This document shows, one piece after another, positions 1-64,000 of a stretch of 64,000 nt of DNA (position 1 is its first letter; each line of letters starts with the position of its first letter). The position numbers and the translations under genes are program-made. The notes beneath the pieces were generated by a model. The model searched no databases, was not told where the DNA came from, and was given only the letters and a program-made list of their open reading frames with translations. This DNA comes from Luteitalea sp. (GTDB lineage Bacteria; Acidobacteriota; Vicinamibacteria; Vicinamibacterales; Vicinamibacteraceae), in NCBI GenBank assembly GCA_009377605.1, contig WHTT01000021.1, positions 1 through 64,000 of the forward strand. The letters are read 5' to 3'.

Positions 1-2
1 AA

Positions 3-401
3 ACCGAGACGAGGCTAGCGATCCAGCAGTTCGAAACGCTCTTCAAGCGTTGGCCCAACAGCAAGATCACGGCCGCGGCCCAGGAAGAATACCGTGAAGC
101 GCGGGACCGCCTGAGCGAGTCCATCTACCGCGTTGGCCTCTTCTACTTCCGGCAGCAGTGGTATCCGGGAGCGATTACGCGATTTCGTGAGGTCCTCGAC
201 GACGACCCGCGGTATACGTATCGTGACGCGGTCTACTATTACCTCGCGCGGGCACTGATTCGAGTCAAGCAGCAGGCGGAGGCGTTGCCGTTACTGGACA
301 GGCTGCAAAAGGAGTTCGAGACCAGCGAATATCTGGGGAGGGCCAAGGAGCTGGCCGCGCAACTGAAGTCGTCAATGGAGGCAAACCTCAAGCCGTCGTA
401 A
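3..401 (+). CDS. bamD: BamD-like outer membrane assembly lipoprotein, 3' part
   Basis: The 5' end lies outside the window; 132 codons remain and end in TAA at 399-401. The visible protein has TPR-type helices with the BamD-like order 'GLFYFRQQWYPGAITRF' then 'YYLARALIRVKQQAEA'. In Gram-negative bacteria BamD is a periplasm-facing lipoprotein of the BAM complex, which inserts beta-barrel proteins in the outer membrane. The N-terminal lipobox cannot be seen. The family call rests on this C-terminal half, so another TPR lipoprotein of the same fold (YbgF-like) is possible. It converges with pgsA, whose stop is 36 bases away. Confidence 0.7.
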   Translation, partial: TETRLAIQQFETLFKRWPNSKITAAAQEEYREARDRLSESIYRVGLFYFRQQWYPGAITRFREVLDDDPRYTYRDAVYYYLARALIRVKQQAEALPLLDRLQKEFETSEYLGRAKELAAQLKSSMEANLKPS

Positions 402-436
402 CAAGCAGGGCGCATGGGGCGAGGCGCCGCCCTCCC

Positions 437-1072
437 CTACCACGGCGCGTTCGGCGAGCGCGCCCGACCATGCGGCTCGGACCGATAAAGGTGGGGCTCT
501 GAGGCCCTGTCGAGAGCGGGCGCGGGCACGCCGCGACTGAACGCGACATAGTAGTCGACTGCGGACCAGATCGCGAATGCGAGCACGGCCCACAGCGCCA
601 CGGTGCCGAGGAACGCGAGCGAGCCCAGGTAGTCGGCGCCAAGGATGAGCAACAGGATAGCGACGACCTGCGTCGTCATCTTGAGCTTGCCGAGCGGTGA
701 GGCGGGCATGCTCTGTCCACGTGTCTGAGCCACGCTCCGGAGGCCGGTGACGGCAAGCTCGCGGCCGATGATCACCGCCACTATCCAGGCGGGGGCGCGG
801 CCCATCTGGACGAGCGACACGAGGGCAGCCGTGATGAGCAGCTTGTCCGCGAGCGGGTCGAGCCATTGACCGAGGGCGGTGACCTGTTGCCGCCGTCGCG
901 CCAAATAACCGTCGAGCCAGTCCGTCAGCGATGCGACCAGGAAGATGGCGGCGGCGACATACTCCTTGGGGAGGCCGACGATCGCGCGCCCCTCGAACTT
1001 CGTCAGCAGCACCACGACCAGCAGAGGTACGAGGAAGATGCGTGCCAACGAAAGGGCGTTTGGCAGGTTCAT
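437..1072 (-). CDS. pgsA: CDP-diacylglycerol-glycerol-3-phosphate 3-phosphatidyltransferase
   Basis: The 211-residue membrane protein carries the CDP-alcohol phosphatidyltransferase signature D-x2-D-G-x2-A-R-x8-G-x3-D-x3-D at about residues 51-77 (DWLDGYLARR ... GQWLDPLADK). It makes phosphatidylglycerophosphate from CDP-diacylglycerol and glycerol-3-phosphate, the committed step to phosphatidylglycerol. I chose ATG at 1072 because the family begins 'MNLPNxLSLARI'; a longer frame to 1171 adds 33 unrelated residues. A paralogue sits at 27613..28167. It is divergent from the nucleotidyltransferase gene at 1123, leaving only 50 bases for both promoters. Confidence 0.9.
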   Translation of the reverse strand: MNLPNALSLARIFLVPLLVVVLLTKFEGRAIVGLPKEYVAAAIFLVASLTDWLDGYLARRRQQVTALGQWLDPLADKLLITAALVSLVQMGRAPAWIVAVIIGRELAVTGLRSVAQTRGQSMPASPLGKLKMTTQVVAILLLILGADYLGSLAFLGTVALWAVLAFAIWSAVDYYVAFSRGVPAPALDRASEPHLYRSEPHGRARSPNAPW

Positions 1073-1122
1073 ACGCTGACGATCATTGTATGCCTCTTTT
1101 TCCGTTATGATTGCGCGTTGAT

Positions 1123-2181
1123 ATGAAGGCGATTCTGCTAGCGGGCGGCAAGGGCACGCGTTTGCGGCCACTCACACTCCATACACCGAAGCCCATCGTG
1201 CCGATCTTCAATCGACCGTTCCTCGCGTATCAGCTCGATCGCGTACGGGAGCTTCCCGAGATCAGCGAGGTGGTGCTCAGCCTGAACTACCAGCCACGCC
1301 GGATCGAGGAAATCTTCGGCGACGGTGCGGCCTACGGCGTCCGCATTCGGTACGCGGTGGAGCCGTCACCGCTGGGGACCGGCGGCGCGATCAAGTTCGC
1401 GGCGCAGCATGCCACCGACACCGTGGTGGTCTTCAACGGGGATGTGCTGACGGCCATCGACCTCGCGGCCGTGATTCGCCTGCACCGGGAGCGGCGGGCC
1501 AAGGCGACCATCGTTTTGACCCCGGTTGCCAACCCCGAGGCGTACGGGCTGGTAGAAACGAGCGCCGACGGCGCCGTTCAACGGTTCCTCGAGAAGCCGA
1601 ACCCGAACGAGATCACCTGCAACACCATCAACGCCGGGATCTACGTGCTGGAGCCGGAGACATTCGACCGTATCCCTGCCGACGAGCCCTACTCCATCGA
1701 GCGCGCATATTTCCCGTCGCTGGTCGAGCGCGGCGAGCCGTTCGTCGCGCACATCTACGAGGGCTACTGGATCGATATCGGCACGCCGGAGAAGTACCGC
1801 CAAGTGCACCGCGATATCATGGATGGTCGCTTTTCGGTCGCCCCGTTCGACGAGACGTCCAACGGGCCCGCGGTATGGGCGACGCAGGCAAAGGTCGAGG
1901 CGGGCGCCGAGATCGAAGGGCCGTGTTTTCTGGACGAGGGCGCGGTCGTGAAGGCGGGCGCGCGCATCCGACCCTACACGGTGCTCGGACGGCAGTGCCA
2001 TGTCGAAGGCGGGGCCGAGATTGGCGATTCGATCATCTGGTCGAGCTCCTGGATAGGCTCCGACGCCAGCGTGCAGGGCGCGGTCGCGGGCCGCAACTGC
2101 CACATTGGTCGGAGCGTCCGGATCCGACCTGGTGCCGTGCTCGGGGACAAGTCCGTCGCGACCGATTTTTCGCAGCTCTAA
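1123..2181 (+). CDS. Sugar-1-phosphate nucleotidyltransferase (mannose-1-phosphate guanylyltransferase type)
   Basis: The N-terminal half is a Rossmann-like NTP transferase with the signature LAGGKGTRLRPLT near residues 5-17. The C-terminal ~100 residues are hexapeptide-like repeats (VEAGAEIEG, FLDEGAVVKAG, GAEIGDS) typical of a left-handed beta-helix. Such enzymes activate a sugar-1-phosphate with an NTP. The next gene, 4 bases on, is a phosphomannomutase/phosphoglucomutase, so GDP-mannose or a glucose nucleotide is the likely product; sequence alone does not settle which. ATG at 1123 was preferred over TTG at 1111. A TATGAT hexamer at 1106-1111 would give an almost leaderless transcript. 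Confidence 0.85.
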   Translation: MKAILLAGGKGTRLRPLTLHTPKPIVPIFNRPFLAYQLDRVRELPEISEVVLSLNYQPRRIEEIFGDGAAYGVRIRYAVEPSPLGTGGAIKFAAQHATDTVVVFNGDVLTAIDLAAVIRLHRERRAKATIVLTPVANPEAYGLVETSADGAVQRFLEKPNPNEITCNTINAGIYVLEPETFDRIPADEPYSIERAYFPSLVERGEPFVAHIYEGYWIDIGTPEKYRQVHRDIMDGRFSVAPFDETSNGPAVWATQAKVEAGAEIEGPCFLDEGAVVKAGARIRPYTVLGRQCHVEGGAEIGDSIIWSSSWIGSDASVQGAVAGRNCHIGRSVRIRPGAVLGDKSVATDFSQL

Positions 2182-2185
2182 GACG

Positions 2186-3550
2186 ATGCCTCAAAACGAT
2201 GTCGCTCCCGAGATCTTCAAGGCCTACGACATTCGTGGGCTCTACCCGGATCAGATCAACGAGGCGGCAGCGCACGATATCGGTGGCGCCTTTGCGTACT
2301 ACCTTGCCGCGCGCCGCATCGGTGTGGGCCGAGACATGCGGCTCTCATCGCCGGCTCTCGCCGAGGCGTTCATCGAGGGCGCACGGCAGCAGGGGTGCGA
2401 CGTCATCGACTACGGCATGATCGCGACCGATATGTTGTACTACGCGGTCTGCCGCGACAAGCTCGATGGCGGCGCGGAGATCACGGCGTCGCACAATCCA
2501 CGCGAGTACAACGGCATGAAGCTGGTGCGCAAGGAGGCGCTCCCGCTCAGTGCCGAGGCGGGCATCGATGACATCAAGGAGATGGTGCTCGAGCGCACGC
2601 TGCCGCCGAGCGACGCGTCCAAGGGGAGTCTGGAGCGACGCGAGATCATGGACGCGTATCTCGATCACGTCTTCACGTTCATCGACGCCTCGCTCATCAC
2701 GCCGTTTCGTGTCGTGCTCGACGCCGGCAACGGCATCGCCGGCCTCGTCGCTCCGCGGATTTTCGAACGGCTCCCCTGCCAGGTGGTCGGCCTCTGCATG
2801 GAGGTGGACGGGACGTTTCCCAACCATGAAGCGAACCCGCTCCTCGAGGAGAACCGGCGCGACATCATGGCACGCGTGGCGCAGGATCGGGCCGATATCG
2901 GGATTGCGTGGGACGGCGACGGCGATCGCTGCTTCTTCATCGACGGCACCGGGCAGTTCATCCCGGGTGACTTCGTCACCGCGCTCATCGCCGAGTCGTT
3001 CCTGCACAGACAGCCTGGCCAAACCATCGTCTACGACCTCAGGGCGAGCTACGCCGTGAAGGAGACCGTGGCCAAGTATGGCGGCACGGCGCTGATGAAT
3101 CGCGTGGGCCATGCGTTCATCAAGCATCGGATGCGGAAGGAGAATGCGATATTTGGCGGCGAGGTCAGCGGCCACTATTACTTTCGCAATAACTTCTACG
3201 CCGACAATGGCTTCATCCCAGCCCTGGTCATGCTCGAGCTCATGGCGCGCCGCGATCAGACCCTCACCGATCTGGTCGCGCCGCTGAGAGCGAAGTATTT
3301 CTTGTCGGGCGAGATCAGCATCAAGCTGCGGAGCCAAGCGCAGGCCGAGGCCAAGATTCGTGACATCGCACGCCGCTACACGGATGCCACGGTCTACAGC
3401 ATGGACGGGATCTCCATCGAGTATCCCGACTGGCATTTCAACGTACGCCCCTCGAACACCGAGCCACTACTCCGCCTGAACCTCGAAGCCAAGACCCCTG
3501 ACGTCATGGCCAAACGCCGCGACGAGGTGCTCGCGATGCTGCGGTCCTAA
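2186..3550 (+). CDS. manB: Phosphomannomutase/phosphoglucomutase
   Basis: This is a 454-residue alpha-D-phosphohexomutase. It shows the phosphoserine loop ASHNPREYNG around residues 101-110, the metal loop DGDGDR at 243-248, a sugar-binding loop GEVSGHYYF and the C-terminal phosphate-binding loop RPSNTEP. It interconverts hexose-6-phosphate and hexose-1-phosphate in the cytoplasm and would feed the nucleotidyltransferase directly upstream (gap 4 bases, probably one operon). ATG at 2186 was chosen because upstream in-frame codons lie inside the previous gene. Specificity for mannose or glucose cannot be read from the sequence. Confidence 0.88.
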   Translation: MPQNDVAPEIFKAYDIRGLYPDQINEAAAHDIGGAFAYYLAARRIGVGRDMRLSSPALAEAFIEGARQQGCDVIDYGMIATDMLYYAVCRDKLDGGAEITASHNPREYNGMKLVRKEALPLSAEAGIDDIKEMVLERTLPPSDASKGSLERREIMDAYLDHVFTFIDASLITPFRVVLDAGNGIAGLVAPRIFERLPCQVVGLCMEVDGTFPNHEANPLLEENRRDIMARVAQDRADIGIAWDGDGDRCFFIDGTGQFIPGDFVTALIAESFLHRQPGQTIVYDLRASYAVKETVAKYGGTALMNRVGHAFIKHRMRKENAIFGGEVSGHYYFRNNFYADNGFIPALVMLELMARRDQTLTDLVAPLRAKYFLSGEISIKLRSQAQAEAKIRDIARRYTDATVYSMDGISIEYPDWHFNVRPSNTEPLLRLNLEAKTPDVMAKRRDEVLAMLRS

Positions 3551-3592
3551 ATGATTCGCGACGGTAGCGCCCGACCCAAAGAGCCTGTAGCC

Positions 3593-3617
3593 GAAGCCGC
3601 CCGAAAGGGCGGCGAAG
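3593..3617. terminator. GC-rich hairpin between manB and tRNA-Gly
   Basis: The stem CCGCCC-GAAA-GGGCGG, extended by flanking GCC/GGC pairs, lies between the convergent mutase gene and tRNA-Gly. There is no T-tract, so intrinsic termination is uncertain; it may be a transcript-end stabiliser. Confidence 0.4.
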
Positions 3618-3623
3618 GCTGGC

Positions 3624-3697
3624 TGGAGCGGGCTACGGGAATCGAACCCGTCTAGCTGGCTTGGGAAGCCAGAGCATTACCACTATGCTAAGCCCGC
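3624..3697 (-). tRNA. tRNA-Gly (anticodon CCC)
   Basis: On the minus strand the 74 bases fold as a full cloverleaf. The acceptor GCGGGCT pairs with AGCCCGC, the anticodon stem CTGGC/GCCAG encloses loop TTCCCAA, the T-arm is ACGGG-TTCGATT-CCCGT, and CCA is encoded. The anticodon reads CCC. Confidence 0.95.
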
Positions 3698-3737
3698 TCA
3701 GGTAACAACGCGTTCTAGCAAGGCGACGCTAAGTGGG

Positions 3738-4229
3738 CTAGTCGCGCACAAAACCAAAGTCGTGGTTCAGTGCGCTACATGCGGCATCGCCATACCTGAT
3801 GGTCCCCTCGAAGAGCCCGTTGATGCCCGCAGTGGCAACGCTACCGATCAGAGTGCCGGAGGCTTCGTAGCTCCGAGATCCGTCCGGGACTACGTTGACC
3901 GTGCCCTCCACGTGCATCGTTGAGCCGTCTAGGATCCCCTCGAAGGCACCCTCGGTTGGAAGGCCCTGCCTGCTGCTCAAGGTCACCGCGACATCAGTGC
4001 CGCTTTGGGTGATGGTCGCGTCAAATTCCTGTATGCGACCCGCGTCCAAGTCAGGGCTACAGGTCCCAGACGCGCGAATCGCCAGTCGATAATCGCCCGC
4101 GATGCCGGTGTCCGCCGGCGCTGTGGGCGATTCATCGTCATCACTGCACGCTGTCGTTCCGAGCACCATCATGCCAATCGCAATGGCGGAGAGGCTACGC
4201 ATTATCCAACGTCGTCGTGCAGTCGTCAT
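3738..4229 (-). CDS. Putative lipoprotein of unknown function
   Basis: This encodes about 163 residues with a basic start (MTTARRRW), a hydrophobic segment and a probable lipobox ending ...LGTTAC, followed by an acidic linker SDDDESPTAPAD. The mature part is a small Ser/Thr/Gly-rich domain with alternating beta-type segments ('DYRLAIRASGTCSP', 'FDATITQSGTDVAVTLSS'). It is probably attached to a membrane facing the periplasm. ATG at 4229 gives the best signal peptide; ATG at 4202 is an alternative. It lies between two tRNA genes on the same strand. I do not recognise the family. Confidence 0.65.
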   Translation of the reverse strand: MTTARRRWIMRSLSAIAIGMMVLGTTACSDDDESPTAPADTGIAGDYRLAIRASGTCSPDLDAGRIQEFDATITQSGTDVAVTLSSRQGLPTEGAFEGILDGSTMHVEGTVNVVPDGSRSYEASGTLIGSVATAGINGLFEGTIRYGDAACSALNHDFGFVRD

Positions 4230-4352
4230 CAGCGCTCGCCATGCCAGAGAAACGCCCGCTTCACGTAGAAAATGCGAGACAAGCAGCGCAAGAGGCAGGC
4301 TCACCCCTTGCCTTTCTCGCCTCGCATTGTGCACATAGAGACGACGAACAGG

Positions 4353-4430
4353 TGGTCGGGGCGGGCGGATTCGAACCGCCGACCTCCAGTACCCCAAACT
4401 GGCGCGCTAACCAGGCTGCGCCACGCCCCG
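4353..4430 (-). tRNA. tRNA-Pro (anticodon GGG)
   Basis: The 78-base minus-strand cloverleaf has acceptor CGGGGCG/CGCCCCG, anticodon stem CCAGT/ACTGG around TTGGGGT (anticodon GGG), T-loop GGTTCGAATCC and an encoded CCA. Confidence 0.95.
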
Positions 4431-4471
4431 AGCAGCGCCCGCTCGCGCGAAGCGCATCCTGTGATTCTACC

Positions 4472-5008
4472 TCAACGCGAGCGCTTGTTACGTGTGGGAC
4501 GGCGCAGCGGCACACGATCTTCAGACGACTCAACGGGCGCCTCTGGCGCCTGAAGCTCGAAGTCGCGCCCCTGGGGCTCCTCCTCGCGGCCGGCCTGGCT
4601 CGCACGGATTGGTGAAGAGTCGTCGAGCAGAGAGAGCAACGAGCGAAGCCCCTCCTTGACCTTGAGCACGCCTGCCCGAGCACGGTCCTCGACCTGTGCC
4701 GCGATGGCCAACATGTCGTCGCTGTCCACGACATCGGGCGCCGTCGGCGCCTGCTCCTGCTCGAGCTGGCGTCGCGCGCCGGCCAAGGTCAGGCCATCAC
4801 CAAAGACGAGCTGCCGAATGCGCACGACCCGCTCGACGTCGGCGCGGCGATAGATGCGGGGTCCCCCCGGCGTCTTGGAGAGCCCTAGATCGGGAAACTC
4901 GCTTTCCCACGTGCGCAGGACGTACGGCTTAATCTTCGCGATCTCGCATACTTCGCCCGCTTTGAACGCGGGCCGGTCCGGAATAACAAACTCGGCCAAA
5001 TCCGCCAT
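4472..5008 (-). CDS. MerR-family transcriptional regulator
   Basis: The 178-residue protein has an N-terminal winged helix-turn-helix of MerR type at about residues 14-80 (KAGEVCEIAKIKPYVLRTWE ... GGPRIYRRADVERV), then a charged helical region and an Arg/Lys-rich tail. The DNA-binding part matches the short MerR group seen next to core genes in many bacteria; no effector-binding cysteine cluster is visible. ATG at 5008 starts the conserved part; the longer frame to 5098 runs into an intergenic repeat array. It lies downstream of der on the same strand, separated by that array. Confidence 0.8.
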   Translation of the reverse strand: MADLAEFVIPDRPAFKAGEVCEIAKIKPYVLRTWESEFPDLGLSKTPGGPRIYRRADVERVVRIRQLVFGDGLTLAGARRQLEQEQAPTAPDVVDSDDMLAIAAQVEDRARAGVLKVKEGLRSLLSLLDDSSPIRASQAGREEEPQGRDFELQAPEAPVESSEDRVPLRRPTRNKRSR

Positions 5009-5029
5009 TGTCCAACGACGGAGTATAAC

Positions 5030-5155
5030 AGGTTCGAAGTTCGAGGTTCGAGGTTCAAGGTGGGGGTGTACGAAGCTTCCGGGTTGACGTCCGAGCACCC
5101 GGGGAGCATCGAGATACCCAAGCTCAAACCTCGAACCTTGGACCTCGAACCTTAT
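5030..5155. repeat. Quasi-palindromic word array (GAGGTTC/GAACCTC)
   Basis: The left arm 5031-5061 repeats GGTTCGA/AGGTTC words, and the right arm 5123-5154 repeats the complement (AACCTCGAACCTT). A ~60-base unique core separates them. The right arm includes the der stop codon. Confidence 0.75.
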
Positions 5156-6519
5156 CCCTCGCCCCTCGCCCCTCTCTTGCGCACCACCACCCTGATCGGC
5201 GTGCCACTGAAACCGAACGAGTCACGCAGACCGTTGACGAGAAAGCGCTCATAGGAAAAGTGGAATGAGGATGCGACATTCGTAAAGAAGACGAAGGTTG
5301 GTGGCGCAACGCCCGTTTGCGCCGCGTACATGATCCTCACCTCACGCTTACCTGGGCTGACGGGCGGGTGCACAGACGTCACGGCCGCGACCCAGCGGTT
5401 GAGATCTGCGGTGGGCACGCGGTGGCGGCGCGCGGCCGCAACGCGGTCGATCATCTCCAGCAAGCGCGGCGTCCGCTCGCCGCTTGCCGCTGAGATGTGC
5501 AAGACCGGCGCGTAGTCGAGGAACTTCATCCCACGCCGGAGCTCCTCGTCGAAGGTGCGCCCGAAAGCGGCACCACGGTCTTTGACGAGGTCCCATTTGT
5601 TCGCCGCAAGGATCACACCGCAGCCGAGCCGATCCGCTTCTCCCGCAATTGCCGCATCTTGATCGGCCGGCCCCTGGGTGGCGTCCACGAGCAGTACCGC
5701 CACATCGGCGCGCGCGATCGCTCGGCGCGCGACCAAGACGCTGACCATCTCGATCTCACCTGATCGCGCCACACGCCCCGGGCGACGGATGCCCGCCGTG
5801 TCGACGATACGAAAGGTCCGCTTGTGCCAGCGAAGAACAGCATCAATCGCGTCGCGCGTGGTGCCCGGCATCTCACTGACCATCACCCGCTCCTCGCGCA
5901 GCAGGCGATTCACGAGCGACGACTTGCCGACGTTGGGACGCCCGACAATGGCCACCGCAATCTCGGACTCTTCGACCTCTCGTGTCGGTACGGGGCGAGC
6001 CCGGCCCTGCCCGCGCAGCTGCCCGACGACTGCGTCGAGCAGTTCGGCAACCCCGGTTCCATGCTCAGCCGAAATCTCCAAGACCGGCTCGAATCCAAAC
6101 CGGTAGAACTCAACGGCCTCGCCCCGGGCGCGCTTGTCATCTGTCTTGTTGACGGCGATCATGGTCGGTGCGGAGGCACGACGCAGTACTGCAGAGATCT
6201 CCTCGTCGGCGGCAACCCCGCCCTCCCGGCCATCGACCACCAAGACGAGGACGTCCGCTTCTTGAATGGCGCGTCTGCCATGATGCACGACGAGCTCGTG
6301 GAGTGGATCCATACTGTGGCCGAACATACCTCCCGTATCGACCAGTTTGAACGGGACGCCGTCCCATTCCGCGTCGTGCGCCAGGAGATCGCGTGTCGTT
6401 CCCGGCGTACGCGTGACAATCGCGCGCCGCGTGCGGGTAATCCGATTGAAGAGCGTGGATTTGCCAACGTTGGGCCGGCCAACGAGCACCACGCTGGGAA
6501 GTGACGCCGTGCGTTTCAC
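5152..6519 (-). CDS. der: Ribosome biogenesis GTPase Der
   Basis: The 455-residue protein has two tandem GTPase domains, each with a GRPNVGKS P-loop (residues ~14 and ~199), PGTTRD switch motifs, and NKTD / NKWD base-recognition motifs. A KH-like C-terminal domain follows. Der (EngA) acts in late 50S ribosome assembly. Length is normal for the family. The start codon is GTG at 6519. The last residues (RGARGEG) are coded by the edge of the intergenic word array, so the terminus is probably not conserved. Confidence 0.96.
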   Translation of the reverse strand: MKRTASLPSVVLVGRPNVGKSTLFNRITRTRRAIVTRTPGTTRDLLAHDAEWDGVPFKLVDTGGMFGHSMDPLHELVVHHGRRAIQEADVLVLVVDGREGGVAADEEISAVLRRASAPTMIAVNKTDDKRARGEAVEFYRFGFEPVLEISAEHGTGVAELLDAVVGQLRGQGRARPVPTREVEESEIAVAIVGRPNVGKSSLVNRLLREERVMVSEMPGTTRDAIDAVLRWHKRTFRIVDTAGIRRPGRVARSGEIEMVSVLVARRAIARADVAVLLVDATQGPADQDAAIAGEADRLGCGVILAANKWDLVKDRGAAFGRTFDEELRRGMKFLDYAPVLHISAASGERTPRLLEMIDRVAAARRHRVPTADLNRWVAAVTSVHPPVSPGKREVRIMYAAQTGVAPPTFVFFTNVASSFHFSYERFLVNGLRDSFGFSGTPIRVVVRKRGARGEG

Positions 6520-6587
6520 AAGAGTTTTCTTCGGTCGCGGCGGTAGCCTTGCACAGGTTGGGATGCCATCCCGCCCAAAGGCCCGCC

Positions 6588-6616
6588 TTGACAGGCTAAG
6601 TGGTTCTTCCTATGCT
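6588..6616 (+). promoter_or_regulatory. Sigma70-like promoter for the HU/IHF-type gene
   Basis: TTGACA at 6588-6593, 17 bases, then TATGCT at 6611-6616: a consensus -35, ideal spacing and near-consensus -10. Transcription would start near 6623 and leave a ~170-base leader before the ATG at 6794. The leader holds a small CCTTCG/CGAAGG palindrome and no recognised riboswitch. Confidence 0.75.
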
Positions 6617-6793
6617 AGTTACGAGCCTCTGTCCTTCGTTCGAAGGCTTGGGTGGCTATGTTCGTTTTCGCTCGGGCGCCCTGGCGAGCTCATCGGACCC
6701 TGGGCCCGCCTTCGCGACAAGCGCTACGGCGACATCCCGACATAGCTGGTTCGCGGAGGTGGGAGTGGAGGCCATTTGGGAGCTCGCACATCG

Positions 6794-7063
6794 ATGATTA
6801 AGGCGGACATCGTCAACGAAGTCTCGCGCGTTGCTGATATTACCAAGGTCAAGGCCGAGGCGGCAGTCGACGCGGTCTTCGACGCGATGCGACTCTCTAT
6901 GCAGCGCGGCGAGCGCATAGAGCTGCGAGGCTTTGGCGTGTTCCAGGTCAAGCCACGCAAACGCGGCATCGGGAGGAACCCCCGCACCGGCAAAGAAGTC
7001 CGCATTCCGCCCGGTCGGACGATTCGCTTCAAGCCGGGCAAGGAGCTCCAGAACATCCCCTGA
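6794..7063 (+). CDS. HU/IHF-family DNA-binding protein
   Basis: The 89-residue protein covers the whole HU/IHF fold: N-terminal helices (MIKADIVNEVSRVADITKVK), then the beta-saddle and arm with RGFGVFQVKPRKRGIGRNPR and RTGKEVRIPPGRTIRFKPGK. The arm keeps the intercalating proline (GRNPRTG). It would bend and compact DNA as a dimer. The helix composition is closer to IHF-alpha-like proteins, but HU and IHF cannot be separated here. A strong promoter precedes it and a site-2 protease gene follows 28 bases later on the same strand. Confidence 0.88.
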   Translation: MIKADIVNEVSRVADITKVKAEAAVDAVFDAMRLSMQRGERIELRGFGVFQVKPRKRGIGRNPRTGKEVRIPPGRTIRFKPGKELQNIP

Positions 7064-7091
7064 GTGCGGACGAATCCTAAGGACGATTTCT

Positions 7092-8099
7092 TTGCCGGCT
7101 GACGATCTGCCACCGTACCCCTACGATCGCAGCCTCTCTGTTCCAGGTGCGTCGCCAGAGGGCATATCGAGCGCCCAGTGGCAGCCCCTGCCACCGAGGC
7201 CACGCGCTCGCAACCGTGTCTGGCTTCACATCTTGCTCTTTCTGGCGACGGTCTTGACGACATCGTTGGCGGGCGCGGGCGTGTACCAGGGCTGGTTGAC
7301 CGACTTTGGGCGGGAGTCTCTTCCCGCTGGAAGCGGTCTGGGCGCCATGATGGTGGGCGGCCTGTGGTATAGCTTCGCCGCACTTGGCATCCTCACCGCG
7401 CACGAGCTCGGTCACTACTTCGCATGTCGCTACTACGGGATCGACGCCTCTCTCCCCTACTATCTGCCGATGCCCAGCATGATCGGCACGTTTGGCGCGG
7501 TCATCCGCATTCGCCAACCGATTGCCACCAAGCGGATGCTGTTCGACATTGCGGTGGCGGGCCCCATTGCCGGTTTCGTGGTCGCCATTCCGATGCTTCT
7601 GCTTGGGATGAGCTGGTCCAAGGTAACCGCTATGCCGTCCGGCCCTGACATCGTCGAGCTGGGTGAGCCCTTCGTCTTCCAGCTCGCCGCGGACTGGATT
7701 TTTGGGGCTCTTGGCGATGGGCAGACCGTGAACATGCATCCCGTAGTGTTCGGCGCGTGGCTCGGCCTCCTGGCAACAGCCCTCAACCTCGTCCCCGTCA
7801 GCCAGCTCGATGGCGGCCATGTCTCTTACGCCGTGTTTGGCCGCGCTTCGACGATCGTCTCCATTCTCTCCCTCGCCGCAGCACTCGGACTTGGGTACCT
7901 CTACTCGCCGAGCTGGTTCTTCTGGGTTGGTCTGTTGATTCTCCTGATGGCGCTTTCGGGCTTCCGCCACCCGCGTACGATCGACGAGAACGAGCCCCTC
8001 GACCCCGGGCGGAAATGGATTGCTTTCTTAGCGCTCCTCATGTTTGTGCTCTGCTTCACGCCCACGCCGATCAGTCCCACAGAGCTGGTGGGGGGATGA
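7092..8099 (+). CDS. Site-2 protease (M50) family membrane metalloprotease
   Basis: The 335-residue membrane protein has the zinc motif HELGH at residues 104-108 (AHELGHYFACRYYG) and the second metal motif LDGGH at 239-243 (NLVPVSQLDGGH), with about six hydrophobic segments. S2P proteases cleave substrates inside the membrane; no PDZ domain is present, which places this in the short group. TTG at 7092 was chosen because AAGGA (7079-7083) sits 8 bases upstream and no ATG fits. It probably shares a transcript with the HU-type gene. Its stop codon abuts a long palindrome. Confidence 0.85.
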   Translation: MPADDLPPYPYDRSLSVPGASPEGISSAQWQPLPPRPRARNRVWLHILLFLATVLTTSLAGAGVYQGWLTDFGRESLPAGSGLGAMMVGGLWYSFAALGILTAHELGHYFACRYYGIDASLPYYLPMPSMIGTFGAVIRIRQPIATKRMLFDIAVAGPIAGFVVAIPMLLLGMSWSKVTAMPSGPDIVELGEPFVFQLAADWIFGALGDGQTVNMHPVVFGAWLGLLATALNLVPVSQLDGGHVSYAVFGRASTIVSILSLAAALGLGYLYSPSWFFWVGLLILLMALSGFRHPRTIDENEPLDPGRKWIAFLALLMFVLCFTPTPISPTELVGG

Positions 8100-8154
8100 A
8101 AACGGGGACAGCCCTCGTTTTTCGACATGTGGAAAACGGGGGCTGTCCCCGTTT
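8099..8154. repeat. Interspersed palindrome, AAACGGGGACAG type, copy 1
   Basis: Perfect 15-base arms at 8100-8114 and 8140-8154 flank an inner CGTTTT/AAAACG pair, giving a hairpin of about 22 bp. It fills the gap between two convergent genes, starting directly at the protease stop codon and ending 4 bases before the priA stop. A related palindrome lies at 48174..48198. Confidence 0.85.
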
Positions 8155-8158
8155 CCCC

Positions 8159-10654
8159 TTACAGCATCGACCAGGGGTCGACGTCCACCGTCGTGCGGCG
8201 GCGGAGATCCGGTCGCGCTGCAAGGGCCGTGCGGACCGCCTCGCGCATCGCGCGGCGCTCGGTCCCCTTTAGAAAGAACTGGACGCGAGACTGCCCGCGT
8301 AGGCGCTCGAGCGGCGCCGACGCCGGCCCAAGGACCCTGAACCTCCGGCGATCCGCCCCCAGCCCCACGATGAGGTCGTTGGCATCACGCAATCCCTCCG
8401 CATGCGACCCGGCTCGCACGACCACATTGATGAGCGCGACGTGCGGTGGATAGTAGAGCTTCCGCCGGTACTCGATCTCCTGCTCGAAGAAGGCGAGGTA
8501 GTCCTGCCGGCTGGCCAGCTCGATGCTGTAGTGCTCTGGGAAGAGGGTTTGGACAATGGCTTCGCCGGCCTGGTCACCTCGCCCTGATCGCCCAGCCACC
8601 TGCGTGAGCAGCTGAAACGTTCGCTCCGCCGCGCGAAAGTCGGCGAGCCCCAGCCCCACGTCCGCGGAGATCACGCCGACCAACGTCACGGCCGGAAAGT
8701 CGTGACCCTTGGCGATCATCTGTGTGCCCACCAGCACGTCGAGCTCGCGCCGTCTGAAGCGACGAAGCACCTCGACCATCGCACCGCGTCGCGTCATCGT
8801 GTCGCGGTCGACGCGCGCCACGCGCACCCCAGCGAATCGCCCGGCAATTTCCTGCTCCACTCGCTCGGTCCCGACGCCGGCGTACTCGAGAAGGAGGCCG
8901 CCGCACGCCGGACACGCTTTTGGCACGCGTGTCGCGTGGTCGCAATAGTGGCAACGCGCCCGCTCGGCGCGGCGGTGCAGCGTGAGCGCGACACTACAGT
9001 CTGGGCACTCGAGCGTGTGGCCGCACTGGCGGCAGAACACCGTGGGCGCATAGCCGCGTCGATTGAGGAGGACCATGCTTTGCTCGCCGCGCGCCAGCCG
9101 CTCTTCCAGCGACGCCTCCAACACGCTGCTCAACACGATCTCCGGACCGCGCTCGGCGTACTCGTCCCGCATGTTGACAATCCGGACTGCCGCCAGGGGA
9201 CGGTCCAAGACGCGCCGCGCCATGGTGAGCAAGTGATAGCGGCCCCTTCTCGCATTCTCGTATGTCTCCATCGCCGGCGTGGCGGACCCGAGCACGACGA
9301 GCGCTCCCGCGTCACGCGCGCGCATGATGGCCACGTCCCGGCCGTGGTAGCGGGGGCTCTCTTCCTGCTTGTACGACGTATCGTGCTCCTCGTCGACGAC
9401 GACAAGGCCCAGCCTCGTCAACGGCGCAAACACCGCGGACCGCGTCCCCACGACGATGTCCACGTCGCCGCGCCGGATACGATGCCACTGATCGTGGCGC
9501 TCTCCGTCGGAGAGGCCGCTGTGCTGAACGGCCACGCGATCACCGAACACGCTCCGGAAGAGCAGGGCGACGGCAGGGGTCAGCGCGATCTCCGGAACCA
9601 AGACGAGCACCTGGCGACCGCGGCGCTGCACATGGTCGGCCAACCGTAGGTAGACCTGTGTCTTCCCGCTGCCGGTGACGCCGTGCAACAGGCCCACCGC
9701 GAACTCGCCGCGTGAGAGTTGTGTCTTCAAGCGCGTGAGCGTCGCCTCCTGCTCGTCGGTCAGCTCCACCGCCAAGGTCGCCGCCGCATCGGCAGCAGAA
9801 GCCAGCTCCTCTACCGCAAAGGGATCGCGCTCCTCGCGCCGCTCGGCCCAGCGGATGAAGCCGAGCCGCTCGAGACGCTGCAACGTCTCGCGAGAGATGC
9901 CCTGCTCTGCGAGGCTCGCAACGGGGAGCCCCTCGCGCTCTTCCGCCAGCAGCCGGCATGCCTCACGCTGCTTGTGTCCCAGCCGCCGACTCGTTGCGCC
10001 CTCGGTGACGATCGCCGTCGGTATCGCGATCGTGACGAGCTTGAACGCTGATTCACGGAGTGCAACGTCCGGTGCTCGTGTCACGGCGCCCACTTTCTCC
10101 AGCCGATGGATGGCCTGCTCGAGGCTCGCGCGCGATGGTCCCGCCGGCGGGTCATCAGTCCACAGGACATCGCCAACGGAGAGCAGCTTTCGCACACGAG
10201 CGATGACGAGCCGCTGGGGTACCGGTCGGCCTCCGGCGAGCGCCCTCAGGACTGCAGCTTGGACGTCATCGTTGTCAGTGCTTCCAGTCTCGGCGAGCGA
10301 CGTCATTGAGAGGTACGGCTCGCTCTTCGCGCTGGCGCGAGGCGGCAGGGCTGCCGCCACCGCCTCGCCGGGCCCGGCCAGATAATAGTCCGCGACCCAC
10401 AGTGCAAGACGAACCACCTCGGGCGGCAGAAACGCCTCTTGGTCGAGAACGCGAGCGACCGAGCGAACATCGATCGAGGTGGGCAAATCACTCTCGGACG
10501 CCGTGTCCGGGCCACTGACGACAACGCCGGTGAGCAGGCGGCGACCGACGGGCACGACCACGCGCGCCCCTGCGTGAGCGGAAACCGAAGGCGGGAGGGA
10601 GTAGGTCAGTAGGTCGAGGCCAGGAACCGGAACAGCGACACGAACGAACCGCAC
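8159..10654 (-). CDS. priA: Primosomal replication restart helicase PriA
   Basis: The 831-residue protein shows an N-terminal 3'-DNA-end binding region (MRFVRVAVPVPGLDLLTYSLP), a helicase core with Walker A GVTGSGKT and DEEH, the paired zinc-binding cysteines CRQCG ... CPDC ... CHYC ... CPACG, and the late helicase motif QMIAKGHDFP. PriA reloads the replisome at stalled forks. It is longer than the E. coli protein through an insert between the DNA-binding and helicase parts. The start is GTG at 10654. It is last in the run yicC-gmk-rpoZ-coaBC-udg-priA. Confidence 0.96.
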   Translation of the reverse strand: MRFVRVAVPVPGLDLLTYSLPPSVSAHAGARVVVPVGRRLLTGVVVSGPDTASESDLPTSIDVRSVARVLDQEAFLPPEVVRLALWVADYYLAGPGEAVAAALPPRASAKSEPYLSMTSLAETGSTDNDDVQAAVLRALAGGRPVPQRLVIARVRKLLSVGDVLWTDDPPAGPSRASLEQAIHRLEKVGAVTRAPDVALRESAFKLVTIAIPTAIVTEGATSRRLGHKQREACRLLAEEREGLPVASLAEQGISRETLQRLERLGFIRWAERREERDPFAVEELASAADAAATLAVELTDEQEATLTRLKTQLSRGEFAVGLLHGVTGSGKTQVYLRLADHVQRRGRQVLVLVPEIALTPAVALLFRSVFGDRVAVQHSGLSDGERHDQWHRIRRGDVDIVVGTRSAVFAPLTRLGLVVVDEEHDTSYKQEESPRYHGRDVAIMRARDAGALVVLGSATPAMETYENARRGRYHLLTMARRVLDRPLAAVRIVNMRDEYAERGPEIVLSSVLEASLEERLARGEQSMVLLNRRGYAPTVFCRQCGHTLECPDCSVALTLHRRAERARCHYCDHATRVPKACPACGGLLLEYAGVGTERVEQEIAGRFAGVRVARVDRDTMTRRGAMVEVLRRFRRRELDVLVGTQMIAKGHDFPAVTLVGVISADVGLGLADFRAAERTFQLLTQVAGRSGRGDQAGEAIVQTLFPEHYSIELASRQDYLAFFEQEIEYRRKLYYPPHVALINVVVRAGSHAEGLRDANDLIVGLGADRRRFRVLGPASAPLERLRGQSRVQFFLKGTERRAMREAVRTALAARPDLRRRTTVDVDPWSML

Positions 10655-10663
10655 CTGGACAGC

Positions 10664-11470
10664 TTACTCCAGCGATTCACCGAGGAGCGCCATCACCTTC
10701 TTCATGTCTTCCCAGCAGTCGCGCTTCTTGTCGGGGCTGCGCAACAGATACGCCGGATGAAAGGTTGGCACGAGCTGCGCACCACGATACGGGAAGAGTC
10801 GCCCGCGCAGCTTCGAGATCGGCGCGTTCGTCTTCAAGAGGCACTGTGCCGCGAACGTACCCAGCGCGACGATCACTTTTGGCTGAATGACGTCGATCTG
10901 TCGAAAGAGAAATGGCTCACACGTGCGAACCTCGTCTGCCTCCGGGTTGCGGTTCTCGGGGGGACGGCACTTGATCACGTTTGCAATGTAGACGTCCTCG
11001 CGTCGCAATCCCATGGCTTCGATGATCTTCGTCAGCAGCTGACCGGCTCGGCCGACGAACGGGATGCCCTGCACATCTTCGTCGTAGCCGGGCGCTTCGC
11101 CGGCGAACATCAGATCTGCGGTCGGACTGCCCACACCAAACACGATGGTCTTACGCCCGAGCCCGCAAAGCTTACAGCGCGTGCAGTCGCCGATGTCGCG
11201 GCGGACGTCCTCGAGTGTCTCTTGCGGCGCATCCGCGGCACCGGCGTCGAAGAGCGATGACGCGGCGGGGGGCGCTGCCACGGCGGTGAGACGAGGCGCG
11301 TCTACGGCCACCGAGGCGTCACCCTCCGGTACCGTTTTGCTCCCCTCCTCCGGGGCACTGTCCAACGGCTGTCGCCATGCCGCATCGCTGCTGATCCCCG
11401 CGACACCGAGCTCCCCAAAGAACTCGATATGGGCTTCGAGCTGGGCTCGCAGACGTGGATCGATCGGCAT
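10664..11470 (-). CDS. Type-4 (family 4) uracil-DNA glycosylase
   Basis: The 268-residue protein has the iron-sulfur cysteines of family-4 UDGs (Cys96, Cys99, Cys168, Cys184), motif GEAPGYDED at 124-132 followed by [12 protein letters not shown], and the C-terminal HPAYLLR at 238-244. It removes uracil from DNA in base excision repair. Residues 30-85 are a poorly conserved Ala/Pro/Ser linker. ATG at 11470 gives the normal N-terminus ([20 protein letters not shown]); the longer frame overlaps coaBC. The gap to coaBC is 7 bases, so they are probably co-transcribed. Confidence 0.92.
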
Positions 11471-11477
11471 ATGTGTC

Positions 11478-12722
11478 TTATCTCGTACCGGGTGTGCCAG
11501 CGCTGGTGGATCGGCTTCGCTCGCCACGGGCGGCAAGCAGTCGGTCGACGCGATTGAGAATCTCGTGTGCGATATCACGCTTTGGTCGTAACGGCAGCTC
11601 CTCATTGCCCGCCGTGGAGATCAGCGTCACCTCGTTCGTGTCCGCGTCGAAGCCGGCGTCCGCACGAGAGACGTCATTGGCCACAATCAGGTCGGCACCC
11701 TTGCCGACGAGTTTGGCGCGTGCTCTCTCCGCCAGCTCACCTGTCTCTGCCGCAAAGCCAACGAGAACGGGAAGGTCCCGACCGGCTCGTGCGCGACCGA
11801 CATCCGCAAGGATGTCCGGTGTTCGCGTCAGCCGCAGCGTGAGGGTCTCGTCGCGCTTCGTGATCTTGTCGATGGCCGGGCCCTCGATGGGCGTGTAGTC
11901 GGCGACCGCAGCGGCCATGACAACCACCTCCACGCTGGGCGCGCGGCCCAGCACCTCGCGGTGCATCTCGCCGGCCGAGCGGACACGGACAACCTCGACG
12001 CCGGGCGGTGGCGGGACCGTCGTGGGTCCGAGCACGAGCGTCACGGATGCGCCACGACGCGCGGCGTCGGCGGCGATCGCCATGCCCATCCGTCCGCTGG
12101 AGCGGTTGCCCACGTAACGCACCGGATCGAGGTCTTCGAAGGTCGGACCGGCCGTCACGAGCACGCGACGCCCGCGCCAGGTGTCGCCGCCGCCGAGCAC
12201 GCGCTCCACGGCCTCGACGACCTCGTCCGGCTCCGCCAGTCGCCCCTTGCCGATCCAGCCGCACGCCAGGAACCCTTCGCCAGGCTCCACGAACAGGACG
12301 CCACGCGCTTCTAGTGTCCGGATGTGCTCATGAACGGCCGGGTGCTCGAGCATGTTCGTGTTCATGGCGGGTGCCATCAACACTGGGGCCCGCGACGCGA
12401 GGTACATCGTGGACAAGAAGTCGTCTGCGAGGCCGAGCGCGAACTTTGCGATGACGTGCGCCGTGGCTGGTGCGATGAGCAGGAGATCGATAGACGAGGC
12501 GAGCGCGATGTGCTCGATGTCAGCGTTCATGCCCGGCGCCCACTGGCTCGTGATGACACGGCGCTGGGTGATCGCCTCGAACGTCACCGGACCGACGAAC
12601 CGCCGCGCCGTCCGCGTGAGAATCGCCGCCACGTCGTGACCCCGGCGTCCGAGGCCACGCGCAATCTCGACGGCCTTATAGGCGCCGATTCCACCGGTCA
12701 CGCCGAGTGCGACCAGAGCCAT
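11478..12722 (-). CDS. coaBC: Bifunctional phosphopantothenoylcysteine decarboxylase / phosphopantothenate-cysteine ligase
   Basis: The 414-residue protein joins an N-terminal flavin-dependent CoaC domain ([19 protein letters not shown], active-site region [14 protein letters not shown]) to a C-terminal CoaB ligase ([38 protein letters not shown]). It performs two consecutive steps of coenzyme A synthesis. Length and domain order are standard. It lies downstream of rpoZ, a common arrangement, with a short one-orientation word array between them. Confidence 0.95.
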
Positions 12723-12723
12723 A

Positions 12724-12790
12724 GGACAAGGGGCAGGCGTCAGGGTTCAGCGGCCAGCCTCAGCGGTCAGCCTCAGTGGTCAAGGCAGCA
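12724..12790. repeat. Word array (CAGCGGTCAGCCT), single orientation
   Basis: Drifting repeats of CAGCGGCCAGCCT / CAGTGGTCA fill the gap between coaBC and rpoZ. No reverse arm is visible. Confidence 0.6.
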
Positions 12791-12794
12791 CGCG

Positions 12795-13076
12795 TTAGGT
12801 GCTCGACGTCTCCGTCTCGGTCTCCATTCGCTCCTGCGCGGGCGCCGCGCGGTGCACGAGGCCGCTGAGGACCTCCCGCTGCGCGGTGCGTGCCGGCTTC
12901 GCGCTGGGCTCGACCTTGGGAAGACAGCCTTGCAGGAGCTGCTTGGCTCGCGCGCTCGCGACCACAACGAACTCGAACGCGTTCGGGACTCGGTTCCGAT
13001 CCACGCTCAGTCGCCACTTGTCGACGGCGGCTTGATCGGCCTCAGGGGTTGCATCCTTGGTCTGGATCTGTTCCAC
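12795..13076 (-). CDS. rpoZ: RNA polymerase omega subunit
   Basis: The 93-residue protein carries the omega core NRVPNAFEFVVVASARAKQL followed by the conserved ARTAQREV segment. Omega helps assemble and stabilise RNA polymerase and binds next to beta-prime. Its place between gmk and coaBC supports the call. I prefer GTG at 13076 because GGAG lies 5 bases upstream; GTG at 13082 would overlap that Shine-Dalgarno. The Glu/Thr-rich tail (METETETSST) is unconserved. Confidence 0.88.
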   Translation of the reverse strand: MEQIQTKDATPEADQAAVDKWRLSVDRNRVPNAFEFVVVASARAKQLLQGCLPKVEPSAKPARTAQREVLSGLVHRAAPAQERMETETETSST

Positions 13077-13146
13077 GGTCACTCCAATTAGTAGTTTCTA
13101 CCCTTCCTGGTACGTAGCGCGCGGCCTTTCCGCCTTCGCGCTTCGG

Positions 13147-13201
13147 CGGACCCGACGGTGGCGAAGCCGCGCGTGCGAGGGGGGCTACAAACCCTCGCTG
13201 A
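13147..13201. repeat. Interspersed GGGGGCTA...CCCTCGCT element, copy 1
   Basis: GAGGGGGGCTA - CAAA - CCCTCGCTGACT forms an imperfect inverted repeat just downstream of gmk. A close relative lies at 27062..27094. Both adjoin the 3' end of a minus-strand gene. Confidence 0.55.
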
Positions 13202-13202
13202 C

Positions 13203-13871
13203 TCACGCCGTTCCAGTGCGACGGCCCGTGAGCCCTGGAAACGTTCGAATGATGGCCTCCGCAATCGGCTCGACGTTCGTGCTCCGCGCCCGCTCCGCGA
13301 CGATCACCGCGCTCAGTGCATGAACGCAGGTATCCAGATCGTCGTTGACGATGACGTAGTCGTAGTCGTGGTATTCCACGACCTCGCGGCGAGCCGTGTC
13401 GAGCCGGCGGTGAATCGCCTCCTCGGTGTCTTGACTCCGGCCACGCAAACGCTGCTCGAGCACCTCGTAGCACGGCGGCAAAACGAACACCGAGACGGCG
13501 TCCAACGTCTGACGACGCAGCTGTTTCGCCCCCTGGACGTCAATCACGAGGATGACATCCTGGCCCGACGCCATGAGCTGTTCCGTGTCCTCTCGCCGCG
13601 TGCCGTACACATGACCGAACACGTCGGCCCATTCGAGGAACTCGCCGCCGGCCACCATGGCTTCGAACCGCTCACGGCTCACAAAATTATAATCCAGCCC
13701 GTCCCTTTCCCCGACACGAGCCGGCCGTGACGTGTACGAGCGGGAGATCGTGACCCCTTCCAGGACCTCCACCAGTCGTTCGACTACGGTGGTCTTTCCT
13801 GTCCCTGACGGGGCCGACACGATGAAGAGCGTGCCGCCCGACCGCGGCCGGTGGGGCGCCTCACTCGACAT
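13203..13871 (-). CDS. gmk: Guanylate kinase
   Basis: The 222-residue protein shows the P-loop SAPSGTGKTT at about residues 19-28, the GMP-binding region SRSYTSRPARVGE and DYNFV, and VIDVQGAKQ. It phosphorylates GMP to GDP. The start overlaps the end of yicC by 11 bases, so the two are translationally linked. The C-terminal ~30 residues are less conserved. Confidence 0.95.
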   Translation of the reverse strand: MSSEAPHRPRSGGTLFIVSAPSGTGKTTVVERLVEVLEGVTISRSYTSRPARVGERDGLDYNFVSRERFEAMVAGGEFLEWADVFGHVYGTRREDTEQLMASGQDVILVIDVQGAKQLRRQTLDAVSVFVLPPCYEVLEQRLRGRSQDTEEAIHRRLDTARREVVEYHDYDYVIVNDDLDTCVHALSAVIVAERARSTNVEPIAEAIIRTFPGLTGRRTGTA

Positions 13872-14745
13872 TCTGGACCTGCTCCCGCATCTTCTCCAGT
13901 TCGGCTTTGGCGTGCACGATGAGCTGCGAGACGTTCGGACCTTCGGCCTTGGATCCTATCGTATTCACCTCTCGGTTCATCTCCTGCAGCAGGAAATCCA
14001 GCTTCCGCCCGCACGGGTCCGGCCCCTCCGAGAGCGTTTGCCAATGCTGCACGTGGGCCCGAAGGCGCACGAGCTCCTCCTGAATATCGGAGCGGGCCAC
14101 GAGGCGAACCACCTCCTGCGCCAGGAGCTGCGGGTCTGACGCGCCATCCAAGCGTAGCTCCTCGAGCCTCGCGCTGAGACGCGCCTCCAGACCTTCCGCA
14201 CCCGCCTGCGCTGCGCCTTCGATCCGGTCGACCGTCTCGGCAAGGCCTGCTCGCCGACCATCGAGCTCGGCGCGGAGATACGTTCCTTCCTGACAACGCA
14301 TCGTGTCGAGCGCCACCAGCGCTTCGCCAACCGTCACCTCCACGAGCGCCGACAACCGTTGCTCGTCTTCCGTCTCGGGAGCATCCTGGAACGTGACCGC
14401 CTGCGGCAGTCGCAATAGGTCTCCTGGCGTCAAGCTCCCGTCGATCACGCGGCGGGCGCGCAGCCGGGCCATGGCGGCCGCCAGTGCCTCCACGAGCGGC
14501 TCGTTGATCTCGACGCTTGGCGGACGTATCCCGCGTGGCTGTGCCGCAATCGTGACGTCTACCCGCCCTCTCGCGACGCTTCGTTGAACCACCGCCCGCA
14601 AGGCGGCCTCGAGCCCCTGCAATGCCGAGGGCATCCGGAGCTGCACGTCGAGGTGACGATGGTTCACGCTGCGTATCGTGACCGCCACGGTGGCAATCTC
14701 GTCCTCCTTGGTCACGGAGGCAAATCCGGTCATCGATTTGATCAT
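13861..14745 (-). CDS. yicC: YicC/YloC-family endoribonuclease
   Basis: The 294-residue protein begins with the family hallmark MIKSMTGFA and contains SVNHRHLDVQLRMP; the C-terminus has the conserved GRKLDFLLQEMNREVNTIGSKA segment. YicC/YloC proteins are reported RNA endonucleases. The position directly before gmk is conserved in many bacteria. It begins immediately after the ABC transporter gene ends, suggesting read-through from upstream. Confidence 0.92.
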   Translation of the reverse strand: MIKSMTGFASVTKEDEIATVAVTIRSVNHRHLDVQLRMPSALQGLEAALRAVVQRSVARGRVDVTIAAQPRGIRPPSVEINEPLVEALAAAMARLRARRVIDGSLTPGDLLRLPQAVTFQDAPETEDEQRLSALVEVTVGEALVALDTMRCQEGTYLRAELDGRRAGLAETVDRIEGAAQAGAEGLEARLSARLEELRLDGASDPQLLAQEVVRLVARSDIQEELVRLRAHVQHWQTLSEGPDPCGRKLDFLLQEMNREVNTIGSKAEGPNVSQLIVHAKAELEKMREQVQNVE

Positions 14746-16554
14746 CTACCCCCTCACCCTGTCCCCGACCACCGTCCGTGCCTCCCGACCGCCAAACACT
14801 TGGAGCGCATAGAGCCGCGCATAAATGCCATTCGGACGGGTCACGAGGTCATCGTGACGGCCGATCTCGCGCACCATGCCCCGGTCGAGCACGATGATGG
14901 CGTTGGCGCGGCGGACCGTCGACAGCCGGTGCGCAATCACCAGCGACGTTCTGTCCTGCATCAACCTCGCCAACGCGTCCTGCACCAGCAGCTCGGACTC
15001 GGCGTCGAGTGACGAGGTGGCCTCGTCCAGGATCAGGATTGGCGAGTTTTTCAGGAGCGCGCGCGCAATGGCAAGGCGTTGCCGCTGACCGCCAGAGAGC
15101 CGTTGGCCACGCTCACCGATATGCGCGCGGTATTGCGTGGGGAGCGCGACGATGAACTCGTGCGCGTGTGCGGCGCGGGCGGCACGCTCGATGGCCTCGC
15201 TCGATGCATCCGGCACGCCATACGCGATGTTGGCCGCAATCGTATCGTCGAAGAGCACCGTGTCCTGTGTCACGAGCGCAATCTGCGTGCGCAGCGAGCG
15301 CAACGTCGCGTCGCGAATGTCGACGCCATCGATGAGGATCGCGCCACCCGTGACGTCATAGAAGCGCGGAATGAGATTCGCCAGCGTCGTCTTGCCGGCA
15401 CCGCTCAGACCCACGATCGCGACCATCTCGCCTGCTCGCACCGTAAACGACACCGCGTCGAGCACCTTACGACGGTCACGATCTCCGTAGTTGAAGCTCA
15501 CATCGCGGAACTCAATCGCATAGCGCAGGGGGGCAATGGGAGCGGCACCCGGCCGATCCTGCACTTCCGTGTGCGTGTCCAGCAGCTCGAAGATTCGCCC
15601 TGCGGCCGCCATCGCTTGCTGCAATGTCGCATTGACCCGGCTGAGCCGCTTCAGCGGGGCATACATCATGAACAGCGCCGTAAGGAAGGCTGTGAACTCC
15701 CCAATCGACATCTGATCACTTGTGATGCGCCCGCTGAAGTACCACAGGGCGCCGGCCAACGCCAGGCCACCCAGCAGCTCCATCAGAGGCGGCAGCGCCA
15801 GCACGGCGCTGGTGACCTTCATCGCGGTCCGATAGAGCTGGTCTGAGGCGGCGCGAAATCGGCGCCCTTCGTGCGCCTCGGCCCCAAACGCCTTGACGAT
15901 CCGGTGTGCGGCAAACGCCTCGGCGGCCACGTGCGATAGATGCTCCTGCTCTTCTTGGCTACGCCGCGTCATGCGGCGCACACGCTGACCCAAACGGACC
16001 AACGGATAGACGACCAGCGGTGCGCCGGTCATGCACACCAGCGCGAGGCGTGCGTCCCAATAGAACAACAGGCTCGCGTAGAAGAGGAGAGCAAGCGACT
16101 CCTTGAGCAGGTCGCCAACCGTCTCCGACACCGCCCGCTGGACGAGCGTGACGTCGTGCGTCACTCGCGAGAGAAGCTGACCGGTCGATCGGCGCGCGAA
16201 AAACGCGGCGGACTGGCCGATAACATGGCTGAACAGCACACTGCGGAGGTCGCGGACGACCCGCTGTCCCGTTTGCGTCATCAAGTAGCCGGACAGATAA
16301 TCGCCCAGGCCCTTGACGAGATAGGCACCGATCAGACCGAGCGCCACCAGCCCGAGCTGCGACCGATCCCGCAGCACCTGATCGAAGATCGGCTTGACGA
16401 GGTAGACGATGGCCCCAGATGCGAGGCCGTAGGCCAGCATGGCGACCAGCGCCAGCAGGATCCGCCACCGGTATGGGCGGGCATAACCGAGCAGCCGACG
16501 AAAATGAGTCACCTTTGGAATTTCACTCTTCGTACCCGTGCGGATGCGCCTCAT
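14746..16554 (-). CDS. MsbA-type ABC exporter (fused permease and ATPase)
   Basis: About 600 residues: an N-terminal six-helix exporter domain, then an ATPase domain with Walker A GLSGAGKTTL, signature LSGGQRQRLAIARALL and Walker B LILDEATSSLD. It functions as a homodimer. Family members flip lipid A core or export lipid-linked sugars or peptides; the next gene upstream is galE within a polysaccharide locus, so a glycolipid substrate is likely. The start is uncertain: ATG at 16554 overlaps galE by 32 bases, while GTG at 16512 gives MTHFRRLLGYARPYRW, closer to the family, but neither has a good ribosome site. Confidence 0.88.
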   Translation of the reverse strand: MRRIRTGTKSEIPKVTHFRRLLGYARPYRWRILLALVAMLAYGLASGAIVYLVKPIFDQVLRDRSQLGLVALGLIGAYLVKGLGDYLSGYLMTQTGQRVVRDLRSVLFSHVIGQSAAFFARRSTGQLLSRVTHDVTLVQRAVSETVGDLLKESLALLFYASLLFYWDARLALVCMTGAPLVVYPLVRLGQRVRRMTRRSQEEQEHLSHVAAEAFAAHRIVKAFGAEAHEGRRFRAASDQLYRTAMKVTSAVLALPPLMELLGGLALAGALWYFSGRITSDQMSIGEFTAFLTALFMMYAPLKRLSRVNATLQQAMAAAGRIFELLDTHTEVQDRPGAAPIAPLRYAIEFRDVSFNYGDRDRRKVLDAVSFTVRAGEMVAIVGLSGAGKTTLANLIPRFYDVTGGAILIDGVDIRDATLRSLRTQIALVTQDTVLFDDTIAANIAYGVPDASSEAIERAARAAHAHEFIVALPTQYRAHIGERGQRLSGGQRQRLAIARALLKNSPILILDEATSSLDAESELLVQDALARLMQDRTSLVIAHRLSTVRRANAIIVLDRGMVREIGRHDDLVTRPNGIYARLYALQVFGGREARTVVGDRVRG

Positions 16555-17545
16555 GCCAGCGCCACGCATCCGAGACGATCGCGTGAAGATCAGCAAAGCG
16601 CGGCTGCCAGCCCATGTCTCGCTGGATGCTGCCGTTGGCCGCGTAGAGCGCGGCCGGATCCCCGGCGCGCCGCGGCCCGATCCGTGCCGGCACCGGCATT
16701 CCGGTCACCTGCTCGACGGTCGCAATCACCTCTCGGACAGAATGCGGCTGGCCGTTGCCGAGATTGTAGGCGCCCGACCGCCCGCCCGACTCCAGCCTTT
16801 CGAGCGCACGCAGGTGCGCGTCGGCCAGGTCGCTCACGTGGACGTAGTCCCGCAGGCAGGTGCCATCGGGCGTCGGGTAGTCGTCACCGAAGACGACCAG
16901 CGGCTCGCCACCTCGCGCTGTCGCAATGGCGCGCGGGATGAGGTGCTGCTCTGGATCATGATCTTCGCCAAGGCAACCACCGGGATCAGCGCCCGCGGCG
17001 TTGAAGTACCGGAGGGCGGTCCAACGGATGTCATACGCCTGCTCGAAGTGCGGCAGGGCGCGCTCGACGGCGAGCTTGGACTCGCCGTAGGCGTTCACGG
17101 GATGCCGCGGATGCTGCTCAGCGATCGGTGTCTCTCTCGGCTCACCGAACACTGCGCAGGTCGACGAAAAGATGAGCCGCTTGACCTGTGCGCGCTGCAT
17201 GGCGGTGAGCACCGAGAGCGTTCCCACGACGTTGTTCTGGTAGTAGCCAGCCGGGTCTTTGACCGAGTCGCCCACCGAGAGCCAGGCCGCGAAGTGCAGG
17301 ACCGCGGTCACCTCCTGCTCGGCGAGGAGATCGGCCAGCCGCGCCGTCTCCTGCATGGCGCCAACCACCAGCTCCACGGCTCCCCCGCCCGCAGAGGCCG
17401 AGGCGCGCTGTGCGTGCGTCACCGCCTGTCGATGACCAGCCGATAGATCGTCGTATACGATGACGCGCCGGCCCGCACGTGCGAGCGCGAGCACGGCATG
17501 GCTGCCGATGTACCCAGCGCCGCCGGTCACCAAAACCGTCGACAC
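16523..17545 (-). CDS. galE: UDP-glucose 4-epimerase
   Basis: The 340-residue short-chain dehydrogenase-type enzyme has the NAD motif TGGAGYIGSH at 7-16, a Ser-Thr loop FSSTCAVFGEP and the catalytic YGESK. The motif RYFNAAGADP fits GalE. It interconverts UDP-glucose and UDP-galactose for surface sugars. The start is GTG at 17545, only 2 bases from the ugd stop, so ugd-galE-msbA-like is probably one operon. Confidence 0.93.
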   Translation of the reverse strand: MSTVLVTGGAGYIGSHAVLALARAGRRVIVYDDLSAGHRQAVTHAQRASASAGGGAVELVVGAMQETARLADLLAEQEVTAVLHFAAWLSVGDSVKDPAGYYQNNVVGTLSVLTAMQRAQVKRLIFSSTCAVFGEPRETPIAEQHPRHPVNAYGESKLAVERALPHFEQAYDIRWTALRYFNAAGADPGGCLGEDHDPEQHLIPRAIATARGGEPLVVFGDDYPTPDGTCLRDYVHVSDLADAHLRALERLESGGRSGAYNLGNGQPHSVREVIATVEQVTGMPVPARIGPRRAGDPAALYAANGSIQRDMGWQPRFADLHAIVSDAWRWHEAHPHGYEE

Positions 17546-17547
17546 GG

Positions 17548-18843
17548 CTACCTCCCGATCGAGTAATAGGTGAAGCCGAGCCCGCGGAGGTGCTCAGGCT
17601 TGTAGATGTTCCGCCCATCGAAGACGACGGGCGATCGCATGAGCTTCTTCATGCGGTCAAAGTCCGGCTCGCGGAACTCGTTCCACTCCGTCACGAGCGC
17701 CAGCGCGTCCGCGCCCTTGAGGGCATCGTAGCTGCGGCTGGCGTAGGTGATACGCGTGCCGAAGTGTCGGCGGGCCACCTCGCGCGCCTCCGGGTCATAC
17801 GCCTGGACGCGTGCGCCGCGCGTGAGTAAGTGCTCGATGATCGTGATGGCCGGCGCTTCCCGCATATCGTCGGTGCGCGGCTTGAAGGCCAGTCCCCAGA
17901 CGCCGATGACCTTGCGTTTCAGCCCGCCGAAGTGCTGCTCCATCTTGTCCACCAGGCGCTCCTTCTGGCGCTCGTTCACCTGCTCGCAGGCCTCGAGGAT
18001 CTTGAACTTGTATCCGTGGTCCGCGGCAAACCGCCCCAGCGCTTTGACGTCTTTTGGGAAGCAGCTCCCTCCGTACCCGACGCCCGGAAACAGGAACGAC
18101 GCACCAATGCGACGGTCCGATGCCACCGCGCGCCGTACCTGGTCCACGTTGGCGCCGACCAGCTCACAGACGTTCGCTACCTCGTTCATGAAGGAGATGC
18201 GCGTCGCCAGCATTGCATTCGCCGCGTACTTGCACAGCTCGGCGCTGGAACAGTCCATCACCATGACCGGTGCACCCGTCCGGGTAAACGGGGCGTAGAG
18301 CTCCACCATGAGTTCGGCGGCACGATCGTCGTCGGCGCCTATCACCACGCGGTCCGGCTTGAGGAAGTCGTCGACCGCCGCGCCCTGCTTGAGGAACTCC
18401 GGGTTGCTCACGACGCTGAAGGGATGTTTGGTCTCGGCGCTCATGACCTTCCGCACGCGGGCGGTGGTCCCAACCGGCACGGTGCTCTTGTCGACAATCA
18501 CCTTGTAGCCGTCCATCACCTTGGCGATCTCGCGCGCCGCAGCGAGCACGTGCTGCAAATCGGCCGACCCGTCCTCCCCCTGAGGCGTCCCGACGGCAAT
18601 GAACACCAGGCTCGAGCTCCGGACGGCCCGAGGCAAGTTCGTCGTGAAGCTCAGACGCTTCTCCTCTGTGTTTCGGTCGACGAGCTCTTGGAGACCAGGC
18701 TCGTAGATGGGCAGCTTGCCACGCCTGAGCTGTCGTATCTTTCCTTCATCTTTGTCGACACAGACGACATCGTTGCCGTTCTCGGCAAAGCAGGCGCCTG
18801 CCACCAGTCCCACGTACCCTGTCCCGACGACCGCAATCTTCAT
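17548..18843 (-). CDS. ugd: UDP-glucose 6-dehydrogenase
   Basis: The 431-residue enzyme shows the NAD motif GTGYVGLVAGACFAE, the central SNPEFLKQGAAVDDF stretch, and the catalytic-cysteine motif GVGYGGSCFPKDV. It oxidises UDP-glucose to UDP-glucuronate, which the UDP-xylose synthase-like enzyme at 26045 could use. ATG at 18843 has GGAG upstream and replaces a TTG two codons earlier. It is divergent from the first glycosyltransferase (gap 56 bases), marking the locus's two-way promoter region. Confidence 0.95.
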   Translation of the reverse strand: MKIAVVGTGYVGLVAGACFAENGNDVVCVDKDEGKIRQLRRGKLPIYEPGLQELVDRNTEEKRLSFTTNLPRAVRSSSLVFIAVGTPQGEDGSADLQHVLAAAREIAKVMDGYKVIVDKSTVPVGTTARVRKVMSAETKHPFSVVSNPEFLKQGAAVDDFLKPDRVVIGADDDRAAELMVELYAPFTRTGAPVMVMDCSSAELCKYAANAMLATRISFMNEVANVCELVGANVDQVRRAVASDRRIGASFLFPGVGYGGSCFPKDVKALGRFAADHGYKFKILEACEQVNERQKERLVDKMEQHFGGLKRKVIGVWGLAFKPRTDDMREAPAITIIEHLLTRGARVQAYDPEAREVARRHFGTRITYASRSYDALKGADALALVTEWNEFREPDFDRMKKLMRSPVVFDGRNIYKPEHLRGLGFTYYSIGR

Positions 18844-18899
18844 GGGCAATCACTCCACAGTTCACCGCACGAACGAATACGCTAGCATACACAACCGCT

Positions 18900-20027
18900 G
18901 TGCGTATCCTTCTCGACTATCGTCCCGCCTTGCGACAGCGCTCTGGGGTCGGGGAGTACGTGCACCAGCTCGCAGGCGCCCTTGCCGACGAGGGCACCCA
19001 CGACATCACGCTCTTCTCGAGCTCATGGCGGCATGTCGTCGTGCGACCACCCTCGGGCACAGCCGTCGTCGACCGCGCCGTTCCGGTGCGATTGCTGAAC
19101 TTTCTCTGGCACCGGCTGGAGCGGCCCTCGGTCGAGTGGCTGACGGGTGGCGCGTTCGATGTGGTGCACGCACCGCATCCACTCCTGCTCCCGTCGCAGC
19201 GAGCCGCGCGTGTTGTGACGATTCACGACCTCGCCTTTCTCGAACACCCGGAGTGGACGCGTCACGAGATTCGGCGCGATTACCCGGCGCTCGTCCGGGC
19301 GCACGCGCAGCGCGCCGACGCGATCGTGACCGTGTCACGTGCCGTTGCACGGCAGGTGGTGGAGCGCCTTGGCGTCGCCGAAGAGCGTGTCGGGGTGTGC
19401 CCCCACGGCGCGCCGCCCTGGCAAGCCCGGGACCATGTGCCGACCCATGGCTACCTCCTGTTTGTTGGCACTCTGGAGCCACGCAAGAATGTTGGCACGC
19501 TGCTGGAGGCATACGCGCGGCTGGTCGAGCGCCATCCGACAGTGCCAGAGCTCGTCCTGGCCGGCGCTCCCACACCGGCGGCGCAGCCATGGCTGGAGGC
19601 GCTGGCGCGGCCGCCGCTGGTGGGCCGAACGAGACATGTGGGTTACGTGGAGGACAGCGGCCGCACGTCGTTGTACCGGGATGCCCTGATGCTTGTCCTG
19701 CCATCCTGGGACGAAGGGTTTGGCCTCCCCGTCGTTGAAGCAATGGCGGCCGGCGTCCCGGTGATCGTCTCGAACCGTGGTGCGCTTCCGGAGGTCGTGG
19801 GTAATGCAGGCGTCGTCGTCGACGCTGCCGATAGCGCTGCCCTGAGCGCGGCGATGGCGGAGCTGCTCGAGCATCCAGCGCAGCTCGAAACGCTCAGACA
19901 GCGCGGAATCTTACGCGCGCAGCAGTTCACTTGGGCAGCATCGGCACGCGCGCATTGCGCGGTCTACGAGGCAGCGGCGGAGCGTGCACGTCGCCGACTC
20001 GGAGAGGCTCGAGGGTCGAGGGTGTGA
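18900..20027 (+). CDS. Glycosyltransferase, GT-B fold (GT4 type)
   Basis: The 375-residue protein has an N-terminal acceptor-binding half (MRILLDYRPALRQRSGVGEY) and a C-terminal nucleotide-sugar half with GTLEPRKN and the EGFGLP-VVEAMAAG-PVI motif. It transfers a sugar from a nucleotide donor to a growing lipid-linked or polymer acceptor in the cytoplasm. The start is GTG at 18900. The stop TGA overlaps the next ATG by one base. Donor and linkage cannot be assigned. Confidence 0.88.
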   Translation: MRILLDYRPALRQRSGVGEYVHQLAGALADEGTHDITLFSSSWRHVVVRPPSGTAVVDRAVPVRLLNFLWHRLERPSVEWLTGGAFDVVHAPHPLLLPSQRAARVVTIHDLAFLEHPEWTRHEIRRDYPALVRAHAQRADAIVTVSRAVARQVVERLGVAEERVGVCPHGAPPWQARDHVPTHGYLLFVGTLEPRKNVGTLLEAYARLVERHPTVPELVLAGAPTPAAQPWLEALARPPLVGRTRHVGYVEDSGRTSLYRDALMLVLPSWDEGFGLPVVEAMAAGVPVIVSNRGALPEVVGNAGVVVDAADSAALSAAMAELLEHPAQLETLRQRGILRAQQFTWAASARAHCAVYEAAAERARRRLGEARGSRV

Positions 20028-21136
20028 TGCGCATTGCGGTGGACGCGCGGGAGTTGAGCGAGCGTCCGACGGGTGTGGGGCGCTACCTGGCAGAGTTGCT
20101 TGCGGGTTGGACCCGCAGCCCCACGGCCCGCGCGCACGAGCTGCTGCTCTACACGACGGCAGCGCCCTCGTCTCGAGAGGCCATCATTGGCACCGGCGGC
20201 GCGACCGTGGCATGGCGGGCGCTTCCAGGCACCTCGAATCTGCTCTGGGAGCAGCATCACTTGGCCCGCGCGGTGCGACATGAGCGCCCAGATGTGCTCT
20301 TCTGCCCGGCCTACTCCGCGCCACTCGCCATACGAGTGCCCGTGGTGTTGACGCTACACGACATCTCGTTCGTCGCACATCCAGAATGGTTCGGATGGCG
20401 CGAGGGCCTGCGCAGGCGGCTGCTGGCCAGGCTCAGTGCACGCCGCGCACGGCGACTCGTCACCATGAGTCGGTTTTCGGCAGGAGAAATCACGCAGCGG
20501 CTGCGCGTGCCAGCGGATCGCATTGCCACGATCCCCTTGGCAGTGGATCACCGTCTCGGCGCGAAAGCGCACGCCGAGGAAGGCACGGGACGCCGTGAGC
20601 CGCTCGTGCTGTACGTGGGTTCAATCTTCAATCGCCGCAACGTGCCAGCGCTCATCCGTGCGTTCAGTCGTCTGGTCGACACCCAGCCGGACGCGCACCT
20701 CGCGATCGTCGGCGAGAATCGCTCACATCCGCGCGAGCCGATCGCGCGCTGCATCGCCGAGAGCAGCCGCGCGGCGCACATCACCTGGAAGCCGTATGTC
20801 AGCGAGGACGAGTTGGCGGCGCTTTACTCGCGAGCGTCGATCTTTGCATTTCTCTCCACATACGAGGGATTCGGCTTGACACCGCTCGAAGCGCTTGCGG
20901 CGGGAATGCCGATCGTTGTCGCCGATACGCCCGTCGCACGCGAGGTCTATGGTGATGCGGCCGCGTTCGTCGATCCCCACCACGAGGAGGAGGTGGCGGG
21001 CGTGATGGCACGGCTGCTGTCCGGTGGCGACCAACGAACGGCGATCTTGGAGGCGGCCCCGCACGTACTGCGCCGATACAGGTGGGAGGCCACCGCGGCC
21101 GCCACCTTGAGGGTGCTCGAAGAGGCTGCCAGGTGA
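20027..21136 (+). CDS. Glycosyltransferase, GT-B fold (GT4 type)
   Basis: The 369-residue paralogue of its neighbour has N-terminal MRIAVDARELSERPTGVGRY, central LYVGSIFNRRN and C-terminal YEGFGLTPLEALAAGMPIV. ATG at 20027 overlaps the previous stop by 1 base and the next gene's GTG by 4, so the three are tightly coupled. A longer frame to 19931 lies wholly inside the previous gene and was rejected. The sugar donor is unknown. Confidence 0.88.
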   Translation: MRIAVDARELSERPTGVGRYLAELLAGWTRSPTARAHELLLYTTAAPSSREAIIGTGGATVAWRALPGTSNLLWEQHHLARAVRHERPDVLFCPAYSAPLAIRVPVVLTLHDISFVAHPEWFGWREGLRRRLLARLSARRARRLVTMSRFSAGEITQRLRVPADRIATIPLAVDHRLGAKAHAEEGTGRREPLVLYVGSIFNRRNVPALIRAFSRLVDTQPDAHLAIVGENRSHPREPIARCIAESSRAAHITWKPYVSEDELAALYSRASIFAFLSTYEGFGLTPLEALAAGMPIVVADTPVAREVYGDAAAFVDPHHEEEVAGVMARLLSGGDQRTAILEAAPHVLRRYRWEATAAATLRVLEEAAR

Positions 21137-21954
21137 CCTCTGTCGCCATTGTGATCGTGAGCTTCAATACGCGTGCCGATCTCGCGCGCTGCCTCGCTTC
21201 ACTTGGGGCACATCCTCCAGTCACGCCCCACCAGATCGTCGTTGTCGACAACGCGTCAGCCGATGGCAGCGCGGACTTCGTTGCTGCGGCGTGGCCTGAG
21301 GCGTGCCTGATTCGCAACGACACGAACGTCGGCTTCGCGCGCGCCACCAACCAGGGAATCCGCAGAACGACAGGTGATCTGGTGCTGCTCCTCAATAGCG
21401 ACACGATCGTGTCGTCTGCAGCCATCGACGCGCTGTGCCAGGCGCTGCTGTCGGATCCGCAGGCTGTTGCCGCCGGTCCACGCCTGGTCGACACGACCGG
21501 TTGGGCGGAGCTGTCATTCGGCCGCATGGTCAGCCCCTGGAACGAGCTTCGCCAGAAGACGCTCGGATGGCTGTCAGTGGCGGGGCCCGCCTGGGCTCGC
21601 CATCGACTTCAAGAGCGGACCAAGGTGCGGCGGTACGCCGACTGGGTGAGCGGCGCCTGCTTGCTCGTTCGACGCCGGGCCGCGGAGGCTGCCGGGCTAC
21701 TGGACGACCGATTCTTCATGTACGGCGAGGACGTCGATTTCTGCGCGGCGCTGCGTGCGGGCGGCGGCCGCATCCTCTTCGTGCCAAGCGTCGAAGTCGT
21801 GCACCTGCGCGGGCGGTCCGGCCGGGCGACGCCGGCGGCCACGATGACCGCGTATCGCCGCAGCCAGATTGCCTTCTATCAGAAGCATCACCCCGCGTGG
21901 GTTCCTGCGCTGAAGGGCTACTTGTGGCTTCGGGGGCAGCTTCGCGACGTGTGA
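21133..21954 (+). CDS. Glycosyltransferase family 2 (rhamnosyltransferase-like)
   Basis: The 273-residue GT-A enzyme has the N-terminal VAIVIVSFNTRADLARCL, VDNASADGSADFV, the DxD-type LLLNSDT and a C-terminal FFMYGEDVDFCAALRAGG. This layout matches WbbL-like rhamnosyltransferases, though donor use is inferred. GTG at 21133 overlaps the previous stop (GTGA). It uses a different fold from the four GT-B enzymes around it, implying at least one inverting step. Confidence 0.87.
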   Translation: MTSVAIVIVSFNTRADLARCLASLGAHPPVTPHQIVVVDNASADGSADFVAAAWPEACLIRNDTNVGFARATNQGIRRTTGDLVLLLNSDTIVSSAAIDALCQALLSDPQAVAAGPRLVDTTGWAELSFGRMVSPWNELRQKTLGWLSVAGPAWARHRLQERTKVRRYADWVSGACLLVRRRAAEAAGLLDDRFFMYGEDVDFCAALRAGGGRILFVPSVEVVHLRGRSGRATPAATMTAYRRSQIAFYQKHHPAWVPALKGYLWLRGQLRDV

Positions 21955-21963
21955 GGAGAGCAG

Positions 21964-22088
21964 TCGTCAGTGGCCAGTGGTCAGTGGGCCTCGGGCAGGT
22001 GCGAGCTTACGTGGTTGTGGTCGGACGGCACCCCCCGTTCCATCGAGCCGCCGGCTGATCACTGGCCACTGAACACTGATCACTGATA
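21964..22088. repeat. Quasi-palindromic word array (CAGTGGTCAGTGG/CCACTGATCACTG)
   Basis: The left arm 21964-21988 (GTCAGTGGCCAGTGG) and right arm 22054-22088 (CTGATCACTGGCCACTG) are reverse complements in vocabulary, around a ~65-base core. It fills the gap between two glycosyltransferase genes. Confidence 0.75.
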
Positions 22089-22096
22089 ATGGTTCC

Positions 22097-23209
22097 GTGC
22101 GCATCGCGATCGACATCCGAAAGCTCCACGACTTCGGGATCGGCACGTACGTACGAAACATGCTGCGTCAACTGGCGCGGATCGACGCCGAAACCGAGTA
22201 CGTGCTCCTCTGCAGGCCAGAGGACCGGGTAGCCGCCGCACAACTGGGCCCAAACTTTCGTGCCGTGGTCGAAGCCAGCAGGCCTTACTCGGTCCGTGAG
22301 CAGCTCGCCGTGCCTGCCAAGCTGCGGCGCGAGCGTGTCGACGTATTCCACACACCACATTACGTCTTGCCGCCGCTGGTCCGGTGCAAGTCAGTGGTCA
22401 CCATCCATGACTGCATCCACCTGATGTTCCCGCAGTACCTGCCCAATCGGCTGGCCTATAGCTACGCCCGCGCCTCCATGTGGGCCGCCGCGCGAGCAGC
22501 CTGTCGGATACTCACCGTGTCCGAAGCGTCGAAGCACGACATCCTGCGCTATTGCCGCGTGCCAGCCGAGAAAGTGACGGTTATCCCCAATGCCATCGAC
22601 GATCGGTTCGGCACGCCGCCAACCGACGAGGAGATCCGCGTCGTGCGCGAGCGCTACCAGCTCCACGACCCCTTCGTGCTGTATGCCGGCAACGTCAAGC
22701 CGCACAAGAACATCGGCCGACTCATCGAAGCGTTTGGTCTCGTGCATCGGGGCGGGCTCGACCACATCAAGCTCCTCGTCATCGGCGATGAGATCTCCAA
22801 ATACACGACGCTGCGGCGGGCCGTCCACCGAAACAAGCTGCACACGCACGTCCGTTTCCTCGGATTCGTGCCCGATAGCACGCTTGCCGTGCTGTATCGG
22901 CTGGCGGGCGTCTTCGTGTTTCCATCGCTGTACGAAGGCTTTGGTCTGCCTCCGCTCGAGGCCATGGCGAGCGGCACGCCTGTCGTTACCTCGAATGTCT
23001 CGTCGTTGCCCGAAGTCGTTGGCGATGCGGCCCTGCTCATCGATCCCCACGATACGCAAGCGATTGCGGATGCAATTAGACGCGTGCTGACCGACTGTGA
23101 GCTGCGGCATGAGCTGCGCGCGCGCGGCTTGGCACGGGCACGGATCTACTCGTGGGAACGATCGGTCCGCCGCGTGCGCGAGATTTACGACGAAGTGGCC
23201 GGGGAGTAG
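22097..23209 (+). CDS. Glycosyltransferase, GT-B fold (GT4 type)
   Basis: The 370-residue enzyme starts MRIAIDIRKLHDFGIGTYVR, with VTIHDCIHLMFP in the acceptor half, YAGNVKPHKNIGRLIEAF between halves and FPSLYEGFGLPPLEAMASGTPVV at the donor site. The start is GTG at 22097. Its N-terminal half resembles mannosyltransferase-type GT4 enzymes, but the donor is not proven. It lies between two word arrays, unlike the overlapping genes upstream. Confidence 0.88.
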   Translation: MRIAIDIRKLHDFGIGTYVRNMLRQLARIDAETEYVLLCRPEDRVAAAQLGPNFRAVVEASRPYSVREQLAVPAKLRRERVDVFHTPHYVLPPLVRCKSVVTIHDCIHLMFPQYLPNRLAYSYARASMWAAARAACRILTVSEASKHDILRYCRVPAEKVTVIPNAIDDRFGTPPTDEEIRVVRERYQLHDPFVLYAGNVKPHKNIGRLIEAFGLVHRGGLDHIKLLVIGDEISKYTTLRRAVHRNKLHTHVRFLGFVPDSTLAVLYRLAGVFVFPSLYEGFGLPPLEAMASGTPVVTSNVSSLPEVVGDAALLIDPHDTQAIADAIRRVLTDCELRHELRARGLARARIYSWERSVRRVREIYDEVAGE

Positions 23210-23212
23210 TGA

Positions 23213-23345
23213 GGGTGACAAGGTGACGGGGTGACAAGGTGACGGGGTGACAAGGTCAACAACGTGACGAGGTGACGGGTGATAGGGGCGACAAGGTCAA
23301 TAACGTGACAAGTGAGCAGGTGACTCCTGTCGATGAAGTGACCTG
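23213..23345. repeat. Word array (GGTGACAAGGTGACGGG), single orientation
   Basis: Around ten drifting copies of GGTGACA/GGTGACGG, all in one orientation, run from the previous stop into the next reading frame. Related words occur at 46692..46915 and 57166..57342. Confidence 0.75.
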
Positions 23346-24474
23346 GCAACGCGAGACCCGCGGTCTGCGTGTGGCCATCGTTCACGACTGGCTGACCGGC
23401 ACGCGAGGCGGTGAGCGCCTCCTCGAAGCCGTGGTCCGGCTCTTTCCACAGGCGACCCTCTTCACCTTGGTCCACCGCCGCGGGAGCATGGCCGCTGCTA
23501 TCGAACAGTTACCGCCACGCACCTCCCCGCTACAGTGGCTGCCTCGTGCCTCCCGCTGGTACCGTCAGTATCTGCCGCTGTTTCCCTGGACCGTCGAGCA
23601 GTGGGACTTCGACGGCTTCGACCTGGTGATCAGCTCGAGCCACTGCGCGGTGAAATCGGTGGTTGCTCCTGGCCGGGCGCGACACCTCTGCTATTGCCAC
23701 ACGCCCGTCCGGTACGCCTGGGATCAGTTCGCCGCATACTTCGGTCGCGGCCGGACTGGGCCGGCGAGCCTACTGTTTCGGCTCGCCCTGGCGGCGTTTG
23801 CGCGCTGGGATCGCGCCACGAGTGGACGGCCGGACCGCTATGTGGCGAATTCCCAGTATGTTGCGGGACGAATCTACCGATACTATAATCGGCGAGCGGT
23901 TGTTGTGCATCCGCCGGTCGACACCGGCTTCTTTCTGCCCGACGGGCGCACTCCCGAGGCCTTTTACCTGGTGGTCTCGGCCCTCGTGCCGTACAAGCGC
24001 CTCGACGTGGCAATCGAGGCCTGCCGGCGCCTGGGGAGATCGCTCAAGATCGTTGGCGAGGGTCCAGAGCTACCTCGGCTGCAGGCTCTGGCCGGTGGCC
24101 AGGTGGAGTTCGTCGGCAGGTTGAGTGACCAGGGCGTGCGCGATCTCTACCGGCGTGCGCGCGCGGTCCTGTTACCGGGGGAAGAGGATTTCGGTCTCGT
24201 GCCGCTCGAGGCACAGGCCTGTGGGCGGCCGGTTGTTGCGTTGGGGCGTGGTGGGGCGCGCGAGAGCGTGGTGTCCGGCGTCACCGGCATCCTGACGGAA
24301 GATGCGTCGGTGGACGGCTTTGCAGCAGGCCTGGCGCGCTTCGAGCAACAACAGTTCGCCGCCGACCGAATCCGGCGGCATGCCGAACGGTTTTCGCTCG
24401 GTCGATTCTTCCAGGAGCTCCGCGCGGTGCTCCTGGATCTGATTCACAGCCCGATTGACAAGGTGCGATGGTAA
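23305..24474 (+). CDS. Glycosyltransferase, GT-B fold (WbaZ-like)
   Basis: The conserved protein begins around VAIVHDWLTGTRGGERLLEA (GTG 23371) and runs through CHTPVRYAWDQFAAYFG, LVPYKRLDVAIEACRRLG and GEEDFGLVPLEAQACGRPVV, a layout seen in O-antigen mannosyltransferases. The start is unclear because the 5' end lies in a word array: GTG at 23305 has AAGG 8 bases upstream and was chosen, but residues before VAIVHDW are array-coded and probably not functional. The end overlaps the next gene by 7 bases. Confidence 0.85.
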   Translation: MTSEQVTPVDEVTWQRETRGLRVAIVHDWLTGTRGGERLLEAVVRLFPQATLFTLVHRRGSMAAAIEQLPPRTSPLQWLPRASRWYRQYLPLFPWTVEQWDFDGFDLVISSSHCAVKSVVAPGRARHLCYCHTPVRYAWDQFAAYFGRGRTGPASLLFRLALAAFARWDRATSGRPDRYVANSQYVAGRIYRYYNRRAVVVHPPVDTGFFLPDGRTPEAFYLVVSALVPYKRLDVAIEACRRLGRSLKIVGEGPELPRLQALAGGQVEFVGRLSDQGVRDLYRRARAVLLPGEEDFGLVPLEAQACGRPVVALGRGGARESVVSGVTGILTEDASVDGFAAGLARFEQQQFAADRIRRHAERFSLGRFFQELRAVLLDLIHSPIDKVRW

Positions 24475-25907
24475 AGCGCTGGAACCGTCTGCTGATCGCG
24501 ATTCACGTGGGAACCGACGCCCTCCTGGGGATGACGGCCTTCGTGCTCGCGTATCTCATTCGGTTCGAGAGCGGCCTCATCCCGCTCGCCAAGGGCCACC
24601 CGCCGTTTTCCCAGTATCTCCGCATCCTGCCGATTATTGGGCTGCTGGTGCCGCTGTCGTTCCAACTGCACGGCATCTACCGTTTGCGGCGCGGGCGGTC
24701 CCGTGTCGACGATTTCTTCGCCGTCTTCGTCGGCACCATCCTGGCCGTCGTCCTCGGCGTGGTCTCTACGCTGTACATCCAAGCCTATTACGTCTCCGAC
24801 GCCTTGAAGGATCGTGGCGCCTTCGAGGTGTCGCAGCTCGTGTGGGGCTTCTTTCTCGTCTTGACGGTTGGCCTGACGTATCTCTCACGCGAGGCGGTAC
24901 GCGAGGTCATGGAGGGCCGCTGGCGGAGAGGCATTGGACTCAAGCGGGTGTTGATTGCGGGCGCTGGCGACCTGGGCCGCCTCGTCGCGGACAAGGCTCT
25001 CGAGCACCGCGAGCTCGGCCTCAAGGTGGTCGGCTTCGTGGACGATCGAGCCGCCGATGACCACATGGGCTACCGCGGCCTTCCGCTTCTCGGCACGCTC
25101 GATGATACGGCCGACATCATTCAGCGCGAGCGGATCGACCAGCTGTACGTGGCGCTGCCGCTCGACGAGCACGTCAGGATGCTGGAGCTCGTCGACCATG
25201 CCAACCGCGAGATCGTCGATATCAAGGTCGTGCCCGACCTGCTGCAGATGATCTCGCTCAAAGCGCGCCTCGAGGAGCTCGATGGCATCCCGATCATCGA
25301 TATCCACGACGCACCTCTGCGGGGCTTCAACGCCGTGCTCAAGCGCGCGATCGATATGATGCTATCGGCCGCAGCCCTGGTTCTGCTCTCCGTCCCCATC
25401 GCCCTCGTCGGACTGCTGATCAAGCTCACCTCGTCTGGGCCCGCCCTGTTCCGGCAGGAGCGTATGGGGCTCGACGGTCGGTCGTTCCACGTGTGGAAGT
25501 TTCGGTCGATGTACCACGATGCAGAGCAGCTCACCGGGCCGGTGATGGCGAGTGCAGACGACCCGCGTTGCACGCCCGTGGGCCGCTTGCTTCGTCGCAC
25601 GAACCTCGACGAGCTCCCGCAGTTCTGGAACGTCTTGAAGGGGGACATGTCGCTCGTGGGGCCACGGCCGGAACGTCCGCATTTCGTCGAGCAGTTCAGG
25701 CACCAGATTCCCCAGTACATGCTGCGCCACAAGGTGCGCGCCGGACTCACGGGCTGGGCACAGGTCAACGGCTGGCGAGGGAACACGTCCATCGAGAAAC
25801 GAATCGAGTACGATCTCTACTACATTCAAAACTGGTCGGTCATGCTCGATCTCAAGATCATGTGGCTGACCCTGTTTCGTGGCTTCTTTCACAGGCACGC
25901 TCATTGA
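24468..25907 (+). CDS. Undecaprenyl-phosphate glucose phosphotransferase (WcaJ-like)
   Basis: The 479-residue polyprenyl-phosphate hexose-1-phosphate transferase has an N-terminal membrane bundle of four or five helices, a Rossmann-like middle part (VLIAGAGDLGRLVADKAL) and a C-terminal catalytic domain with KRAIDMMLSA, WKFRSM, RRTNLDELPQFWNVLKGDMS and LVGPRPERPHFVE. It loads the first sugar phosphate onto the lipid carrier at the inner membrane, so it starts the repeat unit that the clustered glycosyltransferases extend. The ATG overlaps the previous stop. Confidence 0.92.
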   Translation: MVKRWNRLLIAIHVGTDALLGMTAFVLAYLIRFESGLIPLAKGHPPFSQYLRILPIIGLLVPLSFQLHGIYRLRRGRSRVDDFFAVFVGTILAVVLGVVSTLYIQAYYVSDALKDRGAFEVSQLVWGFFLVLTVGLTYLSREAVREVMEGRWRRGIGLKRVLIAGAGDLGRLVADKALEHRELGLKVVGFVDDRAADDHMGYRGLPLLGTLDDTADIIQRERIDQLYVALPLDEHVRMLELVDHANREIVDIKVVPDLLQMISLKARLEELDGIPIIDIHDAPLRGFNAVLKRAIDMMLSAAALVLLSVPIALVGLLIKLTSSGPALFRQERMGLDGRSFHVWKFRSMYHDAEQLTGPVMASADDPRCTPVGRLLRRTNLDELPQFWNVLKGDMSLVGPRPERPHFVEQFRHQIPQYMLRHKVRAGLTGWAQVNGWRGNTSIEKRIEYDLYYIQNWSVMLDLKIMWLTLFRGFFHRHAH

Positions 25908-25908
25908 C

Positions 25909-26042
25909 AGGTTCTTGGTCCTTGGTGCTTGGTGCGCTCATGATGCCCGAGAAGGTGCGATCGATGGCGCCCCGGTGCCTTGAAGACAAGCCACCATTGT
26001 CCGTCGCCGAACTAAGAACCAAGAACCAAGAACCAAGGACCT
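25909..26042. repeat. Quasi-palindromic word array (TTCTTGG/CCAAGAA)
   Basis: The left arm 25909-25935 (AGGTTCTTGGTCCTTGG) and right arm 26011-26042 (AAGAACCAAGAACCAAGG) flank a ~75-base core. The same vocabulary occurs at 40204..40312 and 58908..59017. Confidence 0.8.
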
Positions 26043-26044
26043 AA

Positions 26045-27004
26045 ATGCCGCGGGTCGTCATCACCGGCGTCGCCGGATTCATCGGCTCCCACCTTGCCGA
26101 AACCCTCTTGGAACGTGGGTACGCGGTGATCGGAATCGATAACCTGCTCACGGGAGACGTGGCCAACATCGCGCACTTGGTCAACCGCGACTTCCAGTTC
26201 ATCAAGCACGATGTGACGAATTACATCTACATCGGCGGGACGGTCGACTACGTTCTCCACTGGGCGAGCCCGGCGAGCCCGATCGACTACCTGCAGCTGC
26301 CAATCCAGACCTTGAAGGTCGGGGCCCTCGGGACGCACAAGGCGCTTGGCCTCGCGAAGGAGAAGGGGGCCAAGTTCGTGCTGGCCTCGACCTCCGAAGT
26401 CTACGGTGATCCGCGCGAGCACCCGCAGAAGGAGTCCTACTGGGGCAACGTCAATCCGATCGGCCCGCGCGGCGTGTACGACGAAGCGAAACGATTCGCC
26501 GAAGCGATGACGGTCGCCTATCATCGCTACCACGGGCTGGATACGAAGATCGTCCGGATCTTCAACACGTACGGGCCGCGCATGCGGGTGAGCGACGGCC
26601 GCGCGGTGCCTGAGTTCATCGGTCAAGCCCTCCGGGGCGAGTCGCTGAGCGTGTTCGGCGATGGCACCCAAACACGAAGCTTCTGCTACATCACGGACCT
26701 GGTCGACGGGATCGTTCGCTTGATGGAATCGAACGTCAATGACCCCGTCAACATCGGCAACCCACACGAGCTCACGCTCGACGAGCTCGCTCGCACCATC
26801 ATTCGTCTCACCGGCTCATCCAGCGAGGTCGTTCACAAGCCGCTGCCGGAAGACGACCCCAAGGTGCGCCGGCCCGACATCGGCCGGGCGCGCACGCTTC
26901 TCGGCTGGGAGCCAGGCGTCTCGCTGGAGAAAGGCCTGACGGACACGATTGCCTGGTTTCGCAAGAAGTTGGGTATCGACCAGACCATCGAGCGCAGCCG
27001 TTGA
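26045..27004 (+). CDS. UDP-glucuronate decarboxylase (UDP-xylose synthase)-like
   Basis: The 319-residue SDR enzyme has the NAD motif [10 protein letters not shown] at 8-17, the tell-tale [11 protein letters not shown], the catalytic YDEAK and the family stretch [10 protein letters not shown], which together fit UDP-glucuronate decarboxylases. It would convert UDP-glucuronate from Ugd to UDP-xylose. It closes the polysaccharide cluster. The nearest alternative is a dTDP-glucose 4,6-dehydratase, but HWASPASP favours the decarboxylase. Confidence 0.9.
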
Positions 27005-27050
27005 GCACGCGGCTCGTTACTTACGCGGTTCCGCACGTCGCGCGCGGCCT

Positions 27051-27503
27051 TCAGGCCGCGTCGGAGGGGGCTAAAGTCCCCTCGCTACTCCGTACTGTGG
27101 CGAGCCAGCCGCCCGTGAAGGGGCCTACGACGTAGACACCCACCGAAGCCACCCAGAACCAGCCGGGATGCGCTGAGAGCACCAACATGTTGGTCAGCGC
27201 AATGGCGAAGAGCGACAGGCCGACGATTGTCGCGTGGAACATCGGCGCCCGCCCGGCGAAGCGTGCTGCGACCCACGCGCCGCCAATGGCCCCGACGGCC
27301 CCGGCCAGCAGCACGACGAAGAGTGCAGGCGGCGGCAGCGAGGCTACGTGGGCGCGCTGAGCCTCGACGTCACCAGGTTGGAGATCCGGCGGCCAAGGGT
27401 ACATGAGGTTCCCAGCGGCCTCGATGGTAAGGGTGAGGAGCAGGCCGACCACGAATCCCGCAAAGACTGCTCCTAGTGACCGGAAGAATCCATGCATCAT
27501 CAC
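27051..27503 (-). CDS. Hypothetical four-helix membrane protein
   Basis: The 150-residue protein has about four hydrophobic segments: residues ~8-30, 58-82, 88-110 and 115-135. Between the first two lies a Pro-rich periplasm/cytoplasm loop (YPWPPDLQPGDVEAQRAH). I recognise no catalytic motif; it resembles small uncharacterised integral membrane proteins of Gram-negative soil bacteria. The last ~11 residues (SEGTLAPSDAA) are coded by an interspersed repeat and are unlikely to be conserved. No partner is implied by the neighbours. Confidence 0.7.
   Translation of the reverse strand: MMMHGFFRSLGAVFAGFVVGLLLTLTIEAAGNLMYPWPPDLQPGDVEAQRAHVASLPPPALFVVLLAGAVGAIGGAWVAARFAGRAPMFHATIVGLSLFAIALTNMLVLSAHPGWFWVASVGVYVVGPFTGGWLATVRSSEGTLAPSDAA
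27062..27094. repeat. Interspersed GGGGGCTA...CCCTCGCT element, copy 2
   Basis: GGAGGGGGCTAAAGTCCCCT then CGCTACTCC matches the element at 13147..13201 in order and spacing. It lies within the last codons of the membrane-protein gene. Confidence 0.6.
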
Positions 27504-27598
27504 ATCTCCTATCGTAACGAATGACGCACAATCTTAGTCCTTAGGAGATTTCAGGCCGCGCGCAGCGGGGGCCGAGCCAACAAAGAGCCCCAGTAAAG

Positions 27599-27616
27599 CT
27601 GAGGTCTCCTCCTCAG
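27599..27616 (-). terminator. Hairpin at the pgsA paralogue 3' end
   Basis: CTGAGG-TCTCCT-CCTCAG overlaps the stop codon; on the transcribed strand it is followed by CTTTACT, only weakly T-rich. Confidence 0.4.
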
Positions 27617-28167
27617 TGCTCTCTGATGATGCGCGCGGCGCGCACCAGATAGTGCAGGCCGGAAACAATCGTGATGGCCAGCGCCGCCCAGACGAACACG
27701 CTCGGGACGACCGACGGACGCGCGATGTAATTGTAGTAGAGCGTGATCACGCCGGTCCCGACGTAGATGGCCGTGGCGAGCTTGCCGTATATCGACGGCC
27801 GGAACGTCCGCTGCTCCACCGCCAGGTTGAAGATGGCAACGGTCGCCACGATGCCAATATCGCGGCTGAGCACGAGCACGGTCAGCCAGACCGGGAGGCG
27901 ATGCAGGAGATGCGGCAGCGGCAGCGTCAATAGCACGAATGCCGTCAGCAGCAGCAGCTTGTCAGCCACCGGATCGAGCCAGGCCCCGAGCGCGGTCTTC
28001 TGGCCGGAGCGTCGCGCGATGACGCCATCGAGCAGGTCCGTGAGCCCGGCGAGGAGGAAGACCAGCAGGCCCGTGCCGAGGTGGCCGTACAGGACGAGCA
28101 GCGCAAACGCCGGGATGAGCAGCATCCGCAGCAGCGTGAGCTGATTGGCGGGCGTCAGGACAGACAT
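27613..28167 (-). CDS. CDP-alcohol phosphatidyltransferase (PgsA paralogue)
   Basis: The 184-residue membrane protein has the full family signature (DLLDGVIARR ... GAWLDPVADK) near residues 42-68. It could be a second phosphatidylglycerophosphate synthase or use another alcohol acceptor; the signature does not decide. ATG at 28167 (MSVLTPANQLTLLR) fits the family, whereas the longer frame runs into a word array. It is downstream of hflX and the TPR lipoprotein, separated by that array. Confidence 0.87.
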   Translation of the reverse strand: MSVLTPANQLTLLRMLLIPAFALLVLYGHLGTGLLVFLLAGLTDLLDGVIARRSGQKTALGAWLDPVADKLLLLTAFVLLTLPLPHLLHRLPVWLTVLVLSRDIGIVATVAIFNLAVEQRTFRPSIYGKLATAIYVGTGVITLYYNYIARPSVVPSVFVWAALAITIVSGLHYLVRAARIIREH

Positions 28168-28170
28168 GGA

Positions 28171-28205
28171 AGTGGTCAGGGGCCAGTGATCAAAACCACT
28201 GATCA
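28171..28205. repeat. Short quasi-palindromic word array (AGTGGTCAG/CACTGATCACT)
   Basis: AGTGGTCAGGGGCCAGTGATC and ACCACTGATCACTACT face each other with almost no core. The vocabulary is as at 21964..22088. It adjoins the stop of the TPR gene. Confidence 0.65.
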
Positions 28206-29633
28206 CTACTCATGATTCACCGTTAGTCCCGCTTCTTCTGCCAACTGCGCGAGTCGCTCCACCGCGGCGACCGCCTCACTCCCTGACACGGTCTCAGCGG
28301 GAGCGAACGTGCCGTCCTCGCGGACGCGCATGATACCGGCCGCCACCGCGCGCGAGGCTTCGGCATAGAGCAAGTGGCTCGATTCCATATCGGCAAACGA
28401 TTGACGCGCCCGGTCCCACGAAGCGGCCAGCGCCGGTCGGCTCGTGCCGATCAGCGCCAAGACGCGGCTCGCCGCCGTGGCGAGCTCGCCACGGGTGAGT
28501 CTGGCCTCCGGTTGAAACGTGTGGTTGCCGTAGACGTCCATGATACCGGACTGTGCGACACCAAGAATCCAGGACTCGGCCCAGTGGCGCCGGGTATCGG
28601 TCAGCAGCACCGACGACTGGGATGCCCTCTCGATGACCGGCGCGAGCCGAATGCCAAACATCGCCGCAAGATCGCCGCGCCCGATCGCGACGGCGCCCGG
28701 AATGGTCTGGTACGCCGCTGGGAGCCGCTCGACCTCCGTGCGTGCTTCGAGCGCCTCGATGCGGGGTGCCACATCCAAGGTCGGATCCAAGCTCGCAGCC
28801 TCTCGGTAGGCAGCGAGCGCCGCATCCCTCTTCCCTTGCTGCTCACGCAGTTGACCCAGGACCTGGTACGACACTGCATCGCTGGGATCGAGCGCGATCG
28901 CCCGCTCCACGTGGGCTAGGGCCCGGTCGAGCTCACCCAGCTCGCGCTCGACTTGCGCGAGGTCGCGGTACAGGAATCCGCTCTCCGGAGACGCAGTAAT
29001 CGCTCGCTGGTAGTAGGCGCGGGCGCGTGGCAGCTCGCCACGCTGTCGTGCTTGCTCTGCTGCGGCTACATCGGCCTGTACCGCACGAAAGCGAATGACC
29101 TCGATCCGTTGGCGGACGTTGGTGAGCCCCGGATCGGCGGAGAGCGCCGCCTCGTACGCCGCCAACGCGTCGCCATCACGCTGGAGCATCAGCAGCGTTT
29201 CGGCACGACCCAGCAGGGCGGGCGCGTAGGCCGGTGCGTGCCCAAGCGCACGGTCGAAATGCTCGAGCGCCGCGTCGGCTTGCTTCTGCGCCAGCTCGCT
29301 GAATCCCAACCCGGTCGCAGCCGGATAGAACGTCGACTCGCGCGAGAGCACGCGTTCGAAGTCGCGGGCCGCTTGGTCGGCACGCCCGGTTTGGAGGAGC
29401 GACCAGGCCCGCTGGTGATCAGTGGTGAGGGTGCCCGCAGTCCGCGCGAGATCATCGGTGACGGCGGGAAACGGGAACTGCGGATACGCCGGCGTGGCTG
29501 GCGGCGTGACGGGAGCAGTGCGCCGCGCACAGGCCGCCGCAACCGACAGCAGCAGGACGATCGCCAGGGCCCGGGAGACGACGCGAACGCCGCGAGAACC
29601 GCTCGCGCCAGCGAGATCCGATCCGCCGATCAT
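28206..29633 (-). CDS. TPR lipoprotein with C-terminal SLH-like repeats
   Basis: The 475-residue protein has a signal with probable lipobox LSVAAAC near residue 34, a Pro-rich linker, then about seven TPR-like helical pairs at ~60-300 (AAYEAALSADPGL, AHVERAIALDPSDAVSYQVLG). Residues ~330-475 look like S-layer-homology repeats (HWAESWILGVAQSGIMDVYG, HLLYAEASRAVAAGIM). It would sit in the periplasm or outer membrane and bind partners or cell-wall polymer. Its start overlaps the hflX stop by 4 bases, an unexpected coupling of an envelope protein to a ribosome-associated GTPase. Confidence 0.82.
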   Translation of the reverse strand: MIGGSDLAGASGSRGVRVVSRALAIVLLLSVAAACARRTAPVTPPATPAYPQFPFPAVTDDLARTAGTLTTDHQRAWSLLQTGRADQAARDFERVLSRESTFYPAATGLGFSELAQKQADAALEHFDRALGHAPAYAPALLGRAETLLMLQRDGDALAAYEAALSADPGLTNVRQRIEVIRFRAVQADVAAAEQARQRGELPRARAYYQRAITASPESGFLYRDLAQVERELGELDRALAHVERAIALDPSDAVSYQVLGQLREQQGKRDAALAAYREAASLDPTLDVAPRIEALEARTEVERLPAAYQTIPGAVAIGRGDLAAMFGIRLAPVIERASQSSVLLTDTRRHWAESWILGVAQSGIMDVYGNHTFQPEARLTRGELATAASRVLALIGTSRPALAASWDRARQSFADMESSHLLYAEASRAVAAGIMRVREDGTFAPAETVSGSEAVAAVERLAQLAEEAGLTVNHE

Positions 29634-30916
29634 CCCACGTCCGCTCCACGGAAGCGCGCGACCAGCCGACGCGGCACCTCGGCTTCGATCGAGACGCGAC
29701 GACCATGAGCCGCATGTTGCAAGACGCGCGCGTAACGATACAACCGCGACAACAGCTCGCGATCCTTCGCTTGGTCCGGGTCGAGATCCATCGTGATGCG
29801 ACGCGTGTCGAGCGCCAGCGCGGAAGCGACGGCTCGCAGGAGCGGCTCGACGCCTTCACCCCGCAGCGCCGATACGAAGAACGCAGCCGGGTATCGCTGT
29901 TCCAGCCGAGACCGTTGCTCCGGCGTCAACGCGTCGCACTTGTTGAACACGACGAGCTGATCGACTTCGGTGGCCCCGACCTCTGCCAGCACGCGCGTCA
30001 CGGCGTCCATTTGGTGGGAGGCTGACGCGCGTGCGGCATCCACGACGTGGAGCAAGAGATCCGCTTTTGCTACTTCTTCGAGCGTCGCGCGAAACGCCGC
30101 CACGAGCGTGTGAGGAAGCCGGTCGATGAATCCAACCGTGTCCGAGAGCAGCACGGCTTGTCGACCGGGGAGCTTCAGCTCACGGGCGAGCGGATCCAAC
30201 GTCACGAAGAGGGCATCCGATTCGGTGGCCCCCGCCTTCGTCAAGAGATTGAACAGCGTCGTCTTGCCGGCGTTGGTATAGCCGACCAGCGCCACGGTCG
30301 GACGTGCCGTCCGGCGTCGGCGCTCGCGCAACCGGGCGCGACGTTGCTCCACGGCAGCCAAGGCGCGGGTGAGCGACGTGATGCGCAAGCGAATTTTGCG
30401 GCGGTCCGTTTCGAGCTTGGTCTCACCCGGACCACGCGTGCCGATGCCACCGCCGAGCCGCGAGAACGCTGCAGCCGATCCGACCAGGCGCGGAAGCAGA
30501 TACCTGAGCTGCGCCAACTCGACCTGGAGCTTCCCCTCACGCGTGCGGGCACGTCTCGCGAAGATGTCGAGAATGAGCTGCGTGCGGTCGATCACACGCC
30601 GATCCAACCGATCCTCCAAATTACGTAACTGGGCCGGCGAGAGCTCATGATCGAAGATCACGAGGTGTGCTTCGTGCGTCGCGCACGCGGCTGCGACGTC
30701 AGCCACTTTTCCGGGACCAATGAGCGTTGCCGGATCGGGCCGAGGCCGCTCCTGAATCATCGTGGCAACGACCGTGGCCCCGGCGGCTTCGGCCAGGCCG
30801 GCGAGCTCCTGTCGGTGCTCGTCGGTATCGGTGCACCGGCCCGATATCGGAAGCAGCACGAGCACGGTGCGCTCCCGCGTCTCTCGACCCGTGAACGCGC
30901 TCTCTGACAGTGTCAC
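29630..30916 (-). CDS. hflX: Ribosome-associated GTPase HflX
   Basis: The 428-residue protein has the HflX N-terminal domain (TLIGPGKVADVAAACA, VIDRTQLILDIFA), the linker GGIGTRGPGETKLETDRR and a G domain with GYTNAGKTTLFN and NKCD. HflX rescues stalled ribosomes under stress. The start is GTG at 30916. It overlaps the Sua5-type gene before it and the TPR gene after it by 4 bases each, so three genes are coupled. Confidence 0.95.
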   Translation of the reverse strand: MTLSESAFTGRETRERTVLVLLPISGRCTDTDEHRQELAGLAEAAGATVVATMIQERPRPDPATLIGPGKVADVAAACATHEAHLVIFDHELSPAQLRNLEDRLDRRVIDRTQLILDIFARRARTREGKLQVELAQLRYLLPRLVGSAAAFSRLGGGIGTRGPGETKLETDRRKIRLRITSLTRALAAVEQRRARLRERRRRTARPTVALVGYTNAGKTTLFNLLTKAGATESDALFVTLDPLARELKLPGRQAVLLSDTVGFIDRLPHTLVAAFRATLEEVAKADLLLHVVDAARASASHQMDAVTRVLAEVGATEVDQLVVFNKCDALTPEQRSRLEQRYPAAFFVSALRGEGVEPLLRAVASALALDTRRITMDLDPDQAKDRELLSRLYRYARVLQHAAHGRRVSIEAEVPRRLVARFRGADVG

Positions 30917-31545
30917 TCGAGCGATTCTAGCACGTGCCCCCAGGTGAGTGCCCCTTCGCGCAGGAGCTGTGGTGCGGTCCCGCGTATATCGACGATCGTT
31001 GATGGAGCGACCGCGGGTGCAGGTCCACCGTCCAGGACGAGCGCGACCGTCGTACCAAACACACGAGTCACCTCATCGGCCGACTCTGCCGGCGATCCGC
31101 TCGCCTTATTGGCGCTGGTCGAGGTCACCGGCCGCTCGACGGCGGCCGCGAGAGCACGGGCAACGTCGCTCGCGGGCACGCGCACAGCCACCGAGCCGTC
31201 CGGTGCGACAATGCCAGGAGCGAGCGGACGGCTTGCGGTCATGACGAGGGTCAGCGGGCCGGGCCACAAGCGTTGCGCGAGCCGCAGACCGAGCGGCGGC
31301 AGCGAGCCGACATGCGCAGCAACCTGCTCGAGGTCAGCAGCGATAATCGGCAGGGCCTTATCGGTCGGGCGTTCCTTGAGCGCCATGACCGCACGAACGG
31401 CGCGCGCGTCGTTGGCCGCGGCACCGAGCGCATATAGCGTATCCGTGGGATAGGCGACGATCTGTCCCGTCCGCAGCAGCGCGACGGCCCGCTCGATCGC
31501 CGTGGCCCATCGCTGCCGGACGTCACAGACTTCGACGCGCTGCAT
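30913..31545 (-). CDS. Threonylcarbamoyl-AMP synthase (Sua5/YrdC family)
   Basis: The 210-residue protein has the YrdC fold motifs AYPTDTLYALGAAA and KERPTDKALPII near the N-terminus and the RVP ... TSTSANKASG segment that binds the nucleotide. It makes threonylcarbamoyl-AMP for the t6A37 modification of tRNA. It lacks the extra Sua5 C-terminal domain, so it is the short TsaC type. ATG at 31545 was chosen over TTG at 31557. It heads the operon with hflX. Confidence 0.9.
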   Translation of the reverse strand: MQRVEVCDVRQRWATAIERAVALLRTGQIVAYPTDTLYALGAAANDARAVRAVMALKERPTDKALPIIAADLEQVAAHVGSLPPLGLRLAQRLWPGPLTLVMTASRPLAPGIVAPDGSVAVRVPASDVARALAAAVERPVTSTSANKASGSPAESADEVTRVFGTTVALVLDGGPAPAVAPSTIVDIRGTAPQLLREGALTWGHVLESLE

Positions 31546-31558
31546 TATTGATTCCAAC

Positions 31559-31588
31559 GGCCGCCTCGGCGAGGCGGCCCTACCCTCG
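31559..31588. repeat. Interspersed palindrome GGCCGCCTCGGCGAGGCGGCC, copy 1
   Basis: A near-perfect palindrome followed by CTACCCTCG. The 30 bases match 40721-40750 at 28 positions. It lies in the promoter region of the Sua5-type gene. Confidence 0.8.
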
Positions 31589-31658
31589 TCGAATCGTAGG
31601 GTGCGTTCGCCGAACGCGCCGTGTTCGCAACCCGAAGGGTTTCACGTCTCGAGGGTCC

Positions 31659-31805
31659 ATGAGCGCACGCAAATCGTCCAAGCCGCGCCTCCCTCGGGCT
31701 CCGCTGCCGCGACAGCGTGGCGGTGTGCACGAGGACCGCTCGAAACGGCCGTTTCGGCGCGCGAAGCACAAGAAGGACCCGCGCCGACTTCGCGATGACG
31801 AGTAG
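31659..31805 (+). CDS. Small Arg/Lys-rich protein
   Basis: The 48-residue frame (MSARKSSKPRLPRAPLPRQR ... HKKDPRRLRDDE) is rich in Lys, Arg and Pro, with a central GGVHEDRSKRPFRRAKHKKD stretch. The composition resembles small basic, nucleic-acid-associated hypothetical proteins rather than a chance frame, and a GAGGG lies just upstream. I do not recognise a named family. It sits alone on the plus strand between two minus-strand genes, followed at once by a word array. Confidence 0.5.
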   Translation: MSARKSSKPRLPRAPLPRQRGGVHEDRSKRPFRRAKHKKDPRRLRDDE

Positions 31806-31810
31806 CCACG

Positions 31811-31988
31811 AAGGGGTCTAGAGGGATCTAGGGATTAAGGGATCGAGGGGTCAAGGGATCGAGGGGTCAAGGGATCGAGGGGTCAAGGGGTGAATCGCCG
31901 ATCGGAGGTCACCGTCGCTGCTGCTCCATCCTCCGAAGTCCCCTTCCCTTGATCCCTAGATCCCTTGACCCCTAGCCGCATCCCTCCC
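31811..31988. repeat. Long quasi-palindromic word array (GGGATCGAGGGGTCAA/TTGACCCCTAG)
   Basis: The left arm 31813-31893 has about eight GGGGTCAA/GGGATCGA words; the right arm 31938-31988 has TTGATCCCTAGATCCCTTGA words in the reverse sense; the core is ~45 bases. It fills the 185-base gap before the glpX stop; no gene is visible in it. Confidence 0.8.
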
Positions 31989-31990
31989 CC

Positions 31991-32977
31991 CTAGAAGAAC
32001 CTGACTTTGAAGTCCGTCGTGCTCTTCACGTGAATCGTGTCGATGAACCGAATCCGCTTTGGCCTGGTCTGCATGATGAGCGAGTAGGTTCGCACACCAT
32101 CGCCGAAGAAGCGCACGCCCTTGAGCAACGAGCCATCCGTCACGCCTGTGGCTGCGAAGATGATCGAGTCGGCTGGCGCCAGATCCTCCGAGGTGTACAC
32201 CCGCTTGGTGTCGGTGATCCCCATCTGCCGGCAGCGCGCTTCCTGTTCCGCGTCGTTGATGATCAGTCGCGCGAACAGCTCGCCGTTCAGGCAGCGCATG
32301 GCGGCGGCGGTCAGCACACCCTCCGGTGCACCGCCGATCCCCATCACTGCATGGATGCCGTTCCCGCCCACCGCCGCCGCGATGCTGGCGGAGAGGTCAC
32401 CGTCGCCAATCAGGCGGATGCGTGCGCCGACCGCCCGAATCTGACGAATCAGCTCTTCGTGGCGCGGCCTGTTCAAGACCACGACCACCAGGTCATCCAC
32501 GCGACGATTCAGCGATTTGGCGATCCCGCGCAGGTTGTGTGCCACCGGCGCATCGAGAAACACCGCATGCTTCGCCTCGGTCCCGACAACGAGCTTGTCC
32601 ATGTAGATGTCGGGCGCATGCAGCAAGCCGTTCTCATCCGACGCGGCAAGCACCGCGATGGCATCCGAATCGCCCAAGGCGCAGAGGTTCGTGCCCTCGA
32701 GCGGATCCACCGCGATGTCGATCTTCGGGAACTTGTCGGTCGTCTCGCCGACGCCCATCCCCACGCGCTCGCCGATGTAGAGCATCGGCGCCTGGTCGCG
32801 CTCTCCCTCACCAATCACGATCGTCCCATCGATAGGCACGGTGTCGAGCGTCGTCCGCATGGCGGTCACGGCGGCTGCGTCTGATTTGTGTCGGTCGCCC
32901 TGCCCCATCGTGTGCGCCGACGAAATGGCCGCCTGCTCGACAACGCGGAGGAATTCAAGAGACAGATCCGATTCCAT
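31991..32977 (-). CDS. glpX: Class II fructose-1,6-bisphosphatase
   Basis: The 328-residue protein has GlpX motifs [16 protein letters not shown], the metal site [16 protein letters not shown], and the C-terminal [14 protein letters not shown]. It removes the 1-phosphate from fructose-1,6-bisphosphate in gluconeogenesis. ATG at 32977 begins [17 protein letters not shown], the usual start; the longer frame enters the neighbouring gene. The C-terminus (DFKVRFF) is close to the array. Confidence 0.94.
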
Positions 32978-32998
32978 GACGGAGCCTCTCACTGATGC

Positions 32999-33017
32999 GC
33001 CCGACCCAAGGTCGGGC
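32999..33017 (-). terminator. Hairpin after the acyl-CoA dehydrogenase gene
   Basis: GCCCGACC-CAA-GGTCGGGC, an 8-bp stem directly abutting the stop codon at 33018. There is no T-run. A similar GCCC...GGGCCTA motif is near 40665. Confidence 0.4.
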
Positions 33018-34238
33018 CTACTTCTCGCCTGGCGTCGCTGCCCGGTACGCCGGTAGCTCGCAGCGCGTCGCCCGATCCACACGGTATTCGAGCAGGTAGT
33101 CCGCCTGCATCAGCTTGTGGATCTCGCGTGTCCCCTCGTAGATCACGGCGCCCTTGCAGTTGCGATAGAAGCGCCCGACGGGATACTCATCTGAATACCC
33201 ATTCGCGCCGTGCACTTGTACCGCGTCGCTCGCCGCTCGCTCCGAGGCCACGGTCGCAAACCACTTCGCCAGGCCGGTCTCGCGTGTATTGCGGCGCCCC
33301 ACGTTCTTCAACCACCCCGCACGCAGCCACAGCAGCCGCGCCGCCTGGTAGTCCGATTCCATGTGCGCAATCATCTCCTTGACGAGCTGGTGCTGCCCGA
33401 TCTCGACGCCAAACGCAGTTCGCACCTTCGCGTACGCAACGCTCGCATCACGGCAGGCCCGAATCAGCCCGGTGGCGCCCGCTGCCACGGTGTAGCGCCC
33501 TTGATCCAGCGCAAACATCGCGATCTTGAATCCCTCACCCTCGCGGCCCAGCCGATTCTCCTCCGATAGCTCGACCTCGTCCATCTTGAAGAAGCCGGTG
33601 TTTCCGGCGAGGATGCCCCACTTGTGCTCGAGCGTCCCACTCGAGAAGCCCTGGGAGGCGCGTTCCACGATGAACGCGCTCAATCCGGACGAATCGCGCT
33701 GCTTCTTCTTGTCGAGATCGGTCCATGCGAAGACCAGGAAGTGATCAGCGACATCGCCCAGTGAGATCCACATCTTCTCGCCGCTGATGACGTAGCGATC
33801 GCCCTGCTTGCGCGCAACGGTCTCGATGCCGCGGACGTCGCTGCCTGCCGCAGGCTCGGTCAAGCCGAACGTCGCAATCTTCTCTCCCTTTGCCTGCGGC
33901 ACGAGATAGCGCTGCTTTTGCGCCTCGGTGCCCCATGTCAGCAGGGAGAGCGAATTGAGGCCGACGTGCACCGACAGAATGACGCGCAGCGAGGTGTCGA
34001 TGAGCTCGAGCTCCTCGCTTGCGATGCCAAGGCTGATGTAGTCCATGCCCGCGCCGCCGTACTCGGCTGGAATGCAGACGCCGAGGAGACCGAGATCCGC
34101 CATCTGGGGCAGAATGCCTCGATCGAACGTATGTGTGCGGTCCAACTCGGCGATGCGCGGTGCAACCTCCCGCTGTCCCCATTCACGCACCGTTTGCTCG
34201 AGTAAACGATGTTCCTCTGTGAGCTCGAAATCAATCAT
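33018..34238 (-). CDS. Acyl-CoA dehydrogenase
   Basis: The 406-residue protein has the N-terminal helical domain ([20 protein letters not shown]), the FAD-contact motif [20 protein letters not shown], and the C-terminal [20 protein letters not shown] and [12 protein letters not shown]. The glutamate in IYEGT is at the place of the catalytic base of the short/medium-chain and glutaryl groups. It oxidises an acyl-CoA and passes electrons to ETF; chain length is not predictable here. No other beta-oxidation genes adjoin. Confidence 0.93.
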
Positions 34239-34253
34239 GGCAGGGTCAGCTTA

Positions 34254-34317
34254 GGGGAAAGGGGGGAAGGGGTAAAGGGGTAAAGGGGTAAAGGGGTCAA
34301 GGGATCCAGGGGTCAAG
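34254..34317. repeat. Word array (GGGGTAAA/GGGGTCAA), single orientation
   Basis: Eight or so G-rich words AAGGGGTA/AAGGGGTCAA/GGGATCC lie between two minus-strand genes. They supply the stop codon of the downstream-most gene (tca at 34313-34315). Confidence 0.7.
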
Positions 34318-35122
34318 CCGTACTGTCGTCGTCAGCACGCCGGCGAACCACGACCGGCGCGAGGCGGCGACAGCCGGTGAGCGCCGCGGCGCTGGCGGAC
34401 CGCGCCGCGAGCTCCAGCGTTCCAGCGCTGCCGATCAAGCCGCAGATCTCTCTATCGCCGATGTCGGTATACGTGCCGACCAAGCGGGACACCGGCTGAT
34501 CGGCCAGGCGCACGACGATCGGGCCCTCAGCCATCAGCCGTTCTAGGGATCGACGCGGGATATTGGTAATCAGGTTTCCAAAGCGATCGACTCGTACGAC
34601 CGCTCCAACGATGTTGTCTTCACCAACCAGTGGCTCGGGCAAGTCGAGCCTGACGGGATCGGAGACTGGCGGGCCGAACAACTCCAGCGCCTCGCCGCGC
34701 GCGAGCCAGGCGGCCGCCGGGGCGAAGCGGTCGCGACCTTCGAACGTACGACTGACGGTTGGACGGAAATAACGCGGTTCCGCAAGCTCGACGATGCGCT
34801 TCGGCGGGAGCGCTGCGAAGGCAGCCGACAGGACACCGTTATCGGGCGCCACGAAACGATACCCGCCGGTCTCCGCCGCGAGACCACGGCGCGCGCCGCC
34901 AACACCAGGATCCACGACCACGAGGAAGACCGTGCCGGTTGGGAAGAACTGGAACGCCGCCGCAAGCTCCTGAGCGGCGGCCGCAACATCGTGCGGCGGA
35001 ATCTGATGTGTGATGTCGATGAAGAGCGCTTCGGGACAGACCCCTACGGCCACTGCCTTCATCGTACCGACGTAGTGGTCTTCTAATCCAAAATCGGTGA
35101 GGAGCGCGATGATCGGTCTCAC
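34313..35122 (-). CDS. SAM hydroxide adenosyltransferase-like protein (DUF62)
   Basis: The 269-residue protein has the DUF62 motifs LLTDFGLEDHYVGTMKAV at the start, VVDPGVGG, FVAPDNGVLS, and a second domain with DRFGNLITNI. Characterised relatives hydrolyse S-adenosylmethionine to adenosine and methionine. The start is GTG at 35122. The stop lies in a word array. It follows a methyltransferase gene on the same strand by 8 bases, so a link to SAM turnover is possible but only inferred. Confidence 0.87.
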   Translation of the reverse strand: MRPIIALLTDFGLEDHYVGTMKAVAVGVCPEALFIDITHQIPPHDVAAAAQELAAAFQFFPTGTVFLVVVDPGVGGARRGLAAETGGYRFVAPDNGVLSAAFAALPPKRIVELAEPRYFRPTVSRTFEGRDRFAPAAAWLARGEALELFGPPVSDPVRLDLPEPLVGEDNIVGAVVRVDRFGNLITNIPRRSLERLMAEGPIVVRLADQPVSRLVGTYTDIGDREICGLIGSAGTLELAARSASAAALTGCRRLAPVVVRRRADDDSTA

Positions 35123-35126
35123 CTCG

Positions 35127-35215
35127 GACCTTACTGCCCTCGTCGAAGCTTGAACCTCGTCGCTCGAACCTTACTGTCTGCCTCGGACCTCGTGACTCGA
35201 ACCTTTTTCGATCTG
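35127..35215. repeat. Word array (CTCGAACCTTACT), overlapping a coding end
   Basis: Repeats of GAACCTCG / TCGAACCTT / TCGGACCTCG sit almost wholly inside the 3' end of the methyltransferase gene. The vocabulary is as at 5030..5155. Confidence 0.7.
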
Positions 35216-36138
35216 GCCTTCAACGGTAGTCCCTCGGTGGCGTGCGCCTGCCGGCTGACGCCGTTCACGCCGTGGCTCTGGTTCGGAGCGGTTCGGCGTA
35301 CGCCCGCGCTCGCGCGCCCTACGGCAAGATTCAGCGACGCCGCCGCTGGCTTGGGGCGACCGGCTGCCAACCGCTTCCGCCGTCGAACGGGGACTGGCGC
35401 CTTCGCGAGCTCTTCATCGGGTGACGGCTTCCGAAACAGGGTCTCACGCATGCGCGCGCGAAGGAGGAACGATTGCGATATACGCAGGCCCTCGAAGAGG
35501 CGGTCGATCTCTCGGCTCGGCAGCACGTGGCGACCACGAGGAACCGCACGGAGGTCGCTCGCTTGGCGGACCCGCCCGGCCGTCGACGCGGCAGACTTGT
35601 GGTGAAGTGTGTTGTCGTCGACAACGACGAACCTGCTATAACCAGTGGTCGCCTCGCACGTCGTGGCAAAAAACGCCAGCAACGCACCGCCCGGCTTGAG
35701 AAGCCGAGACAACTCGTCGGCCAACGCATCGGCCGCGGCCTTGTCGAGGTGGTCGAAGAGATCCCAACAGAGGATTCCGTCGATGCTTTCGGTGGGCCGG
35801 TCGAAGCGGGTGGATAGGAAGCTCGGGAGCTGGTCCCACGTGCCGTTCCGGGCGAACCGCTCGATGTCCTCGTGAATATCTTCAACGAAGATCTTGCACC
35901 CGAGCTGCTCGCCGAAGAACGCAACATTCGGCCCCACCACAGGACCGAGATCCAGCAGCACGGGCGCCTCGCGATCCGACAGGCAAGCGAGGAAGCGCTT
36001 CAGTGCCCTCGTCTGGACCCAGGCTGTTGCGTTGGGCCCCCAGGGGTCGCTCCCGTTCCGCGCGGCGGCTGCCCCGTTGAGCATCCAGCCAAAGAGACGA
36101 GTCGCAAACGCAGTGAACCCGGAACCACGACCAGCCAC
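35131..36138 (-). CDS. SAM-dependent methyltransferase-like protein with basic tail
   Basis: The 335-residue protein has a class I methyltransferase core at ~55-215: motif I VLLDLGPVVGPNVAFF is degenerate (GP-V-GP instead of GxGxG), followed by DGILCWDLFDHLDKAAADAL and LKPGGALLAFFATT. The substrate is unknown. Residues ~245-335 are an Arg/Ala/Lys-rich tail, and the last ~25 (RSKKVRVTRSEADSKVRATR) are coded by a word array. It lies between bactofilin and DUF62 genes. Confidence 0.75.
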   Translation of the reverse strand: MAGRGSGFTAFATRLFGWMLNGAAAARNGSDPWGPNATAWVQTRALKRFLACLSDREAPVLLDLGPVVGPNVAFFGEQLGCKIFVEDIHEDIERFARNGTWDQLPSFLSTRFDRPTESIDGILCWDLFDHLDKAAADALADELSRLLKPGGALLAFFATTCEATTGYSRFVVVDDNTLHHKSAASTAGRVRQASDLRAVPRGRHVLPSREIDRLFEGLRISQSFLLRARMRETLFRKPSPDEELAKAPVPVRRRKRLAAGRPKPAAASLNLAVGRASAGVRRTAPNQSHGVNGVSRQAHATEGLPLKARSKKVRVTRSEADSKVRATRFKLRRGQ

Positions 36139-36151
36139 CGTGCCTCGTTTC

Positions 36152-36682
36152 CTACGCTTTCAGAACTGCGCTGCCTCCCACGGTCGCGGCGGCCGCGGCC
36201 TGTGGCGGCCTCGCCTCCGCGGGCCGTGCGGCCGGTCGTGGCCCCCGCTGCATGTCGATGCTGCCCCTGAAGTGCGCCCCCTCTGCGATCGCCACCTTGG
36301 GGGATGTAATGTCGCCGTCCACCGAGCCGTTGTCCCGGATATCGACCTTTTCCGAGGCGGTGATATTGCCCACGACCTCGCCCAGAACAATGATGGACTT
36401 CGCGAAAACCTGCGCCTTGATCTTCCCATTCCCGCCGATCGTCAGCACATGCTCTCGCAGCTCGATTTTGCCGTCGACCTGGCCCTCGATGGTGAGATCC
36501 TCGCTGCCATTCAGCTCGCCCTTGATCACGACAGATTTCCCGATATTCACGACATCCCTTCCAGAGGAGGCCTGCGACCGAGGCGCTGCCGGCGGGTTCA
36601 TGGTTGGGGGTGGCTGCGACGGCATCGCCTTCGCGGGGGCGCTGCCTGCCGCTGGCCGTGGTGCCTCATCCCGTTTCCACAT
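36152..36682 (-). CDS. Bactofilin
   Basis: The 176-residue protein has a Pro/Ala-rich N-terminus (to ~40), the beta-helical bactofilin core (VVNIGKSVVIKGELNGSEDL, IEGQVDGKIELREH, KAQVFAKSIIVLGEVVGNIT) and a disordered Ala/Pro tail. Bactofilins form filaments that place cell-wall or polarity factors at the membrane. The gap to the methyltransferase gene is 13 bases, so they share a transcript. Confidence 0.92.
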   Translation of the reverse strand: MWKRDEAPRPAAGSAPAKAMPSQPPPTMNPPAAPRSQASSGRDVVNIGKSVVIKGELNGSEDLTIEGQVDGKIELREHVLTIGGNGKIKAQVFAKSIIVLGEVVGNITASEKVDIRDNGSVDGDITSPKVAIAEGAHFRGSIDMQRGPRPAARPAEARPPQAAAAATVGGSAVLKA

Positions 36683-36912
36683 GGGGTCTTCTCCGAAAAA
36701 CGCGACTTCACGATTGTTGGCCGATCAACCTATGAGGCTGTCAGTATACGGAAGCCGCATGGACGATGTCTAGTAGTCTTCGTACCGTCCTGGACGTCGG
36801 TAGCGCAAACTGCTGAGACGCCAACCGCCAGTGCTAATATGGGTGGTTACTGTTTCGTCGGTGTTCTGCCCGGGGGCGCGGCACGGCACCGCCAAACCAG
36901 AGGACCCAGGTC

Positions 36913-38112
36913 ATGGGCGTCGCACGCATCTACTTCGACCACAACGCTACCACGCCGCCGGCCCCGGCGGTCGTGGACGCCATGGCGGGCATCCTGCGCG
37001 ACACGTTCGGGAACCCCTCGAGCGTTCATTACTTTGGTCAACGCGCGAAGGCGGCGCTCGATGCGGCGCGCTCTGCCGTCGCGGCGCTCATCGGCGGCCG
37101 GCCCGACGAGATTGTCTTCACCAGCGGCGGAACCGAGGCGGACAACTTCGCCCTGCGCGGTGCGGCCGACGCCCTCGCCCCGACCGGCCGCCGGCATCTC
37201 GCCGCCAGCGCCATCGAGCACGAGGCGGTCCTCAATACGCTCAAAGCGCTCGAACGGCGCGGCTGGACGACGACGCTGCTGCCAGTCACGTCCGAGGGAC
37301 TGGTGGAGCCTGACGCGCTCGAGGCGGCCGTCACCGAGGAGACGGCGCTCGTGTCGGTGATGCAGGCGAACAACGAGATTGGCACGGTTCAACCGATTGC
37401 CGAGCTCGCAGCGAAGGCCGCCGCCCAAGGGGCCCTATTCCATACCGACGCAGTCCAGTCGGTTGGGAAGCTGCCGATCGACGTGCGCGCCCTGGGCGTC
37501 GACCTCCTGTCGCTCTCGGGACACAAGTTTCACGGTCCCAAGGGTGTGGGCGCCTTGTGGATTCGGCGCGGCACGCGCTTGTCGGCGACGCTCACCGGCG
37601 GCCGCCAGGAAAAGAACCGACGTGCCGGCACGGAGAACCTGCCCGCTATCGTTGGCCTCGGCGTCGCCGCGCAGCTTGCGCTCGAAGGTGCCGATCCGCT
37701 GAGCGGCGAGCCGGCACGCATCGGCGCGTTGCGGGATCGCTTGGAGACAGGCGTCCGACGGGGTGTTCCCGCCATCGCCGTGAGCGGTGAGGGTGCGCCT
37801 CGGGTACCCAATACGTCGAATATCAGCTTCGAGGGCATCGAAGCAGAGTCGCTGCTCATCGCGCTCGATCTCGAGGGCGTGGCCGTGTCGACTGGCTCTG
37901 CCTGCTCCTCGGGCACGCTCGAGCCGTCCCACGTGCTGCAGGCGATGGGATTTGGCGCCACGCGCGCGCGCAACTCCTTGCGCTTCAGCCTGGGTCACGA
38001 CAACACCGAGGCGGAGGTCGATCGGGTGGTCGAGCTCTTGCCTCGTCTGGTCGAGCGACTCCGCGCCGTCACGGATCAGCGCGCTCAGCACGAAGCAGTT
38101 CTTGGCTCTTAA
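36913..38112 (+). CDS. Cysteine desulfurase (NifS/IscS family)
   Basis: The 399-residue PLP enzyme starts MGVARIYFDHNATTPP, with the cofactor lysine Lys205 in SLSGHKFHGPKG and the catalytic cysteine Cys331 in GSACSSGTLEPSHVL. It moves sulfur from cysteine to acceptor proteins. The next gene is mnmA, which needs that sulfur, so tRNA thiolation is the likely job. The nearest upstream 230 bases (36683-36912) hold the divergent promoters with bactofilin; I see no repeats there. Confidence 0.93.
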   Translation: MGVARIYFDHNATTPPAPAVVDAMAGILRDTFGNPSSVHYFGQRAKAALDAARSAVAALIGGRPDEIVFTSGGTEADNFALRGAADALAPTGRRHLAASAIEHEAVLNTLKALERRGWTTTLLPVTSEGLVEPDALEAAVTEETALVSVMQANNEIGTVQPIAELAAKAAAQGALFHTDAVQSVGKLPIDVRALGVDLLSLSGHKFHGPKGVGALWIRRGTRLSATLTGGRQEKNRRAGTENLPAIVGLGVAAQLALEGADPLSGEPARIGALRDRLETGVRRGVPAIAVSGEGAPRVPNTSNISFEGIEAESLLIALDLEGVAVSTGSACSSGTLEPSHVLQAMGFGATRARNSLRFSLGHDNTEAEVDRVVELLPRLVERLRAVTDQRAQHEAVLGS

Positions 38113-38158
38113 CACCAAGAACTAACTCAGAGCTCAACACTCAGAACTCACAACTCTC
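38111..38158. repeat. Word array (CTCAGAACTCACAACTC)
   Basis: Drifting AACTCAGA/CAACTC words fill the gap between the desulfurase and mnmA. No reverse arm is seen. Confidence 0.6.
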
Positions 38159-38161
38159 CCC

Positions 38162-39229
38162 ATGCGCGCCGCAGTTGCCATGTCGGGCGGCGTCGACTCC
38201 TCGGTCGCCGCCGCGCTGCTCGCAGACGAGGGCTACGAGACTATCGGTCTGTCGATGCAGCTCTACGATCAGCGCGAGGGCGAGGTGCGCTTCGGCCGCT
38301 GCTGCACGCTCGACGATCTGCATGATGCCAGGCGCGTGGCAGGACGGCTCGGTCTCCCCCACTACATCGTCAACTTCGAGTCACAGTTCCACACGCAGGT
38401 GGTTGACAATTTCGTACGTGAGTATGTGTCGGGCCGCACGCCGATACCCTGCACGCGCTGCAATAGCGAGGTGAAGTTCGCGACGCTACTGGACCGCGTC
38501 CGCGGGCTCGACGCGGAGTGTCTTGCCACGGGACATTACGCTCAGGTCGACTTCGACGAGACGACACGGCGCTATCGCTTGCGCCGAGGGCGTGACACGG
38601 CCCGTGACCAGTCGTACTTTCTCTTCTCGCTGACGCAGGCACAGCTCGCGCGGGCTCGTTTCCCCGTCGGGCACCTCACCAAGCCGGAGGTCCGCGCCAT
38701 CGCGCGCGAGCGGGGCTTGCCGGTGGCAGACAAGCCAGATAGTCAGGAGATTTGCTTCGTGCCGCCCGGTCGCCACGCCGAGTTCGTCGAGCGGCACGCG
38801 GTGGGTGGAAGGCCGTCGGCCGGCGTCATTGCAGACGAGCAGGGACGCCCTCTCGGACGGCACGACGGCGTCCATCGCTTCACGGTCGGCCAGCGGAAGG
38901 GACTAGGCCTTGCGACTGGCATCCCCCTCTATGTCGTCGCCATCGACTCGGTGACCAACGAGGTCACCGTGGGCCCACGTGAGGCGCTGGGGCGAGCCAC
39001 GCTCACAGCCGCGACGGTCAACTGGGTCGCCGGGACCAGCCCGTCCGGATCGATCCGTGCGGACGTTCAGATCCGCCATCGGCATCGCCCGGCGCCAGCC
39101 AGCGTGACGCCAATCAGCGCCACTCGCGCGCGGATCGACTTCGACGAGCCGCAAGCAGCCATCGCACCTGGGCAGGCGGCGGTCTTCTATGCGGACGATA
39201 AGGTGCTGGGAGGAGGATGGATCGAGTGA
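38162..39229 (+). CDS. mnmA: tRNA-specific 2-thiouridylase MnmA
   Basis: The 355-residue protein has the PP-loop SGGVDSSVAA at 8-17, the first cysteine motif PCTRCN at ~96-101, GHYAQ, DQSYFLFSLTQ and the second cysteine in EICFVPPGRH. It thiolates U34 of Lys, Glu and Gln tRNAs. The cysteine desulfurase upstream is the probable sulfur source. It ends 4 bases from the convergent trxB stop. Confidence 0.95.
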   Translation: MRAAVAMSGGVDSSVAAALLADEGYETIGLSMQLYDQREGEVRFGRCCTLDDLHDARRVAGRLGLPHYIVNFESQFHTQVVDNFVREYVSGRTPIPCTRCNSEVKFATLLDRVRGLDAECLATGHYAQVDFDETTRRYRLRRGRDTARDQSYFLFSLTQAQLARARFPVGHLTKPEVRAIARERGLPVADKPDSQEICFVPPGRHAEFVERHAVGGRPSAGVIADEQGRPLGRHDGVHRFTVGQRKGLGLATGIPLYVVAIDSVTNEVTVGPREALGRATLTAATVNWVAGTSPSGSIRADVQIRHRHRPAPASVTPISATRARIDFDEPQAAIAPGQAAVFYADDKVLGGGWIE

Positions 39230-39233
39230 CCGG

Positions 39234-40199
39234 TCACGTCGCCTCTGAGACCGGCTCGGTGTCGTAGGTATCGCGCGGAATTCCTTCCAAGTACCGTTCG
39301 GCGTCCAGAGCTGCCATGCATCCCGACCCGGCGGCCGTGACCGCCTGCCGGTAGACGTGGTCTTGCACGTCGCCGCATGCAAAGACCCCCGGCACGTTGG
39401 TCAACGTGCCGTTGCGTGCGAGGAGATATCCGTTCCGATCCATCTCCAGTTGCGCTGTGAAGAGCGCCGTGTTCGGCCGATGTCCGATCGCGAGGAAGAG
39501 ACCGTCGACCGGAACCGTGCTCGACTCACTGGTCTTGGTGTTGCGCAGCGCGACTTCGGTCACCTCCCCGCGCGCGACATCGTTGATGTCGTCGACGACG
39601 GTGTTCCAGAGAAAGGTGATCTTCGGGTTGGCAAGGGCCTTCTCCTGCATGATCTTCGACGCACGCAGCTCGTCGCGCCGGTGGATCACCGTGACTTGCG
39701 AGGCCAGGCGGGCGAGATAGGTGGCTTCTTCCATCGCGGAGTCACCACCACCAACGACGGCAACCGCTTTGTCGCGAAAGAAGAAACCGTCACAGGTCGC
39801 GCAGGTGGAGACGCCGTGCCCCATCAGCTTCGCCTCGGCCGGCAGGCCGAGCAACATCGGCGACGCGCCGGTGGCGACGATGAGGGCCCGCGTTCGGAGC
39901 TCCGTTCCGTCGTCTCCCACGACGAGAAATGGCGGTCGCGACAAATCGACCCGCGACACCTCGCTCGTGCGAATCTCCGTGCCGAAGCGCTCCGCTTGCG
40001 CTCGCATCTCGGCCATCAGCTCCGGTCCCATGATGCCGTCGCGCATGCCGGGCCAGTTCTCGACCATGGTGGTGGTCATCAGCTGACCGCCCGGTGTGAT
40101 CCCCTCGAACAAGACGGGACGTAGATTCGCTCGCGCACAGTAGAGCGCCGCTGTGAGGCCGGCGGGACCCGAACCGATGATGACGACTTCGCGGGGCAT
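39234..40199 (-). CDS. trxB: Thioredoxin reductase
   Basis: The 321-residue flavoprotein has the FAD motif [13 protein letters not shown], the redox pair CATC (Cys133, Cys136) and the NADPH motif [15 protein letters not shown]. It reduces thioredoxin with NADPH. ATG at 40199 ([11 protein letters not shown]) is standard; the longer frame enters a word array. trxA lies immediately upstream on the same strand, with that array between. Confidence 0.95.
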
Positions 40200-40203
40200 G
40201 CGT

Positions 40204-40312
40204 GGTTGGTAGTCCTTGGTCCTTGGTTCGTAGTCCCTGGTTCCTGCTGCAGTATCTGTCTGGTGGTGCGAGCATCGCAGCAAGGACTAAGCACCAGGGA
40301 CCAAGAACCTGT
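40204..40312. repeat. Quasi-palindromic word array (GTCCTTGG/CCAAGGAC)
   Basis: The left arm 40204-40245 (TTGGTAGTCCTTGGTCCTTGG) and right arm 40280-40308 (AAGGACTAAGCACCAGGGAC) are separated by a ~35-base core, between trxA and trxB. Confidence 0.75.
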
Positions 40313-40638
40313 TACGCGTGCTTTTCGATGAGCTGCTTGAGGGTCTCCCGCGGCTGGACGCCAACGACCGACTCGACCAGCTCGCCCTGCTTGAAGAGCA
40401 GCAGCGTTGGGATGCTCCGGACGTTGAACTTCTCAGCCACCGTCGGATGCTCGTCGACGTTCAACTTGGCCATCACGGCGCGGCCATCGAACGTCGTTGC
40501 CAAGTCCTCGATGACGGGCGCTATCATCCGGCAAGGCCCACACCACTCCGCCCAGAAGTCAACGAGCACCGGGTTCGGTGAGCCGACAACCTGTTCGAAG
40601 TTGCTGACCGTCAACGTCTGAATCTTCTCAGATGCCAT
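40312..40638 (-). CDS. trxA: Thioredoxin
   Basis: The 108-residue protein has the active site WCGPC at 32-36, the buried DFWAEW segment and the cis-Pro loop SIPTLLLF. It is a general disulfide reductant. ATG at 40638 gives the family length; the long frame to 41271 lies antisense in glgA and was rejected. Confidence 0.95.
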   Translation of the reverse strand: MASEKIQTLTVSNFEQVVGSPNPVLVDFWAEWCGPCRMIAPVIEDLATTFDGRAVMAKLNVDEHPTVAEKFNVRSIPTLLLFKQGELVESVVGVQPRETLKQLIEKHA

Positions 40639-40720
40639 CAGTGTTCTCCATATGATACGCGGCCCAAGTCTCGTCGGGCCTATTTCTAGGACGCCTTTCC
40701 GACACTTCGAGGTTCTAAGC

Positions 40721-40750
40721 GGCCGCCTCGGCGAGGCGACCCTGCCCTCG
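40721..40750. repeat. Interspersed palindrome GGCCGCCTCGGCGAGGCG, copy 2
   Basis: Matches 31559-31588 at 28 of 30 bases. It lies between trxA and glgA with a GCGGCCCAAG...GTCGGGCC hairpin near 40660-40680; no gene is seen in this 149-base gap. Confidence 0.8.
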
Positions 40751-40787
40751 TGAGCCCCGATGGAAGCGCCCCTTCTTGTCGTCGGCG

Positions 40788-42602
40788 TCAGCCGCCCCGG
40801 ACACCTCGACGCTCGACCCTCGCCCCTTGAAGCTTGAGCCGCTCCGAGCCGTCGCGCTGCGCCAGCCGATAGAGTGCCGTGTAGGCGCGGGCGGACGCCT
40901 GCCACGAGAAGTCCCGCAGCATTCCGCTGTGTTGCATGCGCTTCCAATCTGCGGGCGCGTTCCGATACACGCTGATTGCCCTCTGCAGCGCCTCGAGGAG
41001 GGCGCGGCCAGTGGCTTCCCGAAAGGTGAACCCCTGCCCTTGGTCGGTCCCCGGCTGGTAGTTCGCGACGGTGTCGCCGAGCCCCCCGGTGGCACGGACC
41101 ACCGGTAGTGTACCGTAACGGAGACTGTACAGCTGATTCAAGCCGCACGGCTCGAAGCGGGAAGGCATCATGAAGAGATCCGCGCCTGCCTCGATGAGAT
41201 GGGCCAGCGGCTCGTCGAACCCGATGCGAACGCCAATCCGGTCCGGATAGCGACGCGCGAGATCCCTCCACATCTCTTGGTAGCGCGCCTCGCCCGTGCC
41301 GAGAATCACGAAGCTCGCGTCCAGCCCAGCCAGATCGTCGGCGGCCTCCGCAATGAGATCCAGCCCCTTCTGATCCACCATTCGCGAGATCATCGCGATG
41401 AGGGGGCGCTCGAGCCTCGCCTCGTCCACCGGAAGAGCGTACGAATCGAGCAGCTTGCGCTTGGCATCCGCCTTGCCGGACATGTCATCTGCGGTGTAGG
41501 GCTTGGGAAGAAACGCGTCGCGCGCTGGATCCCAGATCTCCTGGTCTATTCCATTGAGCACACCAAAGAAGTGCTCGCGGCGCTTGCGGAAGACGCCCTC
41601 GAAGCCAAACGCAAACTCGTGCGTCAAGAGCTCGTTGGCGTAGCCCTCGCTGACGGTCGTCACCACATCCGCGAAGAGGATCCCGCCCTTCAAGAAACTG
41701 ACGTGCAGCCAGTATTCGAGCGCGTCGACGTTGAAGAGCGCCCAACCGAGACCGAGCTCCGGGAGCCACGTCGACGGGCACAATCCCTGGTACGCGACGT
41801 TGTGAACCGTGAAGACCGTTGCCGCGTGTCCTAGCGTCGGATGGTCCGCGTACTGGGTCCGCAGGTACACGGGAAGGAGACCTGTTTGCCAGTCGTTCGC
41901 GTGGATGACGTCTGGCTCGAGGCCCCGGGCGCTCGCGTACTGGAGCGCAGCCTGGGCGAGCAGGCCGAAGCGTCTCGGGTTGTCAGGATAGTCTTGGCTG
42001 CCAACGCCGTAGAGATGCTCGCGGTCGAATAGCGGAGGGTGGTCAACGAGCACGGCGCGTGCGCCCGGTCCAAGCGGCTCTTCGTAGAACGCCGTGTCGT
42101 AGCGTTTGCCTCCCATCTCGACGGCCAGCCGTAAACGCGCATCGCCCGTGACGGAAACACCGCGATATCTCGGCACGACGAGCGTGACGTCGTGGCCCAG
42201 GCTCCCGAGTGCTTTTGACAGCCCCCCTGCGACGTCCGCGAGGCCGCCGGTCTTCGCAAACGGGGTGGCCTCCGACGCGACGAAGAGAATCCGGAGTGGT
42301 GGCATTTCAGGGCGCTGCGCCAGAGGGGCTTCCCGTCTCTCGACTGGCGCGGGCGTCCTGGTGGTCGTGGCTCCGGCGCGGCGACGCCCGCCGCGGCGCG
42401 CTGGTGCTGGGCGCTCGACGCTCGCAGACGAGCTGTGCGCTGCGGAGCTCGTCTCGCTCGGTGGTGCAGGAACGTTGGTATCGGCTTTCGCGCCGTCGGT
42501 CGGCGCAGAGGATCGAGCAGCTCTCCGACGGCGTGTGCCGCTGGATGGGGGATCGGTAGAAGGGGATGACGTTGGTGAATCGTTCTTGCGCGACTTGCTC
42601 AT
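40788..42602 (-). CDS. glgA: Glycogen synthase (ADP-glucose type)
   Basis: The GT5 enzyme has the ADP-glucose loop KTGGLADVAGGLSKAL (~117-132), DVIHANDWQTGLLPVYLR, and the C-terminal SRFEPCGLNQLYSLRYGT. It extends alpha-1,4-glucan chains. As annotated it has 604 residues with a Ser/Pro/Arg-rich N-terminal extension of 99; the family start MPPLRILFVASEATPF would use ATG at 42305. Whether the extension is translated is open. The last residues (ARVERRGVRGG) are array-like. Confidence 0.92.
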   Translation of the reverse strand: MSKSRKNDSPTSSPSTDPPSSGTRRRRAARSSAPTDGAKADTNVPAPPSETSSAAHSSSASVERPAPARRGGRRRAGATTTRTPAPVERREAPLAQRPEMPPLRILFVASEATPFAKTGGLADVAGGLSKALGSLGHDVTLVVPRYRGVSVTGDARLRLAVEMGGKRYDTAFYEEPLGPGARAVLVDHPPLFDREHLYGVGSQDYPDNPRRFGLLAQAALQYASARGLEPDVIHANDWQTGLLPVYLRTQYADHPTLGHAATVFTVHNVAYQGLCPSTWLPELGLGWALFNVDALEYWLHVSFLKGGILFADVVTTVSEGYANELLTHEFAFGFEGVFRKRREHFFGVLNGIDQEIWDPARDAFLPKPYTADDMSGKADAKRKLLDSYALPVDEARLERPLIAMISRMVDQKGLDLIAEAADDLAGLDASFVILGTGEARYQEMWRDLARRYPDRIGVRIGFDEPLAHLIEAGADLFMMPSRFEPCGLNQLYSLRYGTLPVVRATGGLGDTVANYQPGTDQGQGFTFREATGRALLEALQRAISVYRNAPADWKRMQHSGMLRDFSWQASARAYTALYRLAQRDGSERLKLQGARVERRGVRGG

Positions 42603-42754
42603 GATGGTTTGGCTCGGGCGGGCAGGGTTGACGCTCGATTTAACGCTCGACGCCGGAAGCCTCAGTGTACTTCAGACGGCGCTCGGCCGCATCACGCAGC
42701 TGTGACATGACGACGAGGCGCACGTGGCACGCAGCTGCTCTGTGTGGGATGCGA

Positions 42755-43744
42755 CTACGGCTGGGTAGATGTCGCGGTCGTGAGCACGGGCGCGCCGCGC
42801 TCGTTCAGCCAGTTCAGGAGGTGCCTTGCCTCGACGAAGCGCCCCGCATTGGACCGGGCGCCGAGCACCACGACGGCAACCGGGTCACCGGTCGGAAGCT
42901 TCAGCAACGCGGCAAGGCAATAACCCGCCTTTCGGATGAAGCCGGTCTTCCCGCCCTGCACGTCGACGTCGCCCCCAAGGAGCTTGTTGGTGTTCTTGAG
43001 CTTGACCCGTCGCTTGTTGATCCTGAGCCGGTACTCCGGGGTGCGCATGACCTCGGCGATGCGCTCGCTGCCCACGGCAAACGAGATGAGCCGTGCCATG
43101 TCATACGCGGAGGAAACATTGGCAGGATCCAGCCCCGACGGATCGGCGTAGTGTGTGCTCGAAAGGCCCAGAGCCGTTGCCTTCGCGTTCATCGCGTCGA
43201 TGAACCCGCTGTACCCGAGCACGGATTCGCGGGCAATCGCACGGGCGGCGGCGTTGTCCGAGCCAATGAGCATCAAATGCAACAGCTCGTTGACCGACAA
43301 CCGCTCGCGCGCCCGAAGATAGGTGTGGGATGCGGCGTGGACGTCGGAAGGCGCCACGTCGATCCGGCGCGAGAGATCAGGCTCGCTCGCGAGGACGATG
43401 AGCGCCGTCATGACCTTGGTGATGCTCGCAATCGACCGCTGGTCGTCGGCGTTCTCCGCGTAGATGATTTCTTGCGTGACGGGGTTGTAAATGACGGCGG
43501 CGGCGGCCCGGACGTCCGGGATCAGCTCACCGTTCGCGTCCCGCCTGAAGCGCCGCTTGCCGGACCGCTGCGATGGCGCCGCGGCTGGCGCGCTGGCAAG
43601 CCTGGGCTGGTCCAAGCGAGCTTCGCCGGCGATCTGCACGGCGGGACGATAGGCGGCCTCGACGCCCGCGCCCGCCGACACCACCACACCGCCAACAAGG
43701 AAGACGACGGCCCTCGCGGCCCAGACGAATCCAGGTCTACCCAT
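42755..43744 (-). CDS. D-alanyl-D-alanine carboxypeptidase (S11 family)
   Basis: The 329-residue protein has an N-terminal hydrophobic signal (VWAARAVVFLVGGVVVSAGA), a basic linker, then the penicillin-binding catalytic motifs SITK at 107-110, SDN at 162-164 and KTG near 277. It trims the terminal D-Ala from peptidoglycan stem peptides in the periplasm. The short form lacks the usual C-terminal membrane-anchor domain, so it may be periplasmic or endopeptidase-like (PBP7 type). Confidence 0.9.
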   Translation of the reverse strand: MGRPGFVWAARAVVFLVGGVVVSAGAGVEAAYRPAVQIAGEARLDQPRLASAPAAAPSQRSGKRRFRRDANGELIPDVRAAAAVIYNPVTQEIIYAENADDQRSIASITKVMTALIVLASEPDLSRRIDVAPSDVHAASHTYLRARERLSVNELLHLMLIGSDNAAARAIARESVLGYSGFIDAMNAKATALGLSSTHYADPSGLDPANVSSAYDMARLISFAVGSERIAEVMRTPEYRLRINKRRVKLKNTNKLLGGDVDVQGGKTGFIRKAGYCLAALLKLPTGDPVAVVVLGARSNAGRFVEARHLLNWLNERGAPVLTTATSTQP

Positions 43745-43876
43745 GAATTCACAACCTAAATTGTCAAGAATGTCCCCCGCATGCCCGAGCTGGGAGCCAG
43801 GCGTTAGCGAAGTGCCGTCATTCTACCAACTCTGCCGCAGAGATTGCAAGCCCGCTCGTCATATACTCACCTCCCT

Positions 43877-45361
43877 ATGCGCTCGCGTCCCATGCTGCTC
43901 ATCACGCTCTGCATCGTTCTCTCCGTGGTGGGCGCCACTGACGGGCGACCCGATCCCGCTGCCACCGACCGTCCCAACCTCGTGGTCCTGTTTGCAGACG
44001 ACCTCGGCTACGGGGAGATCGGCGCCTATGGACAGCAGCGAATCCGCACGCGGCGGATCGATCGGCTCGCCGCCGAGGGCATGCGCTTCACGCAGTTCTA
44101 CGTCGGGAGCCCGGTCTGCGCTCCATCGCGTGCCACACTCCTCACCGGCCTGCACAGCGGCCACGCGTACGTGCGCGGCAATTTCGAGCTCGGTGGCTTC
44201 CGAGACGATGAGGAGCGCGGCCAGCTCGCGCTGCTTCCTCAGACGCCCACCGTGGCCCGTTGGCTTCAGCGGCAGGGGTACGCGACCGGCGCCGTCGGCA
44301 AGTGGGGCCTCGGCGGTCCCGGCTCGACCGGCCTGCCCCACCTGCAAGGCTTCGACTCGTTCTTTGGATATCTCGATCAGAAGCAGGCGCACAACTACTA
44401 TCCGACGCACCTCTGGCGCAACGACGAGCGGGTGCCGCTCGACAACACATACTTCGATCCACACCAACGCTTGAAGGGTGATCCAGACGATTCGACAGCG
44501 TATGCGCCGTTTCGCGGTCGTGAGTATGCCGTCGACCGGATGACCGACCAGGCGCTGGCGTTTCTCCGCCAGCACCGCCACGAACCCTTCTTTCTCTACT
44601 ACGCGCCCACGCTCCCGCATCTTGCGTTGCAGGTTCCCGAAGCAGCGCTCGCGCCGTACGAGGGCCAATTTCCTGAAACACCCTATCGCGGTGACGAGGG
44701 CTATCTCCCGAATCGCACACCGCGCGCGACCTACGCCGCCATGATCTCGTACCTCGACACGCAGGTCGGACGGATCGTCGACGAGTTGCACGCGCTCGGC
44801 CTTGCGCAGAACACGTTGATCCTGTTCACGAGCGACAACGGCGCATCCGCCAACATCGACCTCGAGTTCTTCCAGAGCCTGGGCGGCCTGCGCGGCCGCA
44901 AGGGAGCCCTCTACGAGGGCGGCATCCGGGTTCCCTTCATTGCCTCCTGGCCCGGTCGGATCCCCGCTGGAACCGTTTCCGAGCATGTCGCCGCGACCTG
45001 GGATGTCTGGGCGACTTGTGCGGAGCTGTTGGGGCTCCAGGCCCCGCCGACCGACGGGCTCTCGTTCCTTCCGGCGCTGCTCGGACGGGCGGAGGAGCAA
45101 CGTGCACACGACTTCCTCTACTGGGAGTTTGCCGCCGGTGGCGGGCAGCAGGCGGCGCGCGTCGGGCGATGGAAGGGCGTGCGTGTGAGCCTCAACGAGA
45201 ATCCGCAGGCGCCCATCGAGCTGTACGACCTCGACGCCGACCCCCATGAGACGCGTGACCTCGCCTCCGAACATCCGGAGATCGTCGCGCGGATGGCGGC
45301 AACCATGCGCACTGCGCGCACCTCCTCGCCGGTTGAAGCCTTCAACGTGGTTACGCCGTAG
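43877..45361 (+). CDS. Secreted arylsulfatase
   Basis: The 494-residue protein has a signal peptide (residues 1-~21), metal ligands ADDLGYG at ~40-46, and the sulfatase signature CAPSR with Cys81, the residue converted to formylglycine. GKWGLGG and LFTSDNGAS are also family motifs. It cleaves sulfate esters from carbohydrates or aryl substrates outside the cytoplasm. A TATACT at 43862-43867 may be the -10 box. ATG at 43877 gives the best signal peptide. No maturase gene is in the window. Confidence 0.92.
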   Translation: MRSRPMLLITLCIVLSVVGATDGRPDPAATDRPNLVVLFADDLGYGEIGAYGQQRIRTRRIDRLAAEGMRFTQFYVGSPVCAPSRATLLTGLHSGHAYVRGNFELGGFRDDEERGQLALLPQTPTVARWLQRQGYATGAVGKWGLGGPGSTGLPHLQGFDSFFGYLDQKQAHNYYPTHLWRNDERVPLDNTYFDPHQRLKGDPDDSTAYAPFRGREYAVDRMTDQALAFLRQHRHEPFFLYYAPTLPHLALQVPEAALAPYEGQFPETPYRGDEGYLPNRTPRATYAAMISYLDTQVGRIVDELHALGLAQNTLILFTSDNGASANIDLEFFQSLGGLRGRKGALYEGGIRVPFIASWPGRIPAGTVSEHVAATWDVWATCAELLGLQAPPTDGLSFLPALLGRAEEQRAHDFLYWEFAAGGGQQAARVGRWKGVRVSLNENPQAPIELYDLDADPHETRDLASEHPEIVARMAATMRTARTSSPVEAFNVVTP

Positions 45362-45526
45362 GGTCAAGGGATCAAGGGGTCAAGGGATCAAGGGGTCAAG
45401 GGATCAAGGGAGCAAAGGGATCGAAGTCTTACGCCAAGAGGTAAAGGAAAGAAGAACGCCCGCTGTCGCGACCTCCTTGTCCCTAGATCCCTAGATCCCT
45501 TGGTCCCTTGACCCCTGAGACGATGT
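45362..45526. repeat. Quasi-palindromic word array (GGGATCAAGGGGTCAA/CCCTAGATCCCT)
   Basis: The left arm 45362-45424 reads forward words, and the right arm 45478-45516 reads CCCTAGATCCCTAGATCCCT then TTGGTCCCTTGACCCC. The core is ~55 bases. The same vocabulary occurs at 31811..31988. Confidence 0.8.
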
Positions 45527-45544
45527 GCTACGCTTTAGCCTTCG

Positions 45545-46486
45545 ATGGACCTTCGACAGCTCGAAATCATCCGCGCCATAGCGGAGGCAGGATCCTTTAC
45601 CGCGGCGGGCACGAAGCTAAACGTCTCGCAGTCCGCGATCAGTCGACAGATCCTGCTGCTCGAAGAGGAGCTCGGTGAGCCCGTGTTTCTGCGGGTGGGA
45701 AGGCGCATTCGGATCACGGCCGCCGGTGAATCGCTCCTGCAGCTCAGTCATCGCGTGTTCAACGACGTGCACGACACGGTGTCGAGCATCACCGACACGC
45801 GCCGGTCGTACACGGGACCATTGCGCCTCGCGGGCGGCATGACCGTCAGCCTGTACGTGTTCCCGATCCTGCTCAGAGAGTTCCGTAAGCTCCATCCGGG
45901 CGCGGATGTGAAGATCGTCGCGGGAAGCACGGACAAGTGCACGGCGGCGCTCCGCGCGGGCGCTACCGACCTTGCACTGCTGACGCTCCCCATTCAGCAC
46001 GCAGACCTCGTGACGGTACCCGCGTCCGAAGAAGAGTTGCTGGTAGTGACGGGCCCGAATCACCCCCTCGCCACCAAGAAGCGTGTCTTGCCGCAGGACC
46101 TACGCGGTGAATCGTTCGTGCTCTTCGAGCAGGGGTCGAACACTCGGCGTGTCATCGACGAGTTCTTCACCCGCGCGCGCATCGATCCACACGTGGTCAC
46201 CGACACCGAGAACGTCGAGATCATCAAGGCGTGCGTCCGGGCAGGTCTCGGTATCACGATCATCTCTTACCAATCGGTCGCGCGGGAGATGCAGAACGGA
46301 CAGTTCTTCTGCGCGCGCATCCACGGTCAGAAGCTGATTCGCAAAACTGGCTGGGTCTACGTGAGGTCGAGCCGTGTCCCCCGAGCGGTGCAGGAGGTTC
46401 TCTCGACATTCGAGCGGATCCGCCCCAAGCTGCGGCTGTCGCCGGCTGCGGGCAAGGATCGCGTGGGCTCAGAGCCTGAAGAATGA
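45545..46486 (+). CDS. LysR-type transcriptional regulator
   Basis: The 313-residue protein has an N-terminal winged helix-turn-helix (MDLRQLEIIRAIAEAGSFTA, SQSAISRQILLLEEELGEPV) and a periplasmic-binding-like effector domain (GPLRLAGGMTVSLYVFPILL). The C-terminal ~25 residues are charged and poorly conserved. LysR proteins usually control a divergent gene, but here the upstream gene is in the same direction, so the target is unclear. Confidence 0.92.
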   Translation: MDLRQLEIIRAIAEAGSFTAAGTKLNVSQSAISRQILLLEEELGEPVFLRVGRRIRITAAGESLLQLSHRVFNDVHDTVSSITDTRRSYTGPLRLAGGMTVSLYVFPILLREFRKLHPGADVKIVAGSTDKCTAALRAGATDLALLTLPIQHADLVTVPASEEELLVVTGPNHPLATKKRVLPQDLRGESFVLFEQGSNTRRVIDEFFTRARIDPHVVTDTENVEIIKACVRAGLGITIISYQSVAREMQNGQFFCARIHGQKLIRKTGWVYVRSSRVPRAVQEVLSTFERIRPKLRLSPAAGKDRVGSEPEE

Positions 46487-46556
46487 CTTCTGCTCATGGA
46501 TTGAATGCACACATTCTATTTTCGTTGCGAACGCCGGCAGGCTATCATGAGCGATT

Positions 46557-46709
46557 ATGCCGAGCGAACGAGTTATCAGTATCAGCATCACCGAAGCCGA
46601 CTGGCGAGCCCTGTTGAGTGTTCAACCCAAGCCGGTTGTCTGGATCAAAGAGCTGATCCACCAGCAGATTGCCCAGGCGCGTGCGGCGAGTGACAAGGTG
46701 ATGGGGTGA
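46557..46709 (+). CDS. Small protein of unknown function
   Basis: A 50-residue frame: MPSERVISISITEADWRALL, then VQPKPVVWIKELIHQQIAQA, then RAASDKVMG. The alternation 'ISISITEADW' (strand) followed by amphipathic helices recalls small ribbon-helix-helix or antitoxin-like proteins, but no family is certain. It sits 70 bases after the LysR gene. Its last codons (SDKVMG) and stop fall in the word array that follows, so a shorter ancestral protein may have been extended. Confidence 0.55.
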   Translation: MPSERVISISITEADWRALLSVQPKPVVWIKELIHQQIAQARAASDKVMG

Positions 46710-46915
46710 CTAGACGATGGGTGACAAGGTGGCCGGGTGATGGGGTGACAAGGTGAAGGAGGGTTTTCGGACGTAGGCAATTGCATCGAACGCAGTGAAA
46801 GCCTCGCCCCATCTTCGTCCTGGGTATCGAATCACACCGCGCCTTATCACCCGGTCACCGTGTCACGAGGTCACCCATTCACCCTGTCACCCCCTCACCT
46901 TGTCACCCTTGCCCC
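46692..46915. repeat. Long quasi-palindromic word array (GGTGACAAGG/CCTTGTCACC)
   Basis: The left arm 46692-46757 has GTGACAAGGTGATGGGG words; the right arm 46847-46910 has GTCACC/CCCTCACCTTGTCACC words; the core is ~90 bases. It occupies the whole gap before hom and ends 2 bases from its ATG. Confidence 0.8.
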
Positions 46916-46916
46916 T

Positions 46917-48173
46917 ATGCCCCTAAACGTCGGCCTTGTCGGCTTCGGAACGGTAGGTACGGCCGTTGCCCGCCTTATCACGGAGCGTCGCGATGGCTTG
47001 CTCCGGGTGACGCATGTCTGCAACCGTCACGTTGCGGCCAAGCGTGTGGATTGGCTGCCGCCCGACGTGCAGTGGACCGACTGCTTCGACGACCTTCTCG
47101 ACTTTCCGGTCGACGTCGTCGTGGAGCTCGTCGGCGGGCTCGATCCGGCCGCAACGTGGGTTGCACGGTCGCTCGAAGCTGGTAAGGCCGTGGTCACGGC
47201 GAACAAACAGCTCATTGCCACGCGCGGCGGCGAGCTGCTCGAGCTTGCGTGCCGACATCACACGGAGCTTGCCTTCGAGGCGGCCGTTGGCGGCGGCATT
47301 CCGGTCGTGCGCGGCGTGCGGGACGGCATTGCCGGCGATCGGCTGCGAAGCATCGTGGGCATCCTGAACGGCACGTGCAACTTCATGCTCACCCGAATCG
47401 AGCACGGCGGCGTGAGCTATGCGGCGGCGCTCCGCGAAGCACAAGAGCGCGGCTACGCAGAGGCCGATCCCAAAGAAGACGTCGATGGGTACGACGCGCG
47501 CGCAAAGCTGTGCATCCTCGCGCGCGTGGGGCTCGGCGTCGAGCTCGAGCCGGCGCAGGTGCCGGCCTATTCGATCCACGCGCTCGATCACATCGACTTC
47601 ACCTACGCCCGTCGGTTGCAAGCCACCATCCGCCAAGTGTCGCGCGTCGCGCTCAGAGCGGACGCGGACGAGCGCCTCGAAGCCAGCGTCGGCCCCGCGC
47701 TCGTGCCGCAATCTTCTCCGCTCGCCGCCATTCTCGGCAGCCGCAACATCGTTGTGACGACCGGCGACTATGGGAGCGAGACGCTCTTTGCCGGACACGG
47801 CGCAGGCGGCAATCCAACTGCCGTCGCCGTGGTCTCGGATTTGGTGTCGCTCGCGCGGCACGGTGCGCAGCCAGTCAACGTGTGCCAGCGCGGAGCCAAA
47901 CGTCCCGAGGTGGTGAGCGATACGCAATCGCCCCACTACCTGCGCCTGGTGGTTCACGACCGTCCCGGCATCATCGCAGACCTCGCCCGGGTGCTGGCGG
48001 CCCACGCCATCAACATCGACGCCGTCCTGCAAGAGCCTGGCAACCCGAAGAACGCGTTGCCGTTTGTCGTCACACTGGAGCGCTGCCCGGCGTCGACGAT
48101 GCGCCGCGCGGTGGAGGAAATCACGGCGCTCGACTTCAACGTCCAGCCGCCCGTGTGCCTGCCGATGCTATAA
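46917..48173 (+). CDS. hom: Homoserine dehydrogenase
   Basis: The 418-residue protein has the NAD(P) motif VGFGTVGTAVARL, the catalytic-domain segment GILNGTCNFMLTRIEHGG and YAEADPKEDVDGYDA, then a C-terminal ACT domain (~345-418, VVHDRPGIIADLARVLAAHA), which usually gives threonine feedback. It reduces aspartate semialdehyde to homoserine. ATG at 46917 begins MPLNVGLVGFG; the longer frame is array-coded. First of hom-thrB-thrC-lysC. Confidence 0.95.
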   Translation: MPLNVGLVGFGTVGTAVARLITERRDGLLRVTHVCNRHVAAKRVDWLPPDVQWTDCFDDLLDFPVDVVVELVGGLDPAATWVARSLEAGKAVVTANKQLIATRGGELLELACRHHTELAFEAAVGGGIPVVRGVRDGIAGDRLRSIVGILNGTCNFMLTRIEHGGVSYAAALREAQERGYAEADPKEDVDGYDARAKLCILARVGLGVELEPAQVPAYSIHALDHIDFTYARRLQATIRQVSRVALRADADERLEASVGPALVPQSSPLAAILGSRNIVVTTGDYGSETLFAGHGAGGNPTAVAVVSDLVSLARHGAQPVNVCQRGAKRPEVVSDTQSPHYLRLVVHDRPGIIADLARVLAAHAINIDAVLQEPGNPKNALPFVVTLERCPASTMRRAVEEITALDFNVQPPVCLPML

Positions 48174-48198
48174 AGAAACGGGGACTGTCCCCGTTTCT
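48174..48198. repeat. Interspersed palindrome, AAACGGGGAC type, copy 2
   Basis: AGAAACGGGGAC-T-GTCCCCGTTTCT, perfect 12-base arms around one base, starts right after the hom stop codon and lies between hom and thrB. Related to 8099..8154. Confidence 0.85.
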
Positions 48199-48207
48199 GT
48201 GCCGAAA

Positions 48208-49173
48208 ATGAACCGGGTACCTTTTTCGTTAGCTGTTCCCGCGTCCATGGGCAACCTTGGGCCGGGCTTCGACACGCTCGGGCTCGCGCTCTCCCTCTAT
48301 CTCCACGTCCGCGTGACCGATGTTGTCGATGACAACCGCTCGACGCTCACCTGCGACTTCGGCGACGTGGCCCCGGACGGCGAGAATCTCATCGCCCAGG
48401 CCTATCGCCGGATGGCGGACCGGCACGGCGCCGGTCCGTCGCTTCGCGTGACGGTTCGCTCGGCCATCCCGATGAAGGCGGGGCTCGGCAGCAGCGCAGC
48501 GGCCATCGTCGCCGGCCTGCGACTCTATGAAGCCGTAACGAAGCCGTGTGAGCTCGAGGAGCTCTTGGCGACCGCCGCCGCCCTCGAGGGACACCCGGAC
48601 AATACGTCTCCGGCGCTCCTTGGCGGTCTCACGGTGAGCTGCGTGGACGAGGCGGGTCGCGTCACGGCCCTGGCGTCACCGTGGCCCGAGCGGGTGCGCG
48701 TGGTGGTCGCAACGCCGGAGACAAGGCTCGAGACGAAAGCGGCCCGCGACGTGCTGCCTAGCACGGTGTCGAGATCCGATGCCGTCTTCAACTTGCAACG
48801 CGTCGCGCTGCTCCTCCAGGCTGTGCACGCGGGGCGTGTCGATCTCCTACGCACAGCGGTGCAGGACCGGCTGCATCAGCCGTTTCGGACACCGTTGGTA
48901 CCGGGGCTCTATGACGCACTTCGCCTCGAGGATCCGGCGCTGGTCGGCGTATTCTTGAGCGGAGCGGGGCCGTCGATTTCCGCGCTCGTCGATGGCAATT
49001 CCGGCCCCGTGGTCCGGCTGTTCGAGGAGCTCTACAGCCGGCTCGGTGTATCTTGCGTCGTCCGCGACCTGTCCGTTCACCAGCCGGTGCGGCCCTCCGA
49101 CACGATGCCAGCAATCCAGGAGCCGGTGATTGGTCAGCGCGGCCATACGCGCCAGGCGCCAAAGGCCCTGTGA
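48208..49173 (+). CDS. thrB: Homoserine kinase
   Basis: The 321-residue GHMP kinase has the N-terminal VPASMGNLGPGFDTLGLALS, the ATP loop PMKAGLGSSAAAIVAGL and the C-terminal LSGAGPSISAL. It phosphorylates homoserine for threonine synthase. ATG at 48208 was chosen (MNRVPFSLAVPAS); no clear ribosome-binding site precedes it because the palindrome fills the gap. The ~25-residue C-terminal tail is not conserved. Confidence 0.94.
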   Translation: MNRVPFSLAVPASMGNLGPGFDTLGLALSLYLHVRVTDVVDDNRSTLTCDFGDVAPDGENLIAQAYRRMADRHGAGPSLRVTVRSAIPMKAGLGSSAAAIVAGLRLYEAVTKPCELEELLATAAALEGHPDNTSPALLGGLTVSCVDEAGRVTALASPWPERVRVVVATPETRLETKAARDVLPSTVSRSDAVFNLQRVALLLQAVHAGRVDLLRTAVQDRLHQPFRTPLVPGLYDALRLEDPALVGVFLSGAGPSISALVDGNSGPVVRLFEELYSRLGVSCVVRDLSVHQPVRPSDTMPAIQEPVIGQRGHTRQAPKAL

Positions 49174-49187
49174 TCGTGCCCGTTGCT

Positions 49188-50486
49188 ATGTCCACGCTTG
49201 TTGGTCTCGAGTGTCATCTGTGTCATGCGCGCTTCCCCGCCGAAGCACTCTTCGTGTGCGATCAATGCTTCGGCCCCCTGGAGCCCGTGTATGACTACGA
49301 GCGCGCACGTGCCACGCTGACCCGTGATGCCGTCGCGGCACGCCCGAAGAATCTGTGGCGCTATCGCGAGCTGTTGCCGATCGCGGGTGAGCCGCGCACG
49401 GGCCTCAACTCGGGGTTCACGCCGCTCGTCAAGGCGGAGCGTCTTGCGGCCCGCCTCGGTGTCCGCGAGATGTACATCAAGGACGACAGCGTGAATCACC
49501 CCACGCTCTCCTACAAGGATCGGGTCGTGTCGGTTGCCGCCACGCGCGCCATCGAGCTGGGGTTCACCGTCTTCGGCTGTGCCTCGACCGGTAATCTCGC
49601 CAACTCGGTTTCGGCGCACGCGGCGCGGCTCGGATTGAGCTGCTACGTTTTCATCCCGGACGATCTCGAGCCTGCCAAGGTGCTGGGCTCGCAGGTGTAC
49701 GCGCCCCAAGTCCTCGCCATCCACGGCACCTACGACGACGTGAACCGGTTGTGCACACAGGTGGCCGACAAGCACCACTGGGGATTTGCCAACATCAATC
49801 TCCGCAGCTACTACGCCGAGGGTGCCAAAACGGTGGGATTCGAGATCGTCGAGCAGCTCGGCTGGCGCTTCCCACAACATGTCGTTTCGCCGGTTGCGGG
49901 GGGGACACTCTTGCCTCGAATTGCGCGCGCCTTTCGCGAGTGTCGTCATCTCGGGTTGGCGTCGGGCGAGATCCCCAAGATGTACGCAGCGCAGGCGGAC
50001 GGTTGCGCACCGGTGGTGCGCGCCCTCCACGAGGGACTCGAGCATCCGGAGCCAGTGCGGCCGGCCACGATTGCCAAGTCCATTGCCATCGGCAATCCAG
50101 CGGACGGATTTCAGGTGCTCGAAACGCTTCGTGGCACCAACGGCTGGGGCGCCACCGCAACCGACGGCGAGATTCTGGACGCCATCCAACTCCTGGCAGA
50201 AACAGAAGGAATCTTCACGGAGCCTGCGGGCGGCACGACGGTTGCCGTGGCCCGCAAGCTGATCGAGGAGGGACGCATTGCGCCAGACGAGTCCGTTGTC
50301 GTTTGCATTACCGGCAACGGTTACAAAACCTCGGAGCTGATGGTCGACCGCATGGCCGACCCCGTCCAGCTGAGTCGCTCGCTCGGCGATTTCGACAGGT
50401 GGCTCGAAGAAGAAGGGGTCAGGGGCCAGGGGGCAGGGGGCAGTATGGTTGGCCCCGCGACGGTGGCTGACGGCCGAGGGCAGTAA
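49188..50486 (+). CDS. thrC: Threonine synthase
   Basis: The 432-residue PLP enzyme has an N-terminal zinc-ribbon-like CHLCHARF ... CDQCFGPLEP, the cofactor lysine in PTLSYKDRVV, and GCASTGNLANSVSAHAARLG. It turns O-phosphohomoserine into threonine. ATG at 49188 was chosen; GTG at 49170 would overlap the thrB stop (GTGA) and is plausible. The last ~24 residues (EEEGVRGQGAGGSM ...) are coded by a word array. Confidence 0.93.
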   Translation: MSTLVGLECHLCHARFPAEALFVCDQCFGPLEPVYDYERARATLTRDAVAARPKNLWRYRELLPIAGEPRTGLNSGFTPLVKAERLAARLGVREMYIKDDSVNHPTLSYKDRVVSVAATRAIELGFTVFGCASTGNLANSVSAHAARLGLSCYVFIPDDLEPAKVLGSQVYAPQVLAIHGTYDDVNRLCTQVADKHHWGFANINLRSYYAEGAKTVGFEIVEQLGWRFPQHVVSPVAGGTLLPRIARAFRECRHLGLASGEIPKMYAAQADGCAPVVRALHEGLEHPEPVRPATIAKSIAIGNPADGFQVLETLRGTNGWGATATDGEILDAIQLLAETEGIFTEPAGGTTVAVARKLIEEGRIAPDESVVVCITGNGYKTSELMVDRMADPVQLSRSLGDFDRWLEEEGVRGQGAGGSMVGPATVADGRGQ

Positions 50487-50570
50487 GCTTCCTTCGTTGG
50501 GAGCCCCATGAATCTCCTGACGCCTATGTCCTGACGCCTGACTGACGCCTGACCCCTGACGCCTGTTCTG
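50418..50570. repeat. Quasi-palindromic word array (GGGGTCAGGGGCC/GACGCCTGACCCCTGA)
   Basis: The left arm 50418-50446 (GGGCCAGGGGGCAGGGGGCAG region) lies inside the thrC 3' end; the right arm 50518-50570 has about five CTGACGCCTGA words; the core includes the thrC stop. Confidence 0.7.
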
Positions 50571-50575
50571 ATCAA

Positions 50576-51865
50576 ATGCCTCGATTTTCCCGTTCACGTC
50601 TCGTTGTGCAGAAATATGGTGGCAGCTCGGTCGCGACACCAGAGCGTGTGGCTGCCGTCGCCGATCGCATTCTCGAGTGCCGTAAGACCCACGATCACAT
50701 AGTGGTCGCAGTGTCCGCAATGGGCAAGACCACTGACCAGTTGGTCGCGCTGGCCAACAGCGTCTCGTGCAACCCCCACGGCCGCGAGCTCGACCAGCTC
50801 TTGGCGTGCGGCGAGCAGATTGCCGTCTCGGTGCTCGGCCTTGCCCTCCAGGATCGCGGTGCGCGGCCGGTGTCACTGACCGCCGCCCAGTGCGGAATTC
50901 GGACCGACGGTTCCTTCAACAACGCCCGCATCCACCAGGTCGAGACCCAGCGCGTTCTTCGCGAGCTCGAGGCTGGACGAATCGTCATCGTGGCCGGCTT
51001 TCAGGGGGTGACCGATGGCCACGAAATCACGACGCTCGGCCGAGGTGGTGGCGACATTACCGGCGCGGCCATGGCGGCCGCGCTGAAAGCGCCGGTCTGC
51101 GAGATCTGCACGGACGTCGATGGCGTCTACTCAGCAGACCCCAATGTCGTGCCGAATGCGCGGTTCATCGAAGAGCTGAGCTATGAGGAGTGCATCGAGC
51201 TCGCCGCGAGCGGTGCGAAGGTGCTGCACCCCCGAGCGGCCGAGATCTGCATGCAGGAAGGAGTACCCATCCACGTGCGATCGAGCTTCCACACGAGGCC
51301 AGGCACCTGGGTCCGGGGAGGAGCCATCAAGATGGAAGAAGCGGCTGTCGTCGGAGTCACAGCAGACAAGAAGGTTGCGAAGGTCACGCTGCTCGACGTA
51401 CATGACGAGCCGGGCGTCGCCGCAAAGGTCTTCAAGGACCTGGCGCAGGCCAGCGTGAACGTACGTCTCATCATCCAAGCGGCGGCGACGCACGACCGTA
51501 ATCGCATCACGTTCACGGTCGATCTCGATAGCGCACCCGCCGTGCGGGCGCTCGCGCCAACCTGGCTCAAACGCAAGATCGCCGGCGAGGTCCTGGTGGA
51601 GACAGACGTCGCGAAGATCGCCATCGTCGGGTCACGCATTGCGTCGACGCCAGGCTTGGCCGCGCGGATGTTCGAGGCGCTGGCCACACATCGCATCAAC
51701 ATTGACTGCATCAGCACGTCGGAGATGAAAGTCTCCTGCGTGATCAGCGCCACGCAGCTCGACGAGGCAGTCCGCGCGATTCACGAGGAGTTCTTCGGCA
51801 AGCGCAAGCCAAGAGCGAGCGGCGCTGCGACGACAGCCTCGTCCCGCCGCCGAAAGGCTTCGTGA
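50576..51865 (+). CDS. lysC: Aspartate kinase
   Basis: The 429-residue amino-acid kinase has KYGGSSVAT at 13-21, FNNARIHQVE, DGVYSADPN and two ACT domains from ~265 on (VTLLDVHDEPGVAAKVF; IAIVGSRIASTPGLAARMFE). It makes aspartyl phosphate, first step to lysine, threonine and methionine, and is probably feedback-inhibited through the ACT domains. The loop GRGGGD (155-160) has glycine where the family usually has serine (GRGGSD). It follows thrC after an array. Confidence 0.94.
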   Translation: MPRFSRSRLVVQKYGGSSVATPERVAAVADRILECRKTHDHIVVAVSAMGKTTDQLVALANSVSCNPHGRELDQLLACGEQIAVSVLGLALQDRGARPVSLTAAQCGIRTDGSFNNARIHQVETQRVLRELEAGRIVIVAGFQGVTDGHEITTLGRGGGDITGAAMAAALKAPVCEICTDVDGVYSADPNVVPNARFIEELSYEECIELAASGAKVLHPRAAEICMQEGVPIHVRSSFHTRPGTWVRGGAIKMEEAAVVGVTADKKVAKVTLLDVHDEPGVAAKVFKDLAQASVNVRLIIQAAATHDRNRITFTVDLDSAPAVRALAPTWLKRKIAGEVLVETDVAKIAIVGSRIASTPGLAARMFEALATHRINIDCISTSEMKVSCVISATQLDEAVRAIHEEFFGKRKPRASGAATTASSRRRKAS

Positions 51866-51874
51866 CCGATTACG

Positions 51875-53305
51875 CTATTGCGACGACGTTTCTTCAGGGC
51901 GAAGCGTATAAGAGCTACGGTGCCACACGTTGACGTTCTTTCGGTTGACGTTCACTTCGATGCGCCGTAGCCGCTGTGTCGGATCAGGATTGGACGTGTA
52001 GTACCCGAGGACGTAGTAGTCGCTGGTCTCGTTGTCGATCCGCTTGAGTCCCTTCTCGAAATCGTTCTGATTGACCACCGCAAAGCCGCCGGTCTCTTCG
52101 GCGATCACGCGTAGGCTGTCCTGCGACTTGCGGATGTAGTCGTTGAACTCCGTCATGTCCACGTTCTCGTCGAGGTCCGGCATCCCCACGAGACCGCGCG
52201 GATCGATCGTGTACATCGTGACGTTCGCCCGGTTGCACGCGCGTGTGAGCTCCGCAAGCTCGCGCACCAGATCGGCATCTGCGAACTGCTGTCCCTGCCG
52301 GCGATAAATTGCGGTCGGATCTTCGGGATTGATGTCTTCACCATCGTAGACGCCGCCGGTAGACCCGCCATACCGCTCGTACTGATACTTGAGGCGGCCT
52401 CGTGGGAACGGATCGAAGTCGTATCCGTTGCTCACATAGACGAACGCCTTCCGTCGATGCTGAATCTTCTCGAACTCACGGACCAAATCGTAGGCCGTCG
52501 AGAAGGCAACGTGCGCCCGGTAGCGGATCTCCGAGGGTCCCTGTGCGCCCTCGGGACCTTCGACGATCTCGTTCGGCCGCAGCGCCGAGCCGCTGATCCG
52601 CTCGATGGCGTCGTCCAGTCGCTTGTGATCGTATGTCGGGTCGATAGCCAAAGACGAAGGACCGGTGGAGACAATGGCAAACATGTCGCCTTCGTGGATG
52701 AGTGTGGTCGAGATCTTCTTGAAGAGCTCGCGGATCCGGCCCGTGTTCCGAAAGTCGAGGTGGAGGTCGTCGACAAACAGGATGAAGATTCGACCCGCCG
52801 CGTCGTTGGTGGGCGCGCTTGTCGGGAGGAGGAGCCCTTCTTGCGGCGGCGGAGGCGGCGGCTCCAAGAGATTGTAGTGCCGGCCACCGTGCACGAGCGT
52901 GAATGACACGATCTCCTGCTCGACGCCGTCCTCGAGGACCTCGAAGTCGTCCTTCTTGAGATCCGCAATGAACTGACCATTGCGACTCTCGCGGGGCTGG
53001 ACGTCTTGGAGAACCATCGTCACGCCGGTTCGGAACGTCGGGTCTTGCTTCTGCCCTTCGCCCCCGGCCCGCTCTTGTCCCCCGGGCTGCTGCGGCTTCC
53101 GCTCCGGCTTTTGCCCTGGCTTTTGCCTTGGCTTCTGCGCCGGCGCTTGACCGGCCGCCGGCGGCTTGGCCTGGGCCGCTGGTTGCGGCGCCTCTCCCAG
53201 ACCTCCGCTCCATTCCCCGCCGGACGACTGCACGCCGCTTCCCGCGGCGAGGACCAGACACGTAACTACAGCGGACACGGCGCGTGCGAGGAACGACCTT
53301 GTCAT
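51875..53305 (-). CDS. Secreted VWFA-related (Acidobacterial type) protein
   Basis: The 476-residue protein has a signal peptide (1-~28), a Pro/Gln/Lys-rich linker (~35-88), then a domain starting TFRTGVTMVLQDVQPRESRN with KKDDFEVLEDGVEQEI and a VWA-like core (IFILFVDDLHLDFRNTGRIR, KAFVYVSNGYDF, YYVLGYYTSN). This matches the VWFA-related domain expanded in Acidobacteria. It probably binds partners in the periplasm or outside the cell; the ligand is unknown. It converges with lysC across a 9-base gap. Confidence 0.9.
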   Translation of the reverse strand: MTRSFLARAVSAVVTCLVLAAGSGVQSSGGEWSGGLGEAPQPAAQAKPPAAGQAPAQKPRQKPGQKPERKPQQPGGQERAGGEGQKQDPTFRTGVTMVLQDVQPRESRNGQFIADLKKDDFEVLEDGVEQEIVSFTLVHGGRHYNLLEPPPPPPQEGLLLPTSAPTNDAAGRIFILFVDDLHLDFRNTGRIRELFKKISTTLIHEGDMFAIVSTGPSSLAIDPTYDHKRLDDAIERISGSALRPNEIVEGPEGAQGPSEIRYRAHVAFSTAYDLVREFEKIQHRRKAFVYVSNGYDFDPFPRGRLKYQYERYGGSTGGVYDGEDINPEDPTAIYRRQGQQFADADLVRELAELTRACNRANVTMYTIDPRGLVGMPDLDENVDMTEFNDYIRKSQDSLRVIAEETGGFAVVNQNDFEKGLKRIDNETSDYYVLGYYTSNPDPTQRLRRIEVNVNRKNVNVWHRSSYTLRPEETSSQ

Positions 53306-53317
53306 GGTTCGTTAAGT

Positions 53318-53830
53318 TTACTCCGAGACTTCAGACGCCGGCGAGACTTCCATGGCCGCGCGGCGCCGTGCGGATCGCGGTCGACGACGAGCGCGCGCAT
53401 TTCGGCGGGCACGCGCTGGATCCTGGTCGGCGCCACGCTGCTCCGCCCCTCGAGCGCCCTGGTCCGGGCGTCCCCTTCGCTCTGACTGGTCTGCCGAGCC
53501 TCGAGCGGCGCGAGAAACATCCAAATCGGCGACGGCGGCTGATGGCGCTGCGCTGCCCGCTTTCGCCGCCGGTCCTGCCAGCTCCGGCAGTGTCGCGGTC
53601 GTGACGGTCTGCCAGAGCGCCTGCCAATCGAATGTGACGTCAGGAAAGTGTCGCTCGATCTCGCGCCGGCTCGCCTCATCCAGCGGAGACCGTCCGGCGC
53701 CCTTCGCCGCGGACGAGCTGCGAAACCAGTAGAGAACGCGCGGGCGGCCGTGGTCGCCATCCCGCCCAGGTTGACACAGGGAGAGGTGCTCGATGCCGCG
53801 CTTGTCGCGCAGAATGCGCAGAAACGGCAA
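53318..53830 (-). CDS. Hypothetical protein with low-complexity tail
   Basis: The 170-residue protein begins with a compact, plausible domain (MPFLRILRDKRGIEHLSLCQ, RPRVLYWFRSSSAA, EIERHFPDVTFDWQALWQTV; residues 1-~82). Then comes an Arg/Ala/Asp/Gln-rich tail of ~85 residues without clear fold. I recognise no function. The gap to the nuclease-like gene upstream is 9 bases, so they may be co-expressed. Confidence 0.6.
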   Translation of the reverse strand: MPFLRILRDKRGIEHLSLCQPGRDGDHGRPRVLYWFRSSSAAKGAGRSPLDEASRREIERHFPDVTFDWQALWQTVTTATLPELAGPAAKAGSAAPSAAVADLDVSRAARGSADQSERRGRPDQGARGAEQRGADQDPARARRNARARRRPRSARRRAAMEVSPASEVSE

Positions 53831-53839
53831 TGTAAACCC

Positions 53840-54538
53840 TTAACGTCGCTTTTGCGCCCGCACGGTCTTGGCCCGCCGCGTCCCGGTGGTCTTGCGAGCC
53901 GGCGGAGTTTTCCGCGCGGCAGCGGCGCGGGCGGGGCGTTCAGCCCGGCCCGTGCGGCGTGTGACCGCCTTGGCGGCGCGCTTTACCGTGGCCCGGGGCG
54001 TACTCTTCGTCTTCCCAGACGGCTTGGCCGCGCGGGCGGGAGCGCGTGCTGGGCGCTTGGCCGCCGACTTGGCGCGCACCGGCTTGACCGCCGCCTCGGC
54101 CGTGCGTTCACCTGCGGCCGGCGCCCGAGTCACTTGGGTGAACCGAATCTGATCGCCGAGCGTGTGATAGCTCCAGATCTCCGACGGCGCCACGCGGAAT
54201 GCGGTACACAACCGGCGCGCCGTATCGACCGAAGCAGCAGGCACGTACAAGTAGAAGCGTGCCTTGGCTTTACTGAAGGCGACCCACTGTGAGAGCGCTT
54301 CCAGGTGGTTGACCGATTCGCCCGTCTCGACCTCGACGATGGCGTGTGGCTTGCCTCCGTCGGTCGGCGTCAGAATCAAGTCGGGATAGAGCGGTGTCTC
54401 GCGAAGCCGAATCGATGCTGCGCGTTCCTCACCGGTGTTGATTTCCACGGCAAAACGGCGACGCCACCGCGTCTGCAGGAACCGGATCACACGGTCATGC
54501 TCAACCTGTTCTCGCACCGGCCGGACGAATATGGCCAC
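53840..54538 (-). CDS. Nuclease-fold-like protein with histone H1-like basic tail
   Basis: About 232 residues. The N-terminal ~137 resemble a PD-(D/E)xK-type fold: LYPDLILTPTD, then PHAIVEVETGESVNHLEALS and YVPAASVDTARRLC. The expected E-x-K reads E-V-E, so catalysis is doubtful. Residues ~138-232 are Ala/Lys/Arg/Pro-rich (VKPVRAKSAAKRPARAPARA), like H1-type tails that bind DNA. GTG at 54538 has GGAGG four bases upstream; a longer GTG start at 54580 exists. Function unknown; a DNA- or RNA-bound role is inferred. Confidence 0.65.
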   Translation of the reverse strand: MAIFVRPVREQVEHDRVIRFLQTRWRRRFAVEINTGEERAASIRLRETPLYPDLILTPTDGGKPHAIVEVETGESVNHLEALSQWVAFSKAKARFYLYVPAASVDTARRLCTAFRVAPSEIWSYHTLGDQIRFTQVTRAPAAGERTAEAAVKPVRAKSAAKRPARAPARAAKPSGKTKSTPRATVKRAAKAVTRRTGRAERPARAAAARKTPPARKTTGTRRAKTVRAQKRR

Positions 54539-54707
54539 TCCGCCTCCCACGGGAAAACGCTTGCTGCGGCATCGGAACACGCCAAATACGAGATGGTAAC
54601 ATGGAAGCGGTTGGCCGTGCTAGCAGCGCCCGAGGACACAGTCAGGCAGGGCCTGCGGTTCGCGACAAGCCGACAGCACTTGACTTAAGTAGTTTTCCTT
54701 CAAACAC

Positions 54708-55763
54708 TTGAATCAGCAAAACCACTCGAATCGATTCCTGCGCGCCTGCAGACGGCAGCCGGTGGACGCAACGCCTGTATGGTTCATGCGCCAAGCCGGG
54801 CGTTACATGGCAGAGTATCGGGCGCTGCGCGAGAAGCACTCGTTGTTGGAACTCTGTCAAACGCCCGAACTTGCCGCAGAGATTACGCTCCAACCGCTGC
54901 ATCGCATCGAGGTCGACGCCGCCATCTTGTTCTCGGACCTCTTGTTGCCGCTCGCGCCGATGGGCTTGCCTTTCGAGTTCGTCCACGGCGAAGGCCCTGT
55001 CGTCCACACGCCGCTCAGGACCCAGGAGGACATCGACCGCTTGCGGCCGCTCGACCCCCGCGCCGACCTGCCGTTCGTCCTCGAAGCCGTCCGGCTCGTG
55101 AAGCAGGAGCTCGACAGCACGCTGCCACTGATTGGGTTTGCCGGCGCACCGTTTACCCTCGCCTCGTACGCGGTGGAGGGGGGCCCTTCCAAGACCTTCG
55201 CTCGGACGAAGGCGCTCATGTACACGGCGCCGGAAGCCTGGCATCAGCTCTGCAGCAAGCTTGCCGACGCAGCGTCTGCGCTCCTCGACGCTCAAATATC
55301 TGCGGGCGTGGATGCTGTCCAGCTCTTCGATTCCTGGGTTGGTCAGCTCTCGGCGCGTGACTATCGCGAGTTTGCCCTTCCTCACACGCGCCGGGTTTTC
55401 GACGCACTCGGGGGACGGGTGCCGACAATCCATTTCGGCACCGGGACTTCTGCGCTGCTCGAGACGATGCGCGACGCTGGTGGAGACGTGATTGGCGTGG
55501 ACTGGCGGGTGCCGCTCGACGAGGCCTGGATGCGGATTGGGTTCGATCGGGCCGTGCAAGGCAACCTCGATCCGACGCTGCTCCTCGGATCGCGATGGCG
55601 GATTCGCGAAGGTGCGGAAGATGTGCTTCAGCGGGCGGCAGGTCGTCCTGGCCACATCTTCAACCTGGGCCATGGCATCCTACCGACCACCCCACCGGAG
55701 CATGTTCAGATGCTGGCGCGGTTCGTTCACGAAGCATCGAGTAGGGAAGCCCTAGATCCCTAG
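54708..55763 (+). CDS. hemE: Uroporphyrinogen decarboxylase
   Basis: The 351-residue enzyme has the signature PVWFMRQAGRYMAEYRALRE, DAAILFSDLLLPLAPMG, GFAGAPFTLASYAVEG and the C-terminal FNLGHGILPTTPPEHV. It converts uroporphyrinogen III to coproporphyrinogen III for heme. The start is TTG at 54708, the only one before the conserved part. The last codons and stop (EALDP) come from the CCCTAGATCCCTAG array that runs on into the gap before hemG. Confidence 0.94.
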   Translation: MNQQNHSNRFLRACRRQPVDATPVWFMRQAGRYMAEYRALREKHSLLELCQTPELAAEITLQPLHRIEVDAAILFSDLLLPLAPMGLPFEFVHGEGPVVHTPLRTQEDIDRLRPLDPRADLPFVLEAVRLVKQELDSTLPLIGFAGAPFTLASYAVEGGPSKTFARTKALMYTAPEAWHQLCSKLADAASALLDAQISAGVDAVQLFDSWVGQLSARDYREFALPHTRRVFDALGGRVPTIHFGTGTSALLETMRDAGGDVIGVDWRVPLDEAWMRIGFDRAVQGNLDPTLLLGSRWRIREGAEDVLQRAAGRPGHIFNLGHGILPTTPPEHVQMLARFVHEASSREALDP

Positions 55764-55783
55764 ATCCCTAGATCCCTTTCCCC
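55746..55783. repeat. Word array (CCCTAGATCCCTAGATCCCT)
   Basis: Three perfect CCCTAGAT units and a degenerate tail lie across the hemE stop codon; the reverse vocabulary is that of 31811..31988 and 45362..45526. Confidence 0.75.
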
Positions 55784-55785
55784 CT

Positions 55786-57168
55786 ATGCCCCGTGTAATC
55801 GTCGTCGGTGGCGGCATCGCCGGCCTGGCGGCCGCCTACGAGCTCACGCGACGCGGCGTGGACGTGCGGCTGCTCGAAGCCGCCGATCGCCTCGGTGGTC
55901 TCATTCGGACCGACGTCGTGGAGGGCTTCACGATCGACGCCGGCCCAGACGGCTTCCTCGTTGGAAAGCGCGGCGCTGTCGCGCTCTGCGAGGACCTGGG
56001 AGTGATGTCGCGTACCATCGGCACGTCTCTGCCACGCGTCGCGTATGTGCTCCGCCGCGGCCGTCTTCACCCGCTCCCGAACGGGGTGGCGCTTGGCGTT
56101 CCCACGAATCTGGCGTCGCTTGCAACCACTCGCTTGCTCTCTCTTCGCGGGAAGCTGCGCGCGGCATGCGATCTCATCCTCCCCGGCTCTCTTGCTCCGG
56201 GCGCCGCAGATGAGTCGATCGGCTCCCTGCTTCGTCGGCGACTCGGCCGGGAAGCCGTAGACTGGCTCGCGGAACCGATTCTCGGTGGCATCTACGGCGG
56301 CAATATCGACGAGCTCTCCGCTCGTCTGGCGTTGCCGGGGTTGTGGCAAGCGCTGACCGAACGAAGAAGCATCGTCGTAGGGATGCGAGCAGGCAGGCAT
56401 CTTCCTCCGGCCGGCGGCGCGTTTCGCTCCTTCCCGGGCGGTATGGTCGAGCTCGTCCAGGCGATCGTGGATGCGCTACCTCCCGGCTCGATCCAGTGTC
56501 GTGCCCACGTCACAGGGGTCACGACTTCGCCTGATGTCACCGTGATGCTGGCCTCCGGCGCGCGGATGAGGGCCGATGGCGTCGTGCTCGCCGCCCCTGC
56601 CCACGTCGCCGCTGAGCTCCTCGAATCGGTGGATGCCGTTGTCGCAGACCATTGCCGCAGCATCCCGCACACCTCTCTAGCATCCGTCGCGCTCGCGTAT
56701 CCGCGCTCCTCGGTAACGCACCCCCTGGCTGGCAGCGGGTTTGTCGTGCCCGCGCTCGAGCACGATTACCCATTGACCGCAGCGACATGGGTGTCGTCGA
56801 AGTGGCCTGGCCGTGCGCCCCACGGCTTTGTCTTGCTTCGCGCTTTCTTCGGCGGATCACGCGGCCCTGACTTGGTCGACCTCGACGACCGAACGATGGC
56901 GGCACGCGCGCACGAAGCGTTGTCGCCACTCCTGGGCATCGTTGGCGACCCAACGCTGACGCGGGTGTATCGGTGGCGACTTGCAAGCGCGCAACACACC
57001 GTGGGCCACGGCGTCCGCGTCGCTGAAATTGCCGCGCGTCTCGGCAAACACCCTCGCATCACGCTCGCGGGAAGCGGCTATCGCGCCCTGGGCATTCCTG
57101 ACTGCATTGCCGACGCAAGGGCCACGGCGAGGGGGGTGGCGGATCGCTTAGCAAGGGGCAGCGGGTGA
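55786..57168 (+). CDS. hemG: Oxygen-dependent protoporphyrinogen oxidase (HemY type)
   Basis: The 460-residue flavoprotein has the N-terminal dinucleotide motif VIVVGGGIAGLAAAYELTRR, LEAADRLGGLIRT, EPILGGIYGGNIDELS and a C-terminal LAGSGYRALGIPDCIADA. It oxidises (copro)protoporphyrinogen in heme synthesis. Only 22 bases separate it from hemE. The ferrochelatase gene hemH, often between the two, is absent here. Confidence 0.92.
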   Translation: MPRVIVVGGGIAGLAAAYELTRRGVDVRLLEAADRLGGLIRTDVVEGFTIDAGPDGFLVGKRGAVALCEDLGVMSRTIGTSLPRVAYVLRRGRLHPLPNGVALGVPTNLASLATTRLLSLRGKLRAACDLILPGSLAPGAADESIGSLLRRRLGREAVDWLAEPILGGIYGGNIDELSARLALPGLWQALTERRSIVVGMRAGRHLPPAGGAFRSFPGGMVELVQAIVDALPPGSIQCRAHVTGVTTSPDVTVMLASGARMRADGVVLAAPAHVAAELLESVDAVVADHCRSIPHTSLASVALAYPRSSVTHPLAGSGFVVPALEHDYPLTAATWVSSKWPGRAPHGFVLLRAFFGGSRGPDLVDLDDRTMAARAHEALSPLLGIVGDPTLTRVYRWRLASAQHTVGHGVRVAEIAARLGKHPRITLAGSGYRALGIPDCIADARATARGVADRLARGSG

Positions 57169-57342
57169 CACGGTGACCAGGTGACACGGTGACAGGTGAA
57201 CGGGTGGTTCGGAACACTCTCGGCCCAGATCGAACAACGGGAAGCATGGCCATCACGTGACCCCAAATGTCGAGTTGCCCTGTCACCCTCACCCTGTCAC
57301 CCTGTCACCCCCTCACCCCCTCACCCCTCGCCCGCAACGCCC
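57166..57342. repeat. Quasi-palindromic word array (GGTGACACGG/CCCTGTCACC)
   Basis: The left arm 57166-57207 (GGTGACACGGTGACCAGGTG) and right arm 57279-57335 (CCCTGTCACCCTCACCCTGT) flank a ~70-base core. No gene is visible in the 219-base gap before the arginase. Confidence 0.8.
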
Positions 57343-57387
57343 TGCCCCTCGAACCTCCCATGCTGTATGATTCTCCGCCGTGCCGGT

Positions 57388-58296
57388 ATGGGTACACTGC
57401 ACATCATTGGAGTTCCGCTCGACCTCGGCGCCGGGCGTCGTGGTGTGGACATGGGGCCCTCGGCACTCCGCATTGCCGAGATCGGCCCTCGCCTGTCCGC
57501 GATCGGACACCTCGTGGTCGATCACGGCAACGTCGATGCCCCCACGCCTGAAACCAAGGACAGCGGCGAGCCGACCAAGAAATACATCGGGGAGATCGCT
57601 GCGGTCTGCGAGACCCTGTTCGAACAGTCACTGGCGGCGTTATCGGAAGGTGGCGTGCCCCTCCTTCTCGGCGGAGACCATAGCTTGGCCGCTGGGTCGG
57701 TGGCCGCGTCGGCAGCCTTCGCCAAGCGGTCCGGAAGGGCCATCGGCCTACTCTGGATCGACGCGCACGGCGACATGAACACGCCGGAGACCAGCTCGAG
57801 CGGCAATGTGCACGGGATGCCGCTTGCGGCGCTCGTGGGTCCCGAGCCGGCGGAGCTTGCGCTTCTGGGCGGGTTCAGCCCCAAGGTGCAGCCGGCGCAC
57901 ACCGTGTTGATTGGCGTCCGCAACCTGGACGAATCCGAGAAGCGACGGATCCGATCGTCCGGGATTCACGTCTTTACGATGAAGGACATCGACCGGCGCG
58001 GAATCGCCTCTGTGATGGAGGAGGCACTGGCCCTGGGCAGCAGTGACACGGCAGGGATCCATGTCTCACTCGATCTCGACGTCTGCGATCCTTCGATTGC
58101 CCCCGGTGTCGGCACGCCCGTCCGGGGCGGCCTCGTCTACCGAGAAGCACACACGCTCATGGAGATGGTGGCCGACTCGGATCGCCTCCTCGCGCTCGAT
58201 ATCGTCGAAGTGAATCCAGTGCTGGATGTGCGCAACCAAACGGCGATCCTCGGCGCCGAGCTCGCGAGCTCGGCGCTCGGTAAGAAGATCCTATGA
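57388..58296 (+). CDS. rocF: Arginase
   Basis: The 302-residue ureohydrolase has manganese-binding motifs GGDHS at 95-99, DAHGDMN at 125-131 and SLDLDVCDPS at 227-236, plus the arginase-type N-terminus HIIGVPLDLGAGRRGVDMGP. It splits arginine to ornithine and urea. ATG at 57388 was preferred over ATG at 57367; upstream codons come from the word array. No ornithine-using gene adjoins. Confidence 0.92.
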   Translation: MGTLHIIGVPLDLGAGRRGVDMGPSALRIAEIGPRLSAIGHLVVDHGNVDAPTPETKDSGEPTKKYIGEIAAVCETLFEQSLAALSEGGVPLLLGGDHSLAAGSVAASAAFAKRSGRAIGLLWIDAHGDMNTPETSSSGNVHGMPLAALVGPEPAELALLGGFSPKVQPAHTVLIGVRNLDESEKRRIRSSGIHVFTMKDIDRRGIASVMEEALALGSSDTAGIHVSLDLDVCDPSIAPGVGTPVRGGLVYREAHTLMEMVADSDRLLALDIVEVNPVLDVRNQTAILGAELASSALGKKIL

Positions 58297-58333
58297 TGGA
58301 AGTTCAACCATCAACCCCAGGGAGGTCACATCG

Positions 58334-58897
58334 ATGCTAGTCAACACCCGATTTGCCACAGCGCTCCTCGTCGGCTCACTCGCGCTTGCGTCTGCGCCGG
58401 CGGCTGCGCAAGAGGTCGAAGAGGTCCATCCCGGCAAGGGCGGGAGCCCGCACGAAGCGCACACCTGGACCGTGGGCGATGCCACCATCAAGATTACGTA
58501 TGGGCGTCCGAATCTGAAGGGGCGCGATCTCGACGAGCTCGTCAGTGAGTCAGCTCCGGACGGCCCGGTGTGGCGCACCGGCGCTGATGAGGCCACCACG
58601 CTCGACGTGAGCCAGGGGCTCAAGATCGGTGACCTGAGCGTACCGGCGGGCACCTATACGCTCTACACGCTTCCCGGGGAAAGCGACTGGCAGCTCGTTG
58701 TCAGCAAGCAGACGGGCCAGTGGGGCACGGAGTATGACGAAGGCCAGGATCTGGGCCGCTCCCCAATGACCAAGGAGACGCTTTCCGAGCCGGTCGAGCA
58801 GCTCACCTTCAAGGTGGACGAAACAGACGCCGGCGGCACGCTGGCGATCGAGTGGGGCACGACACGGGTGTCCGCACCGTTCACCGTCGGACAGTAA
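58334..58897 (+). CDS. Secreted DUF2911 protein
   Basis: The 187-residue protein has a signal peptide (ALLVGSLALASAPAAAQE) and a DUF2911 domain with IKITYGRPNLKGRDL, VWRTGADEATTLDVSQ and VPAGTYTLYTLPGESDWQLV. The function of DUF2911 is unknown; it is common in Bacteroidetes and Acidobacteria. AGGGAGG upstream is a strong ribosome site. Probably periplasmic. Confidence 0.9.
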   Translation: MLVNTRFATALLVGSLALASAPAAAQEVEEVHPGKGGSPHEAHTWTVGDATIKITYGRPNLKGRDLDELVSESAPDGPVWRTGADEATTLDVSQGLKIGDLSVPAGTYTLYTLPGESDWQLVVSKQTGQWGTEYDEGQDLGRSPMTKETLSEPVEQLTFKVDETDAGGTLAIEWGTTRVSAPFTVGQ

Positions 58898-58907
58898 CGC
58901 GCGTGCT

Positions 58908-59017
58908 GGTTCTTGGTTCTTGGTCCTTGGCCCTTGGTGCGGGGGTGCAGCAGCGCCCACGCGCCAAGGGCCTCGCCGCACCAGGGACCAAGAACCTCGA
59001 ACCAAGAACCAAGAATC
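58908..59017. repeat. Quasi-palindromic word array (GGTTCTTGG/CCAAGAACC)
   Basis: The left arm 58911-58940 (GGTTCTTGGTTCTTGG) and right arm 58980-59015 (CAGGGACCAAGAACCTCGAA) flank a ~40-base core. It spans the start region of the amidohydrolase gene. Confidence 0.8.
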
Positions 59018-60702
59018 TTCTTCCCATCGCCGCGCTCCTGCTGCTGCCGATGGTCGCGTGCTCTACTCCCTCCCTTTCCCACGGCGACTCCGAGCGCGTC
59101 ACGCTGATCATTGTCAACGCGCGGGCATGGACGGCTGATCCTGCCCACCTGTGGGCTGAGGCAATTGCCGTCGCTGGTGATCGCGTTGCTGCCGTTGGTT
59201 CGACCGACGAGATTCGGGCAATGGCCGACGAGGGCGTGCAGACCATCGATGCGCGCGGTCGCCTCCTGGTACCTGGCTTCATCGATTCGCATGTCCACTT
59301 CATAGACGGCGGCTTTCGGCTCGCCTCGGTGCAGTTGCGCGATGCGCGAACGCGCGAGGAGCTCGCCGATAGACTCGCGGCGTTTGCCAAGGGCGCTCCC
59401 GAGGGCACCTGGATCACGGGTGGAGACTGGGATCACGAGCGCTGGGGCGGCGAGCTGCCCCAGCACGAATGGATCGACCCGATAACGCCCCACCATCCGG
59501 TCTGGGTCCATCGTCTCGACGGCCACATGGCCTTGGCCAATTCCGCCGCGCTGCGCGCCGCAGGCGTGACACGCGACACTCCCGATGTTCCCGGAGGCAC
59601 GATTGTGCGGGATGCTCGCGGTGAGCCGACGGGCGTGCTCAAAGACAACGCCATGCGGCTCGTCACGCGGGTCGTGCCGGAACCGACACCGGAGCAGGCG
59701 GATCGGGCGCTCGACGCTGCCATGCGTCACGTGGCCGCCCAGGGCGTCACCACGGTCCACAACATGGGCAGCTGGGCGGACCTGGAGACGTTCTCCAGAG
59801 CGTTGAAGGCAGAGCGGCTCAGCACTCGCATCTACGCCGTCGTGCCGCTCGCCGACTGGGAACAGCTGCGGGATCTGATCAGGACCCGCCGCTTTGGGCA
59901 GCAGGGCCGCGGTGACAAGTGGCTCCGCGTGGGTGGTCTGAAGGCCTTTGTCGACGGGTCGCTCGGGTCGCACACCGCTCTCTTCGAGCAGCCGTTCAGC
60001 GATGCCCCAAACGACCGCGGCTTGTCCGTCACGCCGCTCGACACCCTGTACGAGAACATTGCCGCCGCTGACGTCGCGTACCTTCAGGTCATGGTCCACG
60101 CCATCGGGGATCGCGCCAATCGCGAGCTCCTCGATATCTATGCGCGTGTTGCGGCCGACAACGGCAAGCGCGATCGGCGCTGGCGCATCGAGCACGCCCA
60201 GCATCTTCGCCGAGAAGATATCAGCCGTTTCGCGGAGCTCGGCGTCATTGCGAGCATGCAGCCGTATCACGCGATCGACGATGGGCGGTGGGCGGAGGAG
60301 GTCATCGGAGCCGAGCGTGCGAAGACCACGTATGCCTTTCGATCACTGCTCGACGCCGGAGCGACCGTCGCGTTCGGTAGTGACTGGTTCGTCGCGCCGC
60401 CCTCGCCGCTCGAGGGTATCTACGCGGCAGTTACCCGGCGTACGCTCGACGGGAAACATCCCAATGGGTGGGTGCCAGAGCAGAAGATCACCGTCGAAGA
60501 GGCGCTTCGCGCCTACACTCATGACGGTGCCATCGCATCGTTCGACGAGGCGGTCAAGGGCACGATTACACCCGGAAAGCTCGCCGATTTCGTGCTCATC
60601 GACCGCGACCTCTTCGAGGTGCCACCGGACGAGATTCGCGAAGCGCGCATCCTCTGGACCATGGTCGGTGGGCGGATTGTGTACGAGCGAAACCGCCGGT
60701 AG
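58945..60702 (+). CDS. Amidohydrolase family lipoprotein (YtcJ-like)
   Basis: The enzyme has a lipoprotein-type signal (LLPIAALLLLPMVAC), then the metal-binding DSHVHFIDGG, RWRIEHAQHL, MVHAIGDRANRELLDIY and the FGSDWFVAPPSPLEGI segment of YtcJ-like amidohydrolases. The substrate is unknown. The start is unclear: GTG at 58945 lies in the word array, and residues such as GTKNLEPRTKN before the signal are array-coded. Probably anchored to a membrane facing the periplasm. Confidence 0.88.
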   Translation: MQQRPRAKGLAAPGTKNLEPRTKNLLPIAALLLLPMVACSTPSLSHGDSERVTLIIVNARAWTADPAHLWAEAIAVAGDRVAAVGSTDEIRAMADEGVQTIDARGRLLVPGFIDSHVHFIDGGFRLASVQLRDARTREELADRLAAFAKGAPEGTWITGGDWDHERWGGELPQHEWIDPITPHHPVWVHRLDGHMALANSAALRAAGVTRDTPDVPGGTIVRDARGEPTGVLKDNAMRLVTRVVPEPTPEQADRALDAAMRHVAAQGVTTVHNMGSWADLETFSRALKAERLSTRIYAVVPLADWEQLRDLIRTRRFGQQGRGDKWLRVGGLKAFVDGSLGSHTALFEQPFSDAPNDRGLSVTPLDTLYENIAAADVAYLQVMVHAIGDRANRELLDIYARVAADNGKRDRRWRIEHAQHLRREDISRFAELGVIASMQPYHAIDDGRWAEEVIGAERAKTTYAFRSLLDAGATVAFGSDWFVAPPSPLEGIYAAVTRRTLDGKHPNGWVPEQKITVEEALRAYTHDGAIASFDEAVKGTITPGKLADFVLIDRDLFEVPPDEIREARILWTMVGGRIVYERNRR

Positions 60703-61020
60703 CGCGCGGCCACGGTCCTGGTTGAGATGGGTCCGAGCCCGGACGCCGACGCTCAACGGAGTCCCACCGGGCGGCCATGCCGGCTCGGCGATAGGCGGGC
60801 CCGCTTGCCGCGAGGGCCAGTTTCAGGTAGCATCACGCCCGGTTCACCTGAAGCACAGTGTTGGTCCGTCGCGTTGGTGCGCGGCATACCCTGTGCGCAC
60901 GCGCGTACCGGGCGGTGTCCCCTCGCGCGGCACTCCGCCGAGGGGACTTGGGCGGGTGCCAGAGGGCCCGTGCAACCCCGGTGGAGAGACTGACCAGTCA
61001 CTTCAACCTGGAGGGAACGC
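60703..61020. other. 318-base gap without a gene
   Basis: No convincing reading frame, tRNA or word array is visible; several frames are antisense noise. It should hold the promoter of the GlsB-type gene, but I cannot place its hexamers with confidence. Confidence 0.5.
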
Positions 61021-61275
61021 ATGGCAGCTTTCGTCTGGTGGATTTTGTTTGGCCTGGTTGCCGGTGCACTCGCAAAGCTCATCATGCCCGGCAAGGATCC
61101 AGGAGGGATCCTGATCACGATCCTCTTGGGCATCGCCGGAGCGATCGTCGGTGGTTTCATTGGCACCGCGCTCGGGTTCGGGTCGGTCACGGGGTTCAAC
61201 TTCGTGAGCATGATCCTAGCCGTCGTCGGCGCCATCCTGCTACTTTGGATCTACCGCATGCTCAAGCGATCGTAG
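61021..61275 (+). CDS. GlsB/YeaQ/YmgE family membrane protein
   Basis: The 84-residue protein has three hydrophobic segments (residues ~3-20, 28-50, 57-80) and the family motifs AKLIMPGKDPGG and GIAGAIVGGFIGTALG. Members are stress-associated small membrane proteins of unclear mechanism. GGAGGG precedes the ATG by 5 bases, a strong ribosome site. A good intrinsic terminator follows. Confidence 0.93.
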   Translation: MAAFVWWILFGLVAGALAKLIMPGKDPGGILITILLGIAGAIVGGFIGTALGFGSVTGFNFVSMILAVVGAILLLWIYRMLKRS

Positions 61276-61305
61276 GGTCGACCGTCGCCTCTCCGACGTT
61301 GGACG

Positions 61306-61341
61306 CGCCAGCGGGTTGCGAGCCCGCTGGCGTTTGCTTTC
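61306..61341 (+). terminator. Rho-independent terminator
   Basis: A perfect 10-bp stem CGCCAGCGGG/CCCGCTGGCG with a 7-base loop, then TTTGCTTTCT. Confidence 0.8.
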
Positions 61342-61544
61342 TCCCGCCTCTGAGGGAGAGATTCGTCTTGGCTTCGGCCGGGAACACTGCGGCCGGGCTG
61401 GTTTCGTCAGCTCGTACGGGTAACGCGGCGGCTTCCCCGGCCCCGAATTCAGGAGCTGCGTGTGGTATCCTCGTACGGCTGCGCACGCTGCTCGGCGAGG
61501 CAGTTGGCTGACTTCGCCTGGCGAGACACACCTTCCCTCGAACA

Positions 61545-61620
61545 GTCCCCGTCGTCCAGAGGCCCAGGACGCGGCCCTTTCAAGGCTGAAACACGGGTTC
61601 GAATCCCGTCGGGGACGCCA
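61545..61620 (+). tRNA. tRNA-Glu (anticodon TTC)
   Basis: The 76-base cloverleaf has acceptor GTCCCCG/CGGGGAC, anticodon stem CGGCC/GGCTG around CTTTCAA (anticodon TTC), T-arm ACGGG-TTCGAAT-CCCGT and encoded CCA. Confidence 0.96.
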
Positions 61621-61623
61621 ACG
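61600..61623. repeat. Direct repeat 1, probable attachment site in tRNA-Glu 3' end
   Basis: A 24-base sequence beginning CGAATCCCGTCGGGGACGCC, identical to 61702-61725. It covers the T-loop to CCA and three bases beyond. Confidence 0.8.
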
Positions 61624-61701
61624 TCCTTGCGACGCTTCGGCCGTTGGCGTCCCCACCGGTCTTCCCGTTGGCGGCGCGCTCTGCGAGCGCCCCAGCGGCA
61701 C

Positions 61702-61725
61702 CGAATCCCGTCGGGGACGCCAACG
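61702..61725. repeat. Direct repeat 2, copy of tRNA-Glu 3' end
   Basis: An identical 24-base copy 102 bases downstream of the first. An inverted 13-base copy (CGTTGGCGTCCCC, 61642-61654) lies between and could pair with either. Confidence 0.8.
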
Positions 61726-61830
61726 CCTTTGGAAACAACACGCCGCTGAAAACCCTGCCCAGTGTGAGACTTGCCGTGAGTTCGTACGCGCGACCCTCGT
61801 CGGTCGGCGTCAGTGTGATGCGACCGTCGA

Positions 61831-63382
61831 TCAATTTCTGGACCACTTGCCGGCTCCAGCCGACTTGACGACGCAGGAGGATCGCCACTCGGTGAGCCGT
61901 GCCCGCACCTGCCGCTCGAGCATCCGTCGATCGGTCTTCGCGAGGTGCGCTGGGGCTGTCAGGACTTCGAGTTCGCGCGTGAGGCCCGCCAGCCGTGCTT
62001 CCCGTTCACGCAGCGCCGCGACGAGCGACGGCACGTCGCCGCCACCTACAATCGCCGACGTAAGGCGGGCAACTTCGAGTTGAAACAGCGACCGCTCGCG
62101 TTCCAACTCATCCCGCGGTATGTCGGTCGGCTGCGCTGCCAGCGCCTTCAGTTGGTCCACAACCCGCCTCGTCACATCTTCGAGCACGTCTGTACTGAGA
62201 ACGTCCGCCTCGAGCATGTCGAACAACGCCGCATCGACCGCCTCCAACGGAACCTCGAGGTGGTTGGTGCACACCGTCCGCCCACGCACGTGATAGCTGG
62301 AACAGGCGTACCACGCCGTCCGTTTGCGCCCGCTCGCCCGTGTCCGGACAATGATGCTGCCGCCACATTGCCCGCAACGCGCGAGCCCTGAGAGCAGATA
62401 CTTGCTGGCCACACCGTTCGGTGGTCTGCCCCACAACCGGCCTCCGGTGCCGCGCACGTAGGTTTCCCGCGATCCGGCGAGGCGGGCGTGCGCCGCGTTC
62501 CACAGGTCGTCAGAAACGATCCGGAGTTCGGGCGCGGAGAGCCGCAACCACTCAGCCTCTGGCGTCGACCGCTGTTCCTTGATGCCCCACTGGTTCCGCT
62601 TCTTGGTTCGGTTCCAGACAATCTCGCCTCGATACAGCGGGCGGTAAAGGATCGCCCGCACGGACGACGGTGCCCAGCCCTTCGGCCGTTGCTGCTGTGG
62701 GCGTGGGCAGACAGCGCCGTCGGCGTTCAGGGCAACCGCGATCGCGCGAAGCCCATGGCCCTGCCCGCACAGCTCAAAGATTCGCCGAATGACGGCCGCC
62801 TCTGACTCGTTGATGCGACGTTCGACATGAGACCGGCACGGCTGGCCATCCGGACCGGGCGTCATGATGTCGATGTTGTCGTAACCGAACACCCGGCCGC
62901 CGGTGACCTGCCCCGCCCTCGCTTTGCGGAGCATGGCATCGTAGGTGCGCTGGCGGGCCTTCTCTCGCTCGAGCTCGTCGGCGAACGCGGTGACGGACAG
63001 CATGAGCTTGTCCGTGCGGCTGTCGAGCGTTCGTTCCCGGTCCTCCAAGTAGAAGAACACCCGAACGCCAGCCGTCACGAGCTGCATGAGCGCGTAGGCG
63101 GTCTCGATCGACTCGCGGCCCAGGCGCGATTCCTCCGACATGATCAAGACCTGGAACTTCGGATGGGGTTTCAACGCGTTCATCAGCCGCAGGAAGTCCG
63201 GCCGAGTGGCGAACTCCGCTCCGCTGATGTTGTCGTCGCTGAAGAGGCAGTCGTCCGCCACCGTCCACCCCTTGCGCGTGGCATAGGCTTTGGCGTGCTC
63301 GATTTGCCAGGTGACGGACTTCGCTTCCTCCGACACCGCCGCTGACACAGGGCTTTTCCGCGCGTAGATGGCCGCGAATCAT
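61831..63382 (-). pseudogene. Serine recombinase, apparently frameshifted at both ends
   Basis: The intact frame 61831-63348 encodes a large serine recombinase: resolvase domain (SEESRLGRESIETAYALMQL, TAFADELEREKARQRTYDAM), recombinase domain, and the zinc ribbon CGQCGGS ... CSSY. The catalytic serine lies upstream of the GTG at 63348, in IYARKS (AGC 63352-63354), but the codon before it in frame is TGA; ATG at 63382 is one base out and deleting one A gives MFAAIYARKS. At the 3' end the usual tail (LLRRQVGWSRQVVQKLIDGR) continues in another frame from ~61880. Probably inactive, or assembly errors. Confidence 0.8.
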
Positions 63383-63573
63383 GGCCTGCGTTCCTTTCCG
63401 CTCCGCTTGCGCTCCGCCTTCAACGCGCCTTGCGCCTGCAACCACGCCTGAAGAGCGCGCCGTACCTGTTCACCTTTCGGTGTCCCGTGGCGCTCGGTCA
63501 CGACGTCCATCGCCGCGCGAATCGTTGGGCTGAGGCGAACGGTCAGGATATAGTCCTTCTGGTCCCCAGGCAT
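63379..63573 (-). CDS. Small ribbon-helix-helix-like protein
   Basis: The 64-residue protein runs MPGDQKDYILTVRLSPTIRA then MDVVTERHGTPKGEQVRRAL then a Lys/Arg-rich tail. A short strand followed by two helices is consistent with a CopG/Arc-type DNA-binding fold, not proven. Its stop overlaps the recombinase ATG by 4 bases (ATGA), so it may regulate or assist the recombinase and belongs to the mobile element. Confidence 0.65.
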   Translation of the reverse strand: MPGDQKDYILTVRLSPTIRAAMDVVTERHGTPKGEQVRRALQAWLQAQGALKAERKRSGKERRP

Positions 63574-63649
63574 GTGGCTAGTGTAATACTGCGGCTACTT
63601 GGGTGTCAACTGTCTTCGACAGCGATGTGAGAAAGTGGAGAGCAGTGGA

Positions 63650-63844
63650 ATGACGAGGAGAGAAGCGGCGGACCTCACGGTCGGCGATCGCATCGTGTGG
63701 GACTCGCCGAGTCCACGGGCGCGGCTGGCCGCCGGGACGATCGTCGGTCGCGGGTCGACGTCCCTCACGATCGGGTGGGACGATGCCGACTACTACCCGG
63801 TGTACGACCTGGATGATTGTGCGTTCCTGACGAGGGCATCATGA
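63650..63844 (+). CDS. Small hypothetical protein
   Basis: 64 residues (MTRREAADLTVGDRIVWDSP ... VYDLDDCAFLTRAS), acidic, with a beta-rich SH3-like pattern (TVGDRIVW, GTIVGRGSTSLTIGW). GGAG lies 9 bases before the ATG. I know no family. It is divergent from the RHH-like gene and its stop shares TCATGA with the convergent gene at the right edge, suggesting mobile-element cargo. Confidence 0.6.
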   Translation: MTRREAADLTVGDRIVWDSPSPRARLAAGTIVGRGSTSLTIGWDDADYYPVYDLDDCAFLTRAS

Positions 63845-64000
63845 AGGACGTTGGGAGATCGCCGAAAGCACGGCGCCATGAGTATCAACGGCCTTGACCA
63901 CTTGGTACCACAGTTGGCGCCGCGCGGTTTCTGCAGCCGTCCACTGCTCAATCGTTGCCGTTTGCCCCGCCACGTCGCTACGGGCGACAGCCTCAAAGGT
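63839..64000 (-). CDS. 3' end of an unidentified gene
   Basis: Open without stop from the window edge: 53 codons read leftward from 64000, ending TGA (63841-63839). The visible part (VARSDVAGQTATIEQWTAAE, TARRQLWYQVVKAVDTHGAV) is helical and has codon use like real genes here. Product unknown; the 5' end is outside the window. Confidence 0.6.
   Translation of the reverse strand, partial: TFEAVARSDVAGQTATIEQWTAAETARRQLWYQVVKAVDTHGAVLSAISQRPS

Follow-up and report, generated by a model that had tools for sequence, protein, structure and literature searches.

Behind a tRNA-Glu gene lie two neighbours that we regard as distinct: a tRNA-tail unit of about 100 bases, which would have arrived as a short insertion, and an integrative element, E1, which would have been inserted by its own large serine recombinase (LSR) at the copy of the tRNA tail that the unit carries, and would now be immobile. 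We assign this reading a probability of roughly 0.6. tRNA genes are common landing sites of bacterial mobile DNA. The locus holds repeats of the tRNA 3′ end, an element whose two ends can be located, a recombinase gene with two frame breaks, and one member of a family of units whose tRNA copies are specific to the adjoining tRNA; from these we infer that the units arise by insertion with target duplication. The window, that is, the whole stretch of 64,000 nucleotides, comprises bases 1–64000 of contig C21 (81,465 bp) in a 6.8-Mb draft genome of 382 contigs, and the C21 sequence past its end was analysed as well. Handles G001–G161 denote other genomes of the same order, the present one being G000.

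The tRNA-Glu Locus and Its Repeats

The locus is organized around the following features:

61545..61620, forward strand: intact tRNA-Glu(TTC) gene with encoded CCA (ARAGORN; Rfam RF00005, 62 bits)
61600..61623, forward strand: first repeat, c1, the tRNA-Glu 3′ end from the T-loop to CCA plus 3–4 nt
61702..61725, forward strand: second repeat, c2, which duplicates the tRNA tail in direct orientation and serves as the attachment core of E1

The initial annotation had reported a 24-base copy of the tRNA-Glu 3′ end 102 bases downstream, and the copy is indeed exact: the 24-mer CGAATCCCGTCGGGGACGCCAACG occurs at 61600–61623 and at 61702–61725, a spacing of 102 that leaves 78 bp in between. A further copy had been suspected to the right of the window, where we find CCCGTCGGGGACGCCAA at C21:75234–75250. 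The 13-mer GTCGGGGACGCCA has exactly four exact copies in the 6.8-Mb genome, at C21 positions 61608, 61710, 75237 and 77271; because all four lie on this one contig and on the same strand, the tRNA-tail repeats are not a product of chance.

The Recombinase Gene and Its Relatives

Two reverse-strand features belong here:

61703..63375, reverse strand: LSR pseudogene (two frame breaks; domains; tblastn)
63379..63573, reverse strand: 64-aa ORF upstream of the LSR, its stop codon overlapping the misplaced ATG of the LSR (ORF list); without Pfam match

The serine recombinase is oriented toward tRNA-Glu, as had been claimed, and its Resolvase (PF00239), Recombinase (PF07508) and zinc-ribbon (PF13408) Pfam domains score above the cut-offs. 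Its catalytic motif IYARKS is stranded upstream of any start, again in line with the initial annotation: the motif is preceded by an in-frame TGA (63379–63381), the ATG at 63380–63382 overlaps that TGA but belongs to another frame than IYARKS, and the first start is a GTG behind the motif. With no in-frame start between TGA and IYARKS, the catalytic serine falls outside any translated frame. At the other end, tblastn with homologues follows one frame from IYARKS (63375) to about 61879, where the frame changes, and then another to 61703, inside c2. Of the C-terminal tail that had been placed in another frame from ~61880 to 61580, the frame switch thus stands and homology extends to 61703, while from 61703 to 61580 the frame simply reads on through the 78-bp unit into the tRNA; the spacing of 102, being divisible by 3, keeps it in phase with both repeats.

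A close LSR homologue is encoded in 17 of the 162 genomes of the order, the present genome counted, and a complete tRNA-Glu lies at the end of the LSR gene in 10 of 18 further loci. In most of these ten, the last residues of the open frame form a peptide of the type ASPTGFEPVFQP; such C-termini are the translated antisense strand of the tRNA, the intact homologues lying directly at tRNA-Glu. Several intact homologues begin at an ordinary Met a few residues before IYARKS, and the catalytic IYARKS region is intact in the homologues. Given these tRNA-antisense ends and Met starts, the LSR gene studied here is broken at both ends, with c2 as its true end. Judged against intact relatives, both frame breaks are lesions, and the earlier view of a defunct integrase with two independent frame breaks is borne out. 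That both are instead assembly or sequencing errors in an intact recombinase seems unlikely to us: the genome is a draft assembly, and the rest of the LSR frame is open and 50–59% identical to intact homologues, but two separate breaks fall within a single gene, close to other relics such as the decayed second LSR tail past the third repeat.

A different serine recombinase, with 589 residues open, is found at tRNA-Gln(CTG) on contig C82 of the present genome (L350:8284–10050). Its frame runs through c2, the whole unit and c1 into the tRNA gene, so that the last 50 or so residues would derive from the repeat and the tRNA antisense strand.

Element E1 and a Probable Tandem Stack

Two further features define the element:

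61713..64000, no strand assigned: integrative element E1, part within the window, continuing to C21:75239
61724..61733, forward strand: E1 attP arm CGCCTTTGGA, paired with its inverted counterpart TCCAAAGGCG on the left side of the far repeat C21:75234

E1 measures 13.5 kb, from 61713 to C21:75239, between the second and the third repeat; c2 and the far repeat have 17 bp in common, and the element is bounded by tRNA 3′-end copies. Joining its ends yields an attP of the form TCCAAAGGCG-N24-CGCCTTTGGA, whose arms form a perfect inverted repeat of 10 bp with the core at its centre, which argues that E1 spans the full 13.5 kb; random arms matched such perfect 10-bp arms in 19 of 5000 trials. The central dinucleotide of the attachment core in c2 is presumed to be 61711–61712. 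The same arrangement recurs in G045, with arms TCCAAAGGG/CCCTTTGGA, a 15.5-kb element and a second recombinase past its far repeat. Among the genes of E1 are those for a Gp49-type toxin and for helix-turn-helix proteins. The far repeat and the homologues directly at tRNA-Glu bear out the earlier assignment of this tRNA gene as the integration site; a clean empty island site was absent among the relatives compared, in which flanks were non-homologous or other elements present.

These features suggest the following course of events: E1 would have been integrated by its own LSR at a copy of the tRNA-Glu 3′ end, in an ordinary serine-integrase integration at c2. The LSR gene would end inside the attachment site, and the arms would correspond to inverted repeats around the T-stem/acceptor junction of the tRNA. 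Start and tail frame of the LSR would have been lost later, after the integration of E1, and with this loss the element is probably no longer self-mobile.

Past the far repeat, the sequence matches stretches that lie directly behind tRNA-Lys and tRNA-Ala genes elsewhere; in our reading these stretches probably represent the end of another recombinase gene, and a second decayed LSR element seems to follow E1 in tandem. We read the locus as a stack consisting of the tRNA, the unit, E1, a 2-kb relic of the second element, and the fourth repeat at 77271. The relic between third and fourth repeat (C21:75239–77271; L005:13240–15272) encodes a ParE-type toxin and a DUF5343 protein, the latter of which matches the PADLOC candidate defence model PDC-M34A (2.9e-22).

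Architecture of the tRNA-Tail Unit

The interval between c1 and c2 is occupied by the unit:

61621..61701, forward strand: tRNA-tail unit consisting of spacer, inverted tRNA-tail copy and GC-rich hairpin (covariance model; family members)
61645..61664, reverse strand: inverted tRNA 3′-end copy inside the unit, TGGCGTCCCCACCGGTCTTC

The covariance model, of which the present locus is a seed, matches 61609–61722 with 108 bits. The order of parts is as follows: the tRNA ending in CCA is succeeded by 13–38 nt, often with a small hairpin, and by an inverted copy of its last 20 nt; then come AGGC, a GC-rich hairpin and GGCAC (the hairpin-flank variants CCG and AGCC are present in this genome), and finally a direct copy of the same 20 nt. 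Across units this architecture measures 77–100 bp with a conserved hairpin; hairpin part and geometry recur, the tRNA-copy parts vary by place, and the direct repeats differ in length past CCA by 0–5 nt. The folds are very stable (z about −4.6 to −5.1).

Of 37 units compared, 35 have an inverted copy that matches the adjoining tRNA more closely than inverted regions from the other units match it (p = 2.5e-7), and in the 15 units with a decayed direct copy the inverted copy still fits the tRNA and not the decayed copy (p = 6e-4), in a set that was gathered partly with a model including the pairing of tRNA tail and inverted copy, the pattern search and tRNA scan not selecting on pairing alone. 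Lys-CTT and Leu-GAG units have exact direct copies, yet a poor inverted copy. Units with exact direct copies tend in general to lower inverted-copy means (8.7 versus 10.1 in the others, one-sided p 0.07; as a correlation, rho −0.29, p 0.085), a trend that is weak and not significant.

Distribution of the Unit

Within the order, units lie behind Glu, Gln, Ala, Asp, Arg, Ser, Leu and Lys tRNA genes. With the 78-bp segment as query, we found a second copy in the genome (C107:9812–9923, 98%), without adjacent tRNA, and, at a tRNA-Glu gene of another family, a unit with 75% similarity. Some 85,000 species genomes were scanned for tRNA-Glu genes with another copy of their tail, but no complete tRNA, further downstream; two loci matched, L087 and L086, whose sequences are identical to those of G030 and G118, respectively. 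The covariance model added units behind tRNA-Asp, tRNA-Gln, tRNA-Arg and tRNA-Ala. A pattern of the constant parts (TCAGG, 25–55 nt, GGCACGARTCCC) matched 34 times in 22 of the 162 genomes of the order, compared with 2 matches for the reversed pattern that served as control; about 26 of the 34 were real units by inspection, which brought in Ser and Leu tRNAs, and in the phylum outside the order the pattern gave no excess over the control. Scanning tRNA flanks in the present genome revealed that 7 of its 41 tRNA genes are followed by an exact direct copy of 21 nt or more, with two or three degraded units besides; G048 has about six units, mostly degraded, among 44 tRNA genes. Tandem duplicates occur in L118 (G070:C150) and L119 (G072:C117), with periods of 104 and 108; the one in L119 lies behind a displaced 3′ fragment of a tRNA-Ser. 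Copies without a tRNA exist in C107, G048 and G109, and the architecture is also present where no integrase is seen adjoining.

Rfam gave no family above the gathering cut-off in the unit regions except tRNA. The hairpin of a tRNA-Ser unit (L139:1555–1615) aligns over its full length with the Pseudomonas sRNA family P35 at 34 bits (cut-off 70), a likeness that is probably due to chance. Viral contigs lacked the c1–c2 pattern, and with a shorter hairpin pattern the filter-passing sequences among the matches listed were three copies of one sequence with no tRNA-copy structure. A seeming likeness of the unit to L008, L009 and L011 was rejected as a chance match to coding sequence. Literature of partial coverage, with most subscription journals outside it, yielded no description of such units, and this family of ~100-base tRNA-tail repeats is apparently undescribed.

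For the copy on C107 we considered a 102-bp circle integrated at GGGGACG, which stands on both sides of the block, and rejected it: the left flank of the block, CTGGYTCCAACTCGC, also precedes the second unit of G048. Judging from this shared flank, the C107 copy is more likely, though not proven, to be the displaced far end of an island stack. Three kilobases from it, a tyrosine recombinase ORF (L004:12974–13888) overlaps a tRNA-Ser(GGA) gene at the latter's end and apparently marks a further tRNA island. In three genomes the motif CCGGACACATGGGTAA, which resembles an IS481-type transposon end, is found some 17–25 nt past a tRNA tail or c2: after tRNA-Glu in L013, after the unit's c2 in L007, and after the c2 of a tRNA-Arg(ACG) unit in L349.

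Origin of the Unit

The 78 bp between c1 and c2 had been proposed to be what is left of an excised element, a view that is not supported, since the same architecture, with copies of the respective tRNA, lies behind many tRNAs and E1 itself is still in place between the second and third repeat. A scar of an element excised or deleted between two att repeats would agree with the two exact att-like repeats that flank the segment and with a hotspot that holds at least two elements; it is nevertheless very improbable, because size and conserved hairpin recur behind many tRNA kinds, two genomes carry the unit as a tandem duplicate, and an enlarged version between the two repeats was not seen. We favour instead a short non-coding repeat that would insert behind tRNA genes, leaving a direct copy of the last 20 or so nucleotides of the tRNA on its far side, and that would also contain these 20 nt in inverted orientation, in a copy later maintained or readjusted to match the tRNA. 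Such a small, tail-duplicating insertion is favoured because a single element is unlikely to have brought in the tails of seven different tRNAs as exact copies. A clean empty site for the unit was absent among the pairs compared, the flanks being unrelated or the unit present in both. The variation in repeat length counts against a transposase with fixed stagger, which would not give it; casposon-type target duplication was rejected, as no terminal inverted repeats were seen and the repeat length is variable.

In the present genome, an LSR gene or recombinase fragment adjoins c2 at tRNA-Glu, tRNA-Gln, tRNA-Ala and tRNA-Lys, but in G057 the element is placed between tRNA and unit: c2 is accordingly a usable landing site that is not always chosen. 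The direct copy can be used as an additional attachment core, and it is this copy, not the tRNA gene, that E1 occupies. The unit would have been present before E1 arrived; in the reverse order, it may have been inserted after the element.

Several processes could match the inverted copy to each tRNA: selection on the hairpin, hairpin-templated mutation or tRNA-primed copying would all suffice. The poor inverted copies in the Lys-CTT and Leu-GAG units indicate that the copy is not always made at insertion. One possibility, which we hold doubtful, is that after a plain insertion the copy is produced, without any function, by hairpin-templated mutation, that is, template switching at an imperfect palindrome. 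The poorer inverted copies of exact, apparently young units point this way, but that trend is weak and not significant, and the origin of the unit and its conserved hairpin are left unexplained; two-step template switching alone was rejected for this conserved AGGC...GGCAC hairpin. Somewhat less probable is a functional RNA within the tRNA transcript, whose inverted copy would pair either with the tail of the tRNA or with the copy downstream and would thereby control tRNA 3′ maturation or termination. It would account for the very stable folds, for an inverted copy that tracks the tRNA even where the direct copy has decayed, and for tRNA-Leu(GAG), where an orthologous unit follows a terminator-like hairpin in two species of one genus; against it stand a patchy distribution over a minority of tRNAs, different ones in each genome, the competition of such pairing with the tRNA fold, and the copies without a tRNA. 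We also think it unlikely that the units form a new class of bacterial element templated by tRNA, which would acquire the last 20 nt in inverted and direct form, perhaps by tRNA priming, and thereby build a second attachment site. Improbable, finally, is copying through RNA, in which tRNA-primed reverse transcription would rewrite the inverted copy to match the tRNA used: the inverted copy does span the last 20 nt of the respective tRNA and is specific to it, and primed copying would explain its change with the host tRNA, but the likeness to a retroviral primer-binding site is a resemblance only, the units are not known to have a linked reverse transcriptase, and no precedent was found in the literature.

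Implications and Comparison with Known Systems

A repeat with a copy of its tRNA's tail would constitute a second landing site, which other mobile elements could use in place of the tRNA gene and which would change how islands are mapped and dated. How one repeat family comes to bear a different, matching tRNA sequence at each place is now testable at about 40 loci, and the LSR family provides serine integrases directed at a conserved site in tRNA-Glu.

E1 shares with LSR integrative elements of the phiC31/Bxb1 type the Resolvase, Recombinase and zinc-ribbon domains, the inverted attP arms around a short core, and the integrase gene adjoining the attachment site. It differs in that the target is a tRNA gene, which is unusual for serine integrases, that the last codons overlap the tRNA, and that the gene is broken. 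The integron attC core RYYYAAC/GTTRRRY finds its nearest stretch, by inspection by eye only, in CGCCAAC/GTTGGCG, which does not fit. Genomic islands at tRNA genes that grow by tandem accretion likewise have stacked elements whose ends carry the tRNA 3′ end as direct repeats, whereas here one repeat belongs to a separate 100-bp unit and not to the island. Like REP, BIME and MITE repeats, the units are short, non-coding, palindromic and present in several copies per genome, but they stand behind tRNA genes and bear copies of the adjacent tRNA that differ from place to place; among the GTAG/CGTC-tagged REP families (PMC3733652) none is of this kind. With a retroviral primer-binding site the unit shares a stretch starting with TGG that is complementary to the 3′ end of a tRNA; this is a likeness only, the unit being bacterial and adjoining the very tRNA gene whose tail it copies.
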